From: an uncultured Flavobacteriales bacterium
GTDB taxonomy: Bacteria; Bacteroidota; Bacteroidia; Flavobacteriales_D; Crocinitomicaceae
Assembly: GCA_903939755.1 (NCBI GenBank)
Contig: CAJAII010000008.1
Coordinates: 124,001-188,000, forward strand
Length of the DNA: 64,000 nucleotides
Direction of reading: 5' to 3'
Both the position numbers and the translations under genes were made by a program. Below are positions 1 through 64,000 of the stretch, piece after piece (the first letter of the stretch is position 1; each line of letters opens with the position of its first letter). The notes below the pieces were generated by a model. That model worked only from the letters and a program-made list of their open reading frames with translations, ran no database searches and had not been told where the DNA came from.

Positions 1-549
1 CTCCAGTCCATCATAAATAAACCAGCAAAGGAACATGGCTAAAATGAATGAAACAATTTGGCTGCTTGTCAGGGATGAAGCAAAAATACCAATTGATACA
101 AATACAGCCCCTAATAAAATCAATCCTAAATAAGAGGTTAAGGTCGCTCCTAAATCAATGATGCCTACTGGATCGCCAAGATAATACATCGAGAAGTAGT
201 AAATAACGGTAGGGATAATGGCAATCAACATGAGGGTAATTCCAGCAAAATACTTTGCTAAGATAATTCCCAAATCTGAAATGGGCTTGGTGAATAATAA
301 CTCAATGGTCCCTGTTCTCCTTTCTTCAGCAATTGAGCGCATTGTGATTGCTGGTATTAAGACTAGCAGAATTAATGGAGATAAATTAAAAAATGGAATA
401 AGATCCGCTTCCGCTCCTTCTAACAAGTTGGTATTATAGGATAATATCCAGTGAAATAAGCCAGAAGCGATCAAATAAATCAATATGAACACATATCCGA
501 TTATTGAACTTAAAAAACTTCTAACTTCTTTTAAATAGAGTGATAACAT
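1..549 (-). CDS. gldF: Gliding-motility ABC transporter permease GldF (3' end outside window)
   Basis: This is the first 183 codons of a membrane permease; the reading frame is open to the window edge, so the C-terminus is missing. It starts at an ATG and reads MLSLYLKEVRSFLSSIIGYV, followed by several hydrophobic segments. The stretch RSIAEERRTGTIELLFTKPI is characteristic of ABC-2 type permeases of the GldF/NosY kind. In Flavobacterium, GldF works with the periplasmic protein GldG and the ATPase GldA in gliding; gldG normally follows gldF and would lie just left of the window. A good -33/-7 promoter sits directly upstream (567-599). The assignment to GldF rather than another ABC-2 permease rests on family resemblance and on the T9SS/gliding context of the window. 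Confidence 0.82.
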   Translation of the reverse strand, partial: MLSLYLKEVRSFLSSIIGYVFILIYLIASGLFHWILSYNTNLLEGAEADLIPFFNLSPLILLVLIPAITMRSIAEERRTGTIELLFTKPISDLGIILAKYFAGITLMLIAIIPTVIYYFSMYYLGDPVGIIDLGATLTSYLGLILLGAVFVSIGIFASSLTSSQIVSFILAMFLCWFIYDGLE

Positions 550-566
550 AAAAATATTTAGCTTCT

Positions 567-599
567 CAAAAGTAGAATTTTCATTCTAATTATAGACAA
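567..599 (-). promoter_or_regulatory. Bacteroidota promoter upstream of gldF
   Basis: Read on the minus strand, TTG (597-599) and TACTTTTG (567-574) are separated by 22 bases. This matches the Bacteroidota -33 TTG / -7 TAnnTTTG consensus. The predicted transcript would start about 15 bases before the gldF ATG. Confidence 0.55.
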
Positions 600-641
600 T
601 TATTTTGCGTAAAAGTGTTTTGAAATGGGTATAAATAAAAA

Positions 642-659
642 AAGTCCCAAAAGGGACTT
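642..659 (-). terminator. Rho-independent terminator of the cold-shock gene
   Basis: A 7-bp stem (AAGTCCC / GGGACTT) with an AAAA loop lies 26 bases past the cold-shock stop codon. On the minus strand it is followed by a run of seven T. It separates the cold-shock gene from gldF. Confidence 0.75.
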
Positions 660-684
660 AATTTTTTAAAGGTGATGAATATGA

Positions 685-876
685 TTATGCTTTTTTCACA
701 TTAATTGCATTCAAACCTCTTCGACCTTCTTCAAGTTCGAATTCAACTTGGTCATTTTCTTTAACCTTGTCAATTAATCCTGTTACATGAACAAAATACT
801 CTTTGCTCGTGTCATCGTCTACGATGAAACCAAAACCTTTAGTCTCATTGAAGAATTTTACTGTTCCTTTACTCAT
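685..876 (-). CDS. Cold-shock domain protein (CspA family)
   Basis: A 63-residue single OB-fold protein that should bind single-stranded RNA/DNA and act as an RNA chaperone. It starts MSKGTVKFFNETKGFGFI; the RNP-1 motif KGFGFI is at about residues 13-18 and an RNP-2-like YFVHV at about 27-31. The length is normal for bacterial Csp proteins. It is monocistronic: a promoter with both boxes lies just upstream (902-933) and a clear hairpin terminator follows. The predicted 5' leader is only about 20 bases, so the long thermosensing leader of E. coli cspA is not present. Whether it is cold-induced cannot be told from sequence. Confidence 0.93.
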   Translation of the reverse strand: MSKGTVKFFNETKGFGFIVDDDTSKEYFVHVTGLIDKVKENDQVEFELEEGRRGLNAINVKKA

Positions 877-901
877 TCTAATTCTAAATTAATTATTTAT
901 G

Positions 902-933
902 TAAAATTACTATAATTATTTTAAAATATCAAA
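902..933 (-). promoter_or_regulatory. Promoter of the cold-shock gene
   Basis: On the minus strand TTTG (930-933) is followed after 20 bases by TAATTTTA (902-909), a 7-of-8 match in form to the Bacteroidota -7 box. It lies 26 bases upstream of the ATG. Confidence 0.55.
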
Positions 934-945
934 CAATAAGACTTT

Positions 946-1257
946 TTATTTCTCTTGTGATTCAAACCCATCAAAATAAATGGCTGTGCTCCAAGCTTCT
1001 GCAGGTATTTCAAAAAGTGGTTTTATGGACTTCCAGAGCGTTTTAAACAGGTCTGATTGTCGGTAGTTTTGCAATGCATCCTCGCTTTCCCATTGGCTAT
1101 ACGTAAAAAATAAGCATGGGTCTTTAATGTCTTGCAATAGCTGCATTCCTAAGCATCCTTCAAAATTTGAAACATTTAATTTGGTCTCATTAAATAGCTG
1201 AAGAAATACGTCTTTTTTTTCGGCTTGGAAGTGTAATTTAACGATTCGTGTGATCAA
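946..1257 (-). CDS. Antibiotic-biosynthesis-monooxygenase (ABM) domain protein
   Basis: A 103-residue protein of the dimeric alpha/beta-barrel ABM superfamily. The pattern VKLHFQ...FLQLFNETKLNVSNFEGCLGMQLL...YSQWESEDALQNYRQSDLF is typical: a first strand, a helix, then the W-x-s-x-x-a-x-x-x-y-r segment. These proteins include small oxygenases and heme-degrading enzymes, but many have no known substrate, and no heme ligand can be picked out. The start is a TTG whose last two bases overlap the TGA stop of the SAM hydrolase gene (TTGA), which implies translational coupling and one operon. The next in-frame Met lies 36 codons later and would delete half the fold. Confidence 0.8.
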   Translation of the reverse strand: MITRIVKLHFQAEKKDVFLQLFNETKLNVSNFEGCLGMQLLQDIKDPCLFFTYSQWESEDALQNYRQSDLFKTLWKSIKPLFEIPAEAWSTAIYFDGFESQEK

Positions 1258-2135
1258 AACTGCAAGGTGTTGATGGATTTATGTGATCCTGCGGGCTCAA
1301 AAATAACTCGAATTATATCCCCTTTCCGAACTCCAAATAGTTTATCTGCTCCACCATAAGTACGATTAGCACCTTGGTTAATTGCGATTTCTAGAAGTCC
1401 TGCATTGTTGAAAATAGCTACTTTATCTCCCAAAATAACACTGTTATAGGTAGGAGATATTTTATCTAAATGGTACGTTTTGTTATGGTAATAGATTGTA
1501 AATGGGACATTCTCACCAAAACGATCAAAATCCTGTTTTGTAATATTGGAAATTAAGTTCCCGTAGGAATCGATATGGATAACATGTCCTTGTATGGAAA
1601 TTGCTTCAAGGATAGGGTTCAATAATAATGACATTTTATAGTCTTCAGCCATTTCGCAAAAAGAGGCTGGTTTTTCTCCCTGAATAATTTTTACCGCAAG
1701 TGGAATCAAACAATTTTTTGTAGGGAATTTGAGCATTTCGGGATGGGAATCAATTTCTTTATAGCGATAAAAAGCAGTCGCTTTGTTTTCACCCAAAAAG
1801 GCGCCAAAAAAACCGTTGTCCGTAGCTATAAAATATTGTTCTTCGTAGAACAAAATGGAAGGGTAGCTCGGAATAAAATCATTAGCTGAGAATTCTTTAT
1901 TGGTATTTAATAAATTAGGTTCACTGTCGACACCAATAATATGAATGGTCCCCTTTGGAAAATCTTTATAGCAACTGCGCAATTGAAAAGCAGCTTCTGA
2001 ACTATCGAAAGGACGGATTTCATGGGAAATATCAATCAATACAACAGCAGGAAGTTGGCTATATAAAGTTGCTTTCAAGGAAGCAACATAATAATCTTTT
2101 AATCCGGCATCAGTGGTAAGGGTGATGATTTGCAT
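1254..2135 (-). CDS. SAM hydroxide adenosyltransferase-like protein (DUF62 family)
   Basis: A 293-residue two-domain protein of the family that hydrolyses S-adenosylmethionine to adenosine and methionine. The N-terminus MQIITLTTDAGLKDYYVASL matches the family start (TDfG..D.YV), and TDNGFFGA near residue 105 matches the conserved DNG. The C-terminal beta-barrel covers about residues 180-293 and includes the IDSYGNLISNI motif, typical of the second domain. In archaeal enzymes an Asp-Arg-His triad activates water. Here the region usually reading DPGVGT.R is VDSEPNLLN, so the Arg is not evident, and catalytic activity is less certain than membership. It starts at ATG, is divergent from phoH, and a -7 box (TACTTTTG, 2177-2184) precedes it. 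Confidence 0.85.
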   Translation of the reverse strand: MQIITLTTDAGLKDYYVASLKATLYSQLPAVVLIDISHEIRPFDSSEAAFQLRSCYKDFPKGTIHIIGVDSEPNLLNTNKEFSANDFIPSYPSILFYEEQYFIATDNGFFGAFLGENKATAFYRYKEIDSHPEMLKFPTKNCLIPLAVKIIQGEKPASFCEMAEDYKMSLLLNPILEAISIQGHVIHIDSYGNLISNITKQDFDRFGENVPFTIYYHNKTYHLDKISPTYNSVILGDKVAIFNNAGLLEIAINQGANRTYGGADKLFGVRKGDIIRVIFEPAGSHKSINTLQF

Positions 2136-2225
2136 GATGATTTTTGGTGAAGTATTGCTTTAATTTCTAATTTTACCAAAAGTAAGGTATTTCTTACTGA
2201 TAGTTATAACCATAATGCAATTTAA

Positions 2226-3191
2226 TTGAAGTCAGAAAGTAGAGAAATTGTTATTGAGCAAATAAATCCCGCCGATTTATTTGGAGTTAACAATGATTAT
2301 TTAAAGCATATAAAAAGCTTATTCCCTAAATTATCTATTTTATCTAGAGGCAATATCCTCACCATAAAAGGGGATGATGATACGATGGATGAATTTGAAC
2401 GAAAATTCGAATTGATTATGGCGCATTATCACAAATATAATTCCCTTTCCAAAAACAACATCGATAACTTAATGCTTGAAAATGGAGCGATTTTACTCTC
2501 CAGTGATCAAGAGGATGATATTATCGTTCATGGAAATGGGGGGAATAAAATTAGAGCGAGGACGGTTAACCAGAAAAAGTTGGTTGAAGCCATCAATAAA
2601 CACGATATGGTTTTTGCTGTTGGTCCAGCTGGTACAGGTAAGACATACACGGCTGTTGCCTTGGCAGTGCGCGCCCTTAAAGCCAAGGAAGTAAAACGCA
2701 TCGTTTTGACAAGACCGGCAGTTGAAGCAGGTGAAAATTTGGGATTTCTTCCGGGGGATTTGAAGGAAAAACTAGATCCCTATTTAATGCCTTTATACGA
2801 TGCATTACGCGATATGATTCCCGCTGAAAAATTAGCGAACATGCTTGAAACAGGCATCATTGAAATAGCACCTTTAGCGTTCATGCGTGGAAGAACCCTC
2901 GACAAAGCTTTTGTGATTCTCGATGAAGCTCAGAATACAACCAGTCTGCAAATGAAAATGTTCTTAACTCGGATGGGAATGACTGCCAAATTTGTGATTA
3001 CAGGAGATATGTCTCAAGTAGACTTGCCCCATCGGCAAAAATCAGGGCTTAATTATGCTTTGGACATTTTGGAAGACATTGAAGAAATAAGTATTATTAG
3101 GTTGGGAAAAAGTGACATAATACGACATAAATTAGTTAGTAAAATAATTGAAGCTTACGAAAAATCGGAGGCAAATTCCACTTTAGAATAA
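2226..3191 (+). CDS. phoH: PhoH family ATPase
   Basis: A 321-residue cytoplasmic P-loop NTPase related to superfamily 1 helicases, probably involved in RNA metabolism. An N-terminal domain of about 110 residues precedes the PhoH core. Walker A is GPAGTGKT at about residues 133-140 and the Walker B-like ILDEAQNT at about 231-238, followed by the FVITGDMSQVDLP motif III-type segment. The start is a TTG. An ATG 11 bases upstream is out of frame and stops after four codons, so no better start exists without losing the conserved N-terminus. purC follows after 12 bases, suggesting an operon. It is divergent from the SAM hydrolase gene. Confidence 0.92.
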   Translation: MKSESREIVIEQINPADLFGVNNDYLKHIKSLFPKLSILSRGNILTIKGDDDTMDEFERKFELIMAHYHKYNSLSKNNIDNLMLENGAILLSSDQEDDIIVHGNGGNKIRARTVNQKKLVEAINKHDMVFAVGPAGTGKTYTAVALAVRALKAKEVKRIVLTRPAVEAGENLGFLPGDLKEKLDPYLMPLYDALRDMIPAEKLANMLETGIIEIAPLAFMRGRTLDKAFVILDEAQNTTSLQMKMFLTRMGMTAKFVITGDMSQVDLPHRQKSGLNYALDILEDIEEISIIRLGKSDIIRHKLVSKIIEAYEKSEANSTLE

Positions 3192-3203
3192 ATAAAAAAA
3201 AGA

Positions 3204-4151
3204 ATGACAAATTCCACTACTACTTATCATTTTGACGGACAAATTGGTGTATATCATGGTAAAGTTCGAGATGTTTATACATTAACAGAAAAGCGCTTGG
3301 TGATGGTAGCTTCTGATCGAATTTCTGCATTTGATCATATCTTGCCTAAAGGTATTCCTTTTAAAGGGCAAGTTCTTAATCAGGTAGCTACGTATTTTTT
3401 AGATGCAACGAAGGATATTGTTCCCAATTGGTTGATCGCTACGCCCGACCCATCTGTTTCAATCGGACATTCCTGCGAACCCATTCGAGTTGAAATGGTT
3501 ATCAGAGGATATTTGGCCGGCCATGCTGCTAGGGAATATAAAGCAGGTAAAAGAGAATTGTGTGGGGTGAATTTACCAGAAGGATTGATTGAAAATGATC
3601 GTTTACCTTCTCCAATCATTACCCCAGCCGTAAAAGCGGAGGAAGGGCACGATGAAGACATTTCTCGTGAAGATATTTTGCTGCATGGCCATGTTAGTCA
3701 AGAAGTATATGAAAAAATGGAATTGTATACACGGAAACTTTTTCAGAGAGGAACTGAAATGGCGTTTAAACAAGGACTAATATTGGTCGATACAAAATAT
3801 GAGTTTGGCTTGCTTGACGGAGAGGTAATTTTAATTGATGAAATTCACACGCCAGATTCATCGCGTTATTTTTATGCGGAGGGCTACGAAGAGCGCCAGG
3901 CTTTGGGGCAAGAACAAAAGCAATTGTCAAAAGAATTTGTCCGACAATGGTTGATTGAAAATGGCTTCCAAGGATTGGACGGTCAAGAAATCCCGACTAT
4001 GCCAGATGAATTTGTTAAGGTTATTTCTGAGCGCTACATTGAGTTGTATGAAAAAATAACCGGCCATGACTTTGTTAAATCGGACACGGAAAATATTCAA
4101 GAGCGCATTTTCAATAATGTACAAAGGTATCTTCAGCAAGAAATCGGATAG
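3204..4151 (+). CDS. purC: Phosphoribosylaminoimidazole-succinocarboxamide synthase (SAICAR synthetase)
   Basis: It catalyses the ATP-dependent joining of aspartate to CAIR in purine synthesis. The 315-residue length is that of the longer bacterial/yeast-like form rather than the roughly 240-residue E. coli form. Recognisable segments are GKVRDVYTL near the N-terminus, [20 protein letters not shown], the signature [11 protein letters not shown] near residue 100, and DTKYEFGL near residue 200. No domain is missing. It lies 12 bases after phoH and its stop codon directly abuts the stop of the convergent phosphatase gene, with no intergenic base. Confidence 0.95.
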
Positions 4152-5801
4152 TTATTTATTATCTAACACTTCAATTATCGGTTCACCAGTCATCGCCCCA
4201 GAACGTTGTAAAAAAAGCAAGTGTGTTAAGGTGGCTGAAATATCAACAATTTCTAATGGTCGAAAGATATCTTTTGGGTGCAATCCTCCTCCATACCACA
4301 TGAGCGGAACATGCGTGTCATAATTAAAAGCGGACCCGTGTGAGGTTCCCATACGTTCTGATTCATCATGGATGGGTAAATAACCAGGCTGTAGAATAAA
4401 AAGGACATCACCGCTTCTCTTCGCATCAAAACCTAAGCGAACCATTTCTCGCCATTTATCATTGTTACCTTCATTATTTAAAAATTCTTGGGCGGTGTAT
4501 ACCGCTTTAACTTCTGGCCAATCTCTTATTTCTTTCACAATAAATTGACAAATCGTATTGAAATCTAATTTCAACGAATCAATTTCTTGCCGATTAAGGT
4601 AAATGTTTTGATTGATCTCTTTTATTGTTAACGCCTTCCCGAATTGGGTGTTTAAAGAATTCTTTAACACTTCTTTCTTTGTCGCCATATTCAAATAACC
4701 CCCGGGCAGTTTCATATCGACAAGCATTTGTGGTATGGGGACCACCGCATGGTCGGCTGTTAGAAAAACGGTAAAGTTGTCTTTGCCAAATCGATTGTTT
4801 AATTCGTCCATTAGCTTCGCTATTTCACGATCTAGACGTGCATACATGTCCTCCATTTCTAGTGAATAAGGGCCAAATACATGCCCTGCGATATCGGGAG
4901 TTGAGTAGCTAACGCAAAGCATATCCGTCTGTGAATCAATACCAAGTTTCTCATTTTCTATCGCTGTTATGGCTAAGTCAGTGAGTAAAGTATTGGCAAA
5001 AGGTGAAATGGTAAAATTGGAAAAATCAGTTGAAGGCAAAGCGGTGAGGTTATATGGAAATGTTGGGCTGGTCTTTCCGTTAATGAGTCCTTCGTATTTA
5101 CTCGCATCATTTTTTCCTGCCATATACTTTTCAATTGGATACAGTAGGTCCCAGTCTTTGAGATAGGTATTGGCATTTTTTGTCTTATTAAACTCAAGCA
5201 ACCAATCCGGCAATTGATTTTTGTAATAGCTGCTTGTTGTGAATGTGCCATTCACATTATCAAACCAATAGCTTCCATCGCTTAAATGACCTCCTGGGAG
5301 TATAGCACTACGATTTTTTATGGATATTGAAATCACCTTGGCGTTCGGATAACTAAGTTTGAGTTGGTCCGTGATGGTATAGGTCAGTAGATTTTTGGGA
5401 GATGCTTTACATGCCGAGGAGGTGGTTCCTATGCCAATAACGCTGAGGTCTTCCACACAGTTAACAGTGGTTTCTGTTTGTCGATCAAACCACGCGTTGC
5501 CAATAATGCCATGATTGTTTGGGCTTGTTCCAGTATAAATGGATGCGTGCCCTGGCCCTGTAAAAGTGGGGACGTAATTGTAATTTACGTTGCGACAATT
5601 AACCCCTTTTTTCAAGAAAGTGTTAAATCCATTTTTTTTAAAGTGCTGCTGGTATCGATAGAGGTAATCATAGCACATTTGATCAATTACAATTCCAACG
5701 ATTAGTTTGCTTTTCTTTTGTGCTGTTGCATACCCTGTGAAAGAGAAGAGAATAACAACTAATAAAAAGAATGAAAAATTATCCTTTACCTGGTTTCGCA
5801 T
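4152..5801 (-). CDS. pafA: PafA-like alkaline phosphatase (alkaline phosphatase superfamily, exported)
   Basis: A 549-residue exported metallophosphatase. An N-terminal hydrophobic segment ending TGYATAQ is a signal peptide. Active-site elements are visible: metal ligand Asp in VIDQM (D40), candidate nucleophile Thr81 in TFTGPGHAS, Asn in GIIGNAW, the Lys and Arg of IKNRSAILPGGH, Asp-His in TADHAV, and the final His of GTSHGSA. The Asn and Lys/Arg set matches the phosphomonoester-binding residues described for Elizabethkingia PafA, so a monoesterase is favoured over a nucleotide pyrophosphatase. The ATG lies 23 bases inside the preceding vWD gene, and no later Met is suitable. It is the last gene of an apparent regulator-vWD-phosphatase operon. 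Confidence 0.88.
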   Translation of the reverse strand: MRNQVKDNFSFFLLVVILFSFTGYATAQKKSKLIVGIVIDQMCYDYLYRYQQHFKKNGFNTFLKKGVNCRNVNYNYVPTFTGPGHASIYTGTSPNNHGIIGNAWFDRQTETTVNCVEDLSVIGIGTTSSACKASPKNLLTYTITDQLKLSYPNAKVISISIKNRSAILPGGHLSDGSYWFDNVNGTFTTSSYYKNQLPDWLLEFNKTKNANTYLKDWDLLYPIEKYMAGKNDASKYEGLINGKTSPTFPYNLTALPSTDFSNFTISPFANTLLTDLAITAIENEKLGIDSQTDMLCVSYSTPDIAGHVFGPYSLEMEDMYARLDREIAKLMDELNNRFGKDNFTVFLTADHAVVPIPQMLVDMKLPGGYLNMATKKEVLKNSLNTQFGKALTIKEINQNIYLNRQEIDSLKLDFNTICQFIVKEIRDWPEVKAVYTAQEFLNNEGNNDKWREMVRLGFDAKRSGDVLFILQPGYLPIHDESERMGTSHGSAFNYDTHVPLMWYGGGLHPKDIFRPLEIVDISATLTHLLFLQRSGAMTGEPIIEVLDNK

Positions 5802-7317
5802 TCTTATTTGGTATTACAGGTGACGTGTTGATTGGCTTGTTGGTATTGGTAGGGTCTGGTTTGTTAATGATGTTTGGTACCTTGATCTCAATCGGAGGTC
5901 TGGGATTTATGATCGTGTTATTATTATCATTTGTTTTGATCTCCGTTTTTATAGGTTTTTCATTTGTTGGATTTTCAATAGGTTTTATTGGAAGGGCTTC
6001 TCCACTTGGATTTTTGGCATCTAAAATTTGATGCGTATTGGTATTCAATAAGGGTCTCTCTAATTTATTGAGAACCACACCTTGTGTTGCAGGTGATGGT
6101 GAAGGCACCGGATTTGGACCAATGTTTAAATAGCCTTGGTCGAAGATGCATCCCCCCATTTCATCAGGACTTATACCCATGGCTTCGCATCTTTGTCTAG
6201 CATTTGATTGCTGATTAGCATTCAGGTCTGCTACTGTTAAATGTACTTTTGGAAATCGTCTATCAGTAAAATAAGCTGTATTAGTCCCACTTGAATAATC
6301 AAATAATGTTGTCATATCTGTTACTCTCCAATCATCCGCAAAATTTTGAGATAGGTAACTTAAATATTCTTTTTCAGCGATTATAGACGCTTGCTGCATT
6401 ACCGGATTTCCAAATGTTGAGAATGCTTGGTAAACTGGTGGTGTTTGATTGTTGTTTCTGCCATTAAAATCATCATTCATGTTTTTATTAGCATTCCCAA
6501 GTAAGCCACTATATTGTTGATTGCCGCATTCAAATATAGTAACCGTAACATTAATGAAATTTGTTCCAACACTGGTTCTATTATTAAGAATCACACTTTC
6601 ACCGGAAGGCCATGATACGATGTAATTACTTCCATTTAAGTAAATCGTTCCTCCATGAGGCAAAAAATAGGTTCTTCCATGCAATTGTATGGGGGCACCA
6701 TTTAAAAATAATGGCGTAATATTCCTTGAGGGAGCGTCTTCCGCATAAAACCCGATTCTATCACCATAAACATTCATCGCTATTGCCGAGTTCAATGAAA
6801 AATTATCACTTTGTGCTTTTTGTCTCGCTTGAATCTCAAAGTTTCTATCTGAAGACTTTGACAATTCGAATTCACCTACGGTTTGAAATGAATAGGTAGC
6901 ATTGTCAAAGGATTTTAAATGAGGGTCACCAAAGCTGCGTCCTTGAATTGTTTTGCAGAATGTATTATTAATTAGTGCCAAGAGTAAATTGGCAAATGAG
7001 TTATTTGTTTGTTGTGCACCCGAGTTGTTGGTCTCAATATAATTTTTCAAGTCTTCCCTTTTTTCTTTAGGTAACAAACTCAACATTTCATAGGGAGTTA
7101 ATTCTTCAGCAAAAGTTCTGTCTGGAATGACTTGGCTAGATGACATCGCCATAACGCTTTGGGATAACCAAAGACCTCGAATAGGATCCCAATCTGAAAG
7201 CTCGAATAAAATATTTTTTGTAACACTTGACGTATCATTTGAATCCATAACAGGCGCTTGTTGGGAATACGCATCCTGAAGCAAGACTAGCGAAAAAAAT
7301 AAAAGTATATTTTTCAT
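5779..7317 (-). CDS. Secreted von Willebrand factor type D domain protein
   Basis: A 512-residue exported protein. Residues 1-18 form a signal peptide (MKNILLFFSLVLLQDAYSQ). A vWD domain runs from about residue 120 to 290: GDPHLKSFDNATYSFQTVGE at its start and GLLGNANKNMNDDFNGR near its end match the animal vWD pattern GDPH..TFDG..Y.F and CGLCGN.N....DDF. A C8-like patch with Cys pairs (RCEAMGISPDEMGGCIF) follows at about 395-415. The last 80 residues are rich in Pro, Asn, Lys and Ile, look disordered, and end GKG. No T9SS sorting tail or membrane anchor is visible. It lies 10 bases after the response regulator gene and overlaps the phosphatase gene by 23 bases. Function unknown; adhesion or matrix binding is possible. 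Confidence 0.8.
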   Translation of the reverse strand: MKNILLFFSLVLLQDAYSQQAPVMDSNDTSSVTKNILFELSDWDPIRGLWLSQSVMAMSSSQVIPDRTFAEELTPYEMLSLLPKEKREDLKNYIETNNSGAQQTNNSFANLLLALINNTFCKTIQGRSFGDPHLKSFDNATYSFQTVGEFELSKSSDRNFEIQARQKAQSDNFSLNSAIAMNVYGDRIGFYAEDAPSRNITPLFLNGAPIQLHGRTYFLPHGGTIYLNGSNYIVSWPSGESVILNNRTSVGTNFINVTVTIFECGNQQYSGLLGNANKNMNDDFNGRNNNQTPPVYQAFSTFGNPVMQQASIIAEKEYLSYLSQNFADDWRVTDMTTLFDYSSGTNTAYFTDRRFPKVHLTVADLNANQQSNARQRCEAMGISPDEMGGCIFDQGYLNIGPNPVPSPSPATQGVVLNKLERPLLNTNTHQILDAKNPSGEALPIKPIENPTNEKPIKTEIKTNDNNNTIINPRPPIEIKVPNIINKPDPTNTNKPINTSPVIPNKNAKPGKG

Positions 7318-7327
7318 ATTTTTGACA

Positions 7328-7990
7328 TTACAAGTTAAATTTATAGCCCACCCCTTTAATGGTACTTATGTATTCATCGCCAATTTTTTCGCGTAATTTT
7401 CTAATGTGAACATCTATAGTTCGATCTCCAACAATTACTTCGGACCCCCACACAGTATCTAAAATAACTCCTCGTTTAAACACAGCATTAGGACGTGAAG
7501 CTAAAAAAGAAAGTAACTCAAACTCTTTTCTTGGAAGTTTAATCTCTTTTCCATTTTTCACAACAAGGTATCGTTCGCGATCAATTACAAAAGCTTTAGA
7601 ATCAACTTTAACTTCATTTAATTTGTTTCTACGTAAAAGGGCATTGATGCGACTTATTAAAACTTTTGGTTTGATTGGTTTGGGAACATAATCGTCTCCT
7701 CCAGATTCTAAGCCTGCAATTTGACTATAATCTTCATTGCGCGCGGTTAAAAAACAAATGATGATATTTTGTTTTGTTGGGTCAGCTTTTACATGGTCAC
7801 AAAACTCTATTCCGTCCATTTGGGGCATCATTACATCTAAGATAATTAAATCCGGAATGTCCGATTCAATCTTTTTTAATGCGACTAAGCCGTTTTCAGC
7901 ACAAGATACCTCATGACCTTCTTTTCTAAGATTGTACATTAGTAATTCTCGGATGTCCTCGTCGTCGTCTACAATTAGTATTTTTGCCAT
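7328..7990 (-). CDS. OmpR/PhoB-family response regulator
   Basis: A 220-residue DNA-binding regulator. The receiver domain (about 1-120) has the acidic cluster VDDDED, the phospho-acceptor Asp52 in IILDVMMPQMDG, and the Lys of YVPKPIKP. The winged-helix domain (about 130-220) includes LPRKEFELLSFLASRPNAVF and ends GDEYISTIKGVGYKFNL. No histidine kinase gene adjoins it. It is the first gene of an operon with the vWD protein and the PafA-like phosphatase, so control of phosphate scavenging is a reasonable but unproven idea. A -7 box TAATTTTG (7998-8005) ends seven bases before the ATG, implying a very short or absent leader. Confidence 0.92.
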   Translation of the reverse strand: MAKILIVDDDEDIRELLMYNLRKEGHEVSCAENGLVALKKIESDIPDLIILDVMMPQMDGIEFCDHVKADPTKQNIIICFLTARNEDYSQIAGLESGGDDYVPKPIKPKVLISRINALLRRNKLNEVKVDSKAFVIDRERYLVVKNGKEIKLPRKEFELLSFLASRPNAVFKRGVILDTVWGSEVIVGDRTIDVHIRKLREKIGDEYISTIKGVGYKFNL

Positions 7991-8070
7991 GATAATTCAA
8001 AATTACTAAGTTTCTTTCATTATTAAATATTTATGTTGTTTTTATTCTTAAAGTACACTTTTTTAAGTAG

Positions 8071-8099
8071 TTGAGTTCACTGAAAATAGCTTACTTTTA
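8071..8099 (+). promoter_or_regulatory. Candidate promoter of the second response regulator gene
   Basis: TTG (8071-8073) and TACTTTTA (8092-8099) are 18 bases apart. The -7 box has A instead of the final G. The leader to the ATG at 8178 would be about 70 bases. Confidence 0.4.
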
Positions 8100-8177
8100 T
8101 CTTGGATTTGAACCACAAAATGGGAACTCGATGTAATTAAGTTTGATTAACAATAAAATAGAATTAACGCTTGTAAA

Positions 8178-8867
8178 ATGGATGTAAATATATTATTAGC
8201 AGAAGACGATTTTAATTTGGGTTTCGTTATTGTGGACCAACTTAAATTGGATGGCTATCATGTCACATTGGCTACCGATGGAATGGATGCCTTGCAACGC
8301 TTTAACGAAAGAGATTTTCATTTATGCATTTTTGATGTGATGATGCCAAAAAAAGATGGATTTACGCTGGCGAGTGATATTAGGAAAATTAATAGTGAAA
8401 TTCCGATACTATTTTTAACGGCCAAAACCATGACGGAAGATAAAGTACAAGGATTTAAGTCTGGTGGGGATGATTATTTGACCAAGCCATTTAGCGTGGA
8501 AGAGCTGCAATTGAGAATAAAGGCGTTGTTGAGAAGGGTGAATATTAAAATGGATAAGCCGGAAGACAAAATTTTACCACTAGGTCTATTTTTGTTCGAT
8601 ACAGAGAATATTTGTTTGTTGCTTAACGATACTAAGAAGTCACTGACTAAAAAAGAAGCACAAATTTTAAAACTGTTATATAAATTTAAAGGTCAGGTAT
8701 TGCCTCGTGAGGTGATCTTAAATGCAGTTTGGGGTCAAGATGATTACTTTGTCGGACGTAGTTTGGATGTTTTTATTACCAAATTGAGAAAGTACTTGCG
8801 GGATGATGAATCCATAACATTGACAAATATTCATGGCGTTGGATTTAAACTTGAAATAGTAGAATGA
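8178..8867 (+). CDS. OmpR-family response regulator (RprY-like)
   Basis: A 229-residue regulator with receiver domain (about 1-120; acidic pair EDD at 9-11, Asp53 in IFDVMMPKKDG, Lys in DYLTKPF) and a C-terminal winged helix (LTKKEAQILKLLYKFKGQVL, ending IHGVGFKLEIVE). The overall pattern, including GFKSGGDDYLTKPFSVEEL, resembles the Bacteroides RprY group, but no RprX-type kinase is present. It overlaps tsaB by four bases (ATGA), so the two are translationally coupled. It is divergent from the other OmpR-type regulator, giving two orphan regulators back to back. Confidence 0.9.
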   Translation: MDVNILLAEDDFNLGFVIVDQLKLDGYHVTLATDGMDALQRFNERDFHLCIFDVMMPKKDGFTLASDIRKINSEIPILFLTAKTMTEDKVQGFKSGGDDYLTKPFSVEELQLRIKALLRRVNIKMDKPEDKILPLGLFLFDTENICLLLNDTKKSLTKKEAQILKLLYKFKGQVLPREVILNAVWGQDDYFVGRSLDVFITKLRKYLRDDESITLTNIHGVGFKLEIVE

Positions 8868-9523
8868 GCAACTATATTTTGCATATTGAAACGGCAACTA
8901 AAGTTTGCTCCGTTGCCCTTTCGTTAAATGGTAATCTTATTTCTTGTAAAGAATCCTCTAACGATGAGTTTGTGCACGGTGAACAATTAACGAACTACAT
9001 TTCCGAAGTTGTTTCTTTAGCCAATATTAAGCTTTCAAATCTATCTGCTGTTTCTGTTTCATCTGGTCCTGGTTCATATACTGGATTAAGAATAGGGGCG
9101 TCGACTGCAAAAGGTTTGTGTTTTGGACTTTCGATACCACTCATTGCTGTACCATCGCTTTTATCGCTCATCTCTTTAGCAAAAGAACGACATCCAACAA
9201 CAACTATTTGTGCCATGTTTGATGCCCGAAGAATGGAGGTCTTTAGGCAAGTCGTCGATAAAAATGGGGTGGAATTAGTGCCGGTTGGCCCTCAAGTGCT
9301 AGATGAATTTTCAATGGTTGATTATGAACCGTTTCTGGCTGTGGGGGATGGGACCAATAAAATAAAAGAATTGTGGATGGAGAGAAATTTGAAGTTGGAT
9401 GATTCCATAGTTCCATCGGCCAAAGGACAAGTAACGCTGGCCTATCAAAAATATAGCGCACAAGATGTTGAAGACACCGCTTATTTCGTTCCAAATTATG
9501 GAAAAGAGTTCTATACGCCTTAA
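8864..9523 (+). CDS. tsaB: tRNA threonylcarbamoyladenosine biosynthesis protein TsaB
   Basis: A 219-residue ASKHA-fold protein that scaffolds TsaD and TsaE in t6A37 formation on ANN-decoding tRNAs. The N-terminus YILHIETATKVCSVAL and the segment SVSSGPGSYTGLRIGASTAKGLC are signatures of TsaB. DARRMEVFRQV near residue 120 is also conserved in the family. The other t6A step, TsaC, lies at the far end of the window. It is coupled to the upstream response regulator gene by a four-base overlap. Its TAA stop shares the palindrome TTAA with the stop of the convergent M23 peptidase gene. Confidence 0.93.
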   Translation: MSNYILHIETATKVCSVALSLNGNLISCKESSNDEFVHGEQLTNYISEVVSLANIKLSNLSAVSVSSGPGSYTGLRIGASTAKGLCFGLSIPLIAVPSLLSLISLAKERHPTTTICAMFDARRMEVFRQVVDKNGVELVPVGPQVLDEFSMVDYEPFLAVGDGTNKIKELWMERNLKLDDSIVPSAKGQVTLAYQKYSAQDVEDTAYFVPNYGKEFYTP

Positions 9524-11220
9524 TTAACGCGAATTTTTTTGGTCCACAATGCTTCATTGCCGCAAGCATCCTTTACTTGTAGCTTGAAATTGATTAGTCC
9601 TTTTTCTGAGGCTTCAAATACATGGATTAACAACTTATTTTTTTTGTCGTATTCCAGCACTTTCCACTTTCCATTAATGAATAGGTTATAACTGCTGATG
9701 CTGGTTTTTGCATCACTCACTTTCCATTCGATACTGCTTTTCTTTAAACTGGTATCTCCGGCCACAAAATTACTTGGAGAGACACTTGGTGGAGTGAAAT
9801 CACTGCCCACTTTAAAAGTTCCTAATGACGATATGACGGCTTCTAATTTATCGTTTATTAGTTGGGTTTTAATGGCTTCTTTTTGATCCTTATCCCCAAC
9901 TAGATAGATGTATTGCTTGGTTATTAGCGTGTTTTCGATAGGGGTCATGGTAACTTTTGCACCTTCGAATAGGGGAGTACTTGCCTTTCCAAGTTGAATT
10001 TTATCTTTGGTTATTAACACGTCTTTTTTTACAGGTTCAAAAAGTGATAAAGCGTTTAGTGTAATTGAATTTCCAAAGCCTTCAAAATAATAAGCGGAAT
10101 CGGGAATTAAATAGAGTCCACTTGGTTTTGGGTCAACAATTATTTTTCCTAATGGAGTGCGGTAAACAATATCAAATTTGATGGTGCTCCTATTTTTTTT
10201 CGCATCAAGTAATTGAATGTTTATAGGAATAGAATCGTGGCCTTTTAAGTTTATTATTTTTAGAGGATCAGACTTATAAACAGCTAGATGATTATGGGTT
10301 TTATGGATTAATTTATGGATTTTTTTATTGTTTGTTTTGTATTCGTGATAGTCACAGTAATCATTAATCAATCGATCATGTGAAAAGGATACGGTGTCTA
10401 TTCTGCTATGAAAAACAGTGTCATTAGAGACAATTAACAGGTTCTCAAATAAGCCACACGTGCTTAAGTCGGCACCAATTTTATCGCTGCCTTCTATGCC
10501 TATTAATAGTTTATCTGTACCTTCCATAAAGGCTGATGGAATGATTATTTTATTTGTTGCGACGGTGTACTCCGTACCCTTCTTAATAACTGGAAAGGCC
10601 ATTTTTTTATCATTGAGATAGTAGCCATTTTGGTCTATTGCATAAATATATAATTTGCTTGGAACAGGTGCTTGTTGGTCAACAATATTGATTCCATGTG
10701 CTAATGGATGCAAGGCATTTTCTGTTTTTGTGTCACGCAATTCAAAATGCAAATGAGGGCCAAAAGAATTTCCAGAATTCCCTGAATACGCGATAAGTTG
10801 CCCCTTCGTTACGGGTATTTGCTGCGGTTCAAAAACTAAATCTATTTCGTTTAATTGGTTCTTTTCTTGGTATAACTTAACGATTGCTTGTATGCTTTTT
10901 TCAAATTTGGTGCAATGCGCATAAACACTCGTCACTCCATTTGGATGATTCACGTAAATTACTCTTCCATAGCCAAGTGGCGTGATTTTTATCCGTGAAA
11001 CATAACCGGATTCAATCGAAAACAAAGAAAGTCCCACTTTTCCTTCTGTCCTAAAATCAATCCCCATGTGAAAATGGTTGGGCCGCAAATCTCCAAAGGA
11101 GGCAGAAAGTTTTAGAGGAATTCCTAGAGGGGAGTGGTAACTCGGCGCTGTAACTTGTGCATTGAAAATACGCACTAGTAATAGTCCAAAAAGCAGGGCG
11201 AATAGTTGTTTGTTTTGCAT
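9520..11220 (-). CDS. Exported M23-family metallopeptidase with C-terminal beta-rich region
   Basis: A 566-residue exported protein with a signal peptide (MQNKQLFALLFGLLLVRIFNA) followed by an M23/LytM domain at about 35-190. The zinc motif H-x3-D is in HFHMGID (H51, D55), and HLHFEL supplies the second H-x-H; GNSGNSFGPHLHFELRD is a clear LytM hallmark. The 370 residues after it look like extracellular beta domains without further known motifs. Such enzymes cut peptidoglycan cross-bridges or activate other hydrolases. A TTG two codons upstream is possible, but the ATG gives a proper signal peptide. A -7 box, TAACTTTG (11224-11231), ends just three bases before this ATG. The neighbourhood with zapA and rny fits a cell-division role. 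Confidence 0.88.
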   Translation of the reverse strand: MQNKQLFALLFGLLLVRIFNAQVTAPSYHSPLGIPLKLSASFGDLRPNHFHMGIDFRTEGKVGLSLFSIESGYVSRIKITPLGYGRVIYVNHPNGVTSVYAHCTKFEKSIQAIVKLYQEKNQLNEIDLVFEPQQIPVTKGQLIAYSGNSGNSFGPHLHFELRDTKTENALHPLAHGINIVDQQAPVPSKLYIYAIDQNGYYLNDKKMAFPVIKKGTEYTVATNKIIIPSAFMEGTDKLLIGIEGSDKIGADLSTCGLFENLLIVSNDTVFHSRIDTVSFSHDRLINDYCDYHEYKTNNKKIHKLIHKTHNHLAVYKSDPLKIINLKGHDSIPINIQLLDAKKNRSTIKFDIVYRTPLGKIIVDPKPSGLYLIPDSAYYFEGFGNSITLNALSLFEPVKKDVLITKDKIQLGKASTPLFEGAKVTMTPIENTLITKQYIYLVGDKDQKEAIKTQLINDKLEAVISSLGTFKVGSDFTPPSVSPSNFVAGDTSLKKSSIEWKVSDAKTSISSYNLFINGKWKVLEYDKKNKLLIHVFEASEKGLINFKLQVKDACGNEALWTKKIRVN

Positions 11221-11268
11221 AAACAAAGTTAAGCGTTCAAAAAAGATAAAAATACCTACCTAAAAATA

Positions 11269-11297
11269 TTGTTATCAACTAATGTATATTAACTTTG
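11269..11297 (+). promoter_or_regulatory. Promoter of the coiled-coil/zapA/rny operon
   Basis: TTG (11269-11271) and a perfect TAACTTTG (11290-11297) are separated by 18 bases. The ATG follows 15 bases after the -7 box. This is one of the cleanest promoter matches in the window. Confidence 0.65.
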
Positions 11298-11312
11298 TAA
11301 AAAGTTGCTACA

Positions 11313-11624
11313 ATGACTGAACAAATTCAAAAAAGCATAACTCTTTTGCGCACGAAGTTTATGGGCCTCCATAAAAACTTACTGAGTGCTAAAGAACAAA
11401 TTGCTGCTTTGAATATAGAAAATGAAAAGCTTATGTCGGCTTTAAATAATGTGAAAGAATCAAATACATTGTTAGAAGCTGACTTAGAAAAAGCAAAGTT
11501 GGAAATTGTAGCGGCCAACAAACAAGTTGTTAATAGTCCAGTCGTTTCTCAAGGCAGAAATAATGAACAAATTGACGAATTGGTGAAAGAAATAGAAAAC
11601 TGTATAGCATCCCTAAAAAAATAA
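11313..11624 (+). CDS. Small coiled-coil protein encoded before zapA
   Basis: A 103-residue protein that is almost entirely a predicted heptad-repeat helix (KNLLSAKEQIAALNIENEKL and onward), with a short Ser/Val/Asn-rich break near residues 70-85 and a second short helix. There is no signal peptide, membrane segment or enzymatic motif. It sits three bases before zapA and shares its promoter. By position and architecture it may be a ZapA partner, comparable to the small coiled-coil ZapB of proteobacteria, but I see no sequence match to support that name. Confidence 0.75.
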   Translation: MTEQIQKSITLLRTKFMGLHKNLLSAKEQIAALNIENEKLMSALNNVKESNTLLEADLEKAKLEIVAANKQVVNSPVVSQGRNNEQIDELVKEIENCIASLKK

Positions 11625-11627
11625 GAA

Positions 11628-11921
11628 ATGGGTAAAATTTCTTTGAAAGTGGAAATAGCTGGACGTACGTATCCCCTCACTGTGCTTGATAGTGAAGAGA
11701 AAACGGTACTCAAAGCGGTTGAAGACATTAACAAAGCTGTCGCGCTTTTGAAAACGAATTACGCGGTAAGCGATTCGCAAGATTTGTTAGCCATGTCTTC
11801 CCTTCAATTTATGTTGAAAGGGGCCTCGAAGAAAATAGAAAAAGAAATTGAACCAGTCGATTATTCATCTATTGAACGTGCTTTACAGGAATTCTCAGAA
11901 GAGTTAGATCAACTCGATTAG
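11628..11921 (+). CDS. zapA: Cell division protein ZapA
   Basis: A 97-residue FtsZ-associated protein that cross-links FtsZ filaments at the division ring. The N-terminal fold is visible as KISLKVEIAGRTYPLTVLDSEE, matching the ZapA pattern in which the second strand ends in R.Y.L and leads into an acidic turn. The rest is a helix with a C-terminal coiled coil used for tetramerisation. It is the middle gene of a coiled-coil protein-zapA-rny group. Confidence 0.88.
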   Translation: MGKISLKVEIAGRTYPLTVLDSEEKTVLKAVEDINKAVALLKTNYAVSDSQDLLAMSSLQFMLKGASKKIEKEIEPVDYSSIERALQEFSEELDQLD

Positions 11922-11972
11922 TTCTTTCCATTCGTCCAACTTGTAGTATTAATTATTAAAAACAAAGTTGAA

Positions 11973-13502
11973 ATGGAAGTGTTATGGATATTAATGGGAT
12001 TAATTGGCGGTGGATCAGCAACTTTTTTTATTCAAAAGAGTTTGGTGAAAACCAAAAGCGAAGGCTTAATTAAAGAAGCAGAATTACAAGCTGAAATTAT
12101 TCGAAAGGAAAAAGCGTTGCAGGCCAAGGAGAATTTCTTGCGTTTGAAAGAAGAACATGAATCGGCGATTAAAGATCGTGAAAGAAAGCTTCAATCTAAT
12201 GAAGATCGCGCTCGTGCTAAAGAGAAAAACATAGATCAAAAAATTGAAGAGCTTGGACGTAAAGAGAAAATCACGGAAGGTTTACAAAATGATTTTGATG
12301 CTAAATTTCAGGGATTGGCAGTGCGCATGCAAGAGTTAGATAAAATTCAGAGTAAGCGAGTTGCTGAGCTGTCAAAAATTAGTGGAATGCAACCGGAGGA
12401 TGCTAAAAAAATGTTAATGGAGGCATTAACGGATGAGGCAAGAACGGGAGCCATGGCCCAAATAAAAGAAATCACGGAAGAAGCGAAGCTTAATGCGAAT
12501 CGTGAAGCGAGAAAAATTGTTATCCAAACTATTCAACGAGTTGCTACAGAACAAGCGGTAGAGAACGCGGTATCGGTATTTAATATCGAATCGGATGAAG
12601 TAAAGGGTCGTATTATTGGACGTGAAGGTCGAAATATTCGTGCCTTGGAAGCAGCCACGGGAGTTGAAATTATTGTAGATGATACGCCAGAAGCAATTAT
12701 CCTTTCTTGTTTTGATCCAGTACGTAGAGAAATTGCAAGACTTGCACTCCATCAGTTGGTTTCTGATGGCCGAATTCATCCTGCCAGAATTGAAGAGGTG
12801 GTGGCTAAAACCCGCAAGCAATTGGATGAGGAAATCGCAGAAACGGGGAGAAGAACTTGCATAGATTTAGGTATTCATGGCTTGCATCCTGAACTAATGC
12901 GCATGGTGGGAAGAATGAAATTCAGATCTTCTTATGGACAGAATTTGCTGCAACACTCTCGTGAAGTAGCCAATCTGTGTGCGATTATGGCAGCAGAACT
13001 TGGACTCAATGTTAAATTGGCGAAACGGGCTGGACTATTGCATGATATTGGAAAAGTTCCCGATGAAGAGCCTGAATTACCACATGCTATTCTTGGGATG
13101 AAGGTCGCTGAGAAATTCGGTGAGAAAGGTGAGGTGCTTAATGCCATTGGTGCGCATCACGATGAAATCGAAATGACTTCCTTAATTTCTCCTATTGTGC
13201 AAGTTTGTGATGCTATTTCAGGCGCTAGACCTGGTGCTAGACGTGAAATAGTTGAAACGTACATTAAACGAATTAAAGAACTGGAAAATTTAGCACTTTC
13301 GTATGATGGCGTTAGTAGCGCATATGCAATTCAAGCAGGAAGAGAGTTGCGTGTTTTGGTTGAAGCAGAAAAAGTAACTGATCAGCGATCAGAAGAATTG
13401 TCATTTACTATTTCGCAACGAATTCAAACAGAAATGACGTATCCAGGTCAAGTTAAAGTCACAGTAATCCGCGAAAAAAGATCAATAAATTACGCAAAGT
13501 AA
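11973..13502 (+). CDS. rny: Ribonuclease Y
   Basis: A 509-residue membrane-anchored endoribonuclease that starts mRNA decay. Residues 1-20 form a transmembrane anchor. About 25-150 is a long charged coiled coil. The KH domain is at about 200-265 with [15 protein letters not shown]. The HD domain follows, with [11 protein letters not shown] (metal His), the paired HD of LLHDIGK, and IGAHHDE. The length is usual for the family. It follows zapA by 51 bases and likely shares the upstream promoter. Confidence 0.96.
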
Positions 13503-13553
13503 TACTTTGAAACCTTTCGTGGTCAACTTTGTTGTTAAATAAAGTTTATTTTC

Positions 13554-14597
13554 ATGAATACAAATTTGCAACTAATTGCAGGTCCTTGTAGCGCGGAAAC
13601 ACGCGAGCAGGTATTGGAAACGGCGAAAGACTTAGTTCATATTCAACCAAGCTATTTTAGAGCAGGTATTTGGAAACCTAGAACTCGACCCGGTGAATTT
13701 GAGGGTTCGGGTAATCCAGCATTAGCTTGGATGAAAGAGGCAAAAGCTACGTATGGATTGAAAATATGTACCGAGGTGGCGAATGCGAATCATGTTGAGC
13801 TAGCTTTGAACGCTGGTTTTGATATGTTGTGGATTGGCGCTCGCACCACCACTAATCCTTTCTCTGTTCAAGAGATTGCCGATGCGCTAAGAGGTGTTGA
13901 CATGCCCATCATGGTGAAAAATCCGATTAATCCCGATTTGAAATTATGGGTCGGTGCTATTGAACGACTTTATAACGTTGGTGTCAATGATGTTTCCGCC
14001 ATTCACCGTGGATTCTCTGTATATGAAATTGCGAAATACCGCAATAACCCTAATTGGCAAATTCCAATTGATCTCAAACAGGAATTGCCTCTACTACCGC
14101 TTCTTTGTGATCCTTCTCATATCACAGGTGATGCTTCCATGTTGTTGGAAGTTGCTCAGAAAGCTATTGATTTGAAATACGATGGCTTAATGCTTGAAAC
14201 GCATTGCAATCCCCGGGAAGCATGGACGGATGCTAAACAACAAGTTACTCCGGCGGAACTAGCGGAGCTTTTGGCTAAATTGCATTTTAGGGATCGAAGG
14301 GAAATTGAGGAGGCGGAATTAATGGAGTTTAGAGCGAAAATTAATGCAATGGATGAAGCCATAATTCATTTGCTGACCGAACGGATGTTTACTTCAGGTT
14401 TGATTGGTAAATTTAAAAAAGAACATAATTTAGCGATCTTGCAGAAAGCCCGTTGGGAAGAGCTGCTTATGAGTAATGTAGATAAAGCAGTAAAACTTAA
14501 GCTCTCTAATGAATTTTCAACGCAATTGTTTAAGCTTATTCATCAAGAATCAATTCATATTCAGTCACAAATTTTGAATGACAAAAATAATGAGTAG
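13554..14597 (+). CDS. Bifunctional DAHP synthase / chorismate mutase
   Basis: A 347-residue fusion enzyme for aromatic amino-acid synthesis. The N-terminal part (about 1-250) is a small DAHP synthase barrel: LQLIAGPCSAE at the start, GIWKPRTRPGEFEG, WIGARTTTNPFSVQ, VKNPINPDLKLWVGAIER, CDPSHITGD and LMLETHCNP. These cover the phosphate and metal binding segments of the KDO8P/DAHP superfamily. The C-terminal part (about 255-347) is an AroQ-type chorismate mutase helix bundle starting ELMEFRAKINAMDEAIIHLL. In Bacteroidota the fused mutase also serves as an allosteric module. It is followed directly by aroA with a 20-base overlap. Confidence 0.94.
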   Translation: MNTNLQLIAGPCSAETREQVLETAKDLVHIQPSYFRAGIWKPRTRPGEFEGSGNPALAWMKEAKATYGLKICTEVANANHVELALNAGFDMLWIGARTTTNPFSVQEIADALRGVDMPIMVKNPINPDLKLWVGAIERLYNVGVNDVSAIHRGFSVYEIAKYRNNPNWQIPIDLKQELPLLPLLCDPSHITGDASMLLEVAQKAIDLKYDGLMLETHCNPREAWTDAKQQVTPAELAELLAKLHFRDRREIEEAELMEFRAKINAMDEAIIHLLTERMFTSGLIGKFKKEHNLAILQKARWEELLMSNVDKAVKLKLSNEFSTQLFKLIHQESIHIQSQILNDKNNE

Positions 14598-15834
14598 ATC
14601 TATTCTTCCATTTAAATATCAAGGAAGTATGATGGCTAATCCATCCAAAAGTCACCTGCAAAGGGCAATTATCTGCGCCGCCCTTGCCAAAGAAAAGACA
14701 CATTTTTCAATACACAATCCTTCCGATGATGTAGCTGCTGCACTTCGTCTTTTGCCTGCTTTGGGTGCATCATTTCAAAATGGGATTGTCACCCCAACTT
14801 CTTCGACGAATAGACAGGATGAATTGATATTGAATGTGGGTGAGTCCGGCTTGTTGCTTCGCTTAATGTCCACGATTGGTTTGGGGTTTGCCAAACGATT
14901 GATTATTCAGGGAGAGGGTACTTTGCTGAATCGATCGATTGTTTCACTTACAGATCAATTGCGAGCAATAGGCTTGCATGTTCAATCCAATAATGGTTTT
15001 CTTCCTATAGTAATTGAGGGAGAAATTACGAATTCTTCCTTGTCGGTGAATGCATCGGACAGTTCTCAATTCCTTTCTGGTTTGCTGATTTCACTATCAC
15101 AAAGACCATTTGATAGTGTGGTGCATGTGTCGGCATTAAGCAGTAAGCCTTACATTGATTTAACCATTGATGTTGTGAAAGATTTTGGGGTACGTATTCG
15201 CCATGATAATTACGATACATTTTATATAGAAGGTAATCAATCCTTGTCAGCTCAAAAAATTAATATGGAAGGTGATTGGAGCGGGGCATCGAATCATTTG
15301 GTGGGTGCCGCCATTTCGGGTGAAATTACAATGAAAGGGTTGTCGATTGTTTCTACTCAAGCGGACAAATGTATGTTGGAAGTGCTCGCTGATTTTGGTG
15401 CGATTGTGGAAGTTAATGAACGTGAAATAAAGGTGAAGCAAAATGAAAAAAGACCATTTGTATTTGACGCCTCAAATTGCCCTGATTTATTTCCTCCTCT
15501 TGCTATTTTGGCATGCGCTGCGGTGGGAACGACTGAAATTAAAGGACTTCATCGTTTGGTGAATAAAGAATCAAATCGTCAACTTAGTATTGTCAAGATG
15601 CTGAACGTTCTTGGGGTGAATTTTAAAATTGTTTCGGACAGCATCTTTATTGAAGGCAATGGAGTAGTGCAGGGCGGAACGATCGCTACCTATAATGATC
15701 ATCGCATTTCGATGGCTGGCGCAATTGCAGCTAGTATCGCTGCATCTGAAATTACCATCGATAACGTGGAGTGCGTGGCTAAATCATACCCCAACTTTTT
15801 TAACGATTTGGAAGCTATAAAATTAGCGAATTAG
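14578..15834 (+). CDS. aroA: 3-phosphoshikimate 1-carboxyvinyltransferase (EPSP synthase)
   Basis: A 418-residue enzyme that transfers enolpyruvate from PEP to shikimate-3-phosphate. Visible elements are ANPSKSHLQRAIICAAL near the N-terminus (substrate-binding Lys-Ser and Arg), GESGLLLRLM replacing the usual GNAGT region, DSSQFLSGLL, CPDLFPPLAILA, LVNKESNR and YNDHRISMAGAIAA. GESGL-type variation is seen in Bacteroidota EPSP synthases. Two ATGs, four codons apart, could start translation; both overlap the end of the upstream fusion gene (20 or 8 bases). The pair makes a two-gene shikimate operon. Confidence 0.93.
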   Translation: MTKIMSRSILPFKYQGSMMANPSKSHLQRAIICAALAKEKTHFSIHNPSDDVAAALRLLPALGASFQNGIVTPTSSTNRQDELILNVGESGLLLRLMSTIGLGFAKRLIIQGEGTLLNRSIVSLTDQLRAIGLHVQSNNGFLPIVIEGEITNSSLSVNASDSSQFLSGLLISLSQRPFDSVVHVSALSSKPYIDLTIDVVKDFGVRIRHDNYDTFYIEGNQSLSAQKINMEGDWSGASNHLVGAAISGEITMKGLSIVSTQADKCMLEVLADFGAIVEVNEREIKVKQNEKRPFVFDASNCPDLFPPLAILACAAVGTTEIKGLHRLVNKESNRQLSIVKMLNVLGVNFKIVSDSIFIEGNGVVQGGTIATYNDHRISMAGAIAASIAASEITIDNVECVAKSYPNFFNDLEAIKLAN

Positions 15835-15986
15835 GTCATAATTTCCTGCATTATATTGATCTAAATTTTTTGTAAAAAAATATTCGGCCTTTATAATAAT
15901 TATTATTTTCGCGACTAAACGAGGAAATGTTTACCAAGAATTTTGGAACTAACTTTTTAATTAAATTTTTAAACTAAAAAAAAAAA

Positions 15987-16104
15987 ATGATAAAAAAACT
16001 TCTTTTAATCGCTGGATTTTCAATTAGTCTAGTTGCTGTTAATGCTCAAATCCTGCAAGGTAATTTTATGATTAATCCAATTTGGCCTTTCAGCTAAATT
16101 CTAA
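15987..16104 (+). pseudogene. Deletion remnant of an outer-membrane beta-barrel gene
   Basis: From the ATG the frame encodes a good signal peptide (MIKKLLLIAGFSISLVAVNA) and then QILQGNFMINP, which resembles the mature N-terminus of the intact barrel protein 3 kb downstream (SQLLKGDILVDP). It then stops after 36 codons. In the next frame the following bases encode FGLSAKF and a stop, almost identical to that protein's C-terminus FGVSAKF. The middle of the gene, by comparison about 190 codons, is therefore gone and the two ends are joined out of frame. AATCCA at the junction occurs in the intact gene's C-terminal end too, which suggests a short-repeat deletion. A terminator like the intact gene's follows. 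Confidence 0.75.
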
Positions 16105-16120
16105 ATGAAGCACTCAATAA

Positions 16121-16154
16121 AAAAAGCCATCCATTATTTGACGGATGGCTTTTT
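16121..16154. terminator. Bidirectional terminator after the barrel remnant
   Basis: The stem AAAAAGCCATCC / GGATGGCTTTTT has a 10-base loop, with A-runs before and T-runs after. It can stop transcription from both sides, between the plus-strand remnant and the minus-strand T9SS gene. Its arms share AAAAAGCCATCC and the following ATGCGC with the terminator at 19811-19842. Confidence 0.8.
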
Positions 16155-16229
16155 TTATGCGCAAAAGTAAAGTGTTAGATTTCTAACGACCTTTTCAGAT
16201 AGAGGAAATCGTTTTAGTTCATGTAGGAA

Positions 16230-17549
16230 CTACAGCTTTACTATTCTTTTTGTTAGCTTTTGGTCAGCTTGTTCGCTTTGTAGAAAATAACATCCTGCTG
16301 GAAAGTTAGAAAGGTCGATGATCGTTTCTGAAGTGGTAGGGATAATCTCCATTAGGTGTTTTCCAAAGCAATCTACAAGTATAATTCGTTTGGTTTCCTT
16401 AGTATGTCGAATGGTTAATTCATCGCGTGTTGGGTTGGGAAAGACTTCCATTTCGATGTTGTTATTTTCTCCCAAACCAATATTATTGTCAGTTCTGTAT
16501 AATACGTTATCAATATAGACAACGCCAGAACCTGCAGGAGCGGCAGAAATAATAAGCTGCGCGATGTGTTGTGTGCTATTCAAGGAGATGAAATTACTCA
16601 ATGGAATGTCGTAAGTGTTCCACTGTTCTAATGTAGGGACAAAGGACAATTCGTGCTCGCTGTCATCGCCACCTGAATAGGCCATATCAGCCCCAAAATC
16701 AACCAGTTTAATTTTTAAATTAGTGATATTGGTAGTCCAAGCATCTATTCTGAGGTGGGTCATTGTGCTTACATTTAGAATATTCGCTCCTAATGTTTCG
16801 ATTCCCACGTAATCCAAGTTGGTATATTTCTTAGTGTCGTTTCCTGTAATTTGTAGATTGCTAAGTGTTCCTTGCGACCATACGGCTTGCCAAGTGTCAA
16901 CGCTTACGTTCGTGTAAGGATTGCTGAACATGGAAATAACGTTTGTAGCATTATAAGTTGGTGTTGGTGCCGCTACCATAGGTTCGTTTAATGGAGGGCC
17001 CTGATTGCTAAATTTGATATTGTCGAAATAACAGATGTTGTCTTGGTTGCGTTGTTGAAAATCTGGAAAAATAATGATTTGATCGATACCTGTAGAAGAA
17101 GGTGCTCCAACGATGGCACTGAAATCAAATGTCAATTCTTCCCACTGATTGATGAGTGTATTGCTAACCAATAGTTCTCCCGTAGAAGCACCTGCAGGAG
17201 TCGCAAACTTTATCCCAACAGGGCTAATAATTGGTTTGTAGACCATAATTTTTACAATGCAATTACTCGCTGTTAAAGTAAACGTACCTATGCCTGCACC
17301 ATGCTGTGACTCACAGCCTGCCCAAGGCATTCCATTTTGTTTAGCAGTAAATTTCGCCACCTGCGCTGAAAGATTTATTCCTGCAGCTGATGGATTGTCA
17401 ACTATTTCTAATGGCGGTTGATTGTCATTTTCAAATACGGTCCAGGTCCAAAGTGTTCCAAAACCACCTGATTCAAATGATATCGGTCCATTCTGCGCCA
17501 AACAGGTGTTCGCTGCGATGATGATAAATAAGAGTAGCGTTTTTTTCAT
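16230..17549 (-). CDS. T9SS-exported protein with galactose-binding-like (CBM-type) modules
   Basis: A 439-residue exported protein. Residues 1-19 form a signal peptide (ends ANTCLAQ). Two beta-sandwich modules can be discerned: about 20-180 (ending NICYFDNIKFSN) and about 190-355 (ending SGVVYIDNVLYR). The ...YIDNV...Y ending is common in carbohydrate-binding modules attached to marine glycosidases. The last 75 residues are a type A T9SS sorting domain, with EVFPNPTRDELTI and LSNFPAGCYFLQ. No glycosidase domain is present, so it is probably a surface glycan-binding protein. It stands alone, with terminators or repeats on both sides. Confidence 0.8.
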   Translation of the reverse strand: MKKTLLLFIIIAANTCLAQNGPISFESGGFGTLWTWTVFENDNQPPLEIVDNPSAAGINLSAQVAKFTAKQNGMPWAGCESQHGAGIGTFTLTASNCIVKIMVYKPIISPVGIKFATPAGASTGELLVSNTLINQWEELTFDFSAIVGAPSSTGIDQIIIFPDFQQRNQDNICYFDNIKFSNQGPPLNEPMVAAPTPTYNATNVISMFSNPYTNVSVDTWQAVWSQGTLSNLQITGNDTKKYTNLDYVGIETLGANILNVSTMTHLRIDAWTTNITNLKIKLVDFGADMAYSGGDDSEHELSFVPTLEQWNTYDIPLSNFISLNSTQHIAQLIISAAPAGSGVVYIDNVLYRTDNNIGLGENNNIEMEVFPNPTRDELTIRHTKETKRIILVDCFGKHLMEIIPTTSETIIDLSNFPAGCYFLQSEQADQKLTKRIVKL

Positions 17550-17647
17550 GGTCGATTGTTTTCTTTTTGTTAAAAGTACAATAATGTTTTGTGAAAGCTT
17601 AAATTATTTTTTTTGACAGTTTTTAATTATACTTTAAGAATATAATT

Positions 17648-17730
17648 TATAACCCCGCAAGGGCTTAGCTTTTTTACGCTGGATGTAATCCAGCGAAAAA
17701 ATAGGAAATGAATCCCTTTTCGGCATGTAT
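17648..17730 (+). repeat. Dispersed intergenic repeat with three hairpins, copy 1
   Basis: About 83 bases that match the reverse complement of 31301-31386. A block of 34 bases is identical (17676-17709), and the flanks differ by only a few changes. The core is a perfect 8-bp inverted repeat, CGCTGGAT-GTA-ATCCAGCG (17677-17695). A first hairpin (AACCCC...) has partly decayed here, and a third, ATCCCTTTTCGGCAT, is also imperfect. It lies 43 bases past the stop of the unknown lipoprotein gene. No coding potential is evident. Confidence 0.85.
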
Positions 17731-17773
17731 CCGCCAGTTATTTTCTATACAGAAGTCAATTAAAGTTACTTCA

Positions 17774-19072
17774 TCATAACTTTTCTAATTCACATTTATT
17801 TATACGCACATAATGGTTGGACCCATTGGGATAATCTTGTGAATTCCCATTAAGTAAAAGAATGTCAATGTAGTTTGAATTTATGGAACTGCCATTAGAC
17901 GCATTACTCAAGTACATATAGTTTCCTGAAACAAAAGAGGGTAATTTGATTTCTCTGAGACTTCCATCGATTCCTTTCTTTATAAATAAACCATTGTACT
18001 TGATACACAGGTAATAGATGGTTCCTTGGTGTTCAATCAGTCTAATTCGATTGATATCATCCATATCTAATGGAATAGGAGTTTCGGTAGATTGTCCGCT
18101 TGCATCTATTTCTAGTTGATAGAAGCTTGATTTCCATTCCGCTGAGGGATCTAGTAGTTTTTGATAAATACCTATTGCCTTGTTAGAGGAACTCAGAAAT
18201 AATTCGCAATTGTCTACTAATCTGTTGCGAGTTGCTGCCAAGGGGTGAGTACTTAAATCACACATAGTTTGGTTGGTCCATGTGCCATTAAATCGATGAA
18301 ATAATTTATTTTTATAATAAATGGCGGGTAATCCGGGACCAACATAATCATCTTGTACAGCCAAAACACAAGGTCCATTTGGTGTTCCTAATACGAAAGG
18401 GTAGTAGTAGGAATTACCCAAATTTTGGCCTGCCATTTCTTCGGTCCAATTGGGTGCATCGACCTGCTTGTAATAGAGTTTAAGGTCTTGGTACAATCCA
18501 AACGAAACATACAGTATATCGTCCGCGCTGATGGATGCTCCAATACGTATGTTGACAGTTTCAGAGGTTCCAGGTGTATGATCAACGATTAATTCTATTG
18601 TATGATTAAATATATCACCACTTTTAGCATTTGGAAAAGTGTAGTGTTTCAGTTTTCCAAGCGACCCATTTTCTGATGGATCAGTTTCTGTAGGTTCAAA
18701 AACGATTAAGTGAATACCGCCTTTTGAATCGACCAAGATATTTGCGGGTCGGGAAGTAGGAATTCCTGCTCCTTTCACCCAAGGTCCATTTCCTGTTTTA
18801 CAATAGAGGTAAACGGTAGAGGGGTTGCTTGCGTTAGGTAAACCGTTAGATAAATTATCATTATCGACAACCGTCATGAAGACTTTATTCTCAAATCGAA
18901 CAATTTTTTGCTGGTTATATCCCCACCAGGTCCCGTTTTCTTGGTGGTACATACTCCCAGGAATACATTCAATGTGTACTTTCATGTTACTCGAACCGTT
19001 TTTTTTACAGCCAAAAAGAACAATCGTTAAGATCAGAAAGAGGGTAGAATAATATTTGCTCAAATTGGTCAT
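17774..19072 (-). CDS. Predicted lipoprotein of unknown function, probable beta-propeller
   Basis: A 432-residue protein with a lipoprotein signal: a hydrophobic stretch followed by the lipobox LFGC (Cys22) and then KKNGSS. The mature part shows repeated strand patterns such as RPANILVDSKGGIHLIVF, ISADDILYVSFG and RLIEHQGTIYYLCIKYNG, each with the form 'value-turn-hydrophobic strand' found in BNR/sialidase-like propellers. I do not recognise a family, and no catalytic residues can be named. It should be anchored to the outer membrane. It is divergent from the barrel gene at 19126, separated by only 53 bases, so the two promoters must overlap. Confidence 0.7.
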   Translation of the reverse strand: MTNLSKYYSTLFLILTIVLFGCKKNGSSNMKVHIECIPGSMYHQENGTWWGYNQQKIVRFENKVFMTVVDNDNLSNGLPNASNPSTVYLYCKTGNGPWVKGAGIPTSRPANILVDSKGGIHLIVFEPTETDPSENGSLGKLKHYTFPNAKSGDIFNHTIELIVDHTPGTSETVNIRIGASISADDILYVSFGLYQDLKLYYKQVDAPNWTEEMAGQNLGNSYYYPFVLGTPNGPCVLAVQDDYVGPGLPAIYYKNKLFHRFNGTWTNQTMCDLSTHPLAATRNRLVDNCELFLSSSNKAIGIYQKLLDPSAEWKSSFYQLEIDASGQSTETPIPLDMDDINRIRLIEHQGTIYYLCIKYNGLFIKKGIDGSLREIKLPSFVSGNYMYLSNASNGSSINSNYIDILLLNGNSQDYPNGSNHYVRINKCELEKL

Positions 19073-19125
19073 AAAAAAGACTTAGATTTATACCAAATTA
19101 ACTATTAATCCTACAATTTAAGATC

Positions 19126-19794
19126 ATGAATCTAAAAAAAATAATATTCATTTGTTTTCTTGTGAACTCCCTTAGTTTTAATTCACAATTGCTTAAAGGA
19201 GATATACTAGTTGATCCTTACGTTGGTATACCAAATTATCCTAACTTGGGAGTATCTAAAATGTTTTCAATTAATACACAGGGATCTGATAGCTATAAAC
19301 TTGTTGGTGGGTTTTTTTCGTATGGTTTTCGTTTAGAGTACATGCTTACTGACAAATTAGGCTTGGGTACAGACTTTAATTATGTAAAGTCGGGTTATAC
19401 TTCGGATTATATCGGTTATCAATACGATGAATTTAATAATCAATTATTTGACACCAATGGTATTGCGCTGCTAATGCCTTATAGTGAGAAGTATACGGCC
19501 GAAAGATACCGTGCAATGGGCAGGTTGAATTATTATTTCTCAAGTAATGAGAAAGTAAATTTTTATGGAGGTCTGGGAATTGGTTATTATGGTGTTAATC
19601 GATCTTTCACTACTACGCCATATGATCCCTCAAGTGCAAGTTTTATTAACTTCGTTGATGAGGTTTTATTCCCTATCAGTTTTCGTTTGGCAATAGGCGC
19701 TAAATTTTACTTTACCCGTAATTTTGGAGGACACGTTGAACTGGGAAGTTTTGGCGGAGGTACAATCCAATTTGGCGTTTCGGCTAAATTCTAA
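19126..19794 (+). CDS. Outer-membrane beta-barrel protein
   Basis: A 222-residue exported protein with a signal peptide (MNLKKIIFICFLVNSLSFNS). The mature chain has alternating amphipathic strands: GFFSYGFRLEYMLTDKLGLG, MGRLNYYFSSNEKVNFYGGL, ISFRLAIGAKFYFTRNFGGH and a last strand ending IQFGVSAKF. The terminal Phe is typical of BamA-recognised barrels, and the fold resembles OmpW/OmpA-type porin-like barrels (DUF family unknown). It is the intact relative of the remnant at 15987. A bidirectional terminator with a perfect stem follows. Confidence 0.82.
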   Translation: MNLKKIIFICFLVNSLSFNSQLLKGDILVDPYVGIPNYPNLGVSKMFSINTQGSDSYKLVGGFFSYGFRLEYMLTDKLGLGTDFNYVKSGYTSDYIGYQYDEFNNQLFDTNGIALLMPYSEKYTAERYRAMGRLNYYFSSNEKVNFYGGLGIGYYGVNRSFTTTPYDPSSASFINFVDEVLFPISFRLAIGAKFYFTRNFGGHVELGSFGGGTIQFGVSAKF

Positions 19795-19810
19795 GAAATG
19801 CATTAAATGA

Positions 19811-19842
19811 AAAAGCCATCCATCAAGAGATGGATGGCTTTT
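19811..19842. terminator. Bidirectional terminator between barrel gene and aconitase gene
   Basis: A perfect 14-bp stem (AAAAGCCATCCATC / GATGGATGGCTTTT) with a four-base loop AAGA and an extended T-run. It lies between two convergent genes and resembles the terminator at 16121-16154. Confidence 0.9.
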
Positions 19843-19867
19843 TTTTTATGCGCTATAGCTTAGGATT

Positions 19868-22132
19868 TTAGTTTTCCATTAACTTAATCAAATTCAAGGC
19901 CGACCCTGCCTTAAACCAATCTATTTGAGAGCTATTGTAGGTGTGATTCAATAAAATTGTATCCGTTTTACCAGTTGAATGAACAATTTCTAAGGTCAAT
20001 GCTTTGCCGGGTTGGAATGATGTTAAATCAATAAAGTTGAAAGTGTCATCTTCTTGTATTTTATCATAATCTGCTTCATTTTGAAAAGTAAGGCCTAACA
20101 TTCCTTGTTTTTTGAGATTAGTTTCATGGATACGTGCGAATGATTTCACGATTACTGCAGTTACACCTAGATGTCTTGGCTCCATGGCCGCATGCTCACG
20201 GGAGGAACCCTCTCCGTAGTTATGGTCTCCCACAACAATTGTTGGAATACCAGCCGCTTTATAGGCTCGTTGCACCGCAGGAACTTCTCCGTAATTTAAT
20301 GTAAGTGAATTTTTGACACAATTTGCTTTGCCATTAAAGGCATTTTCGGCACCGATCAATAAATTGTTGGAGATGTTATCCAAATGTCCACGGTATTTAA
20401 GCCAAGGCCCCGCCATAGAAATATGGTCGGTTGTACATTTGCCTATTGCTTTGATAAGCAACTTGGCTCCTGTAATGTTTTCGCCGTCCCACATTGGAAA
20501 ATTGTCTAATAATTGCAACCTAGAAGAATCTTCAGCAACAATAATTTGAACACTTGCTCCATCTTCAGCAGGTGCTTGATAACCATTGTCTTCTACCGAA
20601 AAGCCTAATAAAGGTAGTTCGTCACCTTGTGGTGGCGAGAATTTAAACGCTTCCCCTTCTTTATTTATTAACGAGTCAGTTAATGGATTAAATCCAAGGT
20701 CACCAGATATTGCAATCGCAGCAACTATTTCTGGCGAGGCTACAAAAGCGTGTGTATTTGGATTGCCATCAGCACGTTTAGAAAAATTACGATTAAACGA
20801 ATGTATAATGGTATTTTTTTCTTGTTTTTCTGATCCTTCGCGTGACCATTGTCCTATACACGGACCGCATGCATTGGTGAATATTTTGGTTCCCATTTTA
20901 TTAAAATCTTCCAATATCCCATCGCGTTCTGCTGTAAAGCGTACTTGTTCAGAACCAGGATTGATTCCAAATTCAGCCTTTGGCATAATCCCATTGGCAA
21001 CAGCTTGTTTTACAATCGATGCTGCTCTAGCTAAATCTTCATACGATGAATTCGTACATGAACCAATTAATCCCCATTCCACTTTTGTTGGCCATGCATT
21101 TGCCGCTGCGTCGCCCTTCATTTTTGAAATTGGCGTCCCACGATCTGGCGTGAAAGGGCCATTGATATGAGGCTCTAATTCACTAAGATTTATTTCTATT
21201 AATTGATCAAAATAGGCTGTTGGATTCTCGTATACTTCAGGATCTCCAGTCAAATGTTCTGCTATCTGATCTGCTGCACTCACTACTTCTGCTCTTCCCG
21301 TCGCATTCAAATACCGTCGCATTGATTCATCGTATCCAAAGGTTGAAGTGGTGGCGCCGATTTCAGCTCCCATATTACAAATAGTCCCTTTTCCTGTACA
21401 GGATAAGGAAAGTGCTCCTTCTCCAAAATATTCGACTACTGCACCTGTTCCTCCTTTCACGGTTAAAATATCTGCGACCTTAAGAATTACATCTTTCGCA
21501 GAGGTCCAACCGTTTAGTTTTCCTGTTAATTTTACTCCGATTAATTTAGGGAACTTTAATTCCCATGCCATTGCTGCCATTACATCTACTGCATCCGCTC
21601 CACCAACTCCAATGGCAATCATTCCTAAACCTCCAGCGTTGACGGTATGAGAATCTGTTCCAATCATCATTCCACCAGGAAAGGCATAGTTCTCTAACAC
21701 AACTTGATGGATAATTCCTGCTCCTGGCTTCCAAAATCCAATACCATATTTATTGGAAATAGAGGATAGAAAATTAAAAACTTCGTTGTTTTGATTGAGC
21801 GATTCTTGCAAGTCTTTGGTTGCACCAAGTTTTGCTTGGATAAGATGATCCGCATGAACGGTGGAAGGAACGGCTACCTTCTTTTTACCTGCTTGCATAA
21901 ATTGAAGCAAGGCCATTTGCGCAGTGGCATCTTGCATTGCTACACGATCAGGTGCAAAATCTACATAGGAGTTTCCACGGGTATATGCTTCTGTTGCGTT
22001 ACCTTCCCAAAGGTGTGTATAAAGAATTTTTTCTGTCAATGTTAGTGGTCGCCCAACTAATTTTCTTGCTGCTTCTATTCTTGTTGGATACAAGGAATAG
22101 ATTCTTTTAATCATGTCAATATCAAAAACCAT
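19868..22132 (-). CDS. acnA: Aconitate hydratase
   Basis: A 754-residue TCA-cycle enzyme that interconverts citrate and isocitrate using a [4Fe-4S] cluster. The cluster cysteines are visible in [14 protein letters not shown] and [11 protein letters not shown]. Other signatures are [40 protein letters not shown] and, in the swivelling domain, [22 protein letters not shown]. The length and N-terminus fit the mitochondrial-type aconitases that are usual in Bacteroidota. The gene is monocistronic. The symbol follows common usage; the protein is not the longer E. coli AcnA form. Confidence 0.96.
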
Positions 22133-22298
22133 ACGTTAATTTCTTAAAAATAATGAGTAAAATTAAGAATTTTGCTCGAGGAGTCACTGCTAAAAACCGA
22201 TATTTTTTCCTTAAATGAATCATAATTGTTTTTTGATTCGTTCTTAGGCCTAAAATTAAATTAGTATTTTTAAGAGCCAACAAGTACCTTTGGTATTA

Positions 22299-23354
22299 GT
22301 GTTAAGAAAACTTAAAATTATTGATCTTTCTACAGTATTGGCAGGGCCATCTGTAGCTACTTTCTTTGCTGAATTAGGAAGTGAAGTCATTAAAATTGAA
22401 AACAAAAACAATCCAGACGTAACTCGATCGTGGTTTTCAAAAGGAGAGGAAGCTGGACAATTATCGGCGTATTTTGCAAGTATTAATTATAAAAAAGAAT
22501 ACAGAAAGTTAGATTTTTTGGATTCGAACGATCACGCTTTGTTTTTAAAAGAAGTAGTGAATGCAGATATACTTATCAGTAATTTTAAAAAGGGGGATGA
22601 AGAAAAACTCAATCTAACAGATGATTTTCTGCGATCTGTGAATCCCCAATTAATTATTGGAAAAATAAGTGGGTTTAGCCACGAAAGTGATCGGGTAGCC
22701 TATGACTTGATTCTACAAGCTGAAACAGGTTTCATGTCAATTAATGGCACAAAGGAAAGTGGACCCTTGAAATTACCAGTTGCACTGATTGATGTCTTAG
22801 CTGCACATCAATTAAAAGAAGGATTGCTCCTCGCACTTTTAGATTTAAAAGAAAATGGAACGGCAAGAACGGTGGAGGTATCGCTTTATGATACGGCGAT
22901 TTGTAGCTTAATGAATCAAGCATCTAATTATTTGATGACAGGAATACTCCCTGAACGAATGGGGAGTTTGCATCCTAATATTGCGCCTTATGGTGAATTG
23001 TTTCAAACGTTGGATCAAAAAACGATCACTTTTGCCATTGGTAGTAACCTCCATTTTTTAAAATTATGCCTTTATTTTAATTTGAAGTCCTTGCCAACGG
23101 ATGTGCGATATGCGGATAATAAAAGCCGCGTGATTAACCGCTCATCGCTATACGACTATTTATCAGATCAAGTTTGTCTTAAAACGGCAGAGGAAATTTC
23201 TACTGCCATGCGTCAAGAAAAGGTTCCTTATGGCATTGTAAAAAATTTAGCCGAGGTTTTGAATAGTGATGTGGCCAATGACATGGTAAAATCAGAAATA
23301 ATTGACACAACTTTTAGCAAAAGAATGCCTCAAATTGCGTTCAAATGGAAATAG
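22299..23354 (+). CDS. CaiB/BaiF-family (class III) CoA-transferase
   Basis: A 351-residue enzyme of the formyl-CoA transferase/alpha-methylacyl-CoA racemase fold. The N-terminus LKIIDLSTVLAGPSVATFFAELGSEVIKIE is diagnostic, split here by VLAGP; the catalytic Asp sits in LPVALIDVLAAH. EVSLYDTAICSLMNQ and PNIAPYGELFQT are also family features. The chain is slightly short for the family (about 400). An upstream TTG is in frame but lies inside a perfect -7 box, TACCTTTG (22285-22292), so the GTG nine bases later is a better start and may be leaderless. The substrate cannot be predicted. It overlaps the following GNAT gene by ten bases. Confidence 0.88.
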   Translation: MLRKLKIIDLSTVLAGPSVATFFAELGSEVIKIENKNNPDVTRSWFSKGEEAGQLSAYFASINYKKEYRKLDFLDSNDHALFLKEVVNADILISNFKKGDEEKLNLTDDFLRSVNPQLIIGKISGFSHESDRVAYDLILQAETGFMSINGTKESGPLKLPVALIDVLAAHQLKEGLLLALLDLKENGTARTVEVSLYDTAICSLMNQASNYLMTGILPERMGSLHPNIAPYGELFQTLDQKTITFAIGSNLHFLKLCLYFNLKSLPTDVRYADNKSRVINRSSLYDYLSDQVCLKTAEEISTAMRQEKVPYGIVKNLAEVLNSDVANDMVKSEIIDTTFSKRMPQIAFKWK

Positions 23355-23776
23355 AAATTAGGTCACCACTTACCCAAACGGAATGGGAAGCCTATTACGA
23401 TTTAAGGTTTCGGGTACTTCGCGCACCGTGGAATCAACAAAAAGGGAGTGAACGAGACGCACAGGAGGCCGAAGCGGAGCATTTTGCGGTTTTTAAAGAG
23501 CAACAAATTATTGCGGTTGGTAGGTTGGATCAACTAAACGAATCTACTTGTCAAGTTAGGTTTATGGCGGTAGACCCTTTATTTCAAGGAAAAAATATAG
23601 GCAAATCCTTGATGGAATTTATTTTGATTCATTCTCAGAAGAAGCAAGAAAAAAATGTCATCTTGCACGCAAGAGAAATGGCAGTGCCATTTTATGAACG
23701 AATGGGTTTTCAGGTTACCGAGAAATCGCACTTGTTGTTTGGAGAAATCCAACATTATTTAATGCAAAAAAAATAA
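23345..23776 (+). CDS. GNAT-family N-acetyltransferase
   Basis: A 143-residue single-domain acetyltransferase. The acetyl-CoA-binding motif A is VRFMAVDPLFQGKNIGKSLM (about 78-97), where Q-G-K-N-I-G matches the Q/R-x-x-G-x-G/A loop. ILHAREMAVPFYERMGFQVT is the usual C-terminal motif B region. The N-terminal LTQTEWEAYYDLRFRVLRAP resembles the ElaA/YjgM-like subgroup. The substrate is unknown. It is translationally coupled to the CoA-transferase gene and ends in a hairpin terminator that overlaps its stop codon. Confidence 0.88.
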   Translation: MEIEIRSPLTQTEWEAYYDLRFRVLRAPWNQQKGSERDAQEAEAEHFAVFKEQQIIAVGRLDQLNESTCQVRFMAVDPLFQGKNIGKSLMEFILIHSQKKQEKNVILHAREMAVPFYERMGFQVTEKSHLLFGEIQHYLMQKK

Positions 23777-23800
23777 GGCTAGTTTTCACCAGCCTTATTT
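23771..23800. terminator. Bidirectional terminator between GNAT and subtilase genes
   Basis: A 10-bp stem (AAATAAGGCT / AGCCTTATTT) with a 10-base loop. On the minus strand it is followed by a run of eight T, making it a strong terminator for the convergent subtilase gene. On the plus strand the T-run is short. Confidence 0.8.
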
Positions 23801-23837
23801 CAACTTAACTTAACTTAACCTAACCTAACTAACTTAC
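23801..23837. repeat. Pentanucleotide tandem repeat
   Basis: About seven copies of a five-base unit, CTTAA changing to CCTAA, occupy the gap between the terminator and the end of the subtilase gene. One unit is shortened to four bases. No coding role is seen. Confidence 0.75.
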
Positions 23838-25981
23838 TATAATACGATTAGTTTCTTTGAAGCTATTTTTTCGTTTTGTATGTACAAGTTAACAAAATAG
23901 ATACCTGATTCTAAGTTTTCCACTTGAAATTCATTTAAACCAAGCACGCTTTTTTTGCTGATCATTTTACCGTTTGAATCAGTAATAAAGATTTCATCTA
24001 CTTTGTTGTTATTCCATTTTATGGTTGCATCATTATTGGTTGGATTTGGGAAAATCATCCATTCGTTATTTTCTACTTCACTCACTGAGTTCGTGTTTTC
24101 GAAAATCACTTCTCCTGCAGTTGTTGCTTGACATCCATTCGCATCTGTTACGGTTACCGTGTATAATCCAGGTGCTAGATTTGTTAAATCTTCTGATGTT
24201 TCATTGTTGTTCCACTGGTAAGTGTAAGCAGGTGTCCCACCGATAACACTTAGGTCTATTGTACCGTTATTACTGTTGTCAGCGCTTGTTGCAGTTGCAG
24301 AAAGAATTAGTGCACTTGCTTCACTAATGGTGTAAGTGAATTCTGTACTACATCCATTTCCATCTCTTAACGTTAACTGATAGGTTCCTGGATTTAAATT
24401 GCTAAGGTCTTCAGTTGTTGCCCCGTTGTCCCATGCGTATATATAGGAAGGAACCCCTTGAACGACAGTTACATCGATTGCCCCATTTGCAAGTCCGAAA
24501 CAGCTTACATTTGTTTGAATGCTTGTAATTAAAGTAGGTGCATTAGTTGATACTTGAATCGTGGTATCAATCATACAGCCACGAGCATCTGTAATATTAA
24601 TAGCGTAAAGTCCGATACTTAAGCTGTCCTGATTTAAGCCAATAAAATTGTTTGACCATTGAACTGTGTATGGTCCTTGTCCGCCAGCAGGGCTAATTGA
24701 AATACTTCCAGAGTTACCAGTACATGTCCCAGTTATTTCGGCATTTGTTTGAATAGGTGTTGTAATGAAGTTACTTGCCATTAGTACCGCTGCGTTAGCG
24801 TCTACTCTTCCTGCCCCAATCTTTCCAGCATAGTTTGGATTTAGATTATCGATGTTTACTGAGCTGTTTTTTAAGATATACTCGATATCTAAGTTGCTAA
24901 GACATGGATTCACATCAAGCATTAATGCTACAACACCACTAATTAGGGGAGCAGCATAAGAGGTTCCTGAACTTGTAAGGTACCATCCCGGTGCCGCTGA
25001 AATAGCCACGTCGTAACCTGGTGCGCATAAGTCTACTGTTGCATTATGTTGGTGAGTACTTAATGGGTCGCCAGAAATTTTTTCGTGGTTATCATTTGGA
25101 CCAATACTTGTTACAGAAAATACATTCGCTAATGCCGCTGGGTAAACCAATTGCTCCGCTCCACCACACGTGTTGCCATTCCCTGCTGCAGCAATAATAA
25201 AGCTACCATTGTTATACGCTTCATTGATGACATCTTGGATATATTGGTTGTAGAAACATCCTGCGGTCCAACTTAGATTAATAATATCCATTCCTGCATA
25301 GGTTGCAACAAGAATTTCATTAAAAGACATTTGATATAAAGCCAAAGAGCTATTAAATCCGATGGAGCTTTTACCTAAATTATTGTCCGTGTTTCCAGCT
25401 GCGATAATTGCTACTGCTGTTCCGTGTGTTTGTGTAGTGGTATTCGTTGCATCATAATGGGTCACTTTACCTAGTAATTCATCGTGATTTACATAATAAT
25501 TCTGATCGGAGATACCGATAACAACTGAACTGTCTCCATGTGTAATGTCCCATGCGCTGTTTGCATTGATTAAATTAAGTGCATAATCATTTGCAAACTC
25601 AATTGAATAATCATTTGGGGTGTATAGTGTTTCGTATTTTGGTGCAATTACAATTCCTTGAGCAATTGTTGGAACTTTTGAAAAGGCTTCAACTAAATCT
25701 TGCTCGTTGCAGTTACAAGTTATTTCGTATACGTTCTGTAATTTTTCTTGTTTAGAAGCAGGTAATGCCTTAACAACATTTGTAATAGACAAGGTTGAAA
25801 TTAACGTGTTAAAAGATGGATTACTAGAAACAAGATTGCCGTCTGAATTAACACTAGGAATTATTCCTTCAGTAGATATAGTTGCCCAGATTTGAGATTT
25901 TTCTTGACTGTAACTAGTAAAAGCCAAAATTCCGATTGCAAATACTAAGAAAATTTTCGAGGAGTAGTTGTTGTTTTTCAT
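23837..25981 (-). CDS. Secreted subtilisin-like (S8) protease with three SprB-type repeats and T9SS tail
   Basis: A 714-residue exported protease. A signal peptide (residues about 1-25) and a propeptide region precede the S8 domain at about 140-405. The catalytic His is in QTHGTAVAIIAAG and Ser in SSGTSYAAPLISG. The Asp motif is unusual: VVIGISDQNYYVNHDEL in place of the normal VAVIDTGV, with the Asp retained. AAAGNGNTCGG supplies the oxyanion Asn. Three SprB-like repeats of about 70 residues follow (about 410-625), each with G..PY.Y.W.N and D..GC. The last 75 residues are a type A sorting domain (WMIFPNPTNNDATIKW). It is likely secreted by T9SS. Confidence 0.92.
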   Translation of the reverse strand: MKNNNYSSKIFLVFAIGILAFTSYSQEKSQIWATISTEGIIPSVNSDGNLVSSNPSFNTLISTLSITNVVKALPASKQEKLQNVYEITCNCNEQDLVEAFSKVPTIAQGIVIAPKYETLYTPNDYSIEFANDYALNLINANSAWDITHGDSSVVIGISDQNYYVNHDELLGKVTHYDATNTTTQTHGTAVAIIAAGNTDNNLGKSSIGFNSSLALYQMSFNEILVATYAGMDIINLSWTAGCFYNQYIQDVINEAYNNGSFIIAAAGNGNTCGGAEQLVYPAALANVFSVTSIGPNDNHEKISGDPLSTHQHNATVDLCAPGYDVAISAAPGWYLTSSGTSYAAPLISGVVALMLDVNPCLSNLDIEYILKNSSVNIDNLNPNYAGKIGAGRVDANAAVLMASNFITTPIQTNAEITGTCTGNSGSISISPAGGQGPYTVQWSNNFIGLNQDSLSIGLYAINITDARGCMIDTTIQVSTNAPTLITSIQTNVSCFGLANGAIDVTVVQGVPSYIYAWDNGATTEDLSNLNPGTYQLTLRDGNGCSTEFTYTISEASALILSATATSADNSNNGTIDLSVIGGTPAYTYQWNNNETSEDLTNLAPGLYTVTVTDANGCQATTAGEVIFENTNSVSEVENNEWMIFPNPTNNDATIKWNNNKVDEIFITDSNGKMISKKSVLGLNEFQVENLESGIYFVNLYIQNEKIASKKLIVL

Positions 25982-26149
25982 GTCCGTTTATTTTAGTTGT
26001 TTGTATCTATGACACAAAGGACTTAATATTAAAAAGCTTACAGAACAACTTTTATAGGGTGGGGTGATAAAATACACTATGCTACTAATTAAGCAATACG
26101 TAGTTTATCAGTTTGACTAGGTATTTATACGTAGTCAAAAGGGTGGGGA

Positions 26150-27226
26150 TTATTTTTGTGCTAGTCGGAATAGATAGATGGCAACAATAGCAAACAATAA
26201 ATTAGGCATCCAAACGGCAAGATAGGCCGGGAATCCAATTTTTATGGCTGTCACTGCCATCACTTTCATGCAGAAGATATAAATAAATACAAATCCTAAA
26301 CCGATTGCAATGTTAACGCCAACTCCTCCACGTTTTTTTCTTGATGAAACAGCGACGCCAATAATCGTTAAGATATAGGTGGCGAAAGGGTAGGAGGTTC
26401 GTTGGTATAATTCAATTTCATAGAAGGGAACAAATGCTGATCCTTTATACTTTTCACGTTGAATCATACTTGTTAATTCAGTGTAGTTCATTGTTTCAGC
26501 AATATTTTCTCGTTGTGCCATTTCATTGATTTGAAAATCAAAGACCGTATCCTTTTTGGCTGAGTGGATTATTTTTCCTTTCGGAAAGGACAGCCACTTT
26601 TCATACACATCGGTAAGTTGCCACTTATTGGATCCAATGATATTCTTGGCTTTTCTGGCTTTTAAGAAGTAAGTGGGCCGCAAGCTATCATTCCATAATT
26701 GAATAACTAAATCTTTCACCTCCCCTTCTTGATTCGAATAATTTGAAAAATATACTATTTGATTCCCGGGGTATTCGGCATGGTAATCTTCTACCATCAT
26801 GACATCACGGTAATATTTTTCTTCAAATTCTAACCTAATTTTATTAGTTCTGGGTACGATTAAATGATTTAATATCAAGGATAAAACCATTAGGATCGTT
26901 GACGCAATCATATAAGGTCGGAGAAAGCGCGTTATCGGCCTACCACTGAACCACATAGGAATTATTTCAGTGTCTTGTGCCATTTTTGCCGTAAACCAAA
27001 TCACCGAAATAAAAATAATCATCGATGAAAACATGTTTCCATGGAAGATGATAAATCCAAGGTAATATTCAAATACAATTGCTTTTAATGGGGCATGATG
27101 CGAAATGAATTCACTTAACTTTTCTGAAACATCAAAAACTACGGCGAAAAGCATGATAATTCCTAACATAAAAAAGAAAGTGCTTAAGAACTTTCGAATA
27201 ATGTACTTGTCAAGTATTTTCAGCAT
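26150..27226 (-). CDS. lptG: LptF/LptG-family lipopolysaccharide export permease
   Basis: A 358-residue inner-membrane protein of the YjgP/YjgQ family. Transmembrane helices are visible near residues 12-35, 55-80 and 95-115 and three more in the last 110 residues, with a periplasmic beta-jellyroll between them. LDKYIIRKFLSTFFFMLGII and GRPITRFLRPYMIASTILM are typical of LptG-like subunits. It moves lipopolysaccharide from the inner membrane into the Lpt bridge with LptB. The ATG is used here; a TTG immediately before it is also in frame. It begins three bases after the tgt stop, as an operon, an arrangement common in Bacteroidota. Whether it is LptF or LptG cannot be settled. Confidence 0.88.
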   Translation of the reverse strand: MLKILDKYIIRKFLSTFFFMLGIIMLFAVVFDVSEKLSEFISHHAPLKAIVFEYYLGFIIFHGNMFSSMIIFISVIWFTAKMAQDTEIIPMWFSGRPITRFLRPYMIASTILMVLSLILNHLIVPRTNKIRLEFEEKYYRDVMMVEDYHAEYPGNQIVYFSNYSNQEGEVKDLVIQLWNDSLRPTYFLKARKAKNIIGSNKWQLTDVYEKWLSFPKGKIIHSAKKDTVFDFQINEMAQRENIAETMNYTELTSMIQREKYKGSAFVPFYEIELYQRTSYPFATYILTIIGVAVSSRKKRGGVGVNIAIGLGFVFIYIFCMKVMAVTAIKIGFPAYLAVWMPNLLFAIVAIYLFRLAQK

Positions 27227-27229
27227 CAA

Positions 27230-28360
27230 TTATCTTTTTTGTGCTAATTGCTTTACCATTTTGTTTTTCCAGGAAAGAAAGTCCCCCGCTTTAATATGCA
27301 CACGGGCCTGTTCTACTAATTCAAGGTAAAATGCTAAATTATGAATGGTGGCTATTTGAATCCCTAAGTATTCTTTGGCACTTATTAAATGCCTTAAATA
27401 CGCTTTTGTATATACTTGGTCTACCCAAACTTTTGAAGTTGAATCAATAGGGCTAAAATCATCTGCCCACTTCTTGTTTTTAATATTTAAGGTGCCTTCC
27501 CAAGTAAATAACATGCCATGTCGCGCATTACGACTAGGCATAACGCAGTCAAACATATCAATTCCTAAAGCAATGCATTCTAATATATTCCATGGCGTTC
27601 CAACTCCCATCAAATAGCGGGCTTTGTCTTTTGGTAAGATACCACAGACATGTTCTGTCATGGCGTATAATTCATCCTCTGGTTCGCCAACAGATAATCC
27701 GCCAATGGCATTTCCAACTGTTCCGTATTCTGCGATGGTTTCTGCAGAAATTGTTCTTAAGTCCTTAAATGTACTGCCTTGCACAATCGGGAATAAGTTT
27801 TGCTCGTACGGATATAAAGAGTGTGTATTATTCATGTGGTCATGGCATCGTTTTAACCAACGATGGGTTAGTTCCATGGAATTTTTCGCGTAGCTATACT
27901 CACAAGGGTAAGGGGTGCATTCGTCGAAAGCCATGATGATGTCTGCTCCAATACTACGTTGCATGTCAATGGCCGTTTCTGGCGAAAAAAACAGGTAGCT
28001 TCCATTCAAGTGCGATTGAAACGTTACGCCTTCTTCTTTTATTTTTCGAGATCCCGATAGGGAATACACTTGATAGCCACCGCTATCTGTAAGTATGGGC
28101 CTTTCCCAACCAATGAACTGATGCAGACCTCCTGCTTTTTCAATAATTTCCACCCCAGGACGTAAAAATAAATGATAGGTATTTCCAAGGATTATTTGGG
28201 CGTTAATATCATCCCTTAATTCTTGTTGATGGACCCCTTTTACACTTCCAACAGTTCCAACAGGCATGAATATAGGTGTGGTGATCGTTCCGTGATCGGT
28301 GTGTAGGAGACCAAGACGAGCTGAGGTATCTTTATCTTCTTGGACTAAATCAAAGTGCAT
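27230..28360 (-). CDS. tgt: tRNA-guanine transglycosylase (Tgt), zinc cysteines not conserved
   Basis: A 376-residue enzyme that replaces guanine-34 with a queuine precursor in GUN tRNAs. The catalytic features are present: ILTDSGGYQVYSLSG, IVQGSTFKDLR, GGLSVGEPEDELYAM, MGVGTPWNILECIALGIDMFDCVMPSR. The zinc site that normally reads C-x-C-x2-C just before YSKAYLRHL is here FSPIDSTSKVWVDQVYTKAYLRHLI, with no Cys, while the later His of IATIHNLAFYL is kept. The structural zinc is therefore probably absent. A -7 box TATCTTTG (28385-28392) precedes the ATG by about 25 bases. It is co-transcribed with lptG. Confidence 0.93.
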   Translation of the reverse strand: MHFDLVQEDKDTSARLGLLHTDHGTITTPIFMPVGTVGSVKGVHQQELRDDINAQIILGNTYHLFLRPGVEIIEKAGGLHQFIGWERPILTDSGGYQVYSLSGSRKIKEEGVTFQSHLNGSYLFFSPETAIDMQRSIGADIIMAFDECTPYPCEYSYAKNSMELTHRWLKRCHDHMNNTHSLYPYEQNLFPIVQGSTFKDLRTISAETIAEYGTVGNAIGGLSVGEPEDELYAMTEHVCGILPKDKARYLMGVGTPWNILECIALGIDMFDCVMPSRNARHGMLFTWEGTLNIKNKKWADDFSPIDSTSKVWVDQVYTKAYLRHLISAKEYLGIQIATIHNLAFYLELVEQARVHIKAGDFLSWKNKMVKQLAQKR

Positions 28361-28437
28361 AACAATGTTGAAAAAAAACTAAAGCAAAGATACAGCTATT
28401 TAATTTGCAATGTCATCTTTGTAGAAATTCAAATTAC

Positions 28438-29571
28438 ATGGTTTTATTTACCCATTTGCAATGGGATTTCTTTTCAATTACATTTCTGACTCTCGTATTT
28501 TTTGCGAGTATTCAGTTATTTTATGTTGCAATTGTTTTTGGTAGATTGGCATTTTACAAGGAGGAAGAAAAAAAGCCTCATGCGCAACCTCCCATTAGTA
28601 TCATTATAGCCGCGAGAAATGAATCGGATAATTTATACGATAATCTGCCTTATATTCTCACCCAAGATTACCCTGAATTTGAAGTGATTATTGTCAATAA
28701 TCAATCGATTGATGATAGCAGTTGGTTGTTGAAAGCGCTTTGTCTTCAGCATAAAAATTTACGTGTAGTTGAAATTGCAAAAAACAAACATTTATTACCG
28801 GGTAAAAAATTACCAATTACTCTTGGCGTTAAGGGAGCGAAATATGAAAATATGGTATTTACGGATGCAGATTGTCGACCCGCTTCGAATAAGTGGCTTA
28901 GTATAATGGCGGCATCTTTTTCAGATAAAAAGCAAATCGTATTGGGTTATGCGCCTTATTATAAGTCAAAAGGAATAATAAACAAAATCATTCGTTATGA
29001 TACCGCTTTTATTGGAGTGAGTTATCTGTCCATGGCATTGGTGAAGTTGCCATACATGGGAGTTGGACGTAATTTAGCGTACTCTAAAAAAGTGTTTGAT
29101 GCGGTAAAGGGGTTTAAGTCACATTATTCATTACCTTCTGGAGATGACGACTTGTTTATTCAAGAAGCGGCAGTGAATCAAAATTATACGATACAGATTT
29201 CCCCGGAATCCTTTTGTTTTTCTTCACCAGCAACTACTTGGAAAAGTTGGATAAGGCAGAAAACAAGGCATTACACCACATCAAGTAGATATAACTTTAT
29301 TAAGAAAGCATTGTTAGGAATATATCCAATCTCCTTGTTGATGACATGGATATCATTTGTTATTTTGTTGTCGAATGCGAATTGGTGGATAATTGCATTG
29401 ATTATTTTTAGTTTGTTATTGATACTAAAATGGTTGATTCAAGGAAAATGCCTTCGAAAATTGAATGAAAAAAGTTTTGCAATAGCCTTCCCATTATGGG
29501 ATTTAGGACATGCATTATTAATGCCCATAATGTATAATTTTTCAGATCATAAACGGTATAAAAAATGGTAG
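28438..29571 (+). CDS. Membrane glycosyltransferase family 2
   Basis: A 377-residue enzyme with an N-terminal membrane helix (FSITFLTLVFFASIQLFYVA), a GT-A domain and two C-terminal membrane helices (ISLLMTWISFVILL, WIIALIIFSLLLIL). The nucleotide-sugar motifs are PISIIIAARNESDNL, VFTDADCRP (metal-binding D-x-D type) and SGDDDLFIQEA, with RQKTRHYTT in place of the processive Q-x-x-RW. An in-frame TTG lies 11 codons upstream, but the ATG gives a better membrane topology. The acceptor is unknown; surface polysaccharide or glycolipid synthesis is likely. It overlaps the sigma factor gene by seven bases. Confidence 0.85.
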   Translation: MVLFTHLQWDFFSITFLTLVFFASIQLFYVAIVFGRLAFYKEEEKKPHAQPPISIIIAARNESDNLYDNLPYILTQDYPEFEVIIVNNQSIDDSSWLLKALCLQHKNLRVVEIAKNKHLLPGKKLPITLGVKGAKYENMVFTDADCRPASNKWLSIMAASFSDKKQIVLGYAPYYKSKGIINKIIRYDTAFIGVSYLSMALVKLPYMGVGRNLAYSKKVFDAVKGFKSHYSLPSGDDDLFIQEAAVNQNYTIQISPESFCFSSPATTWKSWIRQKTRHYTTSSRYNFIKKALLGIYPISLLMTWISFVILLSNANWWIIALIIFSLLLILKWLIQGKCLRKLNEKSFAIAFPLWDLGHALLMPIMYNFSDHKRYKKW

Positions 29572-30170
29572 AAATCGAACATTTATCTGATAAAGCGAAA
29601 CATGATTTTGTTTTGGTGGAAGCTGCAAAAAAAGGGAAACAATCTGCTTATGCGGAATTAATGGATCGCTATAGGGAATCGATTTACTTCATGATGCTTA
29701 AAATGGTGAAAAACCAAGATGATGCAGATGATTTAACCATCGAAGCGTTCGGAAAAGCCTTTAATCGACTCGATCAGTATTCGCCCAGTTTTGCTTTTAG
29801 TACTTGGTTGTTCAAGATTGCATCCAACAACTGTATCGATTTTATTCGCAAAAAACGCATTCAAGTATTGAGTATGGATACCGGTATTTCGATGCCCGAT
29901 GGCGGATCAAGACGTATAGATGCCAAATCCATGACGCATAATCCGGAGGAATCATTGATCTATGGACAACGGATTGTTCATATGCGCTTATTGGTGAGTA
30001 AATTAAAACCACGCTATAGGGAGTTGGTAGAGAAACGCTACTTTGAAGAATTAAGTTATGAGGAGATAGCCAAGGAATTAAATTTACCATTAGGTACTGT
30101 GAAGGCACAGCTATTTCGCGCTAGAGACTTTTTAGCGAATATGATGGAGAAAACGAAGGATACCATCTAA
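29565..30170 (+). CDS. RNA polymerase sigma factor, RpoE-like (ECF)
   Basis: A 201-residue sigma factor. Region 2 is YAELMDRYRESIYFMMLKMV...DADDLTIEAFGKAFNRLDQY followed by FSTWLFKIASNNCIDFIRKK. Region 4 near the C-terminus is LVEKRYFEELSYEEIAKELNLPLGTVKAQLFRARDFL. A linker of about 35 residues separates them. No anti-sigma factor gene adjoins it. It overlaps the glycosyltransferase gene and abuts rsmG, so it is expressed with housekeeping genes rather than from an obvious autoregulated promoter. Its regulon cannot be inferred. Confidence 0.92.
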   Translation: MVEIEHLSDKAKHDFVLVEAAKKGKQSAYAELMDRYRESIYFMMLKMVKNQDDADDLTIEAFGKAFNRLDQYSPSFAFSTWLFKIASNNCIDFIRKKRIQVLSMDTGISMPDGGSRRIDAKSMTHNPEESLIYGQRIVHMRLLVSKLKPRYRELVEKRYFEELSYEEIAKELNLPLGTVKAQLFRARDFLANMMEKTKDTI

Positions 30171-30794
30171 GTGAAAATAATCGAATCATATTTTGACAAT
30201 CTGACGCAATTACAAGCGCAACAATTCGAAAAATTACCTGATTTATACCGTTTTTGGAATGAGCAAATCAATGTGATTTCACGGAAAGATATTGATAATT
30301 TTCAAGAGAGGCATGTGCTTCATTCCTTAGGAATTGCTAAGGTGTTATCCTTTCACCAAGGAACTCAGGTTTTGGATGTGGGAACAGGCGGTGGTTTTCC
30401 TGGTATTCCATTAGCGATTTTATTTCCCGAGGTTCAATTTACCTTGGTTGACTCCATTGGAAAGAAAATAAAAGTAGTTAACGAGGTATCCCTGGAATTG
30501 GGATTGAAAAATGTAAACGCCTTTCATCAACGGGCGGAAGAAACAAAAGGTAAATTCGATTTTGTTGTAAGTAGAGCGGTAGCTCAAATGCCTGAATTTT
30601 TAAACTGGGTTTCTTCAAAAATTGAAAAAAAATCAGCTCATTCATTAAAAAATGGGATCCTTTATTTGAAAGGGGGCGATTTGCAGCAAGAAATGAGTAC
30701 CATCCGGAATTCTTTCAAGATATATTCCTTAAGTGATTATTTTACTGAACCTTTTTTTGAAACTAAAAAAGTGGTTCATGTGTCGCTTAATTAA
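30171..30794 (+). CDS. rsmG: 16S rRNA (guanine527-N7)-methyltransferase RsmG
   Basis: A 207-residue Rossmann-fold SAM methyltransferase that methylates G527 in the 530 loop. Motif I is LDVGTGGGFPGIPLAI (about residues 66-81). QINVISRKDIDNFQERHVLHS, FTLVDSIGKKIKVV and FDFVVSRAVAQM are family signatures. It starts at GTG directly after the sigma factor stop codon, with no intervening base, and its 3' end overlaps the convergent apaG by eight bases. Loss of RsmG in other bacteria gives streptomycin resistance. Confidence 0.95.
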   Translation: MKIIESYFDNLTQLQAQQFEKLPDLYRFWNEQINVISRKDIDNFQERHVLHSLGIAKVLSFHQGTQVLDVGTGGGFPGIPLAILFPEVQFTLVDSIGKKIKVVNEVSLELGLKNVNAFHQRAEETKGKFDFVVSRAVAQMPEFLNWVSSKIEKKSAHSLKNGILYLKGGDLQQEMSTIRNSFKIYSLSDYFTEPFFETKKVVHVSLN

Positions 30795-31173
30795 GAAGGA
30801 TAGGGTAGGTTAACACAAACGCCGGAATGGTAGCATTGAATTGATCTCCTTGCATTAAATCGATAAAAGTATAGTGCCCAGACATTTTTCCATACGGCAT
30901 ATATAACTCAGTGAAACTCGAATATTCAAAGCTCTCCTCGGGATCAATTATTGGAGTAAATCCGATCACTCCTTCTCCCTCAACCTCTGCATTGCCTAAT
31001 AATACATGCTCAATCTTCCAGTAGCGTTTAATTAATTGTACGGGATTGGTCAAATGATTGGTTATTTTCACATCGTATCTATACCGGTAAGGGCCATTTG
31101 GTAGAGTAGATTCTTTCTCCAAAAATGTGGTAGTTACTTTTATATCGATACAGCTAGTGCGTTTATCAATCAT
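30787..31173 (-). CDS. apaG: ApaG domain protein
   Basis: A 128-residue protein with the fibronectin III-like ApaG fold: YRYDVKITNHLTNPVQLIKRYWKI, followed by VEGEGVIGFTPIIDPEESFEYSSF and GKMSGHYTFID. These cover the family's pattern Y.I.I.N....VQL..R.W.I and G.VG..P.I.PGE.F.Y.S. In enterobacteria ApaG is tied to Co/Mg efflux phenotypes; in eukaryotes the same domain is in F-box and polymerase-interacting proteins. Its biochemical role is unknown. It stands alone on the minus strand, with a -7 box TAATTTTG (31202-31209) upstream. Confidence 0.92.
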   Translation of the reverse strand: MIDKRTSCIDIKVTTTFLEKESTLPNGPYRYRYDVKITNHLTNPVQLIKRYWKIEHVLLGNAEVEGEGVIGFTPIIDPEESFEYSSFTELYMPYGKMSGHYTFIDLMQGDQFNATIPAFVLTYPILLN

Positions 31174-31300
31174 GTATAGTGATTCAAATAATAATTCTTT
31201 TCAAAATTACTAATAATTAGGTTCTAGGAGAACAGAGTAAGATTTAATTGACTGATCGCTTTCTTACCACAATATCTTTTTGTCATGATTTTAAATAAAA

Positions 31301-31386
31301 ATACATGCCCAAAAGGGATTTATTTCCTATTTTTTCGCTGGATTACATCCAGCGTTATAAATAGTTAACCCCTTATCGGGGTTATA
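31301..31386 (-). repeat. Dispersed intergenic repeat with three hairpins, copy 2
   Basis: The inverted copy of the element at 17648-17730. Read on the minus strand it contains three adjacent inverted repeats: AACCCC-GATAA-GGGGTT, the perfect CGCTGGAT-GTA-ATCCAGCG (31336-31354), and ATCCC-TTTT-GGGCAT. All three are better kept than in copy 1. It begins two bases after the folC stop codon and fills most of the gap between folC and apaG. Confidence 0.85.
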
Positions 31387-31388
31387 CA

Positions 31389-32627
31389 TTATCTTCTTGT
31401 CGTATAATTAAGACCAGTCAAAATATTTATATCGCTAATAAGAAAAAAGCTTCCGCAGATGACAATTGTTTCGTCAGGCAGGGTATTGCTCACTATTTCG
31501 TTTAGGGCATGATTTACCTCTTTATATACTTTACGTATCGCGCTATTTTCTGAAGCCATTTTTGATAATTCATCATAAGTAGTACTTCGCTCATTTTTGA
31601 AAACACATAAATTTATTTCGCTTGTTGAGGGTAGAGTAGAAATGAGTTTTTTTAGGTCTTTATCTCCGCTGCTCCCGACGATAAACTTTAATTTTTCTTG
31701 CGGTGTATCCTGTAATTCCTTCAAGAGGATTTTTATTCCTCCTTCGTTGTGGGAAGCATCAATAATAATTCTGGGGAAACTATTAATTTCTTGGAAACGA
31801 CCAAATAATCCTGTGTTTTGATAAAGCTTGATTATCGCTGAGGTAATTTCTTGTTCTGTAGGATGAATGTCAATAATCACTAAGGCTTGTAAGGCAGTTT
31901 GTAAGTTTGTTTGTTGATAGCTCGCGAGTTGTTGATGCACTTTTTGCGAGGGGTTTAGGAAGGTGACTTGGGTGTTATTTAAATGGGCAGTATTGACAAA
32001 TATTTCCTTTGTAATGGAACTTTCTTCTGCAACAAATACAGGTACTTTATGTTTAATTATCCCGGCTTTTTCGGCAGCAATCGCCTCGATAGTGTTCCCC
32101 AAAAAGTTTTGGTGATCAAGGGAAATATTCGTAATAATACTTATTTGCGGGGTAATTACATTCGTAGCATCTAATCGCCCTCCTAAACCAGTTTCAATAA
32201 TCGCATAAGTACAATTATTCCTTGCGAAATGATGCATTGCCATTGCGAATGTTATTTCAAAAAAGGAAGGTTGGAAAGGTAATTCGATTTCTTTTAATAG
32301 ATGGCAAAATGAAACTACTTCCTCTTCAGAAATTTTTGTGCCATTTATTCGTATCCGTTCTTTAAAATCAAAAATGTGAGGGGAGGTAAAGAGACCTACT
32401 TTTTCGCCTTTTTCTGTAAGTAGAGAAGCGATAAATGAACAAGTAGAACCTTTTCCATTGGTACCTGCTACATGAATTGTTTCTGTTTTTAAGTGAGGAT
32501 TGCCTAAAGATTTAAGTAAGTGACTTACATTTTCTAGGCCTGGTTTATAAGCGCTTCCTCCAATTTCTTGATAAGATGGAAATTGCTTATATAACCAGTC
32601 AATAATTTGAGTGTAATTATTGTGCAC
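31389..32627 (-). CDS. folC: Bifunctional folylpolyglutamate synthase / dihydrofolate synthase
   Basis: About 412 residues of an ATP-dependent Mur-ligase-type enzyme that adds glutamate to folates. Diagnostic segments are YKPGLENVSHLLKSLGNP, the P-loop HVAGTNGKGSTCSFIASLL, GLFTSPHIFDFKERIRINGT, AIIETGLGGRLDATNV and IIDASHNEGGI. The annotated start is a GTG that overlaps tonB by 11 bases; a TTG six codons upstream is possible. It is the last gene of the exbB-exbD-tonB run. The dispersed repeat directly follows its stop codon. Confidence 0.93.
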   Translation of the reverse strand: MHNNYTQIIDWLYKQFPSYQEIGGSAYKPGLENVSHLLKSLGNPHLKTETIHVAGTNGKGSTCSFIASLLTEKGEKVGLFTSPHIFDFKERIRINGTKISEEEVVSFCHLLKEIELPFQPSFFEITFAMAMHHFARNNCTYAIIETGLGGRLDATNVITPQISIITNISLDHQNFLGNTIEAIAAEKAGIIKHKVPVFVAEESSITKEIFVNTAHLNNTQVTFLNPSQKVHQQLASYQQTNLQTALQALVIIDIHPTEQEITSAIIKLYQNTGLFGRFQEINSFPRIIIDASHNEGGIKILLKELQDTPQEKLKFIVGSSGDKDLKKLISTLPSTSEINLCVFKNERSTTYDELSKMASENSAIRKVYKEVNHALNEIVSNTLPDETIVICGSFFLISDINILTGLNYTTRR

Positions 32628-33330
32628 GGATTCTACAAGTAACAAAAGTATATTGCAAACCAGCGGTTTTGTCTTGCTTATATTTAACTTGCTTAATTAC
32701 TTCGCTGATAACTCCGTTGATAATTCGTTGGTCTGTTGTGGTAGTTTTTGATGTTAAATTATTGGCACTTACCACTTTTCCATCTCCGTTAATTATTAAT
32801 TTTAAATGAACAAAAATATCAACATCTGTTTTGTATTTTGGTAAAGTGGGGTCGTTAAGTCGAACGCGATTTCTTCCATCACCTGTTCCGGTACCTGTTC
32901 CAGTTCCTCCTTCTCCTGTTCCATTTCCATCTCCAGAAAATGGGCCATTCCCTGTTCCAGTTCCGCCACCAGTGCCCCCTGTGCCAAATGGATTGGTGCC
33001 TTTATTATTCCCAACAATTGGTGGTCCTTTAAAGTCATTGCCTTGTACAGTATTCGGATTCGTTGTTTTTACTGGATTTAAGGGTTGATTATTTTCTGTT
33101 CCACCACCATCGCGCCCACCAGTTTGCGCAATTTCCACGTTATCAATCACAAATTCTTCAATTACTTCATCCGAACGAAGTGGAGGAAGATCTTTTGGTA
33201 GAGGAGCTTGAATAAACAATCGTATGAAGCAAGCTGCAATCAAAACGAACGAAATCGTCAAACTAGCTGCTACAATAGCAATCTTGCGCTCTTGGTTTTC
33301 ATTTTCATTTTGATACGTTATTGAGTACAT
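32617..33330 (-). CDS. tonB: Energy transducer TonB with Gly/Thr-rich linker
   Basis: A 237-residue protein with an N-terminal membrane anchor (IAIVAASLTISFVLIAACFI, about 18-37) and a C-terminal TonB domain reduced to a short strand-helix-strand region (about 165-237, with LKLIINGDGKVVSANNL). The periplasmic spacer, normally Pro-rich, is here a low-complexity Gly/Thr/Asn stretch (about 100-150) with repeated GTG and TGTG units. Pro is mainly confined to PLPKDLPPLR. It is probably the transducer powered by the ExbB/ExbD genes upstream. It starts at ATG, 86 bases after exbD. Confidence 0.85.
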   Translation of the reverse strand: MYSITYQNENENQERKIAIVAASLTISFVLIAACFIRLFIQAPLPKDLPPLRSDEVIEEFVIDNVEIAQTGGRDGGGTENNQPLNPVKTTNPNTVQGNDFKGPPIVGNNKGTNPFGTGGTGGGTGTGNGPFSGDGNGTGEGGTGTGTGTGDGRNRVRLNDPTLPKYKTDVDIFVHLKLIINGDGKVVSANNLTSKTTTTDQRIINGVISEVIKQVKYKQDKTAGLQYTFVTCRIRAQ

Positions 33331-33416
33331 ACAACTTATTTTTTAGTTAGTGAAACTAGCATCTTCCAAACGACAGATATAGTAAAAAGTTACTAAATAG
33401 TATGGTTTTAATTCAG

Positions 33417-33812
33417 TTAATCTTCCGTCGTAGCAATAATAATTTTTAAGTTATTTTTCATGCCTAGACCAAGTAAATCGACTAATTCTTGCACTTCAGA
33501 TGTTTTTGGTATACGTAAAATAACCGTTTCATCTTTTAATTTAGCTGTTTCAGCAAGTAATTTAGCTTCAATGCCATCTCTACTTACTTCATTTTTATCT
33601 ACAAAATATTTCTTGTCCGCTGTAACGGTTAAGGTAACATGCTGCTTATTTGTCTTTTCATTGGCATCCGATTTCGGCAACGGAACCTTGATCACATTAG
33701 GGTTCGCCAAAGTGGAAATGATCAAGAAAAATAAGAGTAAGAAAAACATGATGTCGCTTAAAGCAGAAGTAGCCACTTCTACATGGAAGCGTTTATTGCG
33801 CTTTATTGCCAT
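33417..33812 (-). CDS. exbD: ExbD/TolR biopolymer transport protein
   Basis: A 131-residue inner-membrane protein. One transmembrane helix is at about 18-38 (SDIMFFLLLFFLIISTLANP), with the proton-carrying Asp at its start. A periplasmic ExbD domain follows with KVPLPKSDANEKTNKQHVTL. The charge-rich N-terminus (IKRNKRFHVEV) is cytoplasmic. It overlaps exbB by 20 bases, so the two subunits are translationally coupled. With ExbB it forms the proton-driven motor that energises TonB or a similar transducer. Confidence 0.93.
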   Translation of the reverse strand: MAIKRNKRFHVEVATSALSDIMFFLLLFFLIISTLANPNVIKVPLPKSDANEKTNKQHVTLTVTADKKYFVDKNEVSRDGIEAKLLAETAKLKDETVILRIPKTSEVQELVDLLGLGMKNNLKIIIATTED

Positions 33813-34524
33813 TGTTTGTTCTAAGAAGGTTTGCGAAATCTAAACTTACTTTCTGGATATTCAAAGCATAGTTATCGATCATTCCGTTTAAGAGGTGATA
33901 TCCAGCGAATGCAATAATTCCTACCACTAATCCAGAACCAGAACTTATCATTTTCTCGTAAAGTCCACCAGAGATATTACTAATAGAAACATTTTCGGTT
34001 ATGGAAATAGAATAGAAAATTTTAATTACCCCTGAGATGGTTCCTATAAATCCTAAGGTAGGTGCAATTCCAGCGATGAGTCCAAGATGACCAAGGTTCT
34101 TTTCCATTTTACCAATTTCTATGTTGGCAGCCTTTTCCATGTTGGATTGACGCTCAACGTATCCTCTATCCATGGATTGTACGCCTTCATTTACTACGCT
34201 ACCAAAAGCCGTTTTGTCTCTTTCGAGTTTTTGATAAACCGAATCATAGTTGGTGGATAACAAATCATTTTTTATTTCACCTAACAAATTCGAATTGTAC
34301 TTTGTCATTTTTCGTATGTAGCGAAATTTTTCTACGATAACAATTAAAGAGTAAAATAACAATAAGCCAATTGGAATTAAAAAGAAACCTCCTTTCATTA
34401 GGAATTCAAATGCCGAGATATCTGTAGACGTTTTTTTCTCTACAATAGGAGCAGTTTGTGCAATTGCGTATACTCCTGCGAGCATAAACGTTACGGTCAT
34501 TAATAGTTTGGTTTGTTTTTTCAT
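33793..34524 (-). CDS. exbB: MotA/TolQ/ExbB proton channel family protein
   Basis: About 243 residues. An N-terminal cleavable-looking segment (MKKQTKLLMTVTFMLAGVYA) precedes three membrane helices at about 45-65, 130-155 and 175-200. The conserved core is NLGHLGLIAGIAPTLGFIGTISGVI, split around the channel-lining helix TLGFIGTISG, and the final helix SSGSGLVVGIIAFAGYHLL. The ATG at 34524 is preferred to an upstream in-frame Met because it starts the signal-like segment. A -7 box (TATTTTTG, 34548-34555) lies 23 bases upstream. It begins the exbB-exbD-tonB-folC run. Confidence 0.92.
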   Translation of the reverse strand: MKKQTKLLMTVTFMLAGVYAIAQTAPIVEKKTSTDISAFEFLMKGGFFLIPIGLLLFYSLIVIVEKFRYIRKMTKYNSNLLGEIKNDLLSTNYDSVYQKLERDKTAFGSVVNEGVQSMDRGYVERQSNMEKAANIEIGKMEKNLGHLGLIAGIAPTLGFIGTISGVIKIFYSISITENVSISNISGGLYEKMISSGSGLVVGIIAFAGYHLLNGMIDNYALNIQKVSLDFANLLRTNNGNKAQ

Positions 34525-34681
34525 AGTTGAATAATAGTAAAGTTGATCAAAAATAAGGAATAGGTGTTTCCGTAATTTTTTATACATAATTAGATATCCA
34601 CATCAAATTGTTACCTTTTTGTAGGAAACAAGTAATTTGAAAAATGGTACATGCTACTTCTTTACTAAGTAGGACGAAAAG

Positions 34682-35911
34682 TTAGACGAGCTGCTTCAAG
34701 GCTATTTCAAATGCCGCCTTTGCAATGCCAGTTTTGTGGGGCTTTGAAGTATAGGTTTCGCGTAAAGCTTTTTCTATGATTCGGCTGGTATCTTCAAAAA
34801 TTAACTCGTCTTCAATAGTTTCAATATCGTAACTCATTAAATACGCAAAGACTCTCGCCATCCCACAGTTAGCAATAAAATCAGGTAACAAGGAAAGTTT
34901 ATTGTCTGCCTGTTCTGCAATGGGACCAAAAAATATTTCAGGATCAGCAAAAGGGACATTCGCACCAGAAGATATCACGCTAACTCCAGCATTCAACATG
35001 CGCGTTAAATGTTCTTGGGTGATCATTCTACTGCCAGCGCAAGGAATAAAGACATCGGCTTTGATGTCCCAAATCCGAGCGTTAACGTCATCGTATGACA
35101 ATAAGTTTTCGTGGGAAAGGGCTGTCCCTTGTTTATTTAAATACATTGATCGAATTTCTTCGAAATTGTAGCCATTCTCGTTTATTAATCCACCAAATCG
35201 GTCGATTATTCCAACAATTAGGGCGCCTTCTTTCGCGAGATAGTAGGCAGCAGAAGAGCCAACATTTCCCCATCCTTGAACGATTACTTTTTTCCCTTTT
35301 AATTCACCTCCCCAAATGGCATAATAATGTTTAATAGAGGCTGCAACTCCAAAACCAGTAATCAAATCGGCAACAAGGTATTTTCGACTAATAGAAGGTG
35401 AGTACCGTTCGTCTTCAACAACCTTTGATACACCTTGTCTTAATTGACCTATTCTATTTATCTTTTGAGATTCTTTCGGTTGAAAGTGTCCATTAAAAAC
35501 GCCTTCTTGAGGGTGCCATACGCCACAATCTTCTGTCAACGGAATAACTTCATGAATTTCATCTACATTTAGATCTCCACCCGTTCCGTAGTAGTGTTTC
35601 AATAAAGGAGAAACAGCACTAAACCATCTTTTTAGTACGCCTTTTTTTCTTGGGTCTGTCGGGTCAAAATTTATACCTGACTTAGCGCCACCAATGGGTG
35701 GGCCAGCGACAGTAAATTTAACTTCCATTGTTTTAGCCAACGATTCTACTTCTCTTTTATCAAGTCCTATTCTCATTCTAGTGCCTCCACCAGCAGCCCC
35801 ACCGCGTAAACTATTTATTACAACCCATCCTTCGGCTTCTGTCTCTGAATCTTTCCATTCAAATACTATTTCTGGGCGCTTATTTTCAAACTTTTGTAAT
35901 AATTCTTTCAT
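34682..35911 (-). CDS. Glu/Leu/Phe/Val dehydrogenase family protein
   Basis: A 409-residue NAD(P)-dependent amino-acid dehydrogenase for oxidative deamination. The catalytic Lys is in PPIGGAKSGINFDP (near residue 78) and TGGDLNVDEIHEVIP provides the Asp region. The Rossmann fold is at about 185-320 with VIVQGWGNVGSSAAYYLAKE. FIPCAGSRMI and GANVPFADPE complete the dinucleotide domain. The substrate (Glu, Leu, Val or Phe) cannot be set. It is monocistronic, with a -7 box TACCTTTG (35934-35941) 22 bases before the ATG. Confidence 0.92.
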   Translation of the reverse strand: MKELLQKFENKRPEIVFEWKDSETEAEGWVVINSLRGGAAGGGTRMRIGLDKREVESLAKTMEVKFTVAGPPIGGAKSGINFDPTDPRKKGVLKRWFSAVSPLLKHYYGTGGDLNVDEIHEVIPLTEDCGVWHPQEGVFNGHFQPKESQKINRIGQLRQGVSKVVEDERYSPSISRKYLVADLITGFGVAASIKHYYAIWGGELKGKKVIVQGWGNVGSSAAYYLAKEGALIVGIIDRFGGLINENGYNFEEIRSMYLNKQGTALSHENLLSYDDVNARIWDIKADVFIPCAGSRMITQEHLTRMLNAGVSVISSGANVPFADPEIFFGPIAEQADNKLSLLPDFIANCGMARVFAYLMSYDIETIEDELIFEDTSRIIEKALRETYTSKPHKTGIAKAAFEIALKQLV

Positions 35912-35985
35912 AATGATTGCTATTTTGCAAAGACAAAGGTACGCATTTAATACTTTAGGAAAATTAGGGCGCTTGAGTGGAGTTT

Positions 35986-37059
35986 TTACCCGGGAATATG
36001 TAATACACCGGAAACTACCTCTCTATTTGCGCCGGTGGCATTTGGGCAGTTTGTTGCGTTGTTTTCAAGGTACCGAAATCCTAAAAATCCGAAGATAATA
36101 GCTTCTTTGAAATCGATGATTTCTTCTTTAGGAATTCGTATTTCTCCTGTATATTGGGAAGCAATTCGTTCGATTAAAAAATGATTTTTGGCCCCGCCTC
36201 CAGTAATATAAACAGATTTTATTCCCGCCTCGTTTAGCACTTTTGCAATCTGAAATGCCTCATGTTCAACAACCGTGCGCATCACCGAACTAGCCACTGA
36301 ATAATCATCGAGTAATGGTAAGAATTCAGCATTTAACCATTCTGTTCCCAATGATTTTGCGCCATAAATAGAGTAGAATTCTAACTTATTTAACAAATTC
36401 AACAAGTTTTGATTTAGTTCTCCACTTCTTGATATTTCCCCACCTTCATCAAATTCCATATCGTATTTATTGGCATATAAATTTATAGGAATGTTTCCTG
36501 GGCAAATATCGAATGCGATATTTTGATCCTTATTTTTATAACTGATATTCGTAAAGCCTCCAATATTTAAAAACGCTTCTGCGCAATCTAAAAACAATAA
36601 TTCGTCACCTAAAGGAACAAGCGGAGCGCCTTGTCCACCAGCTAATATGTCTTTGGTGCGAAAATCGTTAATTACTTTTATGCCTGTATGGTATGCGAGT
36701 GTGCTTCCGCATCCAATTTGTGTGGTAAATCCTAAATTCGGTTGGTGAAAAATGGTTTGTCCATGGCTTGCTATTGCTTCAATATCTTTTGGATTAATAT
36801 TGAATTTTTGCATGAAATTATTGACCGCTGATGCGTAAAAAGCACCTATTATTTTGTCTAAATGAAAAATTTTCCTTGCTGTTAGGGTTTCGATTTCGTT
36901 CAAAGAATTCAGAATTTCTAAAGGGTAAGAAATGGTTTCAGCTTGTTGTAACTCAAAAGAATACACCCCAGTATTATTGGTAAAGGAAACATAGGCAATG
37001 TCTAATCCATCTTTTGATGTCCCGGACATTAAACCGATAATGTGAATCTTCTCTTGCAT
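35986..37059 (-). CDS. anmK: Anhydro-N-acetylmuramic acid kinase
   Basis: A 357-residue ASKHA-fold kinase that cleaves and phosphorylates 1,6-anhydroMurNAc, recycling cell-wall sugar. Key segments are IIGLMSGTSKDGLDIAYVSF, ASHGQTIFHQP, INDFRTKDILAGGQGAPLVP, LNIGGFTNISY, FDICPGN and YITGGGAKN. The chosen start is the ATG six codons after an in-frame GTG; the protein then begins MQEKIHIIGLMSG as in relatives. Its 5' end is divergent from the acyl-CoA dehydrogenase gene, and the latter's promoter lies between them. Confidence 0.94.
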   Translation of the reverse strand: MQEKIHIIGLMSGTSKDGLDIAYVSFTNNTGVYSFELQQAETISYPLEILNSLNEIETLTARKIFHLDKIIGAFYASAVNNFMQKFNINPKDIEAIASHGQTIFHQPNLGFTTQIGCGSTLAYHTGIKVINDFRTKDILAGGQGAPLVPLGDELLFLDCAEAFLNIGGFTNISYKNKDQNIAFDICPGNIPINLYANKYDMEFDEGGEISRSGELNQNLLNLLNKLEFYSIYGAKSLGTEWLNAEFLPLLDDYSVASSVMRTVVEHEAFQIAKVLNEAGIKSVYITGGGAKNHFLIERIASQYTGEIRIPKEEIIDFKEAIIFGFLGFRYLENNATNCPNATGANREVVSGVLHIPG

Positions 37060-37062
37060 TTG

Positions 37063-37094
37063 TTGAAATAAAAGCACAAAATACGTTATTTTTG
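37063..37094 (+). promoter_or_regulatory. Promoter of the acyl-CoA dehydrogenase gene
   Basis: TTG (37063-37065) and TATTTTTG (37087-37094) are separated by 21 bases. The -7 box contains a TTG that is in frame with the dehydrogenase, which supports the ATG 28 bases downstream as the true start. Confidence 0.55.
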
Positions 37095-37121
37095 CAAAAG
37101 CATTACCAATATATTACCATT

Positions 37122-38264
37122 ATGAATTTCGAATTAACAGAAGAACATTTAGCAGTCAAAGAAGCAGCAAGGGATTTTGCTCAAAATGTATTAAAGCCGG
37201 GTGTAATTGAAAGAGATAATCTTCAAAAGTTTCCTAAAGAGGAAATTAAGCAACTTGCCGAATTAGGTTTTATGGGTATGATGGTGGATCCTAAATATGG
37301 AGGAAGCGGCATGGATACTTTATCCTATGTTTTGGCAATGGAAGAAATTTCTAAAGTGGATGCCTCTACGTCTGTTTGTATGTCTGTAAATAATTCGTTG
37401 GTGTGTTGGGGTATTGAAAAGTATGGTAATGAAGAACAAAAACAAAAGTTTTTAAGGCCTTTAGCTACGGGTGAAAAAATTGGAGCCTTTTGTTTGTCGG
37501 AGCCAGAAGCAGGTTCAGATGCTACATCACAGCAAACTACTGCAATCGATATGGGGGATCATTATTTGTTGAATGGCACCAAAAATTGGATTACGAATGG
37601 ATCGAGTGCATCTGTATATTTAGTAATTGCACAAACCAATAGAGAGTTAGGACATAAGGGAATCAATGCATTGATAATTGAGCGTGGAATGGAGGGATTC
37701 ATCGTTGGTGCAAAGGAGGATAAATTAGGAATCCGTGGTAGCGATACCCATACATTATTGTTTAATGATGTTAAGGTTCCAAAGGAAAATAGAATAGGGG
37801 AGGATGGCTTCGGGTTCACTTTTGCCATGAAAGTTTTGAGTGGTGGAAGAATTGGTATTGCTGCACAAGCATTAGGGATAGCTGCTGGAGGTTTTGAATT
37901 GGCCTTGGCGTATTCGAAAGAAAGAAAAACATTCGGGAAAGAAATTTACAAGCACCAAGCAATTGCATTTAAATTGGCTGATATGGCAACGGAGATAGAA
38001 GCTGCTAGGTTATTGGTTTATCGCTCTGCATTAGATAAAGACAACGGTAGAAATTATGATCAGTCAAGCGCAATGGCAAAATTATATGCTTCAAAGGTAG
38101 CGATGGAACAAACAATTGAAGCCGTTCAAATTCATGGTGGATATGGTTTTGTAAAGGAATATCATGTGGAACGCTTAATGCGCGATGCTAAAATCACGCA
38201 GATTTATGAAGGTACTTCAGAAATTCAAAAAATTGTTATTTCAAGAGGGCTGTTAAAATCATAA
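37122..38264 (+). CDS. Acyl-CoA dehydrogenase
   Basis: A 380-residue FAD-dependent beta-oxidation-type enzyme (short- or branched-chain class). Recognisable parts are MNFELTEEHLAVKEAARDFA, MMVDPKYGGSGMDTLSYVLA, AFCLSEPEAGSDATS, KNWITNGSSASVYLVIAQT, KLGIRGSDTHTLLFNDVKVP, and the catalytic Glu of QIYEGTSEIQKIVISRGL. The ATG is used rather than an in-frame TTG 30 bases upstream, because that TTG lies inside the -7 box. It overlaps the convergent peroxiredoxin gene by six bases at the stop. Confidence 0.94.
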   Translation: MNFELTEEHLAVKEAARDFAQNVLKPGVIERDNLQKFPKEEIKQLAELGFMGMMVDPKYGGSGMDTLSYVLAMEEISKVDASTSVCMSVNNSLVCWGIEKYGNEEQKQKFLRPLATGEKIGAFCLSEPEAGSDATSQQTTAIDMGDHYLLNGTKNWITNGSSASVYLVIAQTNRELGHKGINALIIERGMEGFIVGAKEDKLGIRGSDTHTLLFNDVKVPKENRIGEDGFGFTFAMKVLSGGRIGIAAQALGIAAGGFELALAYSKERKTFGKEIYKHQAIAFKLADMATEIEAARLLVYRSALDKDNGRNYDQSSAMAKLYASKVAMEQTIEAVQIHGGYGFVKEYHVERLMRDAKITQIYEGTSEIQKIVISRGLLKS

Positions 38265-38711
38265 GGTTCTAAGCAAGGCTAAGGCTTTATCTATATGTCC
38301 ATTTGGATCTAACATTGAATTGTATATTCCACATACAACTCCTTTTTTGTTGATTACATAACTGACTCGTCCAGGAAGTATACCGAATAAACTAGCAGGT
38401 ACCCCAAATAAGTTTCTAACTTCTTTTTTTTGGTCTGCTAGTAGGCTAAAATTTAATTGATATTTAGTTGAAAATCTTTTATGCGCATCAACATTGTCTG
38501 CTGAAATGCCAATAACGGTTGCTCCTAGGTCTAAAAATTCTTGATTCGCATCTCTAAAAGAACAAGCTTCAATTGTACATCCGCGAGTATCATCCTTCGG
38601 ATAGAAATAAATAACTATATTTTGTTCTCCAATTATCGTTTGGATGTCAACTAATTCTCCATCTTGGTTGGGTAATTGAAAAATGGGACAAGGGTCTCCA
38701 ATTGCTATCAT
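38259..38711 (-). CDS. bcp: Peroxiredoxin, BCP/PrxQ type
   Basis: A 150-residue thioredoxin-fold peroxidase. The peroxidatic Cys is in YPKDDTRGCTIEACSFRD, where the second Cys five residues later is the typical PrxQ resolving cysteine. VIGISADNVDAHKRFSTKY and FSLLADQKKEVRNLFGV are also standard. It is the last gene of an operon with photolyase, overlapping it by four bases (ATGA). A link to light-driven oxidative damage is plausible from that context. Confidence 0.93.
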   Translation of the reverse strand: MIAIGDPCPIFQLPNQDGELVDIQTIIGEQNIVIYFYPKDDTRGCTIEACSFRDANQEFLDLGATVIGISADNVDAHKRFSTKYQLNFSLLADQKKEVRNLFGVPASLFGILPGRVSYVINKKGVVCGIYNSMLDPNGHIDKALALLRTL

Positions 38712-40042
38712 GCGATTTCGTTTAGTGCTTTTTTATATCTATTAATTACTCGATCTCTTGCAAAAGTATGTTCAATTATTGGTTCAGGATACGATAATGT
38801 ATCATATTCGGGTATCCATTTTTTTATATACTCCAATTTAGGATCAAATTTTTGTTGTTGTAGTGTTGGGTTAAATACTCTGAAATATGGTGCTGCATCG
38901 CAGCCACAACCAGCAGCCCATTGCCAGCCACCGATATTACTCGCCTCCTCATAATCTAATAATTTTTCCGCAAAATACGCCGCTCCCCATTTCCAATCGA
39001 GCAAAAGATGTTTGCAAAGAAAGCTCGCAACGACCATTCGTACTCTATTGTGCATGAAGCCAGTATTGTTGAGCTCACGCATTCCGGCATCAACAAGTGG
39101 ATAACCTGTTTTTCCTTCGCACCAGGCTTTAAAGTGTAATTCATTATGTTCCCATTCTATTCTTTCGTACTTCGCTTTAAACGCCATATCCACCGATTGT
39201 GGAAAGTGATGAATAATCATTTGATAAAAGTCACGCCAGATTAATTCATTCAAAAACACTTGATTTTTCAGTAATGCTACTTGAACCAATTGTCGAATAC
39301 TGATGGTTCCAAATCGCAAATGGATGCTTAATTTACTAGTGCGTATAGTAGGAAAATCTCTTGTCTCGTGATAATTATGGAGGATTTCACTTGGAATTGT
39401 TAGCGGTGGAAAATCTATTATTTTATTTACTTTAAATCCCATTTCCTCAATAGATAAAAGTTGTTGGGGAGATTGAATAGGCAGTAATTGATGAAAATTA
39501 CCTTCCGTTGGGAAGCTTGAATAAGAAGCGCTGGTCAACTTTTCTCTCCATTTATTTGCGTAGGGTGTATAGATTGTATAAGGTAATCCATCCCCTTTCG
39601 TTATCTCCTCTTTCTCAAAAATGACATGATCTTTTGCACCAATAAATTTAATTTTATGGTTTGCTAGCAGCTCGTTTATTCTTGTATCCCTCAGAACGGC
39701 TTTTGGTTCATAATCCCTATTGGTGAATACCGTTTCCGCTCCAAGTTCAAGTGCTAATTGGGTAATTATTTCAATCGGATCGCCATATAAAACAAGTAAG
39801 TCAGCGCCTAAAGATTGGTATTCGGCCTTTAAACGGGAAATTTCTCGATAAATAAAAGTTATCCTCGCATCCTCTTTATTGGTGAGAAGTGAGAGAATTT
39901 GGGTGTCAAAGATGAATACAGATTGTACTTTATTCCCTGAGTTTAAGGCTTTAAAAAGTCCAGCATTATCCTCAATTCTAAGGTCTCTCCGATGCCAAAA
40001 AAGACTGGTTTTATTGGAAGGTATCTTTTTATTTTCCATCAT
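38708..40042 (-). CDS. phr: Cryptochrome/DNA photolyase family protein, probably CPD photolyase
   Basis: About 444 residues that use blue light to repair UV-induced pyrimidine dimers. The N-terminal antenna-binding domain starts TSLFWHRRDLRIEDNAGLFK. The FAD-binding helical domain includes LSIHLRFGTISIRQLVQ, NELIWRDFYQMIIHHFP, TGYPLVDAGMRELNNTGFMH, NRVRMVVASFLCKHLLLDW and WQWAAGCGCDAAPYFRVFNP. These match the FAD-binding and Trp-rich segments of class I enzymes. A GTG three codons upstream is also in frame. It overlaps the upstream pterin synthase-like gene by 14 bases and the peroxiredoxin gene by four. Confidence 0.93.
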   Translation of the reverse strand: MMENKKIPSNKTSLFWHRRDLRIEDNAGLFKALNSGNKVQSVFIFDTQILSLLTNKEDARITFIYREISRLKAEYQSLGADLLVLYGDPIEIITQLALELGAETVFTNRDYEPKAVLRDTRINELLANHKIKFIGAKDHVIFEKEEITKGDGLPYTIYTPYANKWREKLTSASYSSFPTEGNFHQLLPIQSPQQLLSIEEMGFKVNKIIDFPPLTIPSEILHNYHETRDFPTIRTSKLSIHLRFGTISIRQLVQVALLKNQVFLNELIWRDFYQMIIHHFPQSVDMAFKAKYERIEWEHNELHFKAWCEGKTGYPLVDAGMRELNNTGFMHNRVRMVVASFLCKHLLLDWKWGAAYFAEKLLDYEEASNIGGWQWAAGCGCDAAPYFRVFNPTLQQQKFDPKLEYIKKWIPEYDTLSYPEPIIEHTFARDRVINRYKKALNEIA

Positions 40043-40436
40043 AGAAAACACTATTGTTTTCAGTTTCCCATAATGTGATACTTACCTTGTATTTCGCATC
40101 AAGTACGTTCCGAAGAATTTCGTAAATAACAATGGCAATATTTTCTGCTGTAGGGATGAGGTTAGCGAATTCCGAACAATCAAGATTTAGGTTTCGATGG
40201 TCAAAACGATCAATAATTTCTGTTTGAATGATTGTTTTTAAGATTTTTAAATCAATCAGGTAGCCTGTTGATGCATCAATTTCGCCTTCCACCCAAACTT
40301 CTAAGGTATAGTTATGGCCATGGAAGTTAGGGTTGTTGCATTTTCCGTAGACAGCATCGTTTTTTTCCTCGCTCCAATCTGGTCGGTATAAGCGGTGGGC
40401 GGCATTAAAAGTGGAGCGTCTACAAACTTTTAGCAT
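40029..40436 (-). CDS. 6-pyruvoyl-tetrahydropterin synthase / QueD family protein
   Basis: A 135-residue tetrahydropterin-synthase fold enzyme. The zinc His residues are in FNAAHRL and HGH, and the catalytic Cys is in GKCNNPNFHGHNYTLEVWVE. The spacing Cys-x5-HGH resembles eukaryotic pyruvoyl-tetrahydropterin synthase more than E. coli QueD, which has Cys-x3-HGH. GEIDASTGYLIDL, FDHRNLNLD and ITLWETENNSVFY are family features. It could make a pterin for biopterin-type cofactors, or carboxytetrahydropterin for queuosine. A -7 box TACTTTTG (40489-40496) precedes it. It is first in the operon with photolyase and peroxiredoxin. Confidence 0.88.
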   Translation of the reverse strand: MLKVCRRSTFNAAHRLYRPDWSEEKNDAVYGKCNNPNFHGHNYTLEVWVEGEIDASTGYLIDLKILKTIIQTEIIDRFDHRNLNLDCSEFANLIPTAENIAIVIYEILRNVLDAKYKVSITLWETENNSVFYDGK

Positions 40437-40515
40437 AGTCTTCTATTTGAATAATTTAATTCTGTAATCTTATTTTAAGGCAGGAAGACAAAAGTATTTT
40501 GATTACCCCCATCTT

Positions 40516-41025
40516 TTAGTTAGAATAGGAGTAATCAGAGAGTTCTGACATCAATTTTTTTCTTGCAATAAAAATACGGCTTTTAACTGTTCCAATCGGA
40601 ATATTTAATTTGTTTCCAATTTCTTGGTATTTAAATCCTTGAAAGTACATTTCGAAAGGTGTTTTATAGGTCCCGTCAAGTTCTGCGATCTTATTCTGAA
40701 TGTCTTTTGTTGAAATGAATTCAAGAGGTGTTTCCTTAGCACCTTTAATGGTTGAAAATTGTTCCAATTCTTTAGAACTATCAAAGATGGACCTTGATTT
40801 TACTTTCCTTCTATATTGATTAATAAAAGTATTTCGCATGATTGTAAATACCCAGGCCTTGAAGTTTGTTTGGGGCGCATAATATTCTTTATAGCTAAGT
40901 GCTTTTAACATTGTTTCCTGTGTTAAATCTTGCGCATCTGCTTTGTTTTTTGTGAAATTCATAGCAAAAAAACGAAGACTGTATTCTAAATCTACAAGAG
41001 CTTGATTAAATTCCAATGTTGACAT
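40516..41025 (-). CDS. ECF-type RNA polymerase sigma factor
   Basis: A 169-residue sigma factor. Region 2 is LVDLEYSLRFFAMNFTKNKA...DAQDLTQETMLKALSYKEYY with FKAWVFTIMRNTFINQYRRK. Region 4 is TPFEMYFQGFKYQEIGNKLNIPIGTVKSRIFIARKKLM, split by IPIGTVKSRIF which is the recognition helix. No membrane anti-sigma gene adjoins it. A -7 box TAACTTTG (41051-41058) lies 25 bases upstream of the ATG. It is monocistronic. Confidence 0.93.
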   Translation of the reverse strand: MSTLEFNQALVDLEYSLRFFAMNFTKNKADAQDLTQETMLKALSYKEYYAPQTNFKAWVFTIMRNTFINQYRRKVKSRSIFDSSKELEQFSTIKGAKETPLEFISTKDIQNKIAELDGTYKTPFEMYFQGFKYQEIGNKLNIPIGTVKSRIFIARKKLMSELSDYSYSN

Positions 41026-41162
41026 ATTATTTTGTTTAAATATTATGCAACAAAGTTAAACAAGATTAATTAATAATAATTATTAGTTGCCCTTTTTTTT
41101 TATCTAAAAACAAATAAATTTTAGTGTAGATCGATATAAAGAAAGGTAAAGTGTTGATTTTA

Positions 41163-42101
41163 TTAATTTTTGAGATTAGTAAGCATTTCTCTTACCATTC
41201 CATCGAGGTCAAATTTAGGTCGCCATCCCCAATGTTGGGTACTCATTGAATCATCAATAGAATTTGGCCAACTATCGGCAATTGCTTGTCTGAAATCTGG
41301 GTTGTATTCAATTTCGAAGTGGGGTATTTCTTTTTGTATAGCTTTTGCTAAATCTGCAGGAGTAAAGCTAATTCCCGCTAAATTGTAGGAAGATTTAATT
41401 TTTACATTCTCAATGGGCGCTTCCATTAGTTCGATGGTTGCTCGAATGGCATCATCCATAAACATCATTGGCAATGCCGTATCTTCTTTGAGGAAACAAT
41501 TAAATTTCACATTTTCTATCGCCTTATAAAAAATATCAACTGCATAGTCAGTGGTTCCACCGCCTGGTAGACTTTTGTAAGAGATTAATCCAGGATACCG
41601 AATACTTCGTACATCTACTCCAAATTTCAAGTTATAATATTCACACCATCTTTCACCGGCTTGTTTTGAAATTCCATAAACCGTTGTTGGTTCCATTATG
41701 GTGTGTTGTGGCGTCTTGTCCATCGGAGTGGTCGGGCCAAATACGGCAATTGAACTTGGCCAAAATATTTTATCTATATACTTTTCCTTGGCGAGATCTA
41801 AAATTGTAAACAATCCTTCCATATTTAATTTCCATGCAAAGTCAGGATTTTTCTCTGCCGTTGCAGAAAGCAAAGCGGCAAGTAAATAAACTTCCTTTAC
41901 ATTATTTTCAATGATATACGATCTAACTTGTTGTTTGTCTAGTGCATCTAATTGAATATAGGGACCATTCTTAATTATTGGGGGACATTCATTTTTAAGA
42001 TCTGCAGCAATGACAGCTTCCTCTCCATGTTTTTGTCTTAGCGTAAGAACCAATTCTGTTCCAATTTGCCCACAGGCTCCTAGTATAAGTATTTTTTTCA
42101 T
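41163..42101 (-). CDS. SDR-type L-threonine 3-dehydrogenase
   Basis: A 312-residue extended short-chain dehydrogenase. The NAD-binding motif is ILGACGQIGTELV and the catalytic Tyr-Lys pair is in TTVYGISKQAGERWCEYYN. WPSSIAVFGPTTPMDKTPQ, IRYPGLISYKSLPGGGTTDY and the C-terminal SWPNSIDDS match the GalE-like threonine dehydrogenases known from psychrophilic Flavobacterium. The product 2-amino-3-ketobutyrate would go to glycine and acetyl-CoA. A -7 box TAAATTTG (42117-42124) precedes it, with only about a 15-base leader. It is divergent from hmgA. Confidence 0.88.
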   Translation of the reverse strand: MKKILILGACGQIGTELVLTLRQKHGEEAVIAADLKNECPPIIKNGPYIQLDALDKQQVRSYIIENNVKEVYLLAALLSATAEKNPDFAWKLNMEGLFTILDLAKEKYIDKIFWPSSIAVFGPTTPMDKTPQHTIMEPTTVYGISKQAGERWCEYYNLKFGVDVRSIRYPGLISYKSLPGGGTTDYAVDIFYKAIENVKFNCFLKEDTALPMMFMDDAIRATIELMEAPIENVKIKSSYNLAGISFTPADLAKAIQKEIPHFEIEYNPDFRQAIADSWPNSIDDSMSTQHWGWRPKFDLDGMVREMLTNLKN

Positions 42102-42251
42102 CCAATTTTATTTAGACAAATTTAACTTTTGCTTTTTGATTTTTGTCCATGTTGAGTAAAAAAAGAACTTTTGATAACAAAACTGATGATTGTCATTTAT
42201 TTTAAGCATTATTATGTCTTACATTTGTTTTAATAACGTAAATTAGTACTT

Positions 42252-43412
42252 ATGCCATTTTATCATAAACTAGGAAAAATACCACATAAACGCCACACTA
42301 TTTTTAGAAAGGCGAATGGAGAATTGCATCATGAACAGTTGTTTGGAACAGCAGGTTTTGAAGGGATGTCTTCCTTACTTTATCATTTACATCCTCCTAC
42401 AATTGTTAAGGAGATTTTGGGTGAAAAAGATTGTGCGCCAAAAATTGCAGTGGGTAAAAACATGAAAATGCGAAGTTTTCAGGGTTTCCGAGTTGATCCC
42501 GTTTCGGATTTTCTTGAGAGTCGCAAGCCCATTTTGGTAAACAGTGATGTCTACCTTGAGTTGGCGGCACCAACAACTTCTTTAACCGATTATTTTTATA
42601 AAAATGCCGATGCGGATGAAGTTATTTTTATTCATCGCGGGGAAGGCACTGTCAAAACACAATTGGGAAATATTGATTTTAAGTACGGGGATTATATCGT
42701 TATTCCAAGAGGGATTATTTATCAAATTCATTTTAATACTACGGATAATAAATTGTTGATCATTCAATCATTTCATCCAATTTTTACTCCTAAGCGCTAT
42801 CGTAATTTATTCGGACAATTGTTAGAGCACTCGCCCTATTGTGAGCGTGACATGCGCCCTCCAAGTACATTAGAAGTGCATGATGAGAAAGGAGATTTTC
42901 TTGTGAAAATTAAAAAACAAGATGTTTTATACGATTATGTATATGCTTCTCATCCGTTTGATGTGGTAGGTTGGGACGGATTTAATTTTCCTTATGCATT
43001 TAGCATTCATGATTTTGAACCGATTACTGGACGTGTTCATCAACCACCACCCGTTCATCAGACTTTTGAAACCAAAGCATTTGTAATCTGTTCCTTTGTT
43101 CCCAGATTATACGATTATCATCCTGAATCAATTCCTGCTCCTTACAACCATAGTAATATTGATTCTGATGAGGTATTGTATTATGTGGATGGCGATTTTA
43201 TGAGTAGAAATCACATTGAAAAAGGACAAATTACCTTGCATCCTTCAGGATTACCACATGGTCCTCACCCAGGTGCCTATGAAAGAAGTATAGGAAAAAC
43301 AGCAACGGATGAATTAGCGGTAATGGTTGATACATTTAAACCATTACAACTTACTACCTTTGCAATGGGTATAGAAGATGATGATTATTCAAAATCATGG
43401 TTACCACAATAA
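42252..43412 (+). CDS. hmgA: Homogentisate 1,2-dioxygenase
   Basis: A 386-residue cupin-fold iron dioxygenase that opens the ring of homogentisate in tyrosine breakdown. HQPPPVHQTFETKAFVICSF and the segment PAPYNHSNIDSDEVLYYVDG carry a His/Glu of the iron site, and LHPSGLPHGPHPG carries another His. The length is shorter than the 430-440 residues of the Pseudomonas/human enzymes, as is common in Bacteroidota. A -7 box TACATTTG (42220-42227) lies 24 bases before the ATG. It is followed after 12 bases by hppD, giving the two consecutive steps of the pathway; fumarylacetoacetase and maleylacetoacetate isomerase are not in the window. Confidence 0.93.
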   Translation: MPFYHKLGKIPHKRHTIFRKANGELHHEQLFGTAGFEGMSSLLYHLHPPTIVKEILGEKDCAPKIAVGKNMKMRSFQGFRVDPVSDFLESRKPILVNSDVYLELAAPTTSLTDYFYKNADADEVIFIHRGEGTVKTQLGNIDFKYGDYIVIPRGIIYQIHFNTTDNKLLIIQSFHPIFTPKRYRNLFGQLLEHSPYCERDMRPPSTLEVHDEKGDFLVKIKKQDVLYDYVYASHPFDVVGWDGFNFPYAFSIHDFEPITGRVHQPPPVHQTFETKAFVICSFVPRLYDYHPESIPAPYNHSNIDSDEVLYYVDGDFMSRNHIEKGQITLHPSGLPHGPHPGAYERSIGKTATDELAVMVDTFKPLQLTTFAMGIEDDDYSKSWLPQ

Positions 43413-43424
43413 AAATATATTTAT

Positions 43425-44588
43425 ATGTCTACAGAAATTAAAAATTTAAAAGATCTTCAAAACACAGAATATGGCTTGAAGAAATTGTTCGCTGATGCGG
43501 CTGATTTTCTACCACTATTAGGTACTGATTATGTCGAATTATATGTTGGAAATGCCAAGCAATCCGCTCTATATTACAAGACCGCTTTTGGGTTTCAATC
43601 AGAAGCGTTTATGGGTATGGAAACCGGGGTAAAAGATCGGGTGTCATATGTTTTAAAGCAAGATAAAATCCGTTTGGTGCTCACCACTCCCTTAACAAAA
43701 GACGGTGTTATCAATGAACATATTAATAAACACGGTGATGGCGTAAAAGTTATTGCTTTATGGGTGGATGATGCGACAAAGGCCTTTGAAGAAACAACTA
43801 AAAGAGGAGCAAAGCCATTTATGGAACCAACTCGTGAAGAAGATGAAAATGGATTTGTAATTCGTTCAGGTATTTATACCTACGGAGAAACTGTTCATAT
43901 TTTTGTTGAAAGAGCAAATTATAATGGGGTGTTTTTACCAGGATATAAAGCATGGAAATCACATTATAACCCTTCTCCAGTTGGGTTGAAATTTATAGAT
44001 CACATGGTAGGTAATGTGGATTGGAATGAAATGAATACTTGGTGTCAGTTTTATGCAAATGTTATGGGATTTGCCCAGATCATTTCCTTTGATGACAATG
44101 ATATTTCTACGGAATATACGGCATTAATGAGTAAGGTAATGAGCAATGGAAATGGCCGTATTAAATTTCCAATTAATGAACCAGCGGAGGGAAAAAAGAA
44201 ATCCCAAATTGAGGAATACATTGATTTTTATAATGGGGCTGGTGTACAACATATTGCTGTAGCCACCAATGATATTATCGCAACTGTTTCTGAAATGCGG
44301 GATCGAGGTGTTGAGTTTTTATACGTTCCTGATAGTTATTACGTCGATTTATTAGAGCGTGTTGGAGAAATAGATGAAGATATTGAATTGTTGAAGAAAC
44401 ATGGAATTTTAATTGATAGAGATGAAGAGGGGTATTTATTACAGCTATTCACCAAGCCTGTTGTGGATCGCCCAACTATGTTTTTTGAAATAATTCAACG
44501 TAAAGGTGCGCAATCATTTGGCAAGGGGAATTTCAAAGCTTTATTTGAAGCAATTGAAAGAGAACAAGAAAATAGAGGGACGTTATAG
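43425..44588 (+). CDS. hppD: 4-hydroxyphenylpyruvate dioxygenase
   Basis: A 387-residue Fe(II) enzyme of the vicinal-oxygen-chelate fold that converts 4-hydroxyphenylpyruvate to homogentisate. The three iron ligands are visible: His in LKFIDHMVGNVDW, His in GVQHIAVATNDI, and Glu in PTMFFEIIQRKGAQSFGKGN, where GNFKALFEAIEREQ is the characteristic C-terminus. The N-terminal repeat of the fold lacks ligands, as usual. It is the second gene of the hmgA-hppD pair, so the product feeds directly into HmgA. Confidence 0.95.
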   Translation: MSTEIKNLKDLQNTEYGLKKLFADAADFLPLLGTDYVELYVGNAKQSALYYKTAFGFQSEAFMGMETGVKDRVSYVLKQDKIRLVLTTPLTKDGVINEHINKHGDGVKVIALWVDDATKAFEETTKRGAKPFMEPTREEDENGFVIRSGIYTYGETVHIFVERANYNGVFLPGYKAWKSHYNPSPVGLKFIDHMVGNVDWNEMNTWCQFYANVMGFAQIISFDDNDISTEYTALMSKVMSNGNGRIKFPINEPAEGKKKSQIEEYIDFYNGAGVQHIAVATNDIIATVSEMRDRGVEFLYVPDSYYVDLLERVGEIDEDIELLKKHGILIDRDEEGYLLQLFTKPVVDRPTMFFEIIQRKGAQSFGKGNFKALFEAIEREQENRGTL

Positions 44589-44593
44589 CGAAC

Positions 44594-44616
44594 TGGCCGT
44601 TTTTTTTAAACGGTCA
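44594..44616. terminator. Possible hairpin between hppD and frr
   Basis: TGGCCGTTT and AAACGGTCA can pair (one G-U) around a T-rich loop. It overlaps the last codons of frr, and the flanking T-run is weak, so the call is tentative. Confidence 0.35.
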
Positions 44617-45169
44617 TAATTTCTTTTTCTTTTATTTCTAAAAGTTCTTCGATTTTCTTAATGAATTTGTTGGTGACATCCTGAACAAAAGCCTCGGCGT
44701 CTTTGGCCATGTCTTCCGATAAACCATCGTTTTTTAAATTCTTAATAAAATCTATGGCGTCTTTTCGGTTGTTGCGAATACCAACTTTTCCGTTTTCACC
44801 TTCGCTTTTTGCCTTTTTCACTAAATCTCTTCTTCTTTCTTCTGTAAGTGGTGGAACGGCAATTAATAATTGTTCACCATTACTTTGTGGATTTAATCCA
44901 AGGTTGGCATTCATAATCCCTTTGGCGATATCGTTCAAGGTATTTTTTTCGAAAGGTTGAACGGTGATTGTTCGGGCATCCATGGTGTTCACATTCGCTA
45001 TTTGCTGTAAAGGGGTCATTGCTCCATAATACTCCACCATAACTCCAACTAGCATAGCAGGTGTCGCTTTTCCAGCGCGTACTTTCAATAATTCATTTTC
45101 AAAATGAGTTATTGTTTTTGAATTGGAACTTTCTAATTCATCATATACCATTTCAAGTTCTTCGGTCAT
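44606..45169 (-). CDS. frr: Ribosome recycling factor
   Basis: A 187-residue two-domain protein that, with EF-G, splits post-termination ribosomes. The chain has the usual elements: LRVRAGKATPAMLVGVMVEYYGA region (here ELLKVRAGKATPAMLVG), TPLQQIANVNTMDARTITVQ, PFEKNTLNDIAKGIMNANLG, NPQSNGEQLLIAVPPLTEERRR (split at GEQ), and the final long helix with LKNDGLSEDMAKDAE. It follows pyrH by 12 bases in the same operon, the common bacterial order. Confidence 0.96.
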   Translation of the reverse strand: MTEELEMVYDELESSNSKTITHFENELLKVRAGKATPAMLVGVMVEYYGAMTPLQQIANVNTMDARTITVQPFEKNTLNDIAKGIMNANLGLNPQSNGEQLLIAVPPLTEERRRDLVKKAKSEGENGKVGIRNNRKDAIDFIKNLKNDGLSEDMAKDAEAFVQDVTNKFIKKIEELLEIKEKEIMTV

Positions 45170-45181
45170 CTCTTTCTTTTA

Positions 45182-45889
45182 TTAATTATGTACTAAAGTT
45201 CCAACATGGTCTTCGGTCAAAACTTTTAAAAGTGTTCCGGCTGTGTCCATGTCAAAAACAATGATTGGCAAGTTATTTTCTTTACAAAGTGTAAATGCTG
45301 TTAAGTCCATTACGTTTAAACCTTTAGCGTATACTTCATCAAAGGTGATTTGGGTATATTTCGTTGCGGTAGGATCCTTTTCTGGGTCTGCTGTATAAAT
45401 ACCATCTACACGTGTTCCTTTTAATATTACTTCTGCATTTACTTCGATTGCACGCAATGAAGCAGCGGAGTCGGTTGTGAAAAATGGATTCCCAGTTCCA
45501 GCTCCAAATATTACTACGCGTCCTTTTTCTAAATGCCGAACTGCTTTTCGTCTAATGAATGGTTCAGAAATCTCTTTCATTTCAATAGCTGATTGAAGGC
45601 GTGTTTCTACTTTAATAGCTTCTAAAGCAGCTTGTAATGCCATGGAATTAATCATTGTAGCGAGCATTCCCATGTAATCACCATGTGTTCTATCCATGCC
45701 ACCTTGTTCGGCTTGTACGCCTCTAAATATATTACCACCTCCAATAACGATGGCTATTTCAACACCTTTATCTCGAATTTCTTTAATTTGTTTTGCATAA
45801 GAAGCGATTCGATCATTGTCAATACCGAATTGTTTACTCCCCATTAAGGATTCGCCGCTTAATTTTAGGAGGATGCGTTTGTATTTCAT
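45182..45889 (-). CDS. pyrH: Uridylate kinase
   Basis: A 235-residue amino-acid-kinase-fold enzyme that makes UDP from UMP. The motifs are [13 protein letters not shown] at the start, [32 protein letters not shown] and [19 protein letters not shown]. The ATG is chosen: the upstream in-frame TTG is inside the predicted -7 box and leader. It heads a two-gene pyrH-frr unit with its own promoter at 45905-45938, separate from tsf. Confidence 0.96.
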
Positions 45890-45904
45890 GGTATTGATTT
45901 TTAG

Positions 45905-45938
45905 CAAAGATAGTATGATTATTTGAAATTTTTAACAA
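45905..45938 (-). promoter_or_regulatory. Promoter of pyrH-frr
   Basis: On the minus strand TTG (45936-45938) and a perfect TATCTTTG (45905-45912) are 23 bases apart. The leader to the ATG would be about ten bases. Confidence 0.6.
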
Positions 45939-46018
45939 TGGCGGTTGGTTGATGGGATTTCTTTATGGGAGCTTGTTGGATCATTAATTGTATGGTCCCC
46001 CATGTTTATCGGTAAAAT

Positions 46019-46774
46019 TTATTCTTCATCACCATCCCATGGTAAACTCGCGTCTTCTGTTTTGCTGGATTCTGCAATTAATTGCTGCAATTCATTTAAT
46101 TCTTCTTCGTTCAAATCACGGTATTGCCCTAATGGAAGATCTAATTTTATATTGATGATCCTTGTTCGCGTTAATTCAACTACTTCGTAATCTAAATAAT
46201 TACACATTCGCCTAATTTGGCGATTCAATCCTTGTGTCAATATAATTTTAAAGCTAAAAGTGGTTATTTTGACAACGACACACTTACGAGTTATGGTATC
46301 TAGCACGGGAACGCCATTTCCCATTTGTTTAATAAATTCTTTGCTGATAGGTCTGTCAACACGAACGATATATTCCTTTTCATGGTTATTTCGCGCACGC
46401 AATATTTTATTGACGATTTCTCCATCGTTGGTTAATAAGATCAAGCCATTGCTATTTTTGTCTAGCCGTCCGATTGGAAAAATTCTTATTGGATAATCAA
46501 TGAAGTCGATAATATTGTCCACAACATCTAAGCTGGTAGTACATTCTATTCCTTCAGGTTTGTTAAATGCTAAATAGACTAGTTTTTCGATTGTTTCATT
46601 AATCGATTTTCCATCGATGCAAACGTTGTCGCTTGGTGCAACCTTAGTACCCATTTGAGGAACAATGCCATTGATGGTAACGCGACCTTCTTCAATAAGT
46701 TTATCCGCTTCTCTGCGTGAACAAATTCCTTTTTCACTAATAAATTTGTTTAAGCGCTTTAAATTGGATTCCAT
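46019..46774 (-). CDS. rluF: rRNA pseudouridine synthase, RluF-like
   Basis: A 251-residue enzyme of the RsuA/RluB/E/F family. An S4 RNA-binding domain (about 1-60) reads LKRLNKFISEKGICSRREAD. The catalytic Asp is in PIGRLDKNSNGLILLTNDG. HEKEYIVRV and the C-terminal LTQGLNRQIRRMCNYLDYEV are specific features; the latter favours RluF (23S U2604) over RluB or RsuA. A short acidic tail ends at DGDEE. It stands between tsf and pyrH and has its own promoter (46779-46809) with the -7 box ending four bases before the ATG. Confidence 0.9.
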   Translation of the reverse strand: MESNLKRLNKFISEKGICSRREADKLIEEGRVTINGIVPQMGTKVAPSDNVCIDGKSINETIEKLVYLAFNKPEGIECTTSLDVVDNIIDFIDYPIRIFPIGRLDKNSNGLILLTNDGEIVNKILRARNNHEKEYIVRVDRPISKEFIKQMGNGVPVLDTITRKCVVVKITTFSFKIILTQGLNRQIRRMCNYLDYEVVELTRTRIINIKLDLPLGQYRDLNEEELNELQQLIAESSKTEDASLPWDGDEE

Positions 46775-46778
46775 CCCT

Positions 46779-46809
46779 CAAAGGTATTGAAATAGACCAT
46801 GTCAAACAA
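46779..46809 (-). promoter_or_regulatory. Promoter abutting the rluF start codon
   Basis: On the minus strand TTG (46807-46809) and TACCTTTG (46779-46786) are 20 bases apart. Only AGGG separates the -7 box from the ATG, so transcription should start at or very near the start codon. Confidence 0.6.
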
Positions 46810-46871
46810 ATTGATTTATAGTCCTTTTGGCAGACTTCTTAAATTCAATAGGTTTAAAATTTAGACAAAAA

Positions 46872-46899
46872 AAAATCCCGTTTCTAAAAACGGGATTTT
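46872..46899 (-). terminator. Terminator after tsf
   Basis: A perfect 12-bp stem (AAAATCCCGTTT / AAACGGGATTTT) with loop CTAA, followed on the minus strand by a T-run. It ends the rplM-rpsI-rpsB-tsf unit. Confidence 0.9.
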
Positions 46900-46918
46900 A
46901 CAACTAAATAATTTATTA

Positions 46919-47749
46919 TTAGCTTAAAGAAAACCTTTTAAATTCAGTAATTGAAAGACCTTTCTCAGTAGCATTTAAAAATTGTTCAACGCTTAATTTG
47001 TTATCTCTAACAAATGGCTGACTTAACAAGGTATTTTCTTGAAAGAATTTGTTTAGTCTACCCATTGCAATTTTCTCTGCCATTTCAGCTGGCTTACCTT
47101 CTTGTATAGCCAATTCTTTTCCAACTTCTATTTCACGTTCAATTGTTCTTGCATCAACACCGTCCTTATCTATAGCAATTGGATTCATTGCAGCAATTTG
47201 CATGGCAACTTGTCGCCCTGCTTCCGCTGCAGCTTCAACACTATTATTTAATCCGACTAAGGTAGCCAATTGATTTCCTGGGTGGTTATAAGCAACTACT
47301 TTCTCCGATTTGATAATCGCGTAAGAAGACAATTCTAATTTTTCTCCTAAGCGACCAATTTGCTCGATAATTTTTTCCTCTAATGTTAATTTATCATCGT
47401 AAGCAAGAGCTTTTAACGCATCAACGTTAGATGGCTTATGATTTAATGCTAAGTCAACAATTGATTGTACAAAAGTTACATACCCTTCGTTTTTAGCAAC
47501 GAAATCTGTTTCGCAATTTAAAGCAAGAATAACTCCTGTTTGACCATCAGCAGCTGCTTGAGCCATGATTAAGCCTTCTTTGGCATCGTTATCACCTCTT
47601 TTCGCAGCAACTTTTTGTCCTTTTTTACGAAGAATATCAATCGCTATTTCGATGTCACCATTAGATTCTACTAATGCATTTTTGCAGTCCATCATTCCTG
47701 CACCTGTTTGTTGACGTAAATTATTTACATCAGCAGCTGTAATTGCCAT
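46919..47749 (-). CDS. tsf: Translation elongation factor Ts
   Basis: A 276-residue guanine-nucleotide exchange factor for EF-Tu. The N-terminal UBA-like domain has VNNLRQQTGAGMMDCKNALV and IDILRKKGQKVAAKRGDNDA. ILALNCETDFVAKNEGYVTF is the EF-Tu contact segment. A coiled-coil/dimer region follows and the C-terminus ends FLNATEKGLSITEFKRFSL, split here. The length is usual. It follows rpsB by 33 bases and is followed by a strong terminator. Confidence 0.97.
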   Translation of the reverse strand: MAITAADVNNLRQQTGAGMMDCKNALVESNGDIEIAIDILRKKGQKVAAKRGDNDAKEGLIMAQAAADGQTGVILALNCETDFVAKNEGYVTFVQSIVDLALNHKPSNVDALKALAYDDKLTLEEKIIEQIGRLGEKLELSSYAIIKSEKVVAYNHPGNQLATLVGLNNSVEAAAEAGRQVAMQIAAMNPIAIDKDGVDARTIEREIEVGKELAIQEGKPAEMAEKIAMGRLNKFFQENTLLSQPFVRDNKLSVEQFLNATEKGLSITEFKRFSLS

Positions 47750-47782
47750 GGTCTAAAATTTATTGGTTAAAAATATGTGAGA

Positions 47783-48736
47783 TTAAGCTTCTTCTTCGTT
47801 GTTTTCTTCCGCAACTGGAGTTTCTTCAACAACTGGTGCTTCTTCAACAACAGGTGCTTCTTCAACAACTGGAGTTTCTTCAACAACAGGTGCTTCTTCA
47901 ACAACTGGAGTTTCTTCAACAACTGCAGCTACTTCAACAACTGCTTCTGTATTCTCCACCGAATTTAATCGTTTTCTTGTTTTTGGAGCCGTATTTCCTT
48001 TAGCTTCAACTAGTTCATCCGAACCCGCTTCATTTTCAGGCTTCATGTTCTTGCGATCTTCTAAACCATCACGAACTGCATCACAAATTTCATCAAGAAT
48101 TAAAGAGATTGATTTTGTAGCATCATCATTTGAAGGAATAGGAAAATCAACCAACTTAGGATTTGAATTAGTATCCACCATTGCAAAAACTGGAATGTTT
48201 AAGCGCTTAGCTTCAGCTAAAGCAATATGTTCTTTCAATATATCAACTATGAAAATAGCAGCTGGTTGGCGGGTCATTTCAGAAATTGAACCAAAAGTTT
48301 TTTCTAGTTTATCTCGTTGACGTGTTTTAAATAATTTCTCACGTTTGTTCAATGTTTCCCAAGTACCGTCAGATTTCATTTTGTCAATCATTGTCATTTT
48401 CTTGATTGACTTTCGAGTAGTTTGGAAATTTGTTAACATTCCACCTGTCCACCTTTCAGTTACGTAAGGCATATTGATTTTAATAACTCGTTCAGAAACT
48501 ATTTCTTTCGCTTGTTTTTTTGTTGCAACAAAAAGAATTTTTTTACCTGAGCGTGCAATTTGTTTCATTGCTGCACAAGCCTGATCTAAATGAACAATTG
48601 TTTTGTTCAAATCGATTATGTGTATTCCTTTCTTCTCTTCGAAGATGTAAGGAGCCATTGCTGGGTTCCACTTTCTTTTTTGGTGACCGAAATGAACTCC
48701 GGCATTTAAAAGTGTTTCAAAATTTAATTTAGACAT
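47783..48736 (-). CDS. rpsB: 30S ribosomal protein S2 with repeat-rich C-terminal extension
   Basis: A 317-residue small-subunit protein. The core (about 1-230) is normal: LLNAGVHFGHQKRKWNPAMA, LFVATKKQAKEIV, TERWTGGMLTNFQT, IFIVDILKEHIALAEAKRLN and PVFAMVDTNSNPKLVDFPIP (split). After residue 230 there is an acidic tail of nearly 90 residues, ending with about six copies of a hexapeptide VVEE(T/A)P and then ENNEEEA. Standard S2 is about 230-260 residues, so this tail is extra. The repeats are encoded by 18-bp tandem units (about 47814-47942). Confidence 0.97.
   Translation of the reverse strand: MSKLNFETLLNAGVHFGHQKRKWNPAMAPYIFEEKKGIHIIDLNKTIVHLDQACAAMKQIARSGKKILFVATKKQAKEIVSERVIKINMPYVTERWTGGMLTNFQTTRKSIKKMTMIDKMKSDGTWETLNKREKLFKTRQRDKLEKTFGSISEMTRQPAAIFIVDILKEHIALAEAKRLNIPVFAMVDTNSNPKLVDFPIPSNDDATKSISLILDEICDAVRDGLEDRKNMKPENEAGSDELVEAKGNTAPKTRKRLNSVENTEAVVEVAAVVEETPVVEEAPVVEETPVVEEAPVVEEAPVVEETPVAEENNEEEA
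47814..47942 (-). repeat. 18-bp tandem repeat inside rpsB
   Basis: About seven units of 18 bases, read on the plus strand as CTTCAACAACTGGAGTTT with variants. They encode the VVEETP / VVEEAP series in the S2 tail. The units differ by a few silent or Thr/Ala changes, so the array is not perfectly homogenised. Confidence 0.85.
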
Positions 48737-48835
48737 ATATTATTTATTTGTTTACGTTCCTTAATTAGTTCAACAGTTGAGGGATCTTTTAAAGATGGGT
48801 GCTCAAAAGTTTGGATACTAAACCTCCAATATCGA

Positions 48836-49222
48836 TTAACGTTTCGAGAATTGGAATTTCTTTCTTGCTTTTGGTTGTCCTGGCTTTTTACGTTCTACCA
48901 TTCTAGGATCACGTGTCATTAAACCATCTGCTTTTAATAGCGGCTTGTAGTCAGCTGAGATTTCAACTAACGCTCGAGAGATACCTAAGCGGATAGCTTC
49001 TGCTTGTCCATTTATCCCTCCACCCATTACGTTTACTTTAACATCGTATTGACCAACGGTTTCCGTTAAAATAAATGGTTGGTTGATTTTTGCTTGTAAA
49101 ACATCAATTGGAAACATTACGGCCATAGCCTTTTTGTTTATTGATATAGTACCTTTTCCTTTGGATAAATATACACGAGCAACAGCCGTCTTTCTTCTTC
49201 CTAGAGCGTTTATAATTTCCAT
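48836..49222 (-). CDS. rpsI: 30S ribosomal protein S9
   Basis: A 128-residue ribosomal protein with the start INALGRRKTAVARVYLSKGK, the segment VNVMGGGINGQAEAIRLGIS and the basic C-terminus that reaches the P-site tRNA, ending KARKKFQFSKR. The length is typical. It follows rplM by a single base in the conserved rplM-rpsI pair. A 99-base gap separates it from rpsB and contains a short palindrome (ATCTTTTAAAGAT) but no clear promoter. Confidence 0.97.
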   Translation of the reverse strand: MEIINALGRRKTAVARVYLSKGKGTISINKKAMAVMFPIDVLQAKINQPFILTETVGQYDVKVNVMGGGINGQAEAIRLGISRALVEISADYKPLLKADGLMTRDPRMVERKKPGQPKARKKFQFSKR

Positions 49223-49223
49223 A

Positions 49224-49679
49224 TTATTTAAGTGAATCTAAATTTAACAATTCTGGTTGCTGTGCGTCATGCTTGTGTGTAGTACCAGCATATACTTTAA
49301 GGTTGGTGAACAATCTTCTACCCAACGTATTTTTTGGTAACATCCCTTTGATTGCTTTTTCAACTAATCGTTCAGGATGATCTCTTAACATGTTTTCAGC
49401 AGATGTGAAACGTTGACCTCCAGGATAGCCTGAAAACCGAACATATTCTTTTTGAGATAATTTAGCACCTGAAAAAGTAATTTTCTCAGCATTAATTATG
49501 ATAACATTATCACCGCAATCAGCATGAGGTGTATAGTTAGTTTTGTATTTACCTCGGATTACTTTTGCAACTTTACTTGCTAGTCTTCCTACTGTATGTC
49601 CCTCTGCATCAACGATAAACCACTTTTTATTAGCAGTTTGAACATTTCCAGAAATTGTTTTATAACTTAATGTATCCAC
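49224..49679 (-). CDS. rplM: 50S ribosomal protein L13
   Basis: A 151-residue large-subunit protein. [40 protein letters not shown] and [20 protein letters not shown] are signatures. The start is a GTG, giving [12 protein letters not shown] as in other Bacteroidota. A promoter with a 19-base spacer lies upstream (49725-49754), and its short leader contains a CCCTAA-TT-TTAGGG hairpin followed by T5, possibly a regulatory site. Confidence 0.97.
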
Positions 49680-49699
49680 GTTATATTCTTTATATGAGC

Positions 49700-49723
49700 A
49701 CTAAAAACCCTAAAATTAGGGGT
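49700..49723 (-). promoter_or_regulatory. Small hairpin in the rplM leader
   Basis: On the minus strand the leader reads CACCCCTAATTTTAGGGTTTTT. CCCTAA pairs with TTAGGG, and a T-run follows. It lies between the promoter and the GTG. It could be an attenuator or a ribosomal-protein binding site; neither is shown. Confidence 0.4.
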
Positions 49724-49724
49724 G

Positions 49725-49754
49725 CAAAGATAGGATTATTGTTTTTATTAACAA
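49725..49754 (-). promoter_or_regulatory. Promoter of the rplM ribosomal operon
   Basis: On the minus strand TTG (49752-49754) and a perfect TATCTTTG (49725-49732) are separated by 19 bases. Confidence 0.65.
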
Positions 49755-49783
49755 AGGAATTAAATAAAAAATAAAAGAAATTT

Positions 49784-50545
49784 TTAACGATTTTTGAAAG
49801 TGCTGATTGCTTCACGTGTAAAATCACTTAAAACTAATTTCCCACTTATGCCTGCTCGACTGATTAATAAGGCGTCCCAATCTTCAGTTCCTTCCCAAAA
49901 TATCTGCTTGAGTGCTTGCATCGCTGCGGGATTTGAAAGAGAAAGTTGGATGGCCAATGATTGAATAGCACTATCCATTTCAGAAGCAGTTTCATAAATC
50001 TCATTGTACAAACCTTTGTTCTTCGCCCAATCGGCACTTCTCCAAGCACTCGCGTTAATAGCAAGTTCACTCATAGCAGACAAGCCAATTTTTCGCTGAA
50101 CAGCAGGTCCAACAACGAAAGGACCAATGCCAACGGCGAGTTCTGAAAGTTTCACTGCTGCATTCGTAGTTGCAAAACAATAATCTACTGCACTTGCAAT
50201 GCCAACACCCCCGCCTACAGCTTTACCCTGAACTCGTCCTATAATTAACTTGCTTGATTTGCGACAAGCATTAATAACGTTTGCAAATCCCGAAAAAAAC
50301 TTCTTACCTGACTCTAGATCTTCAATGGCAACTAGTTCATCGAAGCTTGCACCGGCACAAAAGGTTTTTTCTCCAATGGACTGTAAAATAATTACTTTAA
50401 CTCCAGCATCATTGCTTAGATCGCTTATGGTTTTGGCGAGTAATTGAAGTAAAGCTCCTGGAAGGGAATTACTTTGCGGATGACCAAATGTTATGGTTCC
50501 AATTTCATTGTTAATAGAAACATCAACGGTACCTTTTTCTTCCAT
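49784..50545 (-). CDS. Enoyl-CoA hydratase/isomerase family protein
   Basis: A 253-residue crotonase-fold protein. The oxyanion-hole segments are EKTFCAGASFDEL and QGKAVGGGVGIASAVDYCFA. AAVKLSELAVGIGPFVVGPA follows as in relatives, with Glu in the position of one catalytic acid (LSELAVGI). The second catalytic Glu is not obvious. Its function may be beta-oxidation, isomerisation or methylglutaconyl-CoA hydration. It lies 11 bases after the coiled-coil membrane protein gene and upstream of rplM, which has its own promoter. Confidence 0.9.
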   Translation of the reverse strand: MEEKGTVDVSINNEIGTITFGHPQSNSLPGALLQLLAKTISDLSNDAGVKVIILQSIGEKTFCAGASFDELVAIEDLESGKKFFSGFANVINACRKSSKLIIGRVQGKAVGGGVGIASAVDYCFATTNAAVKLSELAVGIGPFVVGPAVQRKIGLSAMSELAINASAWRSADWAKNKGLYNEIYETASEMDSAIQSLAIQLSLSNPAAMQALKQIFWEGTEDWDALLISRAGISGKLVLSDFTREAISTFKNR

Positions 50546-50556
50546 AGAATCGGAGA

Positions 50557-51510
50557 TTATTTTAATGTGATACTATCCGTGCCTATAACAATACCATCGC
50601 AAATCACCTTTATTTTGTAATTCCCCTTAATGGCTTTTTCGGCCTTGAAATCATAATAAATAGAGATGTCAACGGCTTGATTTTGATAATCGATCTCTTT
50701 TTTATCCGAGTAGGCTACGTTTCCTTGATCTGTATCAACAGTGTTATTCGAACGAGCTTGAAGAATTCTTCCGTCTGGGCTGGTGATTTGTAAATAAACT
50801 GATTTCTTTCCAGCGCTTGCTAGCGGATTCTGTGAAATAGTAAAGCTAGACATTATTTGAACGGTGTTTTTGGCTTTTTCTGTTTCTTTAATTGTACTGT
50901 TCCATTTAGATTGCAAGGCAGATGAATGAAATGAGTAAGCATTAAGTTGAGCCCCTTTTTTAAGCTGGGTTGTTTTCTCTTCCACTTCTTTTTTGAATTC
51001 ATCACGCTCTGTTGTCGTCGTATTTAATTGTGTTGATGTTTCATCTAGTTTCGATGTCAATTCAATGTTTAAGGTGTTCAAGGCATCAATTTGCTTTACA
51101 TAACCCTTCATGATATTTCGTAAAGTTTCATTTTCTTTTCTTAACTGAAAAAGTTGTGAAGCGGTAAGGTTTTTATTGGTATTTAATTCATTTAATAATT
51201 TTTTTATTCTATCTTTTTGAATATTAAGACTGTCTGCTTTACTTTGATCTTTTTCAATTAACTTGTCATAGGAATCTAACATGTTTTTGAAGTCTGTTTT
51301 TAAATCATTTGAAATATTCCCGACATAGCCAGCCATCATTTTATTCATGCCATCCATGTCTGACTTAAGTACTAAATTCTCATTACTGCAGGTGTTTAAT
51401 TCGGCTCTTTTACTTGACCACATATAAGTAAGATAAGCCAAGCCTGCCAGTAAAATAAAAATGGTAATTAAATAAAATCCGTTGCCACTTTTTGTGTTTC
51501 CCTCGGTCAT
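50557..51510 (-). CDS. Membrane-anchored coiled-coil protein of unknown function
   Basis: A 317-residue protein with a single N-terminal membrane helix (about 12-30, FYLITIFILLAGLAYLTYMW), a periplasmic coiled coil at about 35-190 (heptads such as LNIQKDRIKKLLNELNTNKN), and a C-terminal beta-rich domain (about 205-317) with IMSSFTISQNP, VYLQITSPDGRILQ and YKIKVICDGIVIGTDSITLK. This looks like a family conserved in Bacteroidota, but I cannot name it. It lies between purS and the crotonase-fold gene and is probably co-transcribed with them. Confidence 0.72.
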   Translation of the reverse strand: MTEGNTKSGNGFYLITIFILLAGLAYLTYMWSSKRAELNTCSNENLVLKSDMDGMNKMMAGYVGNISNDLKTDFKNMLDSYDKLIEKDQSKADSLNIQKDRIKKLLNELNTNKNLTASQLFQLRKENETLRNIMKGYVKQIDALNTLNIELTSKLDETSTQLNTTTTERDEFKKEVEEKTTQLKKGAQLNAYSFHSSALQSKWNSTIKETEKAKNTVQIMSSFTISQNPLASAGKKSVYLQITSPDGRILQARSNNTVDTDQGNVAYSDKKEIDYQNQAVDISIYYDFKAEKAIKGNYKIKVICDGIVIGTDSITLK

Positions 51511-51551
51511 AGTTTCTAATTTTAAGTTGCTTAGTTATTCAAATTTTCAAT

Positions 51552-51803
51552 TCAACAAGTTTCAATGCTGAAACGATAGGTTTCCATAATTTGATTCGCC
51601 AATAATTTTTTACACGCATCATTCACTTTTTCTTCGGCTGTTTTCAGGTCTGCACAATTAATAAATAAGCGAATATGCCTTCCAATTCGTACATTTTCTA
51701 TTTCTGATAGTCCAATGTTTTGCATTGTGTTTGACACCGCTTTTCCTTGTGGATCTAGCAGCGCGTCTTGGGGCATTATATCAATTTCAGCTTTAAATTT
51801 CAT
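51552..51803 (-). CDS. purS: Phosphoribosylformylglycinamidine synthase subunit PurS
   Basis: An 83-residue small subunit that links PurL and PurQ in FGAM synthesis. KFKAEIDIMPQDALLDPQGK, NIGLSEIENVRIGRHIRLFI and the C-terminal LLANQIMETYRFSIE match the family (V.V.P...LDPQG.A....L..LG). The ATG is preferred over an in-frame TTG eight codons upstream. It overlaps pssA by 11 bases. No purL or purQ is in the window. Confidence 0.9.
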   Translation of the reverse strand: MKFKAEIDIMPQDALLDPQGKAVSNTMQNIGLSEIENVRIGRHIRLFINCADLKTAEEKVNDACKKLLANQIMETYRFSIETC

Positions 51804-52623
51804 TTGTTTTGTTTTGACGGTTTTCAATTATCGATAATAATAAATACAAAATTACAATTATTGGGATTGCCCAAAGGAAAAAAACAATAAAACTTATTAA
51901 TGATAATACTAGTAATAAGTAACGGAATTTATTGTCCGCCCAAGCGTAACTTTTAAATTTTAAGGCGATTAGTGGAATATTTGCAATTAAAAGAAACGAA
52001 AAAAGTCCGGTTATACAAGCGATTGAATAGCAATCAAAAACCATTAGCATAAGCGAATGCTGACTATTCCAAGTTGAAAAGTGATAAGAAAAATAGAGGG
52101 GGAAAAATAAAATGAAAATGGTATTAAGCGGGGTAGGTACTCCAATAAATCGATCACTTTGTTTATCGTCAATATTAAATTTTGCCAAACGAAACAATGA
52201 TAATACCGGAATGATAAAAGCAACTAAAGGAAGGTACTTTATCGAAGCGTCAAATTGATTCGGAACATTATAAAAAACAGCTTGCATCCAAGCTTGGATT
52301 TGAAACCATGTGTAGGAAGTTGCCTGATAATTGTAGTCATGTGGGGCGATCGTGCCGTCATGTACGCCAAGAATAATCATCACCATAACAATAATTCCTG
52401 GCGCTAAGCCAAACGACACCATGTCTGCTAAGGAATCAAGTTGTTTTCCCAGTTCGCTTTGGATAGCTAGTTTTCTTGCCGCAAAACCATCTAGGAAATC
52501 GAATCCCATGGCAGCGAATAAAAATAATGGTGAAATATCAATTCTTCCCGCTATCGTGGCTATTATAGATGTTATCCCACAAACTAAGTTCATTGCAGTA
52601 AGTAAGTTCGGGAGGCTAAACAT
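51793..52623 (-). CDS. pssA: CDP-diacylglycerol-serine O-phosphatidyltransferase
   Basis: A 276-residue integral membrane enzyme that makes phosphatidylserine from CDP-DAG and serine, the route to phosphatidylethanolamine. The CDP-alcohol phosphotransferase motif D-G-x2-A-R-x8-G-x3-D-x3-D is complete in FDFLDGFAARKLAIQSELGK followed by QLDSLADMVSFG. About seven hydrophobic segments span the membrane. The protein starts MFSLPNLLTAMNLVCGITSI, typical of the family. It is the first gene of pssA-purS-coiled coil-crotonase. Confidence 0.93.
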   Translation of the reverse strand: MFSLPNLLTAMNLVCGITSIIATIAGRIDISPLFLFAAMGFDFLDGFAARKLAIQSELGKQLDSLADMVSFGLAPGIIVMVMIILGVHDGTIAPHDYNYQATSYTWFQIQAWMQAVFYNVPNQFDASIKYLPLVAFIIPVLSLFRLAKFNIDDKQSDRFIGVPTPLNTIFILFFPLYFSYHFSTWNSQHSLMLMVFDCYSIACITGLFSFLLIANIPLIALKFKSYAWADNKFRYLLLVLSLISFIVFFLWAIPIIVILYLLLSIIENRQNKTNEI

Positions 52624-52765
52624 TTAGTGGGTTAAATTTTCTCTGAAAAATATATCTCTAAAATTAAGTATAAATAAAGTATATTTATCGCAATTATTTT
52701 TTGATATGCAAATAACACAATTTTTTGGTAATATTTGGGTTAGTTAGGTCCAATTTTTTATAATT

Positions 52766-53854
52766 ATGAAGATTTTCTTTTTTCTTTTTTCCTTTTTTGC
52801 TACGATTTCACAATCTAGCTTTTTTTGCCAAAAATATTCCAATGAGTTTCTTGCGCTCGGTGTGGGGGCTGATGCATACGGTATGGGGAATGCGGTTGTC
52901 GCTTCTACTGATGGTGTAAGTGCTGCCTACTGGAACCCTGCTGGATTGGTGGGAGTGAAGAGTTGGTTGGAAGCTAGTGTTATGCACTCTGAATTTTTTG
53001 CTGGAATTGCCAAATATGATTATGTGGGATTGGCGCATGCTATTAATGATCGCAGTGCGCTTAGCCTTTCTTTTATTCGATTTGGTGTCGATGACATTCC
53101 TAATACCACTCAATTGATAGATAATAACGGTGTTATCAATTACGATAACGTCACCACTTTTACAGCCGGAGATTATGCGTTTTTAGGCTCCTATGCTTCC
53201 AAATTAAAGGTGGAAGGGATGAGTGTTGGCGGAACGGTAAAGGTGATTTATCGAAAAGTGGGTGATTTTGCAAAAGCTTGGGGCTTTGGTTTAGATGCTG
53301 GTTGGAAATATCAAGTTAATAAAACATGGCGTTTTGGAGTGGTAGCTCGTGATCTTACTTCCACATTTAATGCCTGGGTTTTTAACTTGGACCCAGAAAT
53401 GCAGCAAGTTTTCTTGGCTACTGGCAACGAAATACCGAGTAATGGGCTCGAATTAACGCTACCTAGAATCATCTTAGCATCTGCTTGTCAATATGATTTA
53501 GGAACAAAAGGATTGAGCATTGGCGGTGAAATTGATTTTGATGTCACTACCGATGGAAAAAGAAATACTTTAATAAGTGCAGCGCCATTTTCTGTAGATC
53601 CCCATGCAGGCATCCAGTTCGGTTACCGAGATATTGTTAAATTAAGAGGAGGAATTTCTTCTGTTCAGTCGTTTAGTAGAATGGATGGTACTAACTATTG
53701 GGGCGTCCAGCCTAATATTGGTTTGGGGGTTGGTATTAAAGGCTTTCATTTAGATTATGCTTTTACTCGACTAGGTGATGCGGATGCTAATTTTTACACC
53801 CATATCTTTTCAATTAAATTTAAATTAGCAAAACCGAAAAATGCTGTGAAATGA
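52766..53854 (+). CDS. PorV/PorQ-family outer-membrane protein
   Basis: A 362-residue protein with a signal peptide (MKIFFFLFSFFATISQSSFF) and a FadL-like outer-membrane barrel. The opening FLALGVGADAYGMGNAVVAS and DGVSAAYWNPAGL are hallmark of the PorV/PorQ family. LDYAFTRLGDADANFYTHIF and a final FSIKFKLAK strand are typical. PorV brings T9SS cargo to the PorU sortase; PorQ is part of the attachment complex. It overlaps the PorU2-type sortase gene by four bases, so it is likely the dedicated partner of that protein. Whether it is PorV proper, PorQ or a third paralog is uncertain. Confidence 0.88.
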   Translation: MKIFFFLFSFFATISQSSFFCQKYSNEFLALGVGADAYGMGNAVVASTDGVSAAYWNPAGLVGVKSWLEASVMHSEFFAGIAKYDYVGLAHAINDRSALSLSFIRFGVDDIPNTTQLIDNNGVINYDNVTTFTAGDYAFLGSYASKLKVEGMSVGGTVKVIYRKVGDFAKAWGFGLDAGWKYQVNKTWRFGVVARDLTSTFNAWVFNLDPEMQQVFLATGNEIPSNGLELTLPRIILASACQYDLGTKGLSIGGEIDFDVTTDGKRNTLISAAPFSVDPHAGIQFGYRDIVKLRGGISSVQSFSRMDGTNYWGVQPNIGLGVGIKGFHLDYAFTRLGDADANFYTHIFSIKFKLAKPKNAVK

Positions 53855-56800
53855 AAAAGATTTTTACTGTTTTTAGTTATTTTCTCCTTTGTTTTTCCGC
53901 TGAAGCCCAAACTTTTGGAAATGAATGGATTAATTATTCCCAACAGTATTATTCATTTTCTCTTGCACAGACCGGCCTCTATAAAATTGATGTTGCTTCC
54001 CTAACGGCTGCTGGGATTCCTGTTAATTCCTTTACGGCTGGAAATGTGCAGATTTTCGGTCGTCAAAAAGAAATTCCTTTGTATATTCAAGATGGAGGAG
54101 ATAATTTATTGGATGCAGGTGATCAGATCTTTTTTTATGCTGAAAAGAATGACGGTTGGTTAGATTCGACTCTCTACGATAATCCAACGTGGATGGGGAA
54201 CCCTAAATTTAGTTTATACAATGATACCATTCAATATTTCTTCACATGGAATTCCAGTGAAAATAATAAGCGGTTTGTGGTAGAAAATGACGTGGATTTC
54301 AATTCATATGTTCCTTCGAATTATGTGTTTTCTGAAAAATGGCAATCTTTTGCGCAGGCTTATATTGAAGGGGAAAAATCTTCCGAAGCAGCAAGTTCAT
54401 TTTATGTTTCCGGCGAAGGGTGGGGGAGTACTGTGCAAAATGGCATTAATGGGTATACCTGGAATTTTTCATCTACACTTTTAGAAAATGTGTATCAAGG
54501 TCTTGATGCGCCTTTGGTGAATTATCGAGCCGTAACAGTTGGCGCATCTAACGCGGCTTTTGGTGGCATTGGAAACCATCATTCGCTGCATACAATTGGC
54601 GCCAGTAATTATGTGCTTATGGATACTATTTTTACGGGGTATCAGGGGATATACATCAACAAATATTTCCCTGCTTCTATTTTACCAGCAGCCGGAAGCA
54701 CGAACTACAAGGTAAATATTATCGGTGATCAAAGCGCATTAACGGATTATCAATCGATCAATTATTGGTCCTTCGTTTATCCACGTTCTCCCTCTTTTTT
54801 GAATGCCAACAAAACTTCTTTTATGGTGGAGAATAATCCTTCCCAATCCAAAATTAGACTTAACATGACAGCGCTTTCTATTCCGAATAGCTATTGCTTT
54901 GTGCTAGGTGACACTCCAAGAAAGCTTCCTGTTATTACGGTTTCTCCAGGAAATTATCAGGTGCTCATTCCGAATAGTAACAACGGTACCAACCAAAAAG
55001 TGGTGCTACAAGATGCTAGTACTTTCTACAATATAAATACATTTAAGCTAGTTAATAATACAGGGTTTTTTACCAATTTCTCAACAATTCCAAATTTAGA
55101 AAAAGCCTTGCTTTTTGTTTATCACCCAAAGTTAGAAACTTCAGTGATCGATTATGCGACCTATCGAAGTTCCATTTTGGGCGGGGATTACAACGTGATA
55201 TTATCTAAAGTGGATGAATTATACCAGCAATTTGGCGGTGGCATCCCCAAGCATATCAATGGATTGAGAAGGTATGCTCACTACATTTACTCGCTCTCCA
55301 CACAAAAACCTGTCGGATTATATCTATTAGGTAAAGGTATTCGAGAAGCAAACGTAACTACTGCTTTATCTTCCGGTCCAGGATCTCGGACTTCCTCCGC
55401 AAATTATGCTTTATCACTTGTGCCTTCTTTTGGTCAACCATCATGTGACGTTTGTATTACCTCGAATTTAGCTGGCACGGATAAATGGACGCCATTAATT
55501 CCTACTGGAAGAATATCGGTTAATAATAATGCCGAATTACAGACTTACTTTACAAAAGTAAAGGAGTTTGAATTGCAGCAAGACCCTGGTTCTATTTATT
55601 CTTCACAATCAAAGGATTGGCAAAAACAAATCTTGCATTTCTCAGGAGGTAATAATTCAAATGAACAATATCTCTTCCAAGCTTATTTAAACCAAATGGC
55701 ACTGCTTGCCGAGGATGATTATTTCGGTGGGAATACAACCTTGGTGGCAAAACAATCCGGGAATCCGTTGACACCATTGCAGGTTCAAGCGATTCAAGAT
55801 AGAATTCAAGAAGGGGTTACAGTGATGAACTTTTTCGGACATGCGTCTTCTTCCATTAGTGGTTTTGATGTTAATCTTGATGAGCCTCAAAATTGGGATA
55901 ATCAGGGTCGATATCCATTATTAATTGCTAATTCTTGTTACAACGGTAATATCTTTCAAAGTGCTTCCACGAAATCAGAGCAATTTGTACTCACACCAAA
56001 TGCTGGGGTAATAGCTTATTTGGGTACAATTAATTATGGTTTTACATCCGCACTTAATGATTTCTCCAATCATTTTTACCGCCAGTTTTCCAAAGATAAT
56101 TATGGTGGTACAATCGGATCTCACATTAGAAATTTAATTGATACCGTGATGAATGTAAATTCAGATTTGATAGCTGAATCAACGTTTTCCCAAATGACCT
56201 TACATGGGGATCCAATGCTTCGATTAAATCCTCATAATAAACCGGAAATAGAATTAACAGATCCGAGAATAACTTTCGGACCGGAGGACATAACGCTCGC
56301 AACAGATTCTATTGATATTGCCGTTACGATTCGAAATTTAGGGCAATCTATTCCTGGCGACTTTACCCTTCAAATTCTACGTGATTTTCCAGGCTCAATG
56401 GCTGATTCCAACTATGTCTTTATTGTCAATGGAATAGATTATGAGAAAACAATAAATGTAAAAATTCCTTTTTATCCATTGATAGGTGTGGGATTGAATC
56501 GCTTTACAATCAGCGCGGATATTCCTTCTGACATTCCCGAGCAATATGATGAAATAGCGAATAATCAAGTATTGAAAAATTTCATGATCAATATTGATGG
56601 CATCGTCCCAATTTTACCCATGGATTTTGCAGTTGTGCCAAGAGACACCATAGCACTTTTTGGTTCAACAATCGATCCCTTGGCTCCTATGAATACCTAC
56701 CGTTTTGAGTTGGATACCATTCATACTTTTAACAGTGGTTTCCGAAGATATGCCACTGTTTCTGGTCTTGGTGGAGTGAAATCAGTGAATTGGAATCAAT

Positions 56801-59019
56801 GGATTTCGGGAGTTTCTAATATGTCTTCGCCAGTAATTATGGTTGATAGCACCGTTTATTATTGGCGTATTGCCATTGATGAACCAACGCCAATGTGGAA
56901 AACTCGCTCTTTTCAATACATCATTAATAAGGAAGGGTGGGGCCAGGATGATTTTCATCAGTTTACTTTTAACACGCCTGTTGGAGTTAACCTTAATCAA
57001 ATTAATGAACACCGTGAATTTACTCCCATCCAAAAAACAATTTCTTGTTTAACCTTAGCATCAACTTCGGCGCCATTTATTTACGATAATGCCTGGTACT
57101 TAAATGACGAACAACAAGAATATGAGATTTGTAATATGACTCCCAAATTCCATGTGGCCATCATTGATAAAGCTACCTTGTTGCCCTGGGAAACGCGCTA
57201 TATTTATCCAAATGGCACCGTTATAAATCCGAATAATAATTTTGGAAATGCGAATGACAATACAGGTTGTAAGCCTCGTCCGATGAAGTATTTCACGTTT
57301 CATCAAAATGTTCCGGCGCAAATAGATGCTTTTCAAAATCTTGTGGAAAATGTTGTGGAAAACGGAGATTATATTTTGATTTACACGCCAATGAGTACTC
57401 GTTACGATTGGTGGAATTTATATGATCCAGGATTATACACAACATTCTTGAATCTCGGTTCTGATAGTATTTATGCAGGCAGACCAAATCGTCCATTTAT
57501 ATTTTTAACTCGAAAAGGTGATCCAAGTTTTGTGGTAGAATTGGTTTCTCAAAATAACGAGAATATTTTCCTTGATACGATCATTTCTGGTTCTCAATTG
57601 ATTGGGATAGAAACTAGTCCTTTGATAGGGCCGGTGTCTGAGTGGAAGTCGCTTTTTTGGAAAAGAGACGCCTTGGAACAAACTGTAGGGGATTCCACCA
57701 TGCTAAATATAAAATTGTTCAACGCTTATGGTACCTATCAATATACGATTGATACGCTCATGACCGCAAATGATTCTATTATTCAATTGACAAATCTTAT
57801 TGATCCGGCTTTATATCCCTACATGCGACTTGAGGCAAAATATTACGATTCGGTGACACAAACTCCGGCCCAATTAGATTTTTGGCATGTTGTTTTTGCG
57901 CCACTACCAGAGGCAGCAATTGATGCAAGCGCTGGGATTACTTGGACAATATTAAACGATACACTTCAAGAAGGTCAATCTGTTAAATTTGCGGTGGATG
58001 TTCGCAACATAAGTGATTATGGTATGGATTCCTTATTGGTTAGTTATTATATTGTTGATAAAGATGAAATGATTCATCCGATATCTTACCCAAGACAAGC
58101 GCCGCTTTTAGCTGGAAATATCTTGCGCGATACCATCGAATTTTCTTCCTTGGGATTGGTAGGTGAAAACTGGCTACGCATGGAAATAAATCCTTACGTC
58201 GATTTGGTCCAAGCATTTACGGATCAACCAGAATTAACTCATATAAATAATCTGTTACAGTTTCCTTTTACCGTTCAGTCAGAAGATATCAATCCTATTT
58301 TGGACGTAACATTCAATGGTCAGCACATTCTTAATAATGACATTATTGCGCCTACCACAGAAATTGTGATGAGCTTAAAAGATGAAAATCCATATTTGGT
58401 AATGAGTGAAGATGCAGACACCTCCTTGTTTGGTGTTTATATTACTGACCCTGATGGCATTCAACTAAAGATACCTTTCATGAATGCGAATGGCGAAGTC
58501 GTAATGCAATGGATTCCGGCAGAAATTCAAAACAAGAAATTTAAAATCATTTACCCCACTTATTTTGAAAAAACGGGAACGTACTCATTGCTGGTGCAGG
58601 GAAGTGATAAGTCAGGGAATCTTTCAGGGGATTTTGAGTATAAAATTAATTTTGAGGTTATTCATGAATCAGCGATTACTGAATTCTTAAATTATCCTAA
58701 TCCATTCTCTACCAGCACGCGATTTGTTTTTACAGTTACTGGTGATGCTTTACCCGATGATATATTAATTCAAGTAATGAATATCAATGGCAAAGTGGTA
58801 CGGGAAATTACAGAGGGAGAATTAGGCGCTATTCGAATTGGAAGAAACATTACTGATTATGCATGGGATGGAAGGGATCAATTTGGGGATCAATTAGCCA
58901 ATGGAATTTATTTGTATCGTGTCCAAGCAAAAATTAATGGTCAAAACATTAAGCAATTAGAATCTGGCGCAGATAAGTTTATTCAAAAAGGATTGGGGAA
59001 AATGTACCTTATTCGTTAA
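53851..59019 (+). CDS. C25-family cysteine peptidase, PorU2-type T9SS sortase
   Basis: A 1722-residue exported protein. The first 20 residues form a signal peptide (ends CFSAEAQ). A C25 (gingipain-like) domain lies at about 420-810, with the catalytic His664 in MNFFGHASSSISG and Cys696 in LIANSCYNGNIF, 32 residues apart. The region 820-1600 is a long series of beta domains with CARDB/Ig-like patterns (VAVTIRNLGQS, VDVRNISDYGMD). The C-terminus is an FlgD-like Ig domain (LNYPNPFSTSTRFVF, YLYRVQAKING). PorU proper is shorter, about 1100-1300 residues; this size and tail fit the second type called PorU2. It is coupled to a PorV/PorQ gene. Confidence 0.87.
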   Translation: MKKIFTVFSYFLLCFSAEAQTFGNEWINYSQQYYSFSLAQTGLYKIDVASLTAAGIPVNSFTAGNVQIFGRQKEIPLYIQDGGDNLLDAGDQIFFYAEKNDGWLDSTLYDNPTWMGNPKFSLYNDTIQYFFTWNSSENNKRFVVENDVDFNSYVPSNYVFSEKWQSFAQAYIEGEKSSEAASSFYVSGEGWGSTVQNGINGYTWNFSSTLLENVYQGLDAPLVNYRAVTVGASNAAFGGIGNHHSLHTIGASNYVLMDTIFTGYQGIYINKYFPASILPAAGSTNYKVNIIGDQSALTDYQSINYWSFVYPRSPSFLNANKTSFMVENNPSQSKIRLNMTALSIPNSYCFVLGDTPRKLPVITVSPGNYQVLIPNSNNGTNQKVVLQDASTFYNINTFKLVNNTGFFTNFSTIPNLEKALLFVYHPKLETSVIDYATYRSSILGGDYNVILSKVDELYQQFGGGIPKHINGLRRYAHYIYSLSTQKPVGLYLLGKGIREANVTTALSSGPGSRTSSANYALSLVPSFGQPSCDVCITSNLAGTDKWTPLIPTGRISVNNNAELQTYFTKVKEFELQQDPGSIYSSQSKDWQKQILHFSGGNNSNEQYLFQAYLNQMALLAEDDYFGGNTTLVAKQSGNPLTPLQVQAIQDRIQEGVTVMNFFGHASSSISGFDVNLDEPQNWDNQGRYPLLIANSCYNGNIFQSASTKSEQFVLTPNAGVIAYLGTINYGFTSALNDFSNHFYRQFSKDNYGGTIGSHIRNLIDTVMNVNSDLIAESTFSQMTLHGDPMLRLNPHNKPEIELTDPRITFGPEDITLATDSIDIAVTIRNLGQSIPGDFTLQILRDFPGSMADSNYVFIVNGIDYEKTINVKIPFYPLIGVGLNRFTISADIPSDIPEQYDEIANNQVLKNFMINIDGIVPILPMDFAVVPRDTIALFGSTIDPLAPMNTYRFELDTIHTFNSGFRRYATVSGLGGVKSVNWNQWISGVSNMSSPVIMVDSTVYYWRIAIDEPTPMWKTRSFQYIINKEGWGQDDFHQFTFNTPVGVNLNQINEHREFTPIQKTISCLTLASTSAPFIYDNAWYLNDEQQEYEICNMTPKFHVAIIDKATLLPWETRYIYPNGTVINPNNNFGNANDNTGCKPRPMKYFTFHQNVPAQIDAFQNLVENVVENGDYILIYTPMSTRYDWWNLYDPGLYTTFLNLGSDSIYAGRPNRPFIFLTRKGDPSFVVELVSQNNENIFLDTIISGSQLIGIETSPLIGPVSEWKSLFWKRDALEQTVGDSTMLNIKLFNAYGTYQYTIDTLMTANDSIIQLTNLIDPALYPYMRLEAKYYDSVTQTPAQLDFWHVVFAPLPEAAIDASAGITWTILNDTLQEGQSVKFAVDVRNISDYGMDSLLVSYYIVDKDEMIHPISYPRQAPLLAGNILRDTIEFSSLGLVGENWLRMEINPYVDLVQAFTDQPELTHINNLLQFPFTVQSEDINPILDVTFNGQHILNNDIIAPTTEIVMSLKDENPYLVMSEDADTSLFGVYITDPDGIQLKIPFMNANGEVVMQWIPAEIQNKKFKIIYPTYFEKTGTYSLLVQGSDKSGNLSGDFEYKINFEVIHESAITEFLNYPNPFSTSTRFVFTVTGDALPDDILIQVMNINGKVVREITEGELGAIRIGRNITDYAWDGRDQFGDQLANGIYLYRVQAKINGQNIKQLESGADKFIQKGLGKMYLIR

Positions 59020-60248
59020 AAGAATTTACAGCTCATTATTGCTGTGTCATCCCCATAGTTTTGCGTTCCACACCAATCGGTCAAGTGAGAAAAGATGATG
59101 TTGTTCATGTCTTCCATTTTTAAACTGGAATATGCTTTGATATCTTTAATTAATCGATCAACTCCAAATTGTTCGCCATTTTCGTCTTCCGTTTCGACAA
59201 CTCCGTCGGTAAAAAGCACGAGGGTAGCGCTGCTGGTTAACGTAAGTGAACCCACATTAATGGTTGGTAATTCATCGAGCATTCCCAATCCAATGCAACC
59301 AGATACAAGCGGTTGTATTTTACGATTCATTAATAGAATAGGGTGATTATGTCCGGCATTGATGAATTTAAGTTTTCTCGTATGTGCGTTAAAATGTGCG
59401 ATAAAAAATGTGATGAATTTTTCACCTTTGGCATTTAGGATGACTTTTTTATTTAGTTCCTCCATTAAAAAGGCCAATTCAAAGCGCTGGTATTTGAAGA
59501 GGGTACGAACGGTTGCTTGAAAATTAGCCATCAACATGGCGGCACTTATTCCTTTACCTGATACATCAGCGATACAAAGAATGTACTCATCATCTCCTAA
59601 AGGAATAAAGTCGTAATAATCACCCCCAATGGCATGTCGTTGAATGTATTTTGCATGCACATCCATTTTTCTATCCGAAGGTAAATCCGAAGGAAAAAGT
59701 AGTTTCTGGAGTTCCGAAGCTACCTCCAAATCTTTGGAGATCAATTCTTTTATCACATTGCTTTTCACCAAGCGTTTATTTTCAATGGCGACTGTAATGA
59801 TACTGGTTAATGTCTGTGCAAAAGATAAATGTGAGTCGGTATCTAGGAGCGTAGCGGGTTTCAATTGGTTGTCCGACAATAATAAATAGGCGAGAGGTTG
59901 TCCTAAATGTAGTACGGGCATTACCACGTTAAATTCTCGTAATAAATTGGAATTTGAGTCGGCTAAAAGTGTTGTTTCTTTAAATCGAAGTAGGTCAAGT
60001 AGGTTGTTCTCCGTATCAATTTTACCTTTAAATCCTTCCTTTAATAGGCAGCTCCAGCCTTCTTGATTGATAAACAAAACAAATCGTCTAAAATTAAGTT
60101 GCTCTTTTAAAATAAAGGAGAAATTGGTGATTAATTGATCCGTTGAAAGGTTATTGTTAATTGCGGTGCTAATCTCCAATAAGGAGTTTAGCTTTAATGC
60201 TTGTAGGGCTATTTTTTTGTCGAGAGTGGTGATTACGTCTTCCGTCAT
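59016..60248 (-). CDS. GAF-like plus SpoIIE/PP2C-type serine phosphatase
   Basis: A 410-residue cytoplasmic protein. A GAF-like domain (about 20-165) is preceded by a helix (LKLNSLLEISTAINNNLSTD), and a short coiled coil (about 165-200) links to the SpoIIE phosphatase domain. Metal-binding elements are HAIGGDYYDFIPLGDD, ILCIADVSGKGISAAML and VLFTDGVVETEDENGEQFG, all conserved in PP2C-type regulators. The start is the ATG in ATGA that overlaps the lpxD stop, rather than a longer in-frame start further upstream. Such phosphatases usually act on anti-sigma antagonists; none is nearby. Its stop shares TTAA with the convergent sortase gene. Confidence 0.9.
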   Translation of the reverse strand: MTEDVITTLDKKIALQALKLNSLLEISTAINNNLSTDQLITNFSFILKEQLNFRRFVLFINQEGWSCLLKEGFKGKIDTENNLLDLLRFKETTLLADSNSNLLREFNVVMPVLHLGQPLAYLLLSDNQLKPATLLDTDSHLSFAQTLTSIITVAIENKRLVKSNVIKELISKDLEVASELQKLLFPSDLPSDRKMDVHAKYIQRHAIGGDYYDFIPLGDDEYILCIADVSGKGISAAMLMANFQATVRTLFKYQRFELAFLMEELNKKVILNAKGEKFITFFIAHFNAHTRKLKFINAGHNHPILLMNRKIQPLVSGCIGLGMLDELPTINVGSLTLTSSATLVLFTDGVVETEDENGEQFGVDRLIKDIKAYSSLKMEDMNNIIFSHLTDWCGTQNYGDDTAIMSCKFF

Positions 60249-61156
60249 TTTTTGCTTTTCATAAAATCGGGCAATGCTCGAAGCGCAACTAGTTCCCTGA
60301 ATTTTTCTTTTACTTCTGCACAAGGACTACCAAAATAGGTTTTTCCGGCATCTAGATTTTTCATTACGCCGCTTTGTGCTAAAATAGTGACCGACTCACC
60401 TATTTTTACACTACTCGCAATACCAACCTGTCCCCAAATTACAACGTTGTCCTCGATTACTACGCAACCTGCCACTCCAACGTGTGCGGCTAACAAGCAA
60501 TTCTTCCCGATAACTGTATCGTGACCCACCTGTACTTGGTTATCAATTTTTGTCCCGCTTCCGATAGTAGTAGTGCCTGTTACGCCTCTATCAATGGTAC
60601 ACAATGCGCCAATTTCCACGCCTTCTTCAATGATAACATTGCCACAAGAATGCATGGCGTTGTATTTACCATTTGTTTTTTTGTAGTAGAAGGCATCATG
60701 GCCAATAACCGTATTGGCTCCAACAATTACATTGTCGTGAATGATTGTTCCATCCATTAGGCATGCGCCCGGATATAGTTGTACGTTATTCCCGATGGTT
60801 ACGTGGTGCCCAATATATACATTGGGGTATTTTGTTTGCGTTCCGGATTCATTATTTTTCGGACCTAATTTGGGGGCAAAGTGCTTGGTTAATTTATTGA
60901 AATCATCAAAGGGATTTGCCGAAATGATGAGCGCTTTGCCAATGGGGCAGCTTACTTTTTTGTCAATTATGATCGTTGTAGCCGCTGAATTAAGCGCTTT
61001 ATCGTAGTATTTTGGATGGTCCACAAATACGATATCTCCGGATTCAACAAGGTGAATTTCATTTATTCCCAACACTTGATGTGCAGGATCACCCTCGTAT
61101 TCACAGGCAACTAGCGCTGCTATTTCATCTAGTCGATACGTCTTGTTTAGTTTCAC
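60245..61156 (-). CDS. lpxD: LpxD-like UDP-3-O-acylglucosamine N-acyltransferase
   Basis: A 303-residue left-handed beta-helix acyltransferase. An N-terminal uridine-binding domain (about 1-100, with GDIVFVDHPKYYDKALNSAA) precedes the hexapeptide repeats (about 105-265, with IGHHVTIGNNVQLYPGACLM). The catalytic His is probably in IDNQVQVGHDTVIGKN. The C-terminal helix is the acyl carrier protein recognition extension. It is about 35 residues shorter than E. coli LpxD and may be the second LpxD-like paralog common in Bacteroidota. It overlaps the PP2C gene by four bases. A -7 box TAAATTTG (61174-61181) precedes the ATG by 18 bases. Confidence 0.85.
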   Translation of the reverse strand: MKLNKTYRLDEIAALVACEYEGDPAHQVLGINEIHLVESGDIVFVDHPKYYDKALNSAATTIIIDKKVSCPIGKALIISANPFDDFNKLTKHFAPKLGPKNNESGTQTKYPNVYIGHHVTIGNNVQLYPGACLMDGTIIHDNVIVGANTVIGHDAFYYKKTNGKYNAMHSCGNVIIEEGVEIGALCTIDRGVTGTTTIGSGTKIDNQVQVGHDTVIGKNCLLAAHVGVAGCVVIEDNVVIWGQVGIASSVKIGESVTILAQSGVMKNLDAGKTYFGSPCAEVKEKFRELVALRALPDFMKSKK

Positions 61157-61269
61157 AGGATAGAGATATATTACAAATTTAAGTACATTGTTCTTTTGCT
61201 GGAATAAAATTACAGGTAGTTATCACCCTTGTGATGTTAAAATAGTCAATAAAATAATTAGCGATTGCA

Positions 61270-61299
61270 TTGGAAATATAAAAGAAATACTTAAATTTG
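61270..61299 (+). promoter_or_regulatory. Promoter of rpmE2
   Basis: TTG (61270-61272) and TAAATTTG (61292-61299) are separated by 19 bases. The ATG follows after 26 bases. Confidence 0.6.
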
Positions 61300-61325
61300 C
61301 AATCCATTTTGAAAACTAATATAGA

Positions 61326-61580
61326 ATGAAAAACGAAATACACCCAGAAGATTATAGATTAGTTGTTTTTAAAGACATGTCAAATGAATATGCATTTGTA
61401 TGTCCTTCTTGCGCAAATACAAGAGAAACAATTTTATGGGAAGATGGGAAAGAATACCCATTAGTAAAGCTTGACATCTCACACAAATCACATCCTTTCT
61501 TTACAGGAATTGCTCAATTTGTGGATACTGCAGGTAGAATTGATAAATTTAATAACCGTTTTGGTCGTCACATGAAGTGA
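61326..61580 (+). CDS. rpmE2: 50S ribosomal protein L31, type B
   Basis: An 84-residue ribosomal protein. MKNEIHPEDYRLVVFKDMSN and ISHKSHPFFTG with GRIDKFNNRFGRHMK at the end are characteristic of type B L31. A CPSC motif at about residues 28-31 looks like half a zinc site, although type B forms are generally considered zinc-free; the other ligands are not apparent. It is monocistronic, with its own promoter and terminator. Confidence 0.96.
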   Translation: MKNEIHPEDYRLVVFKDMSNEYAFVCPSCANTRETILWEDGKEYPLVKLDISHKSHPFFTGIAQFVDTAGRIDKFNNRFGRHMK

Positions 61581-61599
61581 ATCAAACAGCAAATAGTTG

Positions 61600-61627
61600 A
61601 GCCTTTCGAATTCGGAAGGCTTTTTTT
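61600..61627 (+). terminator. Terminator after rpmE2
   Basis: AGCCTT / AAGGCT stem around a ten-base loop that contains GAATTC, followed by seven T. It lies 20 bases past the rpmE2 stop and also overlaps the end of the convergent tsaC. Confidence 0.8.
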
Positions 61628-62588
61628 ATGCCTTAAATTTTTCAGTAGCCCGATTCAATCGATCGTTTAGGGTGGCGCCTAATCCTTGTTCAGGAAATCT
61701 TTCAATGTAAATGTGATGGAATCCTCTTTCGTCAAATTCGTGCAATGCGCTGTATAACTTCCGAGCCGCTTCTTGGAGGTCACTCGTTTCACTTAATACA
61801 ATCGCATTTTCAATCTTTGTATTGTTTGGGTATTCCTTAAAGAAAATATAGCCATTATTTTGATCCATATTGGTGGAAGATGCATCATAAAAGTAAAGCG
61901 GTGTTCTTGGCGCATAATGATACTTGACCATTCCACTGGCGATTCCATTTTCTGTCGCTTCGTTTTTTATTTGAGGAACCTCGCCTAAGTGAAGTGCTAA
62001 TTCTTCAATGGAAATACTTCCTAAACGATAAACAATTACTTGCTCATTCTCCATTCCGATAATCGTAGATTCTATTCCTTTTTCACAAGGACCTCCATCA
62101 AGAATTAGGGGGATTTTGCCTTTAAGCTGATTATAAACATGTTCGGCATTTGTAGGACTTACCATTCCGTACAAATTTGCACTGGGTGCTGCTAATGGAA
62201 AACCTACCTGTTGAAGCAATGCGTGAAAGTCAGGGTGCGAGGGTATGCGAATAGCCACCTGTGCTTTACCTCCGGTAATTAGATCGTCTACTAAGTTGCT
62301 TTTGGGCAATAGCACAGTAAGAGGTCCTGGCCAAAAAACGGCTGTTAGTTGCTTTAAAATGGGAGGAAAATCGAGAATAAAGGGATCTATTTGTTCTTGA
62401 TTTGCAAAATGTAAAATCAATGGATTATTGAAGGGCCGAGCTTTTGCTTCAAATATTTTTTTTACGGCAGCAAGATTTAATCCATTGGCCGCTAATCCGT
62501 ATACTGTTTCTGTAGGTACCGCCACCACTTCGCCTTTTTTTAGTATTTCGCAGGCGAATGAAATGTCTTTTGTAATGATTGTTTCCAC
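61626..62588 (-). CDS. tsaC: Threonylcarbamoyl-AMP synthase (Sua5 type)
   Basis: A 320-residue enzyme that makes threonylcarbamoyl-AMP for t6A37. The YrdC domain (about 1-200) has VVAVPTETVYGLAANGLNLA, IFEAKARPFNNPLILH, AVFWPGPLTVLLPKS and APSANLYGMVSPT. The Sua5 C-terminal domain (about 215-320) starts with SGMVKYHYAPRTPLYFYDAS, so it is the longer two-domain form. It starts GTG; a TTG one codon upstream is possible. A -7 box TACCTTTG (62593-62600) ends only four bases before this GTG. It works with TsaB, which is encoded 53 kb away. Confidence 0.93.
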   Translation of the reverse strand: METIITKDISFACEILKKGEVVAVPTETVYGLAANGLNLAAVKKIFEAKARPFNNPLILHFANQEQIDPFILDFPPILKQLTAVFWPGPLTVLLPKSNLVDDLITGGKAQVAIRIPSHPDFHALLQQVGFPLAAPSANLYGMVSPTNAEHVYNQLKGKIPLILDGGPCEKGIESTIIGMENEQVIVYRLGSISIEELALHLGEVPQIKNEATENGIASGMVKYHYAPRTPLYFYDASSTNMDQNNGYIFFKEYPNNTKIENAIVLSETSDLQEAARKLYSALHEFDERGFHHIYIERFPEQGLGATLNDRLNRATEKFKA

Positions 62589-62678
62589 CAAACAAAGGTA
62601 AAGAATTAGTTTGAGAAGGGTGATTTTTCGTCGGCGCTTAGATTTTTATTTATGTTCGTGTCAATATAATTTACTAAA

Positions 62679-62712
62679 TTGATGGAAAATTAGATAATCA
62701 CCTTTATATTTG
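62679..62712 (+). promoter_or_regulatory. Promoter of the LuxR-type regulator gene
   Basis: TTG (62679-62681) and a perfect TATATTTG (62705-62712) are 23 bases apart. The ATG lies 26 bases after the -7 box. Confidence 0.55.
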
Positions 62713-62738
62713 TCTTATCTAAATTAATTCTAAATAAG

Positions 62739-63419
62739 ATGAGCGTAATTATTGCAGATAGTAACGATATAATGCGACTTGGTTTGCGCACGTTATTGAG
62801 CAATGATAAATCCATTAGTATTGTGGGAGAAGCTCATAATAATCAGGAATTATTGGATCAAATTAAATCTTTCGGTGCTGCCATAGTGCTGATTGACTTC
62901 ACCTCGGCTGGTTTTGATATCAATGTAATTACGAAGGTGTTACAGCATGATAAAAAGGTGCGGTTTGTGGCCATTACACCGGATCAAAGCGCTCAAATTT
63001 TAGTTGATGCTTTGCGATCTGGTGTAACAAGCTACGTGAAAAAAGATTGTGAACTATCCGAGATTTTAGATGCCGTTAATGAAACTAAAAAAGGGAATCG
63101 ATTTTTTTGTGGCCAATTGTTGGAAATAATACAGCGTGCAAATATCGACATTCATGATATCGACGTAGATGGATTCACTTGTGAGGCTGTTATTTTAACG
63201 GAAAGAGAAACGGAAATCATAAAATTAATAGCGGAAGGTTTAACAAATGGTCAAATCGCTGAATTGTTATTTTTAAGTACCCACACAATAAATACGCATC
63301 GTAAAAACATCATGAGTAAATTAGGGGTGCGCAATACGGCTGGAATTGTTATGTATGCTGTAAAAACCGAATTGGTTCATCCCAATAAGTTTCTGTTTGC
63401 TCCAAATGCCCTAAACTAA
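62739..63419 (+). CDS. NarL/LuxR-family response regulator
   Basis: A 226-residue regulator. The receiver domain (about 1-120) keeps D7 (ADSND), the phospho-acceptor Asp53 in VLIDFTSAGFD and Lys in TSYVKKDCE, though the region around Asp53 lacks the usual MP. The C-terminal HTH (about 155-215) reads LTERETEIIKLIAEGLTNGQ and IAELLFLSTHTINTHRKNIM, the classical LuxR helix-turn-helix. No kinase gene adjoins it. Its stop codon overlaps that of the convergent TonB-dependent receptor gene by four bases. Confidence 0.92.
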   Translation: MSVIIADSNDIMRLGLRTLLSNDKSISIVGEAHNNQELLDQIKSFGAAIVLIDFTSAGFDINVITKVLQHDKKVRFVAITPDQSAQILVDALRSGVTSYVKKDCELSEILDAVNETKKGNRFFCGQLLEIIQRANIDIHDIDVDGFTCEAVILTERETEIIKLIAEGLTNGQIAELLFLSTHTINTHRKNIMSKLGVRNTAGIVMYAVKTELVHPNKFLFAPNALN

Positions 63420-64000
63420 CGGATTTTACAAATTAATTTCAGGTTGATCCTTCGTTGGGTTAAATAGTTCGGAATAGCATAATATTTTCCTTGAACATCT
63501 TGGATCCATTGTTTTGATAGTACATTGTTGATGCCAAGGAGGTTAAAGATTTCTAATGAGATCAAAGCATCCGAAAAGTTTTTACCCCAGAAATTATTTT
63601 TTCTTGCCTTATCATTTGGAATTAAGTCGTAGGCCATGCCTAAATCTACCCTAAAATAACTTTTTAATCGCAGGGTGTCTTTGTATCGCGTTCTGTCTGG
63701 TGGGCCATATGGTAAACCGGTTGAAAATTGCAGCCCCATTTGTACGGTGAAATTTTCAAGTCCAGGCATTTTATCTTGCACTAGCGCTCCGAAATTGAAC
63801 AATTGGTCTGTTGGACGAGGAATAAATCCTGGATAAATTGTTGCGCTGTCTGCAATTGTTTGATCTTGGCTATAGCCAAATATAATTTTTTCGCCAGCGG
63901 CATTATAGTATTCTTTATGTGAATCTCCGATAATATTTTCCTTTGTGGATAGCACGCCCAATTTAAAAAACGATTCAATTCCTTCCACAAACTCTCCGTG
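63416..64000 (-). CDS. TonB-dependent receptor, C-terminal part (5' end outside window)
   Basis: The reading frame is open through the window edge, and about 194 codons are visible. The residues are the end of a beta-barrel: FNFGALVQDKMPGLENFTVQ, MGLQFSTGLPYGPPDRTRYK, YFRVDLGMAYDLIP, SLEIFNLLGINNVLSKQWIQ, and a last strand RRINLKLICKIR. The ...NLLGINN.LS..W pattern and the final strand are those of Bacteroidota outer-membrane receptors (carboxypeptidase-regulatory plus TonB receptor type). The transported ligand cannot be inferred. An internal GTG at 63988 is not the true start. Confidence 0.82.
   Translation of the reverse strand, partial: HGEFVEGIESFFKLGVLSTKENIIGDSHKEYYNAAGEKIIFGYSQDQTIADSATIYPGFIPRPTDQLFNFGALVQDKMPGLENFTVQMGLQFSTGLPYGPPDRTRYKDTLRLKSYFRVDLGMAYDLIPNDKARKNNFWGKNFSDALISLEIFNLLGINNVLSKQWIQDVQGKYYAIPNYLTQRRINLKLICKIR

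Follow-up and report, generated by a model that had tools for sequence, protein, structure and literature searches.

A probable lineage-specific deletion in an outer-membrane barrel gene behind aroA in an uncultured Flavobacteriales bacterium

The stretch of DNA analysed here (64,000 nucleotides, hereafter the window) carries a 36-codon open reading frame behind aroA, and it raises the question of whether this frame is a small gene in its own right or what is left of a larger one, and, in the latter case, how the remainder was lost. The frame translates as MIKKLLLIAGFSISLVAVNAQILQGNFMINPIWPFS. Its first 33 residues are 76% identical (E 1.5e-8) to the start of an intact protein from a close relative, G044, which was searched against 86 genomes of the genus. 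The bases that encode FGLSAKF in relatives are also present, out of frame, at 16081–16101, followed by the old stop codon at 16102–16104. The original prediction held that the two ends of an outer-membrane barrel gene remain here, joined out of frame, and both arms of this gene, which we call copy A, are confirmed at 15987–16104 by intact relatives. The features of the surrounding interval are collected in Table 1. A search of positions 13000–23500 against Rfam returned no matches at gathering scores, the window contains no tRNA or tmRNA genes, and the gene at 17774–19072 has no Pfam or NCBIfam match up to an E value of 1.

Table 1. Features of the interval between the DAHP synthase and aconitase genes, with a related fragment in three other genomes (last row)
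Feature	Position	Strand	Remarks
DAHP synthase/chorismate mutase gene	13554–14597		
aroA (EPSP synthase)	14578–15834	+	Pfam PF00275, 272 bits; conserved left neighbour that fixes the synteny
Collapsed copy A, 5' arm	15987–16073	+	Start codon, signal peptide and first mature codons; base-by-base alignment with intact copy A of G044, G049, G108 and G123
36-codon ORF left by the deletion	15987–16097	+	Probably non-functional
Deletion junction, TTAATCCA	16072–16079	+	Only TT is certain to be shared; the 3' arm is the simplest source of AATCCA
Collapsed copy A, 3' arm	16072–16104	+	Originally read as LIQFGLSAKF-stop; no longer in frame
Hairpin terminator behind the remnant	16124–16151	+	-19.2 kcal/mol; loop wider than that behind copy B, still a strong fold
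T9SS gene, with a sorting tail for type IX secretion; between copies A and B	16230–17549	-	Pfam PF18962, 41.4 bits; TIGR04183
Gene between copies A and B	17774–19072	-	Lipoprotein-like by eye; present in five close relatives
Copy B, intact paralogue, outer-membrane beta barrel	19126–19794	+	222 aa; 46% identical to copy A of G044; predicted barrel fold
Terminator behind copy B	19813–19840	+	-24.1 kcal/mol; stem sequence the same as behind the remnant
Aconitase gene	19868–22132	-	
Third truncated A-like barrel 3' end with terminator, adjoining aconitase	L072 about 3180–3302 (minus), L074 9330–9445, L090 1462–1576		In G044, G108 and G006

Five close relatives are readable at the locus (G044, G108, G048, G123 and G049, with aroA identities of 88, 83, 81, 80 and 78%). 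Copy A stands at full length directly behind aroA in four of them, namely G044, G049 and G108 (219 codons) and G123 (220 codons). Aligned to these four intact copies, the remnant shows no gaps up to ...ATGA(TT) and none from TTAATCCAATTTGG... onward, leaving one breakpoint. The 3' arm has the same base as the relatives, all four agreeing, at 32 of its 33 positions, and within the first 85 bases the 5' arm differs at 5 of the 76 sites where the four agree. The loss comes to 542 bases when measured against G044, G049 and G108 and to 545 against G123, or about 181 codons in place of the roughly 190 first estimated. Because both sizes are 2 modulo 3, the frame is shifted, and the reading frame of the remnant is destroyed, with a stop after 36 codons. 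A deletion thus accounts for the missing middle and the frameshift together against each of the four intact relatives, as had been proposed.

In the fifth close relative, G048, copy A is gone together with its terminator, and aroA runs almost straight into the T9SS gene. This loss is apparently an event separate from the deletion in the window. At the same place in G048 (L076 3335–3349) the last codons of aroA differ. A few hundred extra bases lie between aroA and copy A in G108 (L074 2929–3360); these are absent from the window, G049 and G123 and are partly shared with G044. We did not count G006 among the five: its aconitase is 96% identical, but copy A cannot be judged there because neither aroA nor the barrel (at E 0.001) finds a match.

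Among more distant members, all eleven loci that were fetched (L079–L089) have a barrel gene in the interval from aroA to aconitase; these loci were picked from the best matches of the G044-protein search and are not a random sample. In G042 and in G021, the latter partial there, a T9SS gene stands between aroA and the barrel. With the G044 protein as query, a match of any kind is found in 68 of the 86 genomes of the genus, the weaker ones counted without being placed at a locus. The simplest reading is that copy A is old at the aroA locus and that the version in the window is a derived loss. No intact copy A occurs elsewhere in the genome to which the window belongs: a search with copy B finds copy B alone, and a search with copy A of G044 finds two matches, copy B and the remnant. 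In G123, copy B is absent from the search results and a gene of the 17774 type adjoins aconitase (L075 1789–1836), so that the loss of copy A and that of copy B seem to fall in different species. The related loci found in named genome records, 23 in all, are each titled as metagenome-assembled genomes, and 17 are labelled Flavobacteriales, Crocinitomicaceae or Fluviicola. Two records, L092 and L104, are titled Chryseobacterium gleum; their barrel locus groups with the Flavobacteriales and Crocinitomicaceae records, and they are probably mislabelled.

The junction itself is rare. Its exact 18-mer is present in one of the 86 genus genomes, that of the window. Allowing one mismatch adds two matches, one at the 3' site of the intact gene in G049 and one in G014 on a contig other than that carrying its aroA. 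Of the 86 genomes, 36 are below 90% completeness or above 5% contamination, so that absence is an imperfect guide. A separate DNA search covered eight scored candidates per genome. The viral contigs searched contained no relatives of the barrel and no exact match to the junction. On the strength of these alignments and searches, we consider it highly probable that 15987–16104 is a deletion pseudogene of a barrel gene, specific to its lineage and produced by ordinary gene decay.

An assembler could also have made the join, the gene itself being unbroken in the living population. The assembly is a draft (78 contigs with a total of 2.9 Mb, rated 99.79% complete), and false joins can occur in records of this kind. 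G108, a close relative, has two internal frameshifting gaps, neither marked by Ns, in the same stretch (at L074 930 and 10168): about 122 bases are missing from DAHP synthase and about 54 codons from aconitase, and since both are housekeeping genes these gaps are likely to be assembly errors. Such joins call for caution with any deletion seen in a single genome in data of this type. However, the two sites in copy A share only 2–4 exact bases, too short an overlap to mislead an assembler, and no intact copy turns up elsewhere in a nearly complete genome. When seven genes of the window were compared with the five relatives, 31 of the 33 gene-genome pairs were unsplit. Both split pairs belong to G108, and the neighbouring genes of the window therefore look whole. 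The intact copies A of G044, G049 and G123 are independent of the G108 record. We judge an artefact to be decidedly unlikely.

The paralogue downstream, copy B, indicates what kind of protein was lost and also provides another possible source for the 3' end of the remnant. Copy B and copy A of G044 fall below the Pfam gathering cut-offs for the families PF13505 (OMP_b-brl) and PF13568 (OMP_b-brl_2); copy B scores 22.0 against a cut-off of 28.7, and copy A of G044 scores 25.7 against 27.0 and 25.5 against 28.7. The predicted structure of copy B (mean pLDDT 79.8, pTM 0.67) consists of a signal helix and about eight strands that close into a barrel, nine strand elements being listed, of which 57–61 and 65–73 were read as one. 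Its best match in the PDB is OmpA (Foldseek E 2.9e-6, TM-score 0.47 by query and 0.58 by target), and OprF, Ail, OmpW and OmpX also match at E values under 0.001. By its modelled fold, copy B is thus predicted to be a small outer-membrane beta barrel. The family tree contains supported A and B clades. However, the place of copy B among the other members is unsure (a branch of 1.26, with a warning of long-branch effects), and for this reason we do not use the tree to date the duplication that gave A and B. The tree leaves out the partial or weaker matches to the G044 query (G021, G058, G034, G008 and those below, and the second match in G012), while G037 is kept as a partial row.

If recombination with copy B had replaced the 3' end of copy A, an internal deletion would not be needed. 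One base of the 3' arm, the third of a GGC codon, agrees with copy B of the window and not with copy A of the four relatives. Over the arm and its downstream flank, however, 131 of 158 bases fit copy A of G044 and 129 of 158 fit copy A of G049, whereas copy B of the window agrees at 119 of 158, and the order of copy A followed by the T9SS gene is kept. The flank comparison largely refutes an exchange of this kind, which we regard as very improbable.

Returning to an internal deletion in copy A, we examined the sequences at its ends. The hexamer AATCCA lies at 16074–16079 in the remnant and had been noticed both there and in copy B; indeed, AATCCAATTTGGC is found at the junction and at 19764 in copy B. 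Allowing up to one mismatch, this sequence has two matches in the window against 0.33 expected, and two or more are seen in 3 of 100 shuffles. From the hexamer, the original prediction deduced a deletion between two copies of AATCCA, one at each end of the intact gene. At the 3' site all four intact relatives read TTAATCCA, which contains AATCCA. At the 5' site, three read TTGACCCA and one reads TTGATCCA, giving GACCCA in three and GATCCA in G108, and AATCCA in none of the four. The proposed repeat is thus found at one end only. The codon at the 5' site, codon 30, specifies aspartate in all 28 members of the tree set that could be read there by eye, G037 as the 29th being a partial row, and likewise in all 22 readable rows of a second alignment. 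Because the relatives have aspartate at this codon, the asparagine of the remnant was most simply imported with the 3' arm, and the AATCCA of the junction would most simply come from that arm alone.

A deletion between exact AATCCA copies, a variant of the preferred explanation, would require that the ancestor of the window also had AATCCA at the 5' site. The reading of the junction and of the 3' site agrees with it, and the 5' site of G108 is one base away. However, the hexamer is missing at the 5' site of every intact relative, a conserved aspartate would have had to change to asparagine while the gene still worked, and the 3' arm already explains all six bases. We consider this version of the mechanism unlikely.

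The exact stretch shared at the breakpoint is 2–3 bases in the actual relatives, of which TT is certain; it would reach four (GATT) if the base before TT at the 3' site was A, as it is in G049. No exact direct repeat of at least 5 bp is present at both breakpoint sites in the intact relatives. Stronger direct repeats were also considered as a cause, and longer ones do exist elsewhere in the intact gene but not at the breakpoints. The 8-mers at the two breakpoints, TTGAYCCA at the 5' site and its 3' counterpart, form an imperfect repeat in which 6 or 7 of 8 bases match. We compared these matches with those at random pairs of breakpoints, 20,000 for each gene and separated by 300 bases or more, scoring each pair by the best among the nine 8-base windows that touch the break. 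By chance, an equally good 8-mer match arises at frequencies of 0.029, 0.032, 0.0035 and 0.033 for G044, G049, G108 and G123, and an exact match of equal length at 0.18, 0.07, 0.19 and 0.19 for the same genomes. The 8-mer frequencies are weak evidence, hinting at slippage at the imperfect repeat and no more. Because the breakpoint match is 2–4 bases and the longer repeats were left unused, the event is not proven to be repeat-driven.

Whether the stub could still be of use was approached through its substitutions. Of the sites that can be compared, the left arm has changes specific to the window at 5 of 76 and the right arm at 1 of 33, or 6 of 109 in total. This proportion exceeds those over whole genes (43/929 for aroA, 37/1091 for the T9SS gene, 25/1094 for the 17774 gene and 14/581 for copy B) and is below those at fourfold sites (7/57, 6/69, 12/84 and 4/54 for the same genes), the figures for copy B being drawn from comparison with three relatives only. 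In the left arm three changes replace a residue and two are silent, compared with eight and three among the intact relatives over the same short stretch; codon 30 of the window was excluded from this tally as it spans the junction. Since intact genes, too, show loose evolution of the signal peptide, the comparison is uninformative about selection on the stub.

The 36-codon frame could be imagined as a working small secreted peptide, with a mature part of about 16 residues by eye, for whose sake the deletion was kept. The signal-peptide region is open and well preserved, the terminator behind the remnant still folds, and the upstream region can still be aligned with that of relatives. However, the stub consists for the most part of the former signal peptide and ends in five residues read in a previously unused frame, it has no family match, and its exact junction is present in a single genome of the 86 searched. 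A conserved small protein is not supported by the readable relatives or by the junction search. Relatives sharing the same 36-codon gene, which the original prediction had named as the observation that would count against a pseudogene, were not seen: four of the five close relatives have the full gene and the fifth has none. We find a functional peptide scarcely credible, and the stub is probably non-functional.

The terminators behind the remnant and copy B had suggested that gene and terminator were duplicated together. With no mismatch allowed, the genome contains the stem pattern exactly twice, once after the remnant and once after copy B, and since it is limited to these two places the sharing does not reflect a genome-wide motif. 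The terminator behind the remnant may also serve the convergent T9SS gene. The proposed joint duplication stands as far as the terminator is specific to the two loci, but G044 and G108 depart from it. In these genomes, copy B ends in QFGLSVKI and lacks both the shared 3' end and the terminator, which sit instead behind a third barrel fragment. There, copy B is followed by a further gene with a T9SS tail, then by a short 3' piece of an A-like barrel gene that carries the terminator, and then by aconitase. The intervening gene encodes 495 aa in both genomes and contains SprB repeats in addition to the sorting tail, as checked for G108. The same third fragment is found in G006 behind part of the same SprB-repeat gene. 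In the window, G048 and G049, the 3' end of copy B and its terminator resemble those of the third fragment. The history linking copy B and this fragment is more tangled than one duplication, and readings by insertion and by deletion both fit.

The barrel copies have been lost differently by species: copy A is broken in the window and gone in G048, copy B was not found in G123, and the third copy is truncated in G044, G108 and G006. One might conjecture that the interval between aroA and aconitase is a site of repeated integration and loss, where genes with T9SS tails were inserted beside barrels and left whole or broken copies sharing a terminator, different ones of which have since been lost in each species. 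The copies and their terminators could then act as recombination handles for the exchange of surface-protein genes. We regard this wider picture as doubtful. Most likely, the barrel family consists of ordinary duplicated surface proteins, and the remnant is a real lineage-specific loss.

The events in the window can be pictured as follows. The ancestral gene behind aroA would have encoded an outer-membrane beta barrel of about 219 residues. After the split from the sampled relatives that keep copy A, the lineage of the window would have lost about 542 bases in what was probably one event, beginning at codon 29 and stopping just short of the final ten codons. The signal peptide, a few further residues and a 3' end in the wrong frame were left. 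The most likely origin of the join is slippage independent of RecA, or end joining, where the two sites match over a very short or imperfect stretch (TTGAYCCA on the 5' side and TTAATCCA on the 3' side), of which the product would keep the 3' version. Copy B remains 3 kb downstream and may have made the loss of copy A tolerable.

The locus offers a clear example, placed by its relatives, of the loss of one duplicate of a surface protein. It also carries a caution, in that a short repeat read from the deletion product alone can stem wholly from one side of the break, and intact relatives are required before a repeat is named as the cause of a deletion.

Copy B resembles small barrels of the OmpA/OmpX type in its predicted fold, with OmpA as the best match. 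However, its sequence identity to the PDB matches is about 10–15%, and its Pfam scores are those of a protein below the family cut-offs. The deletion in copy A has a counterpart in short-homology-dependent illegitimate recombination in bacterial genomes as described in PMC2884548. In the three bacterial species considered there, repeats of 5 bp or more border 10–18% of the variable segments, and the authors propose replication slippage. Here too a deletion has occurred with little match between its ends, at a locus that differs between close relatives. However, flanking repeats were counted in that study from 5 bp upward, whereas copy A of the relatives offers an exact match of 2–3 bases, or 4 at the most, and a longer one that is imperfect.
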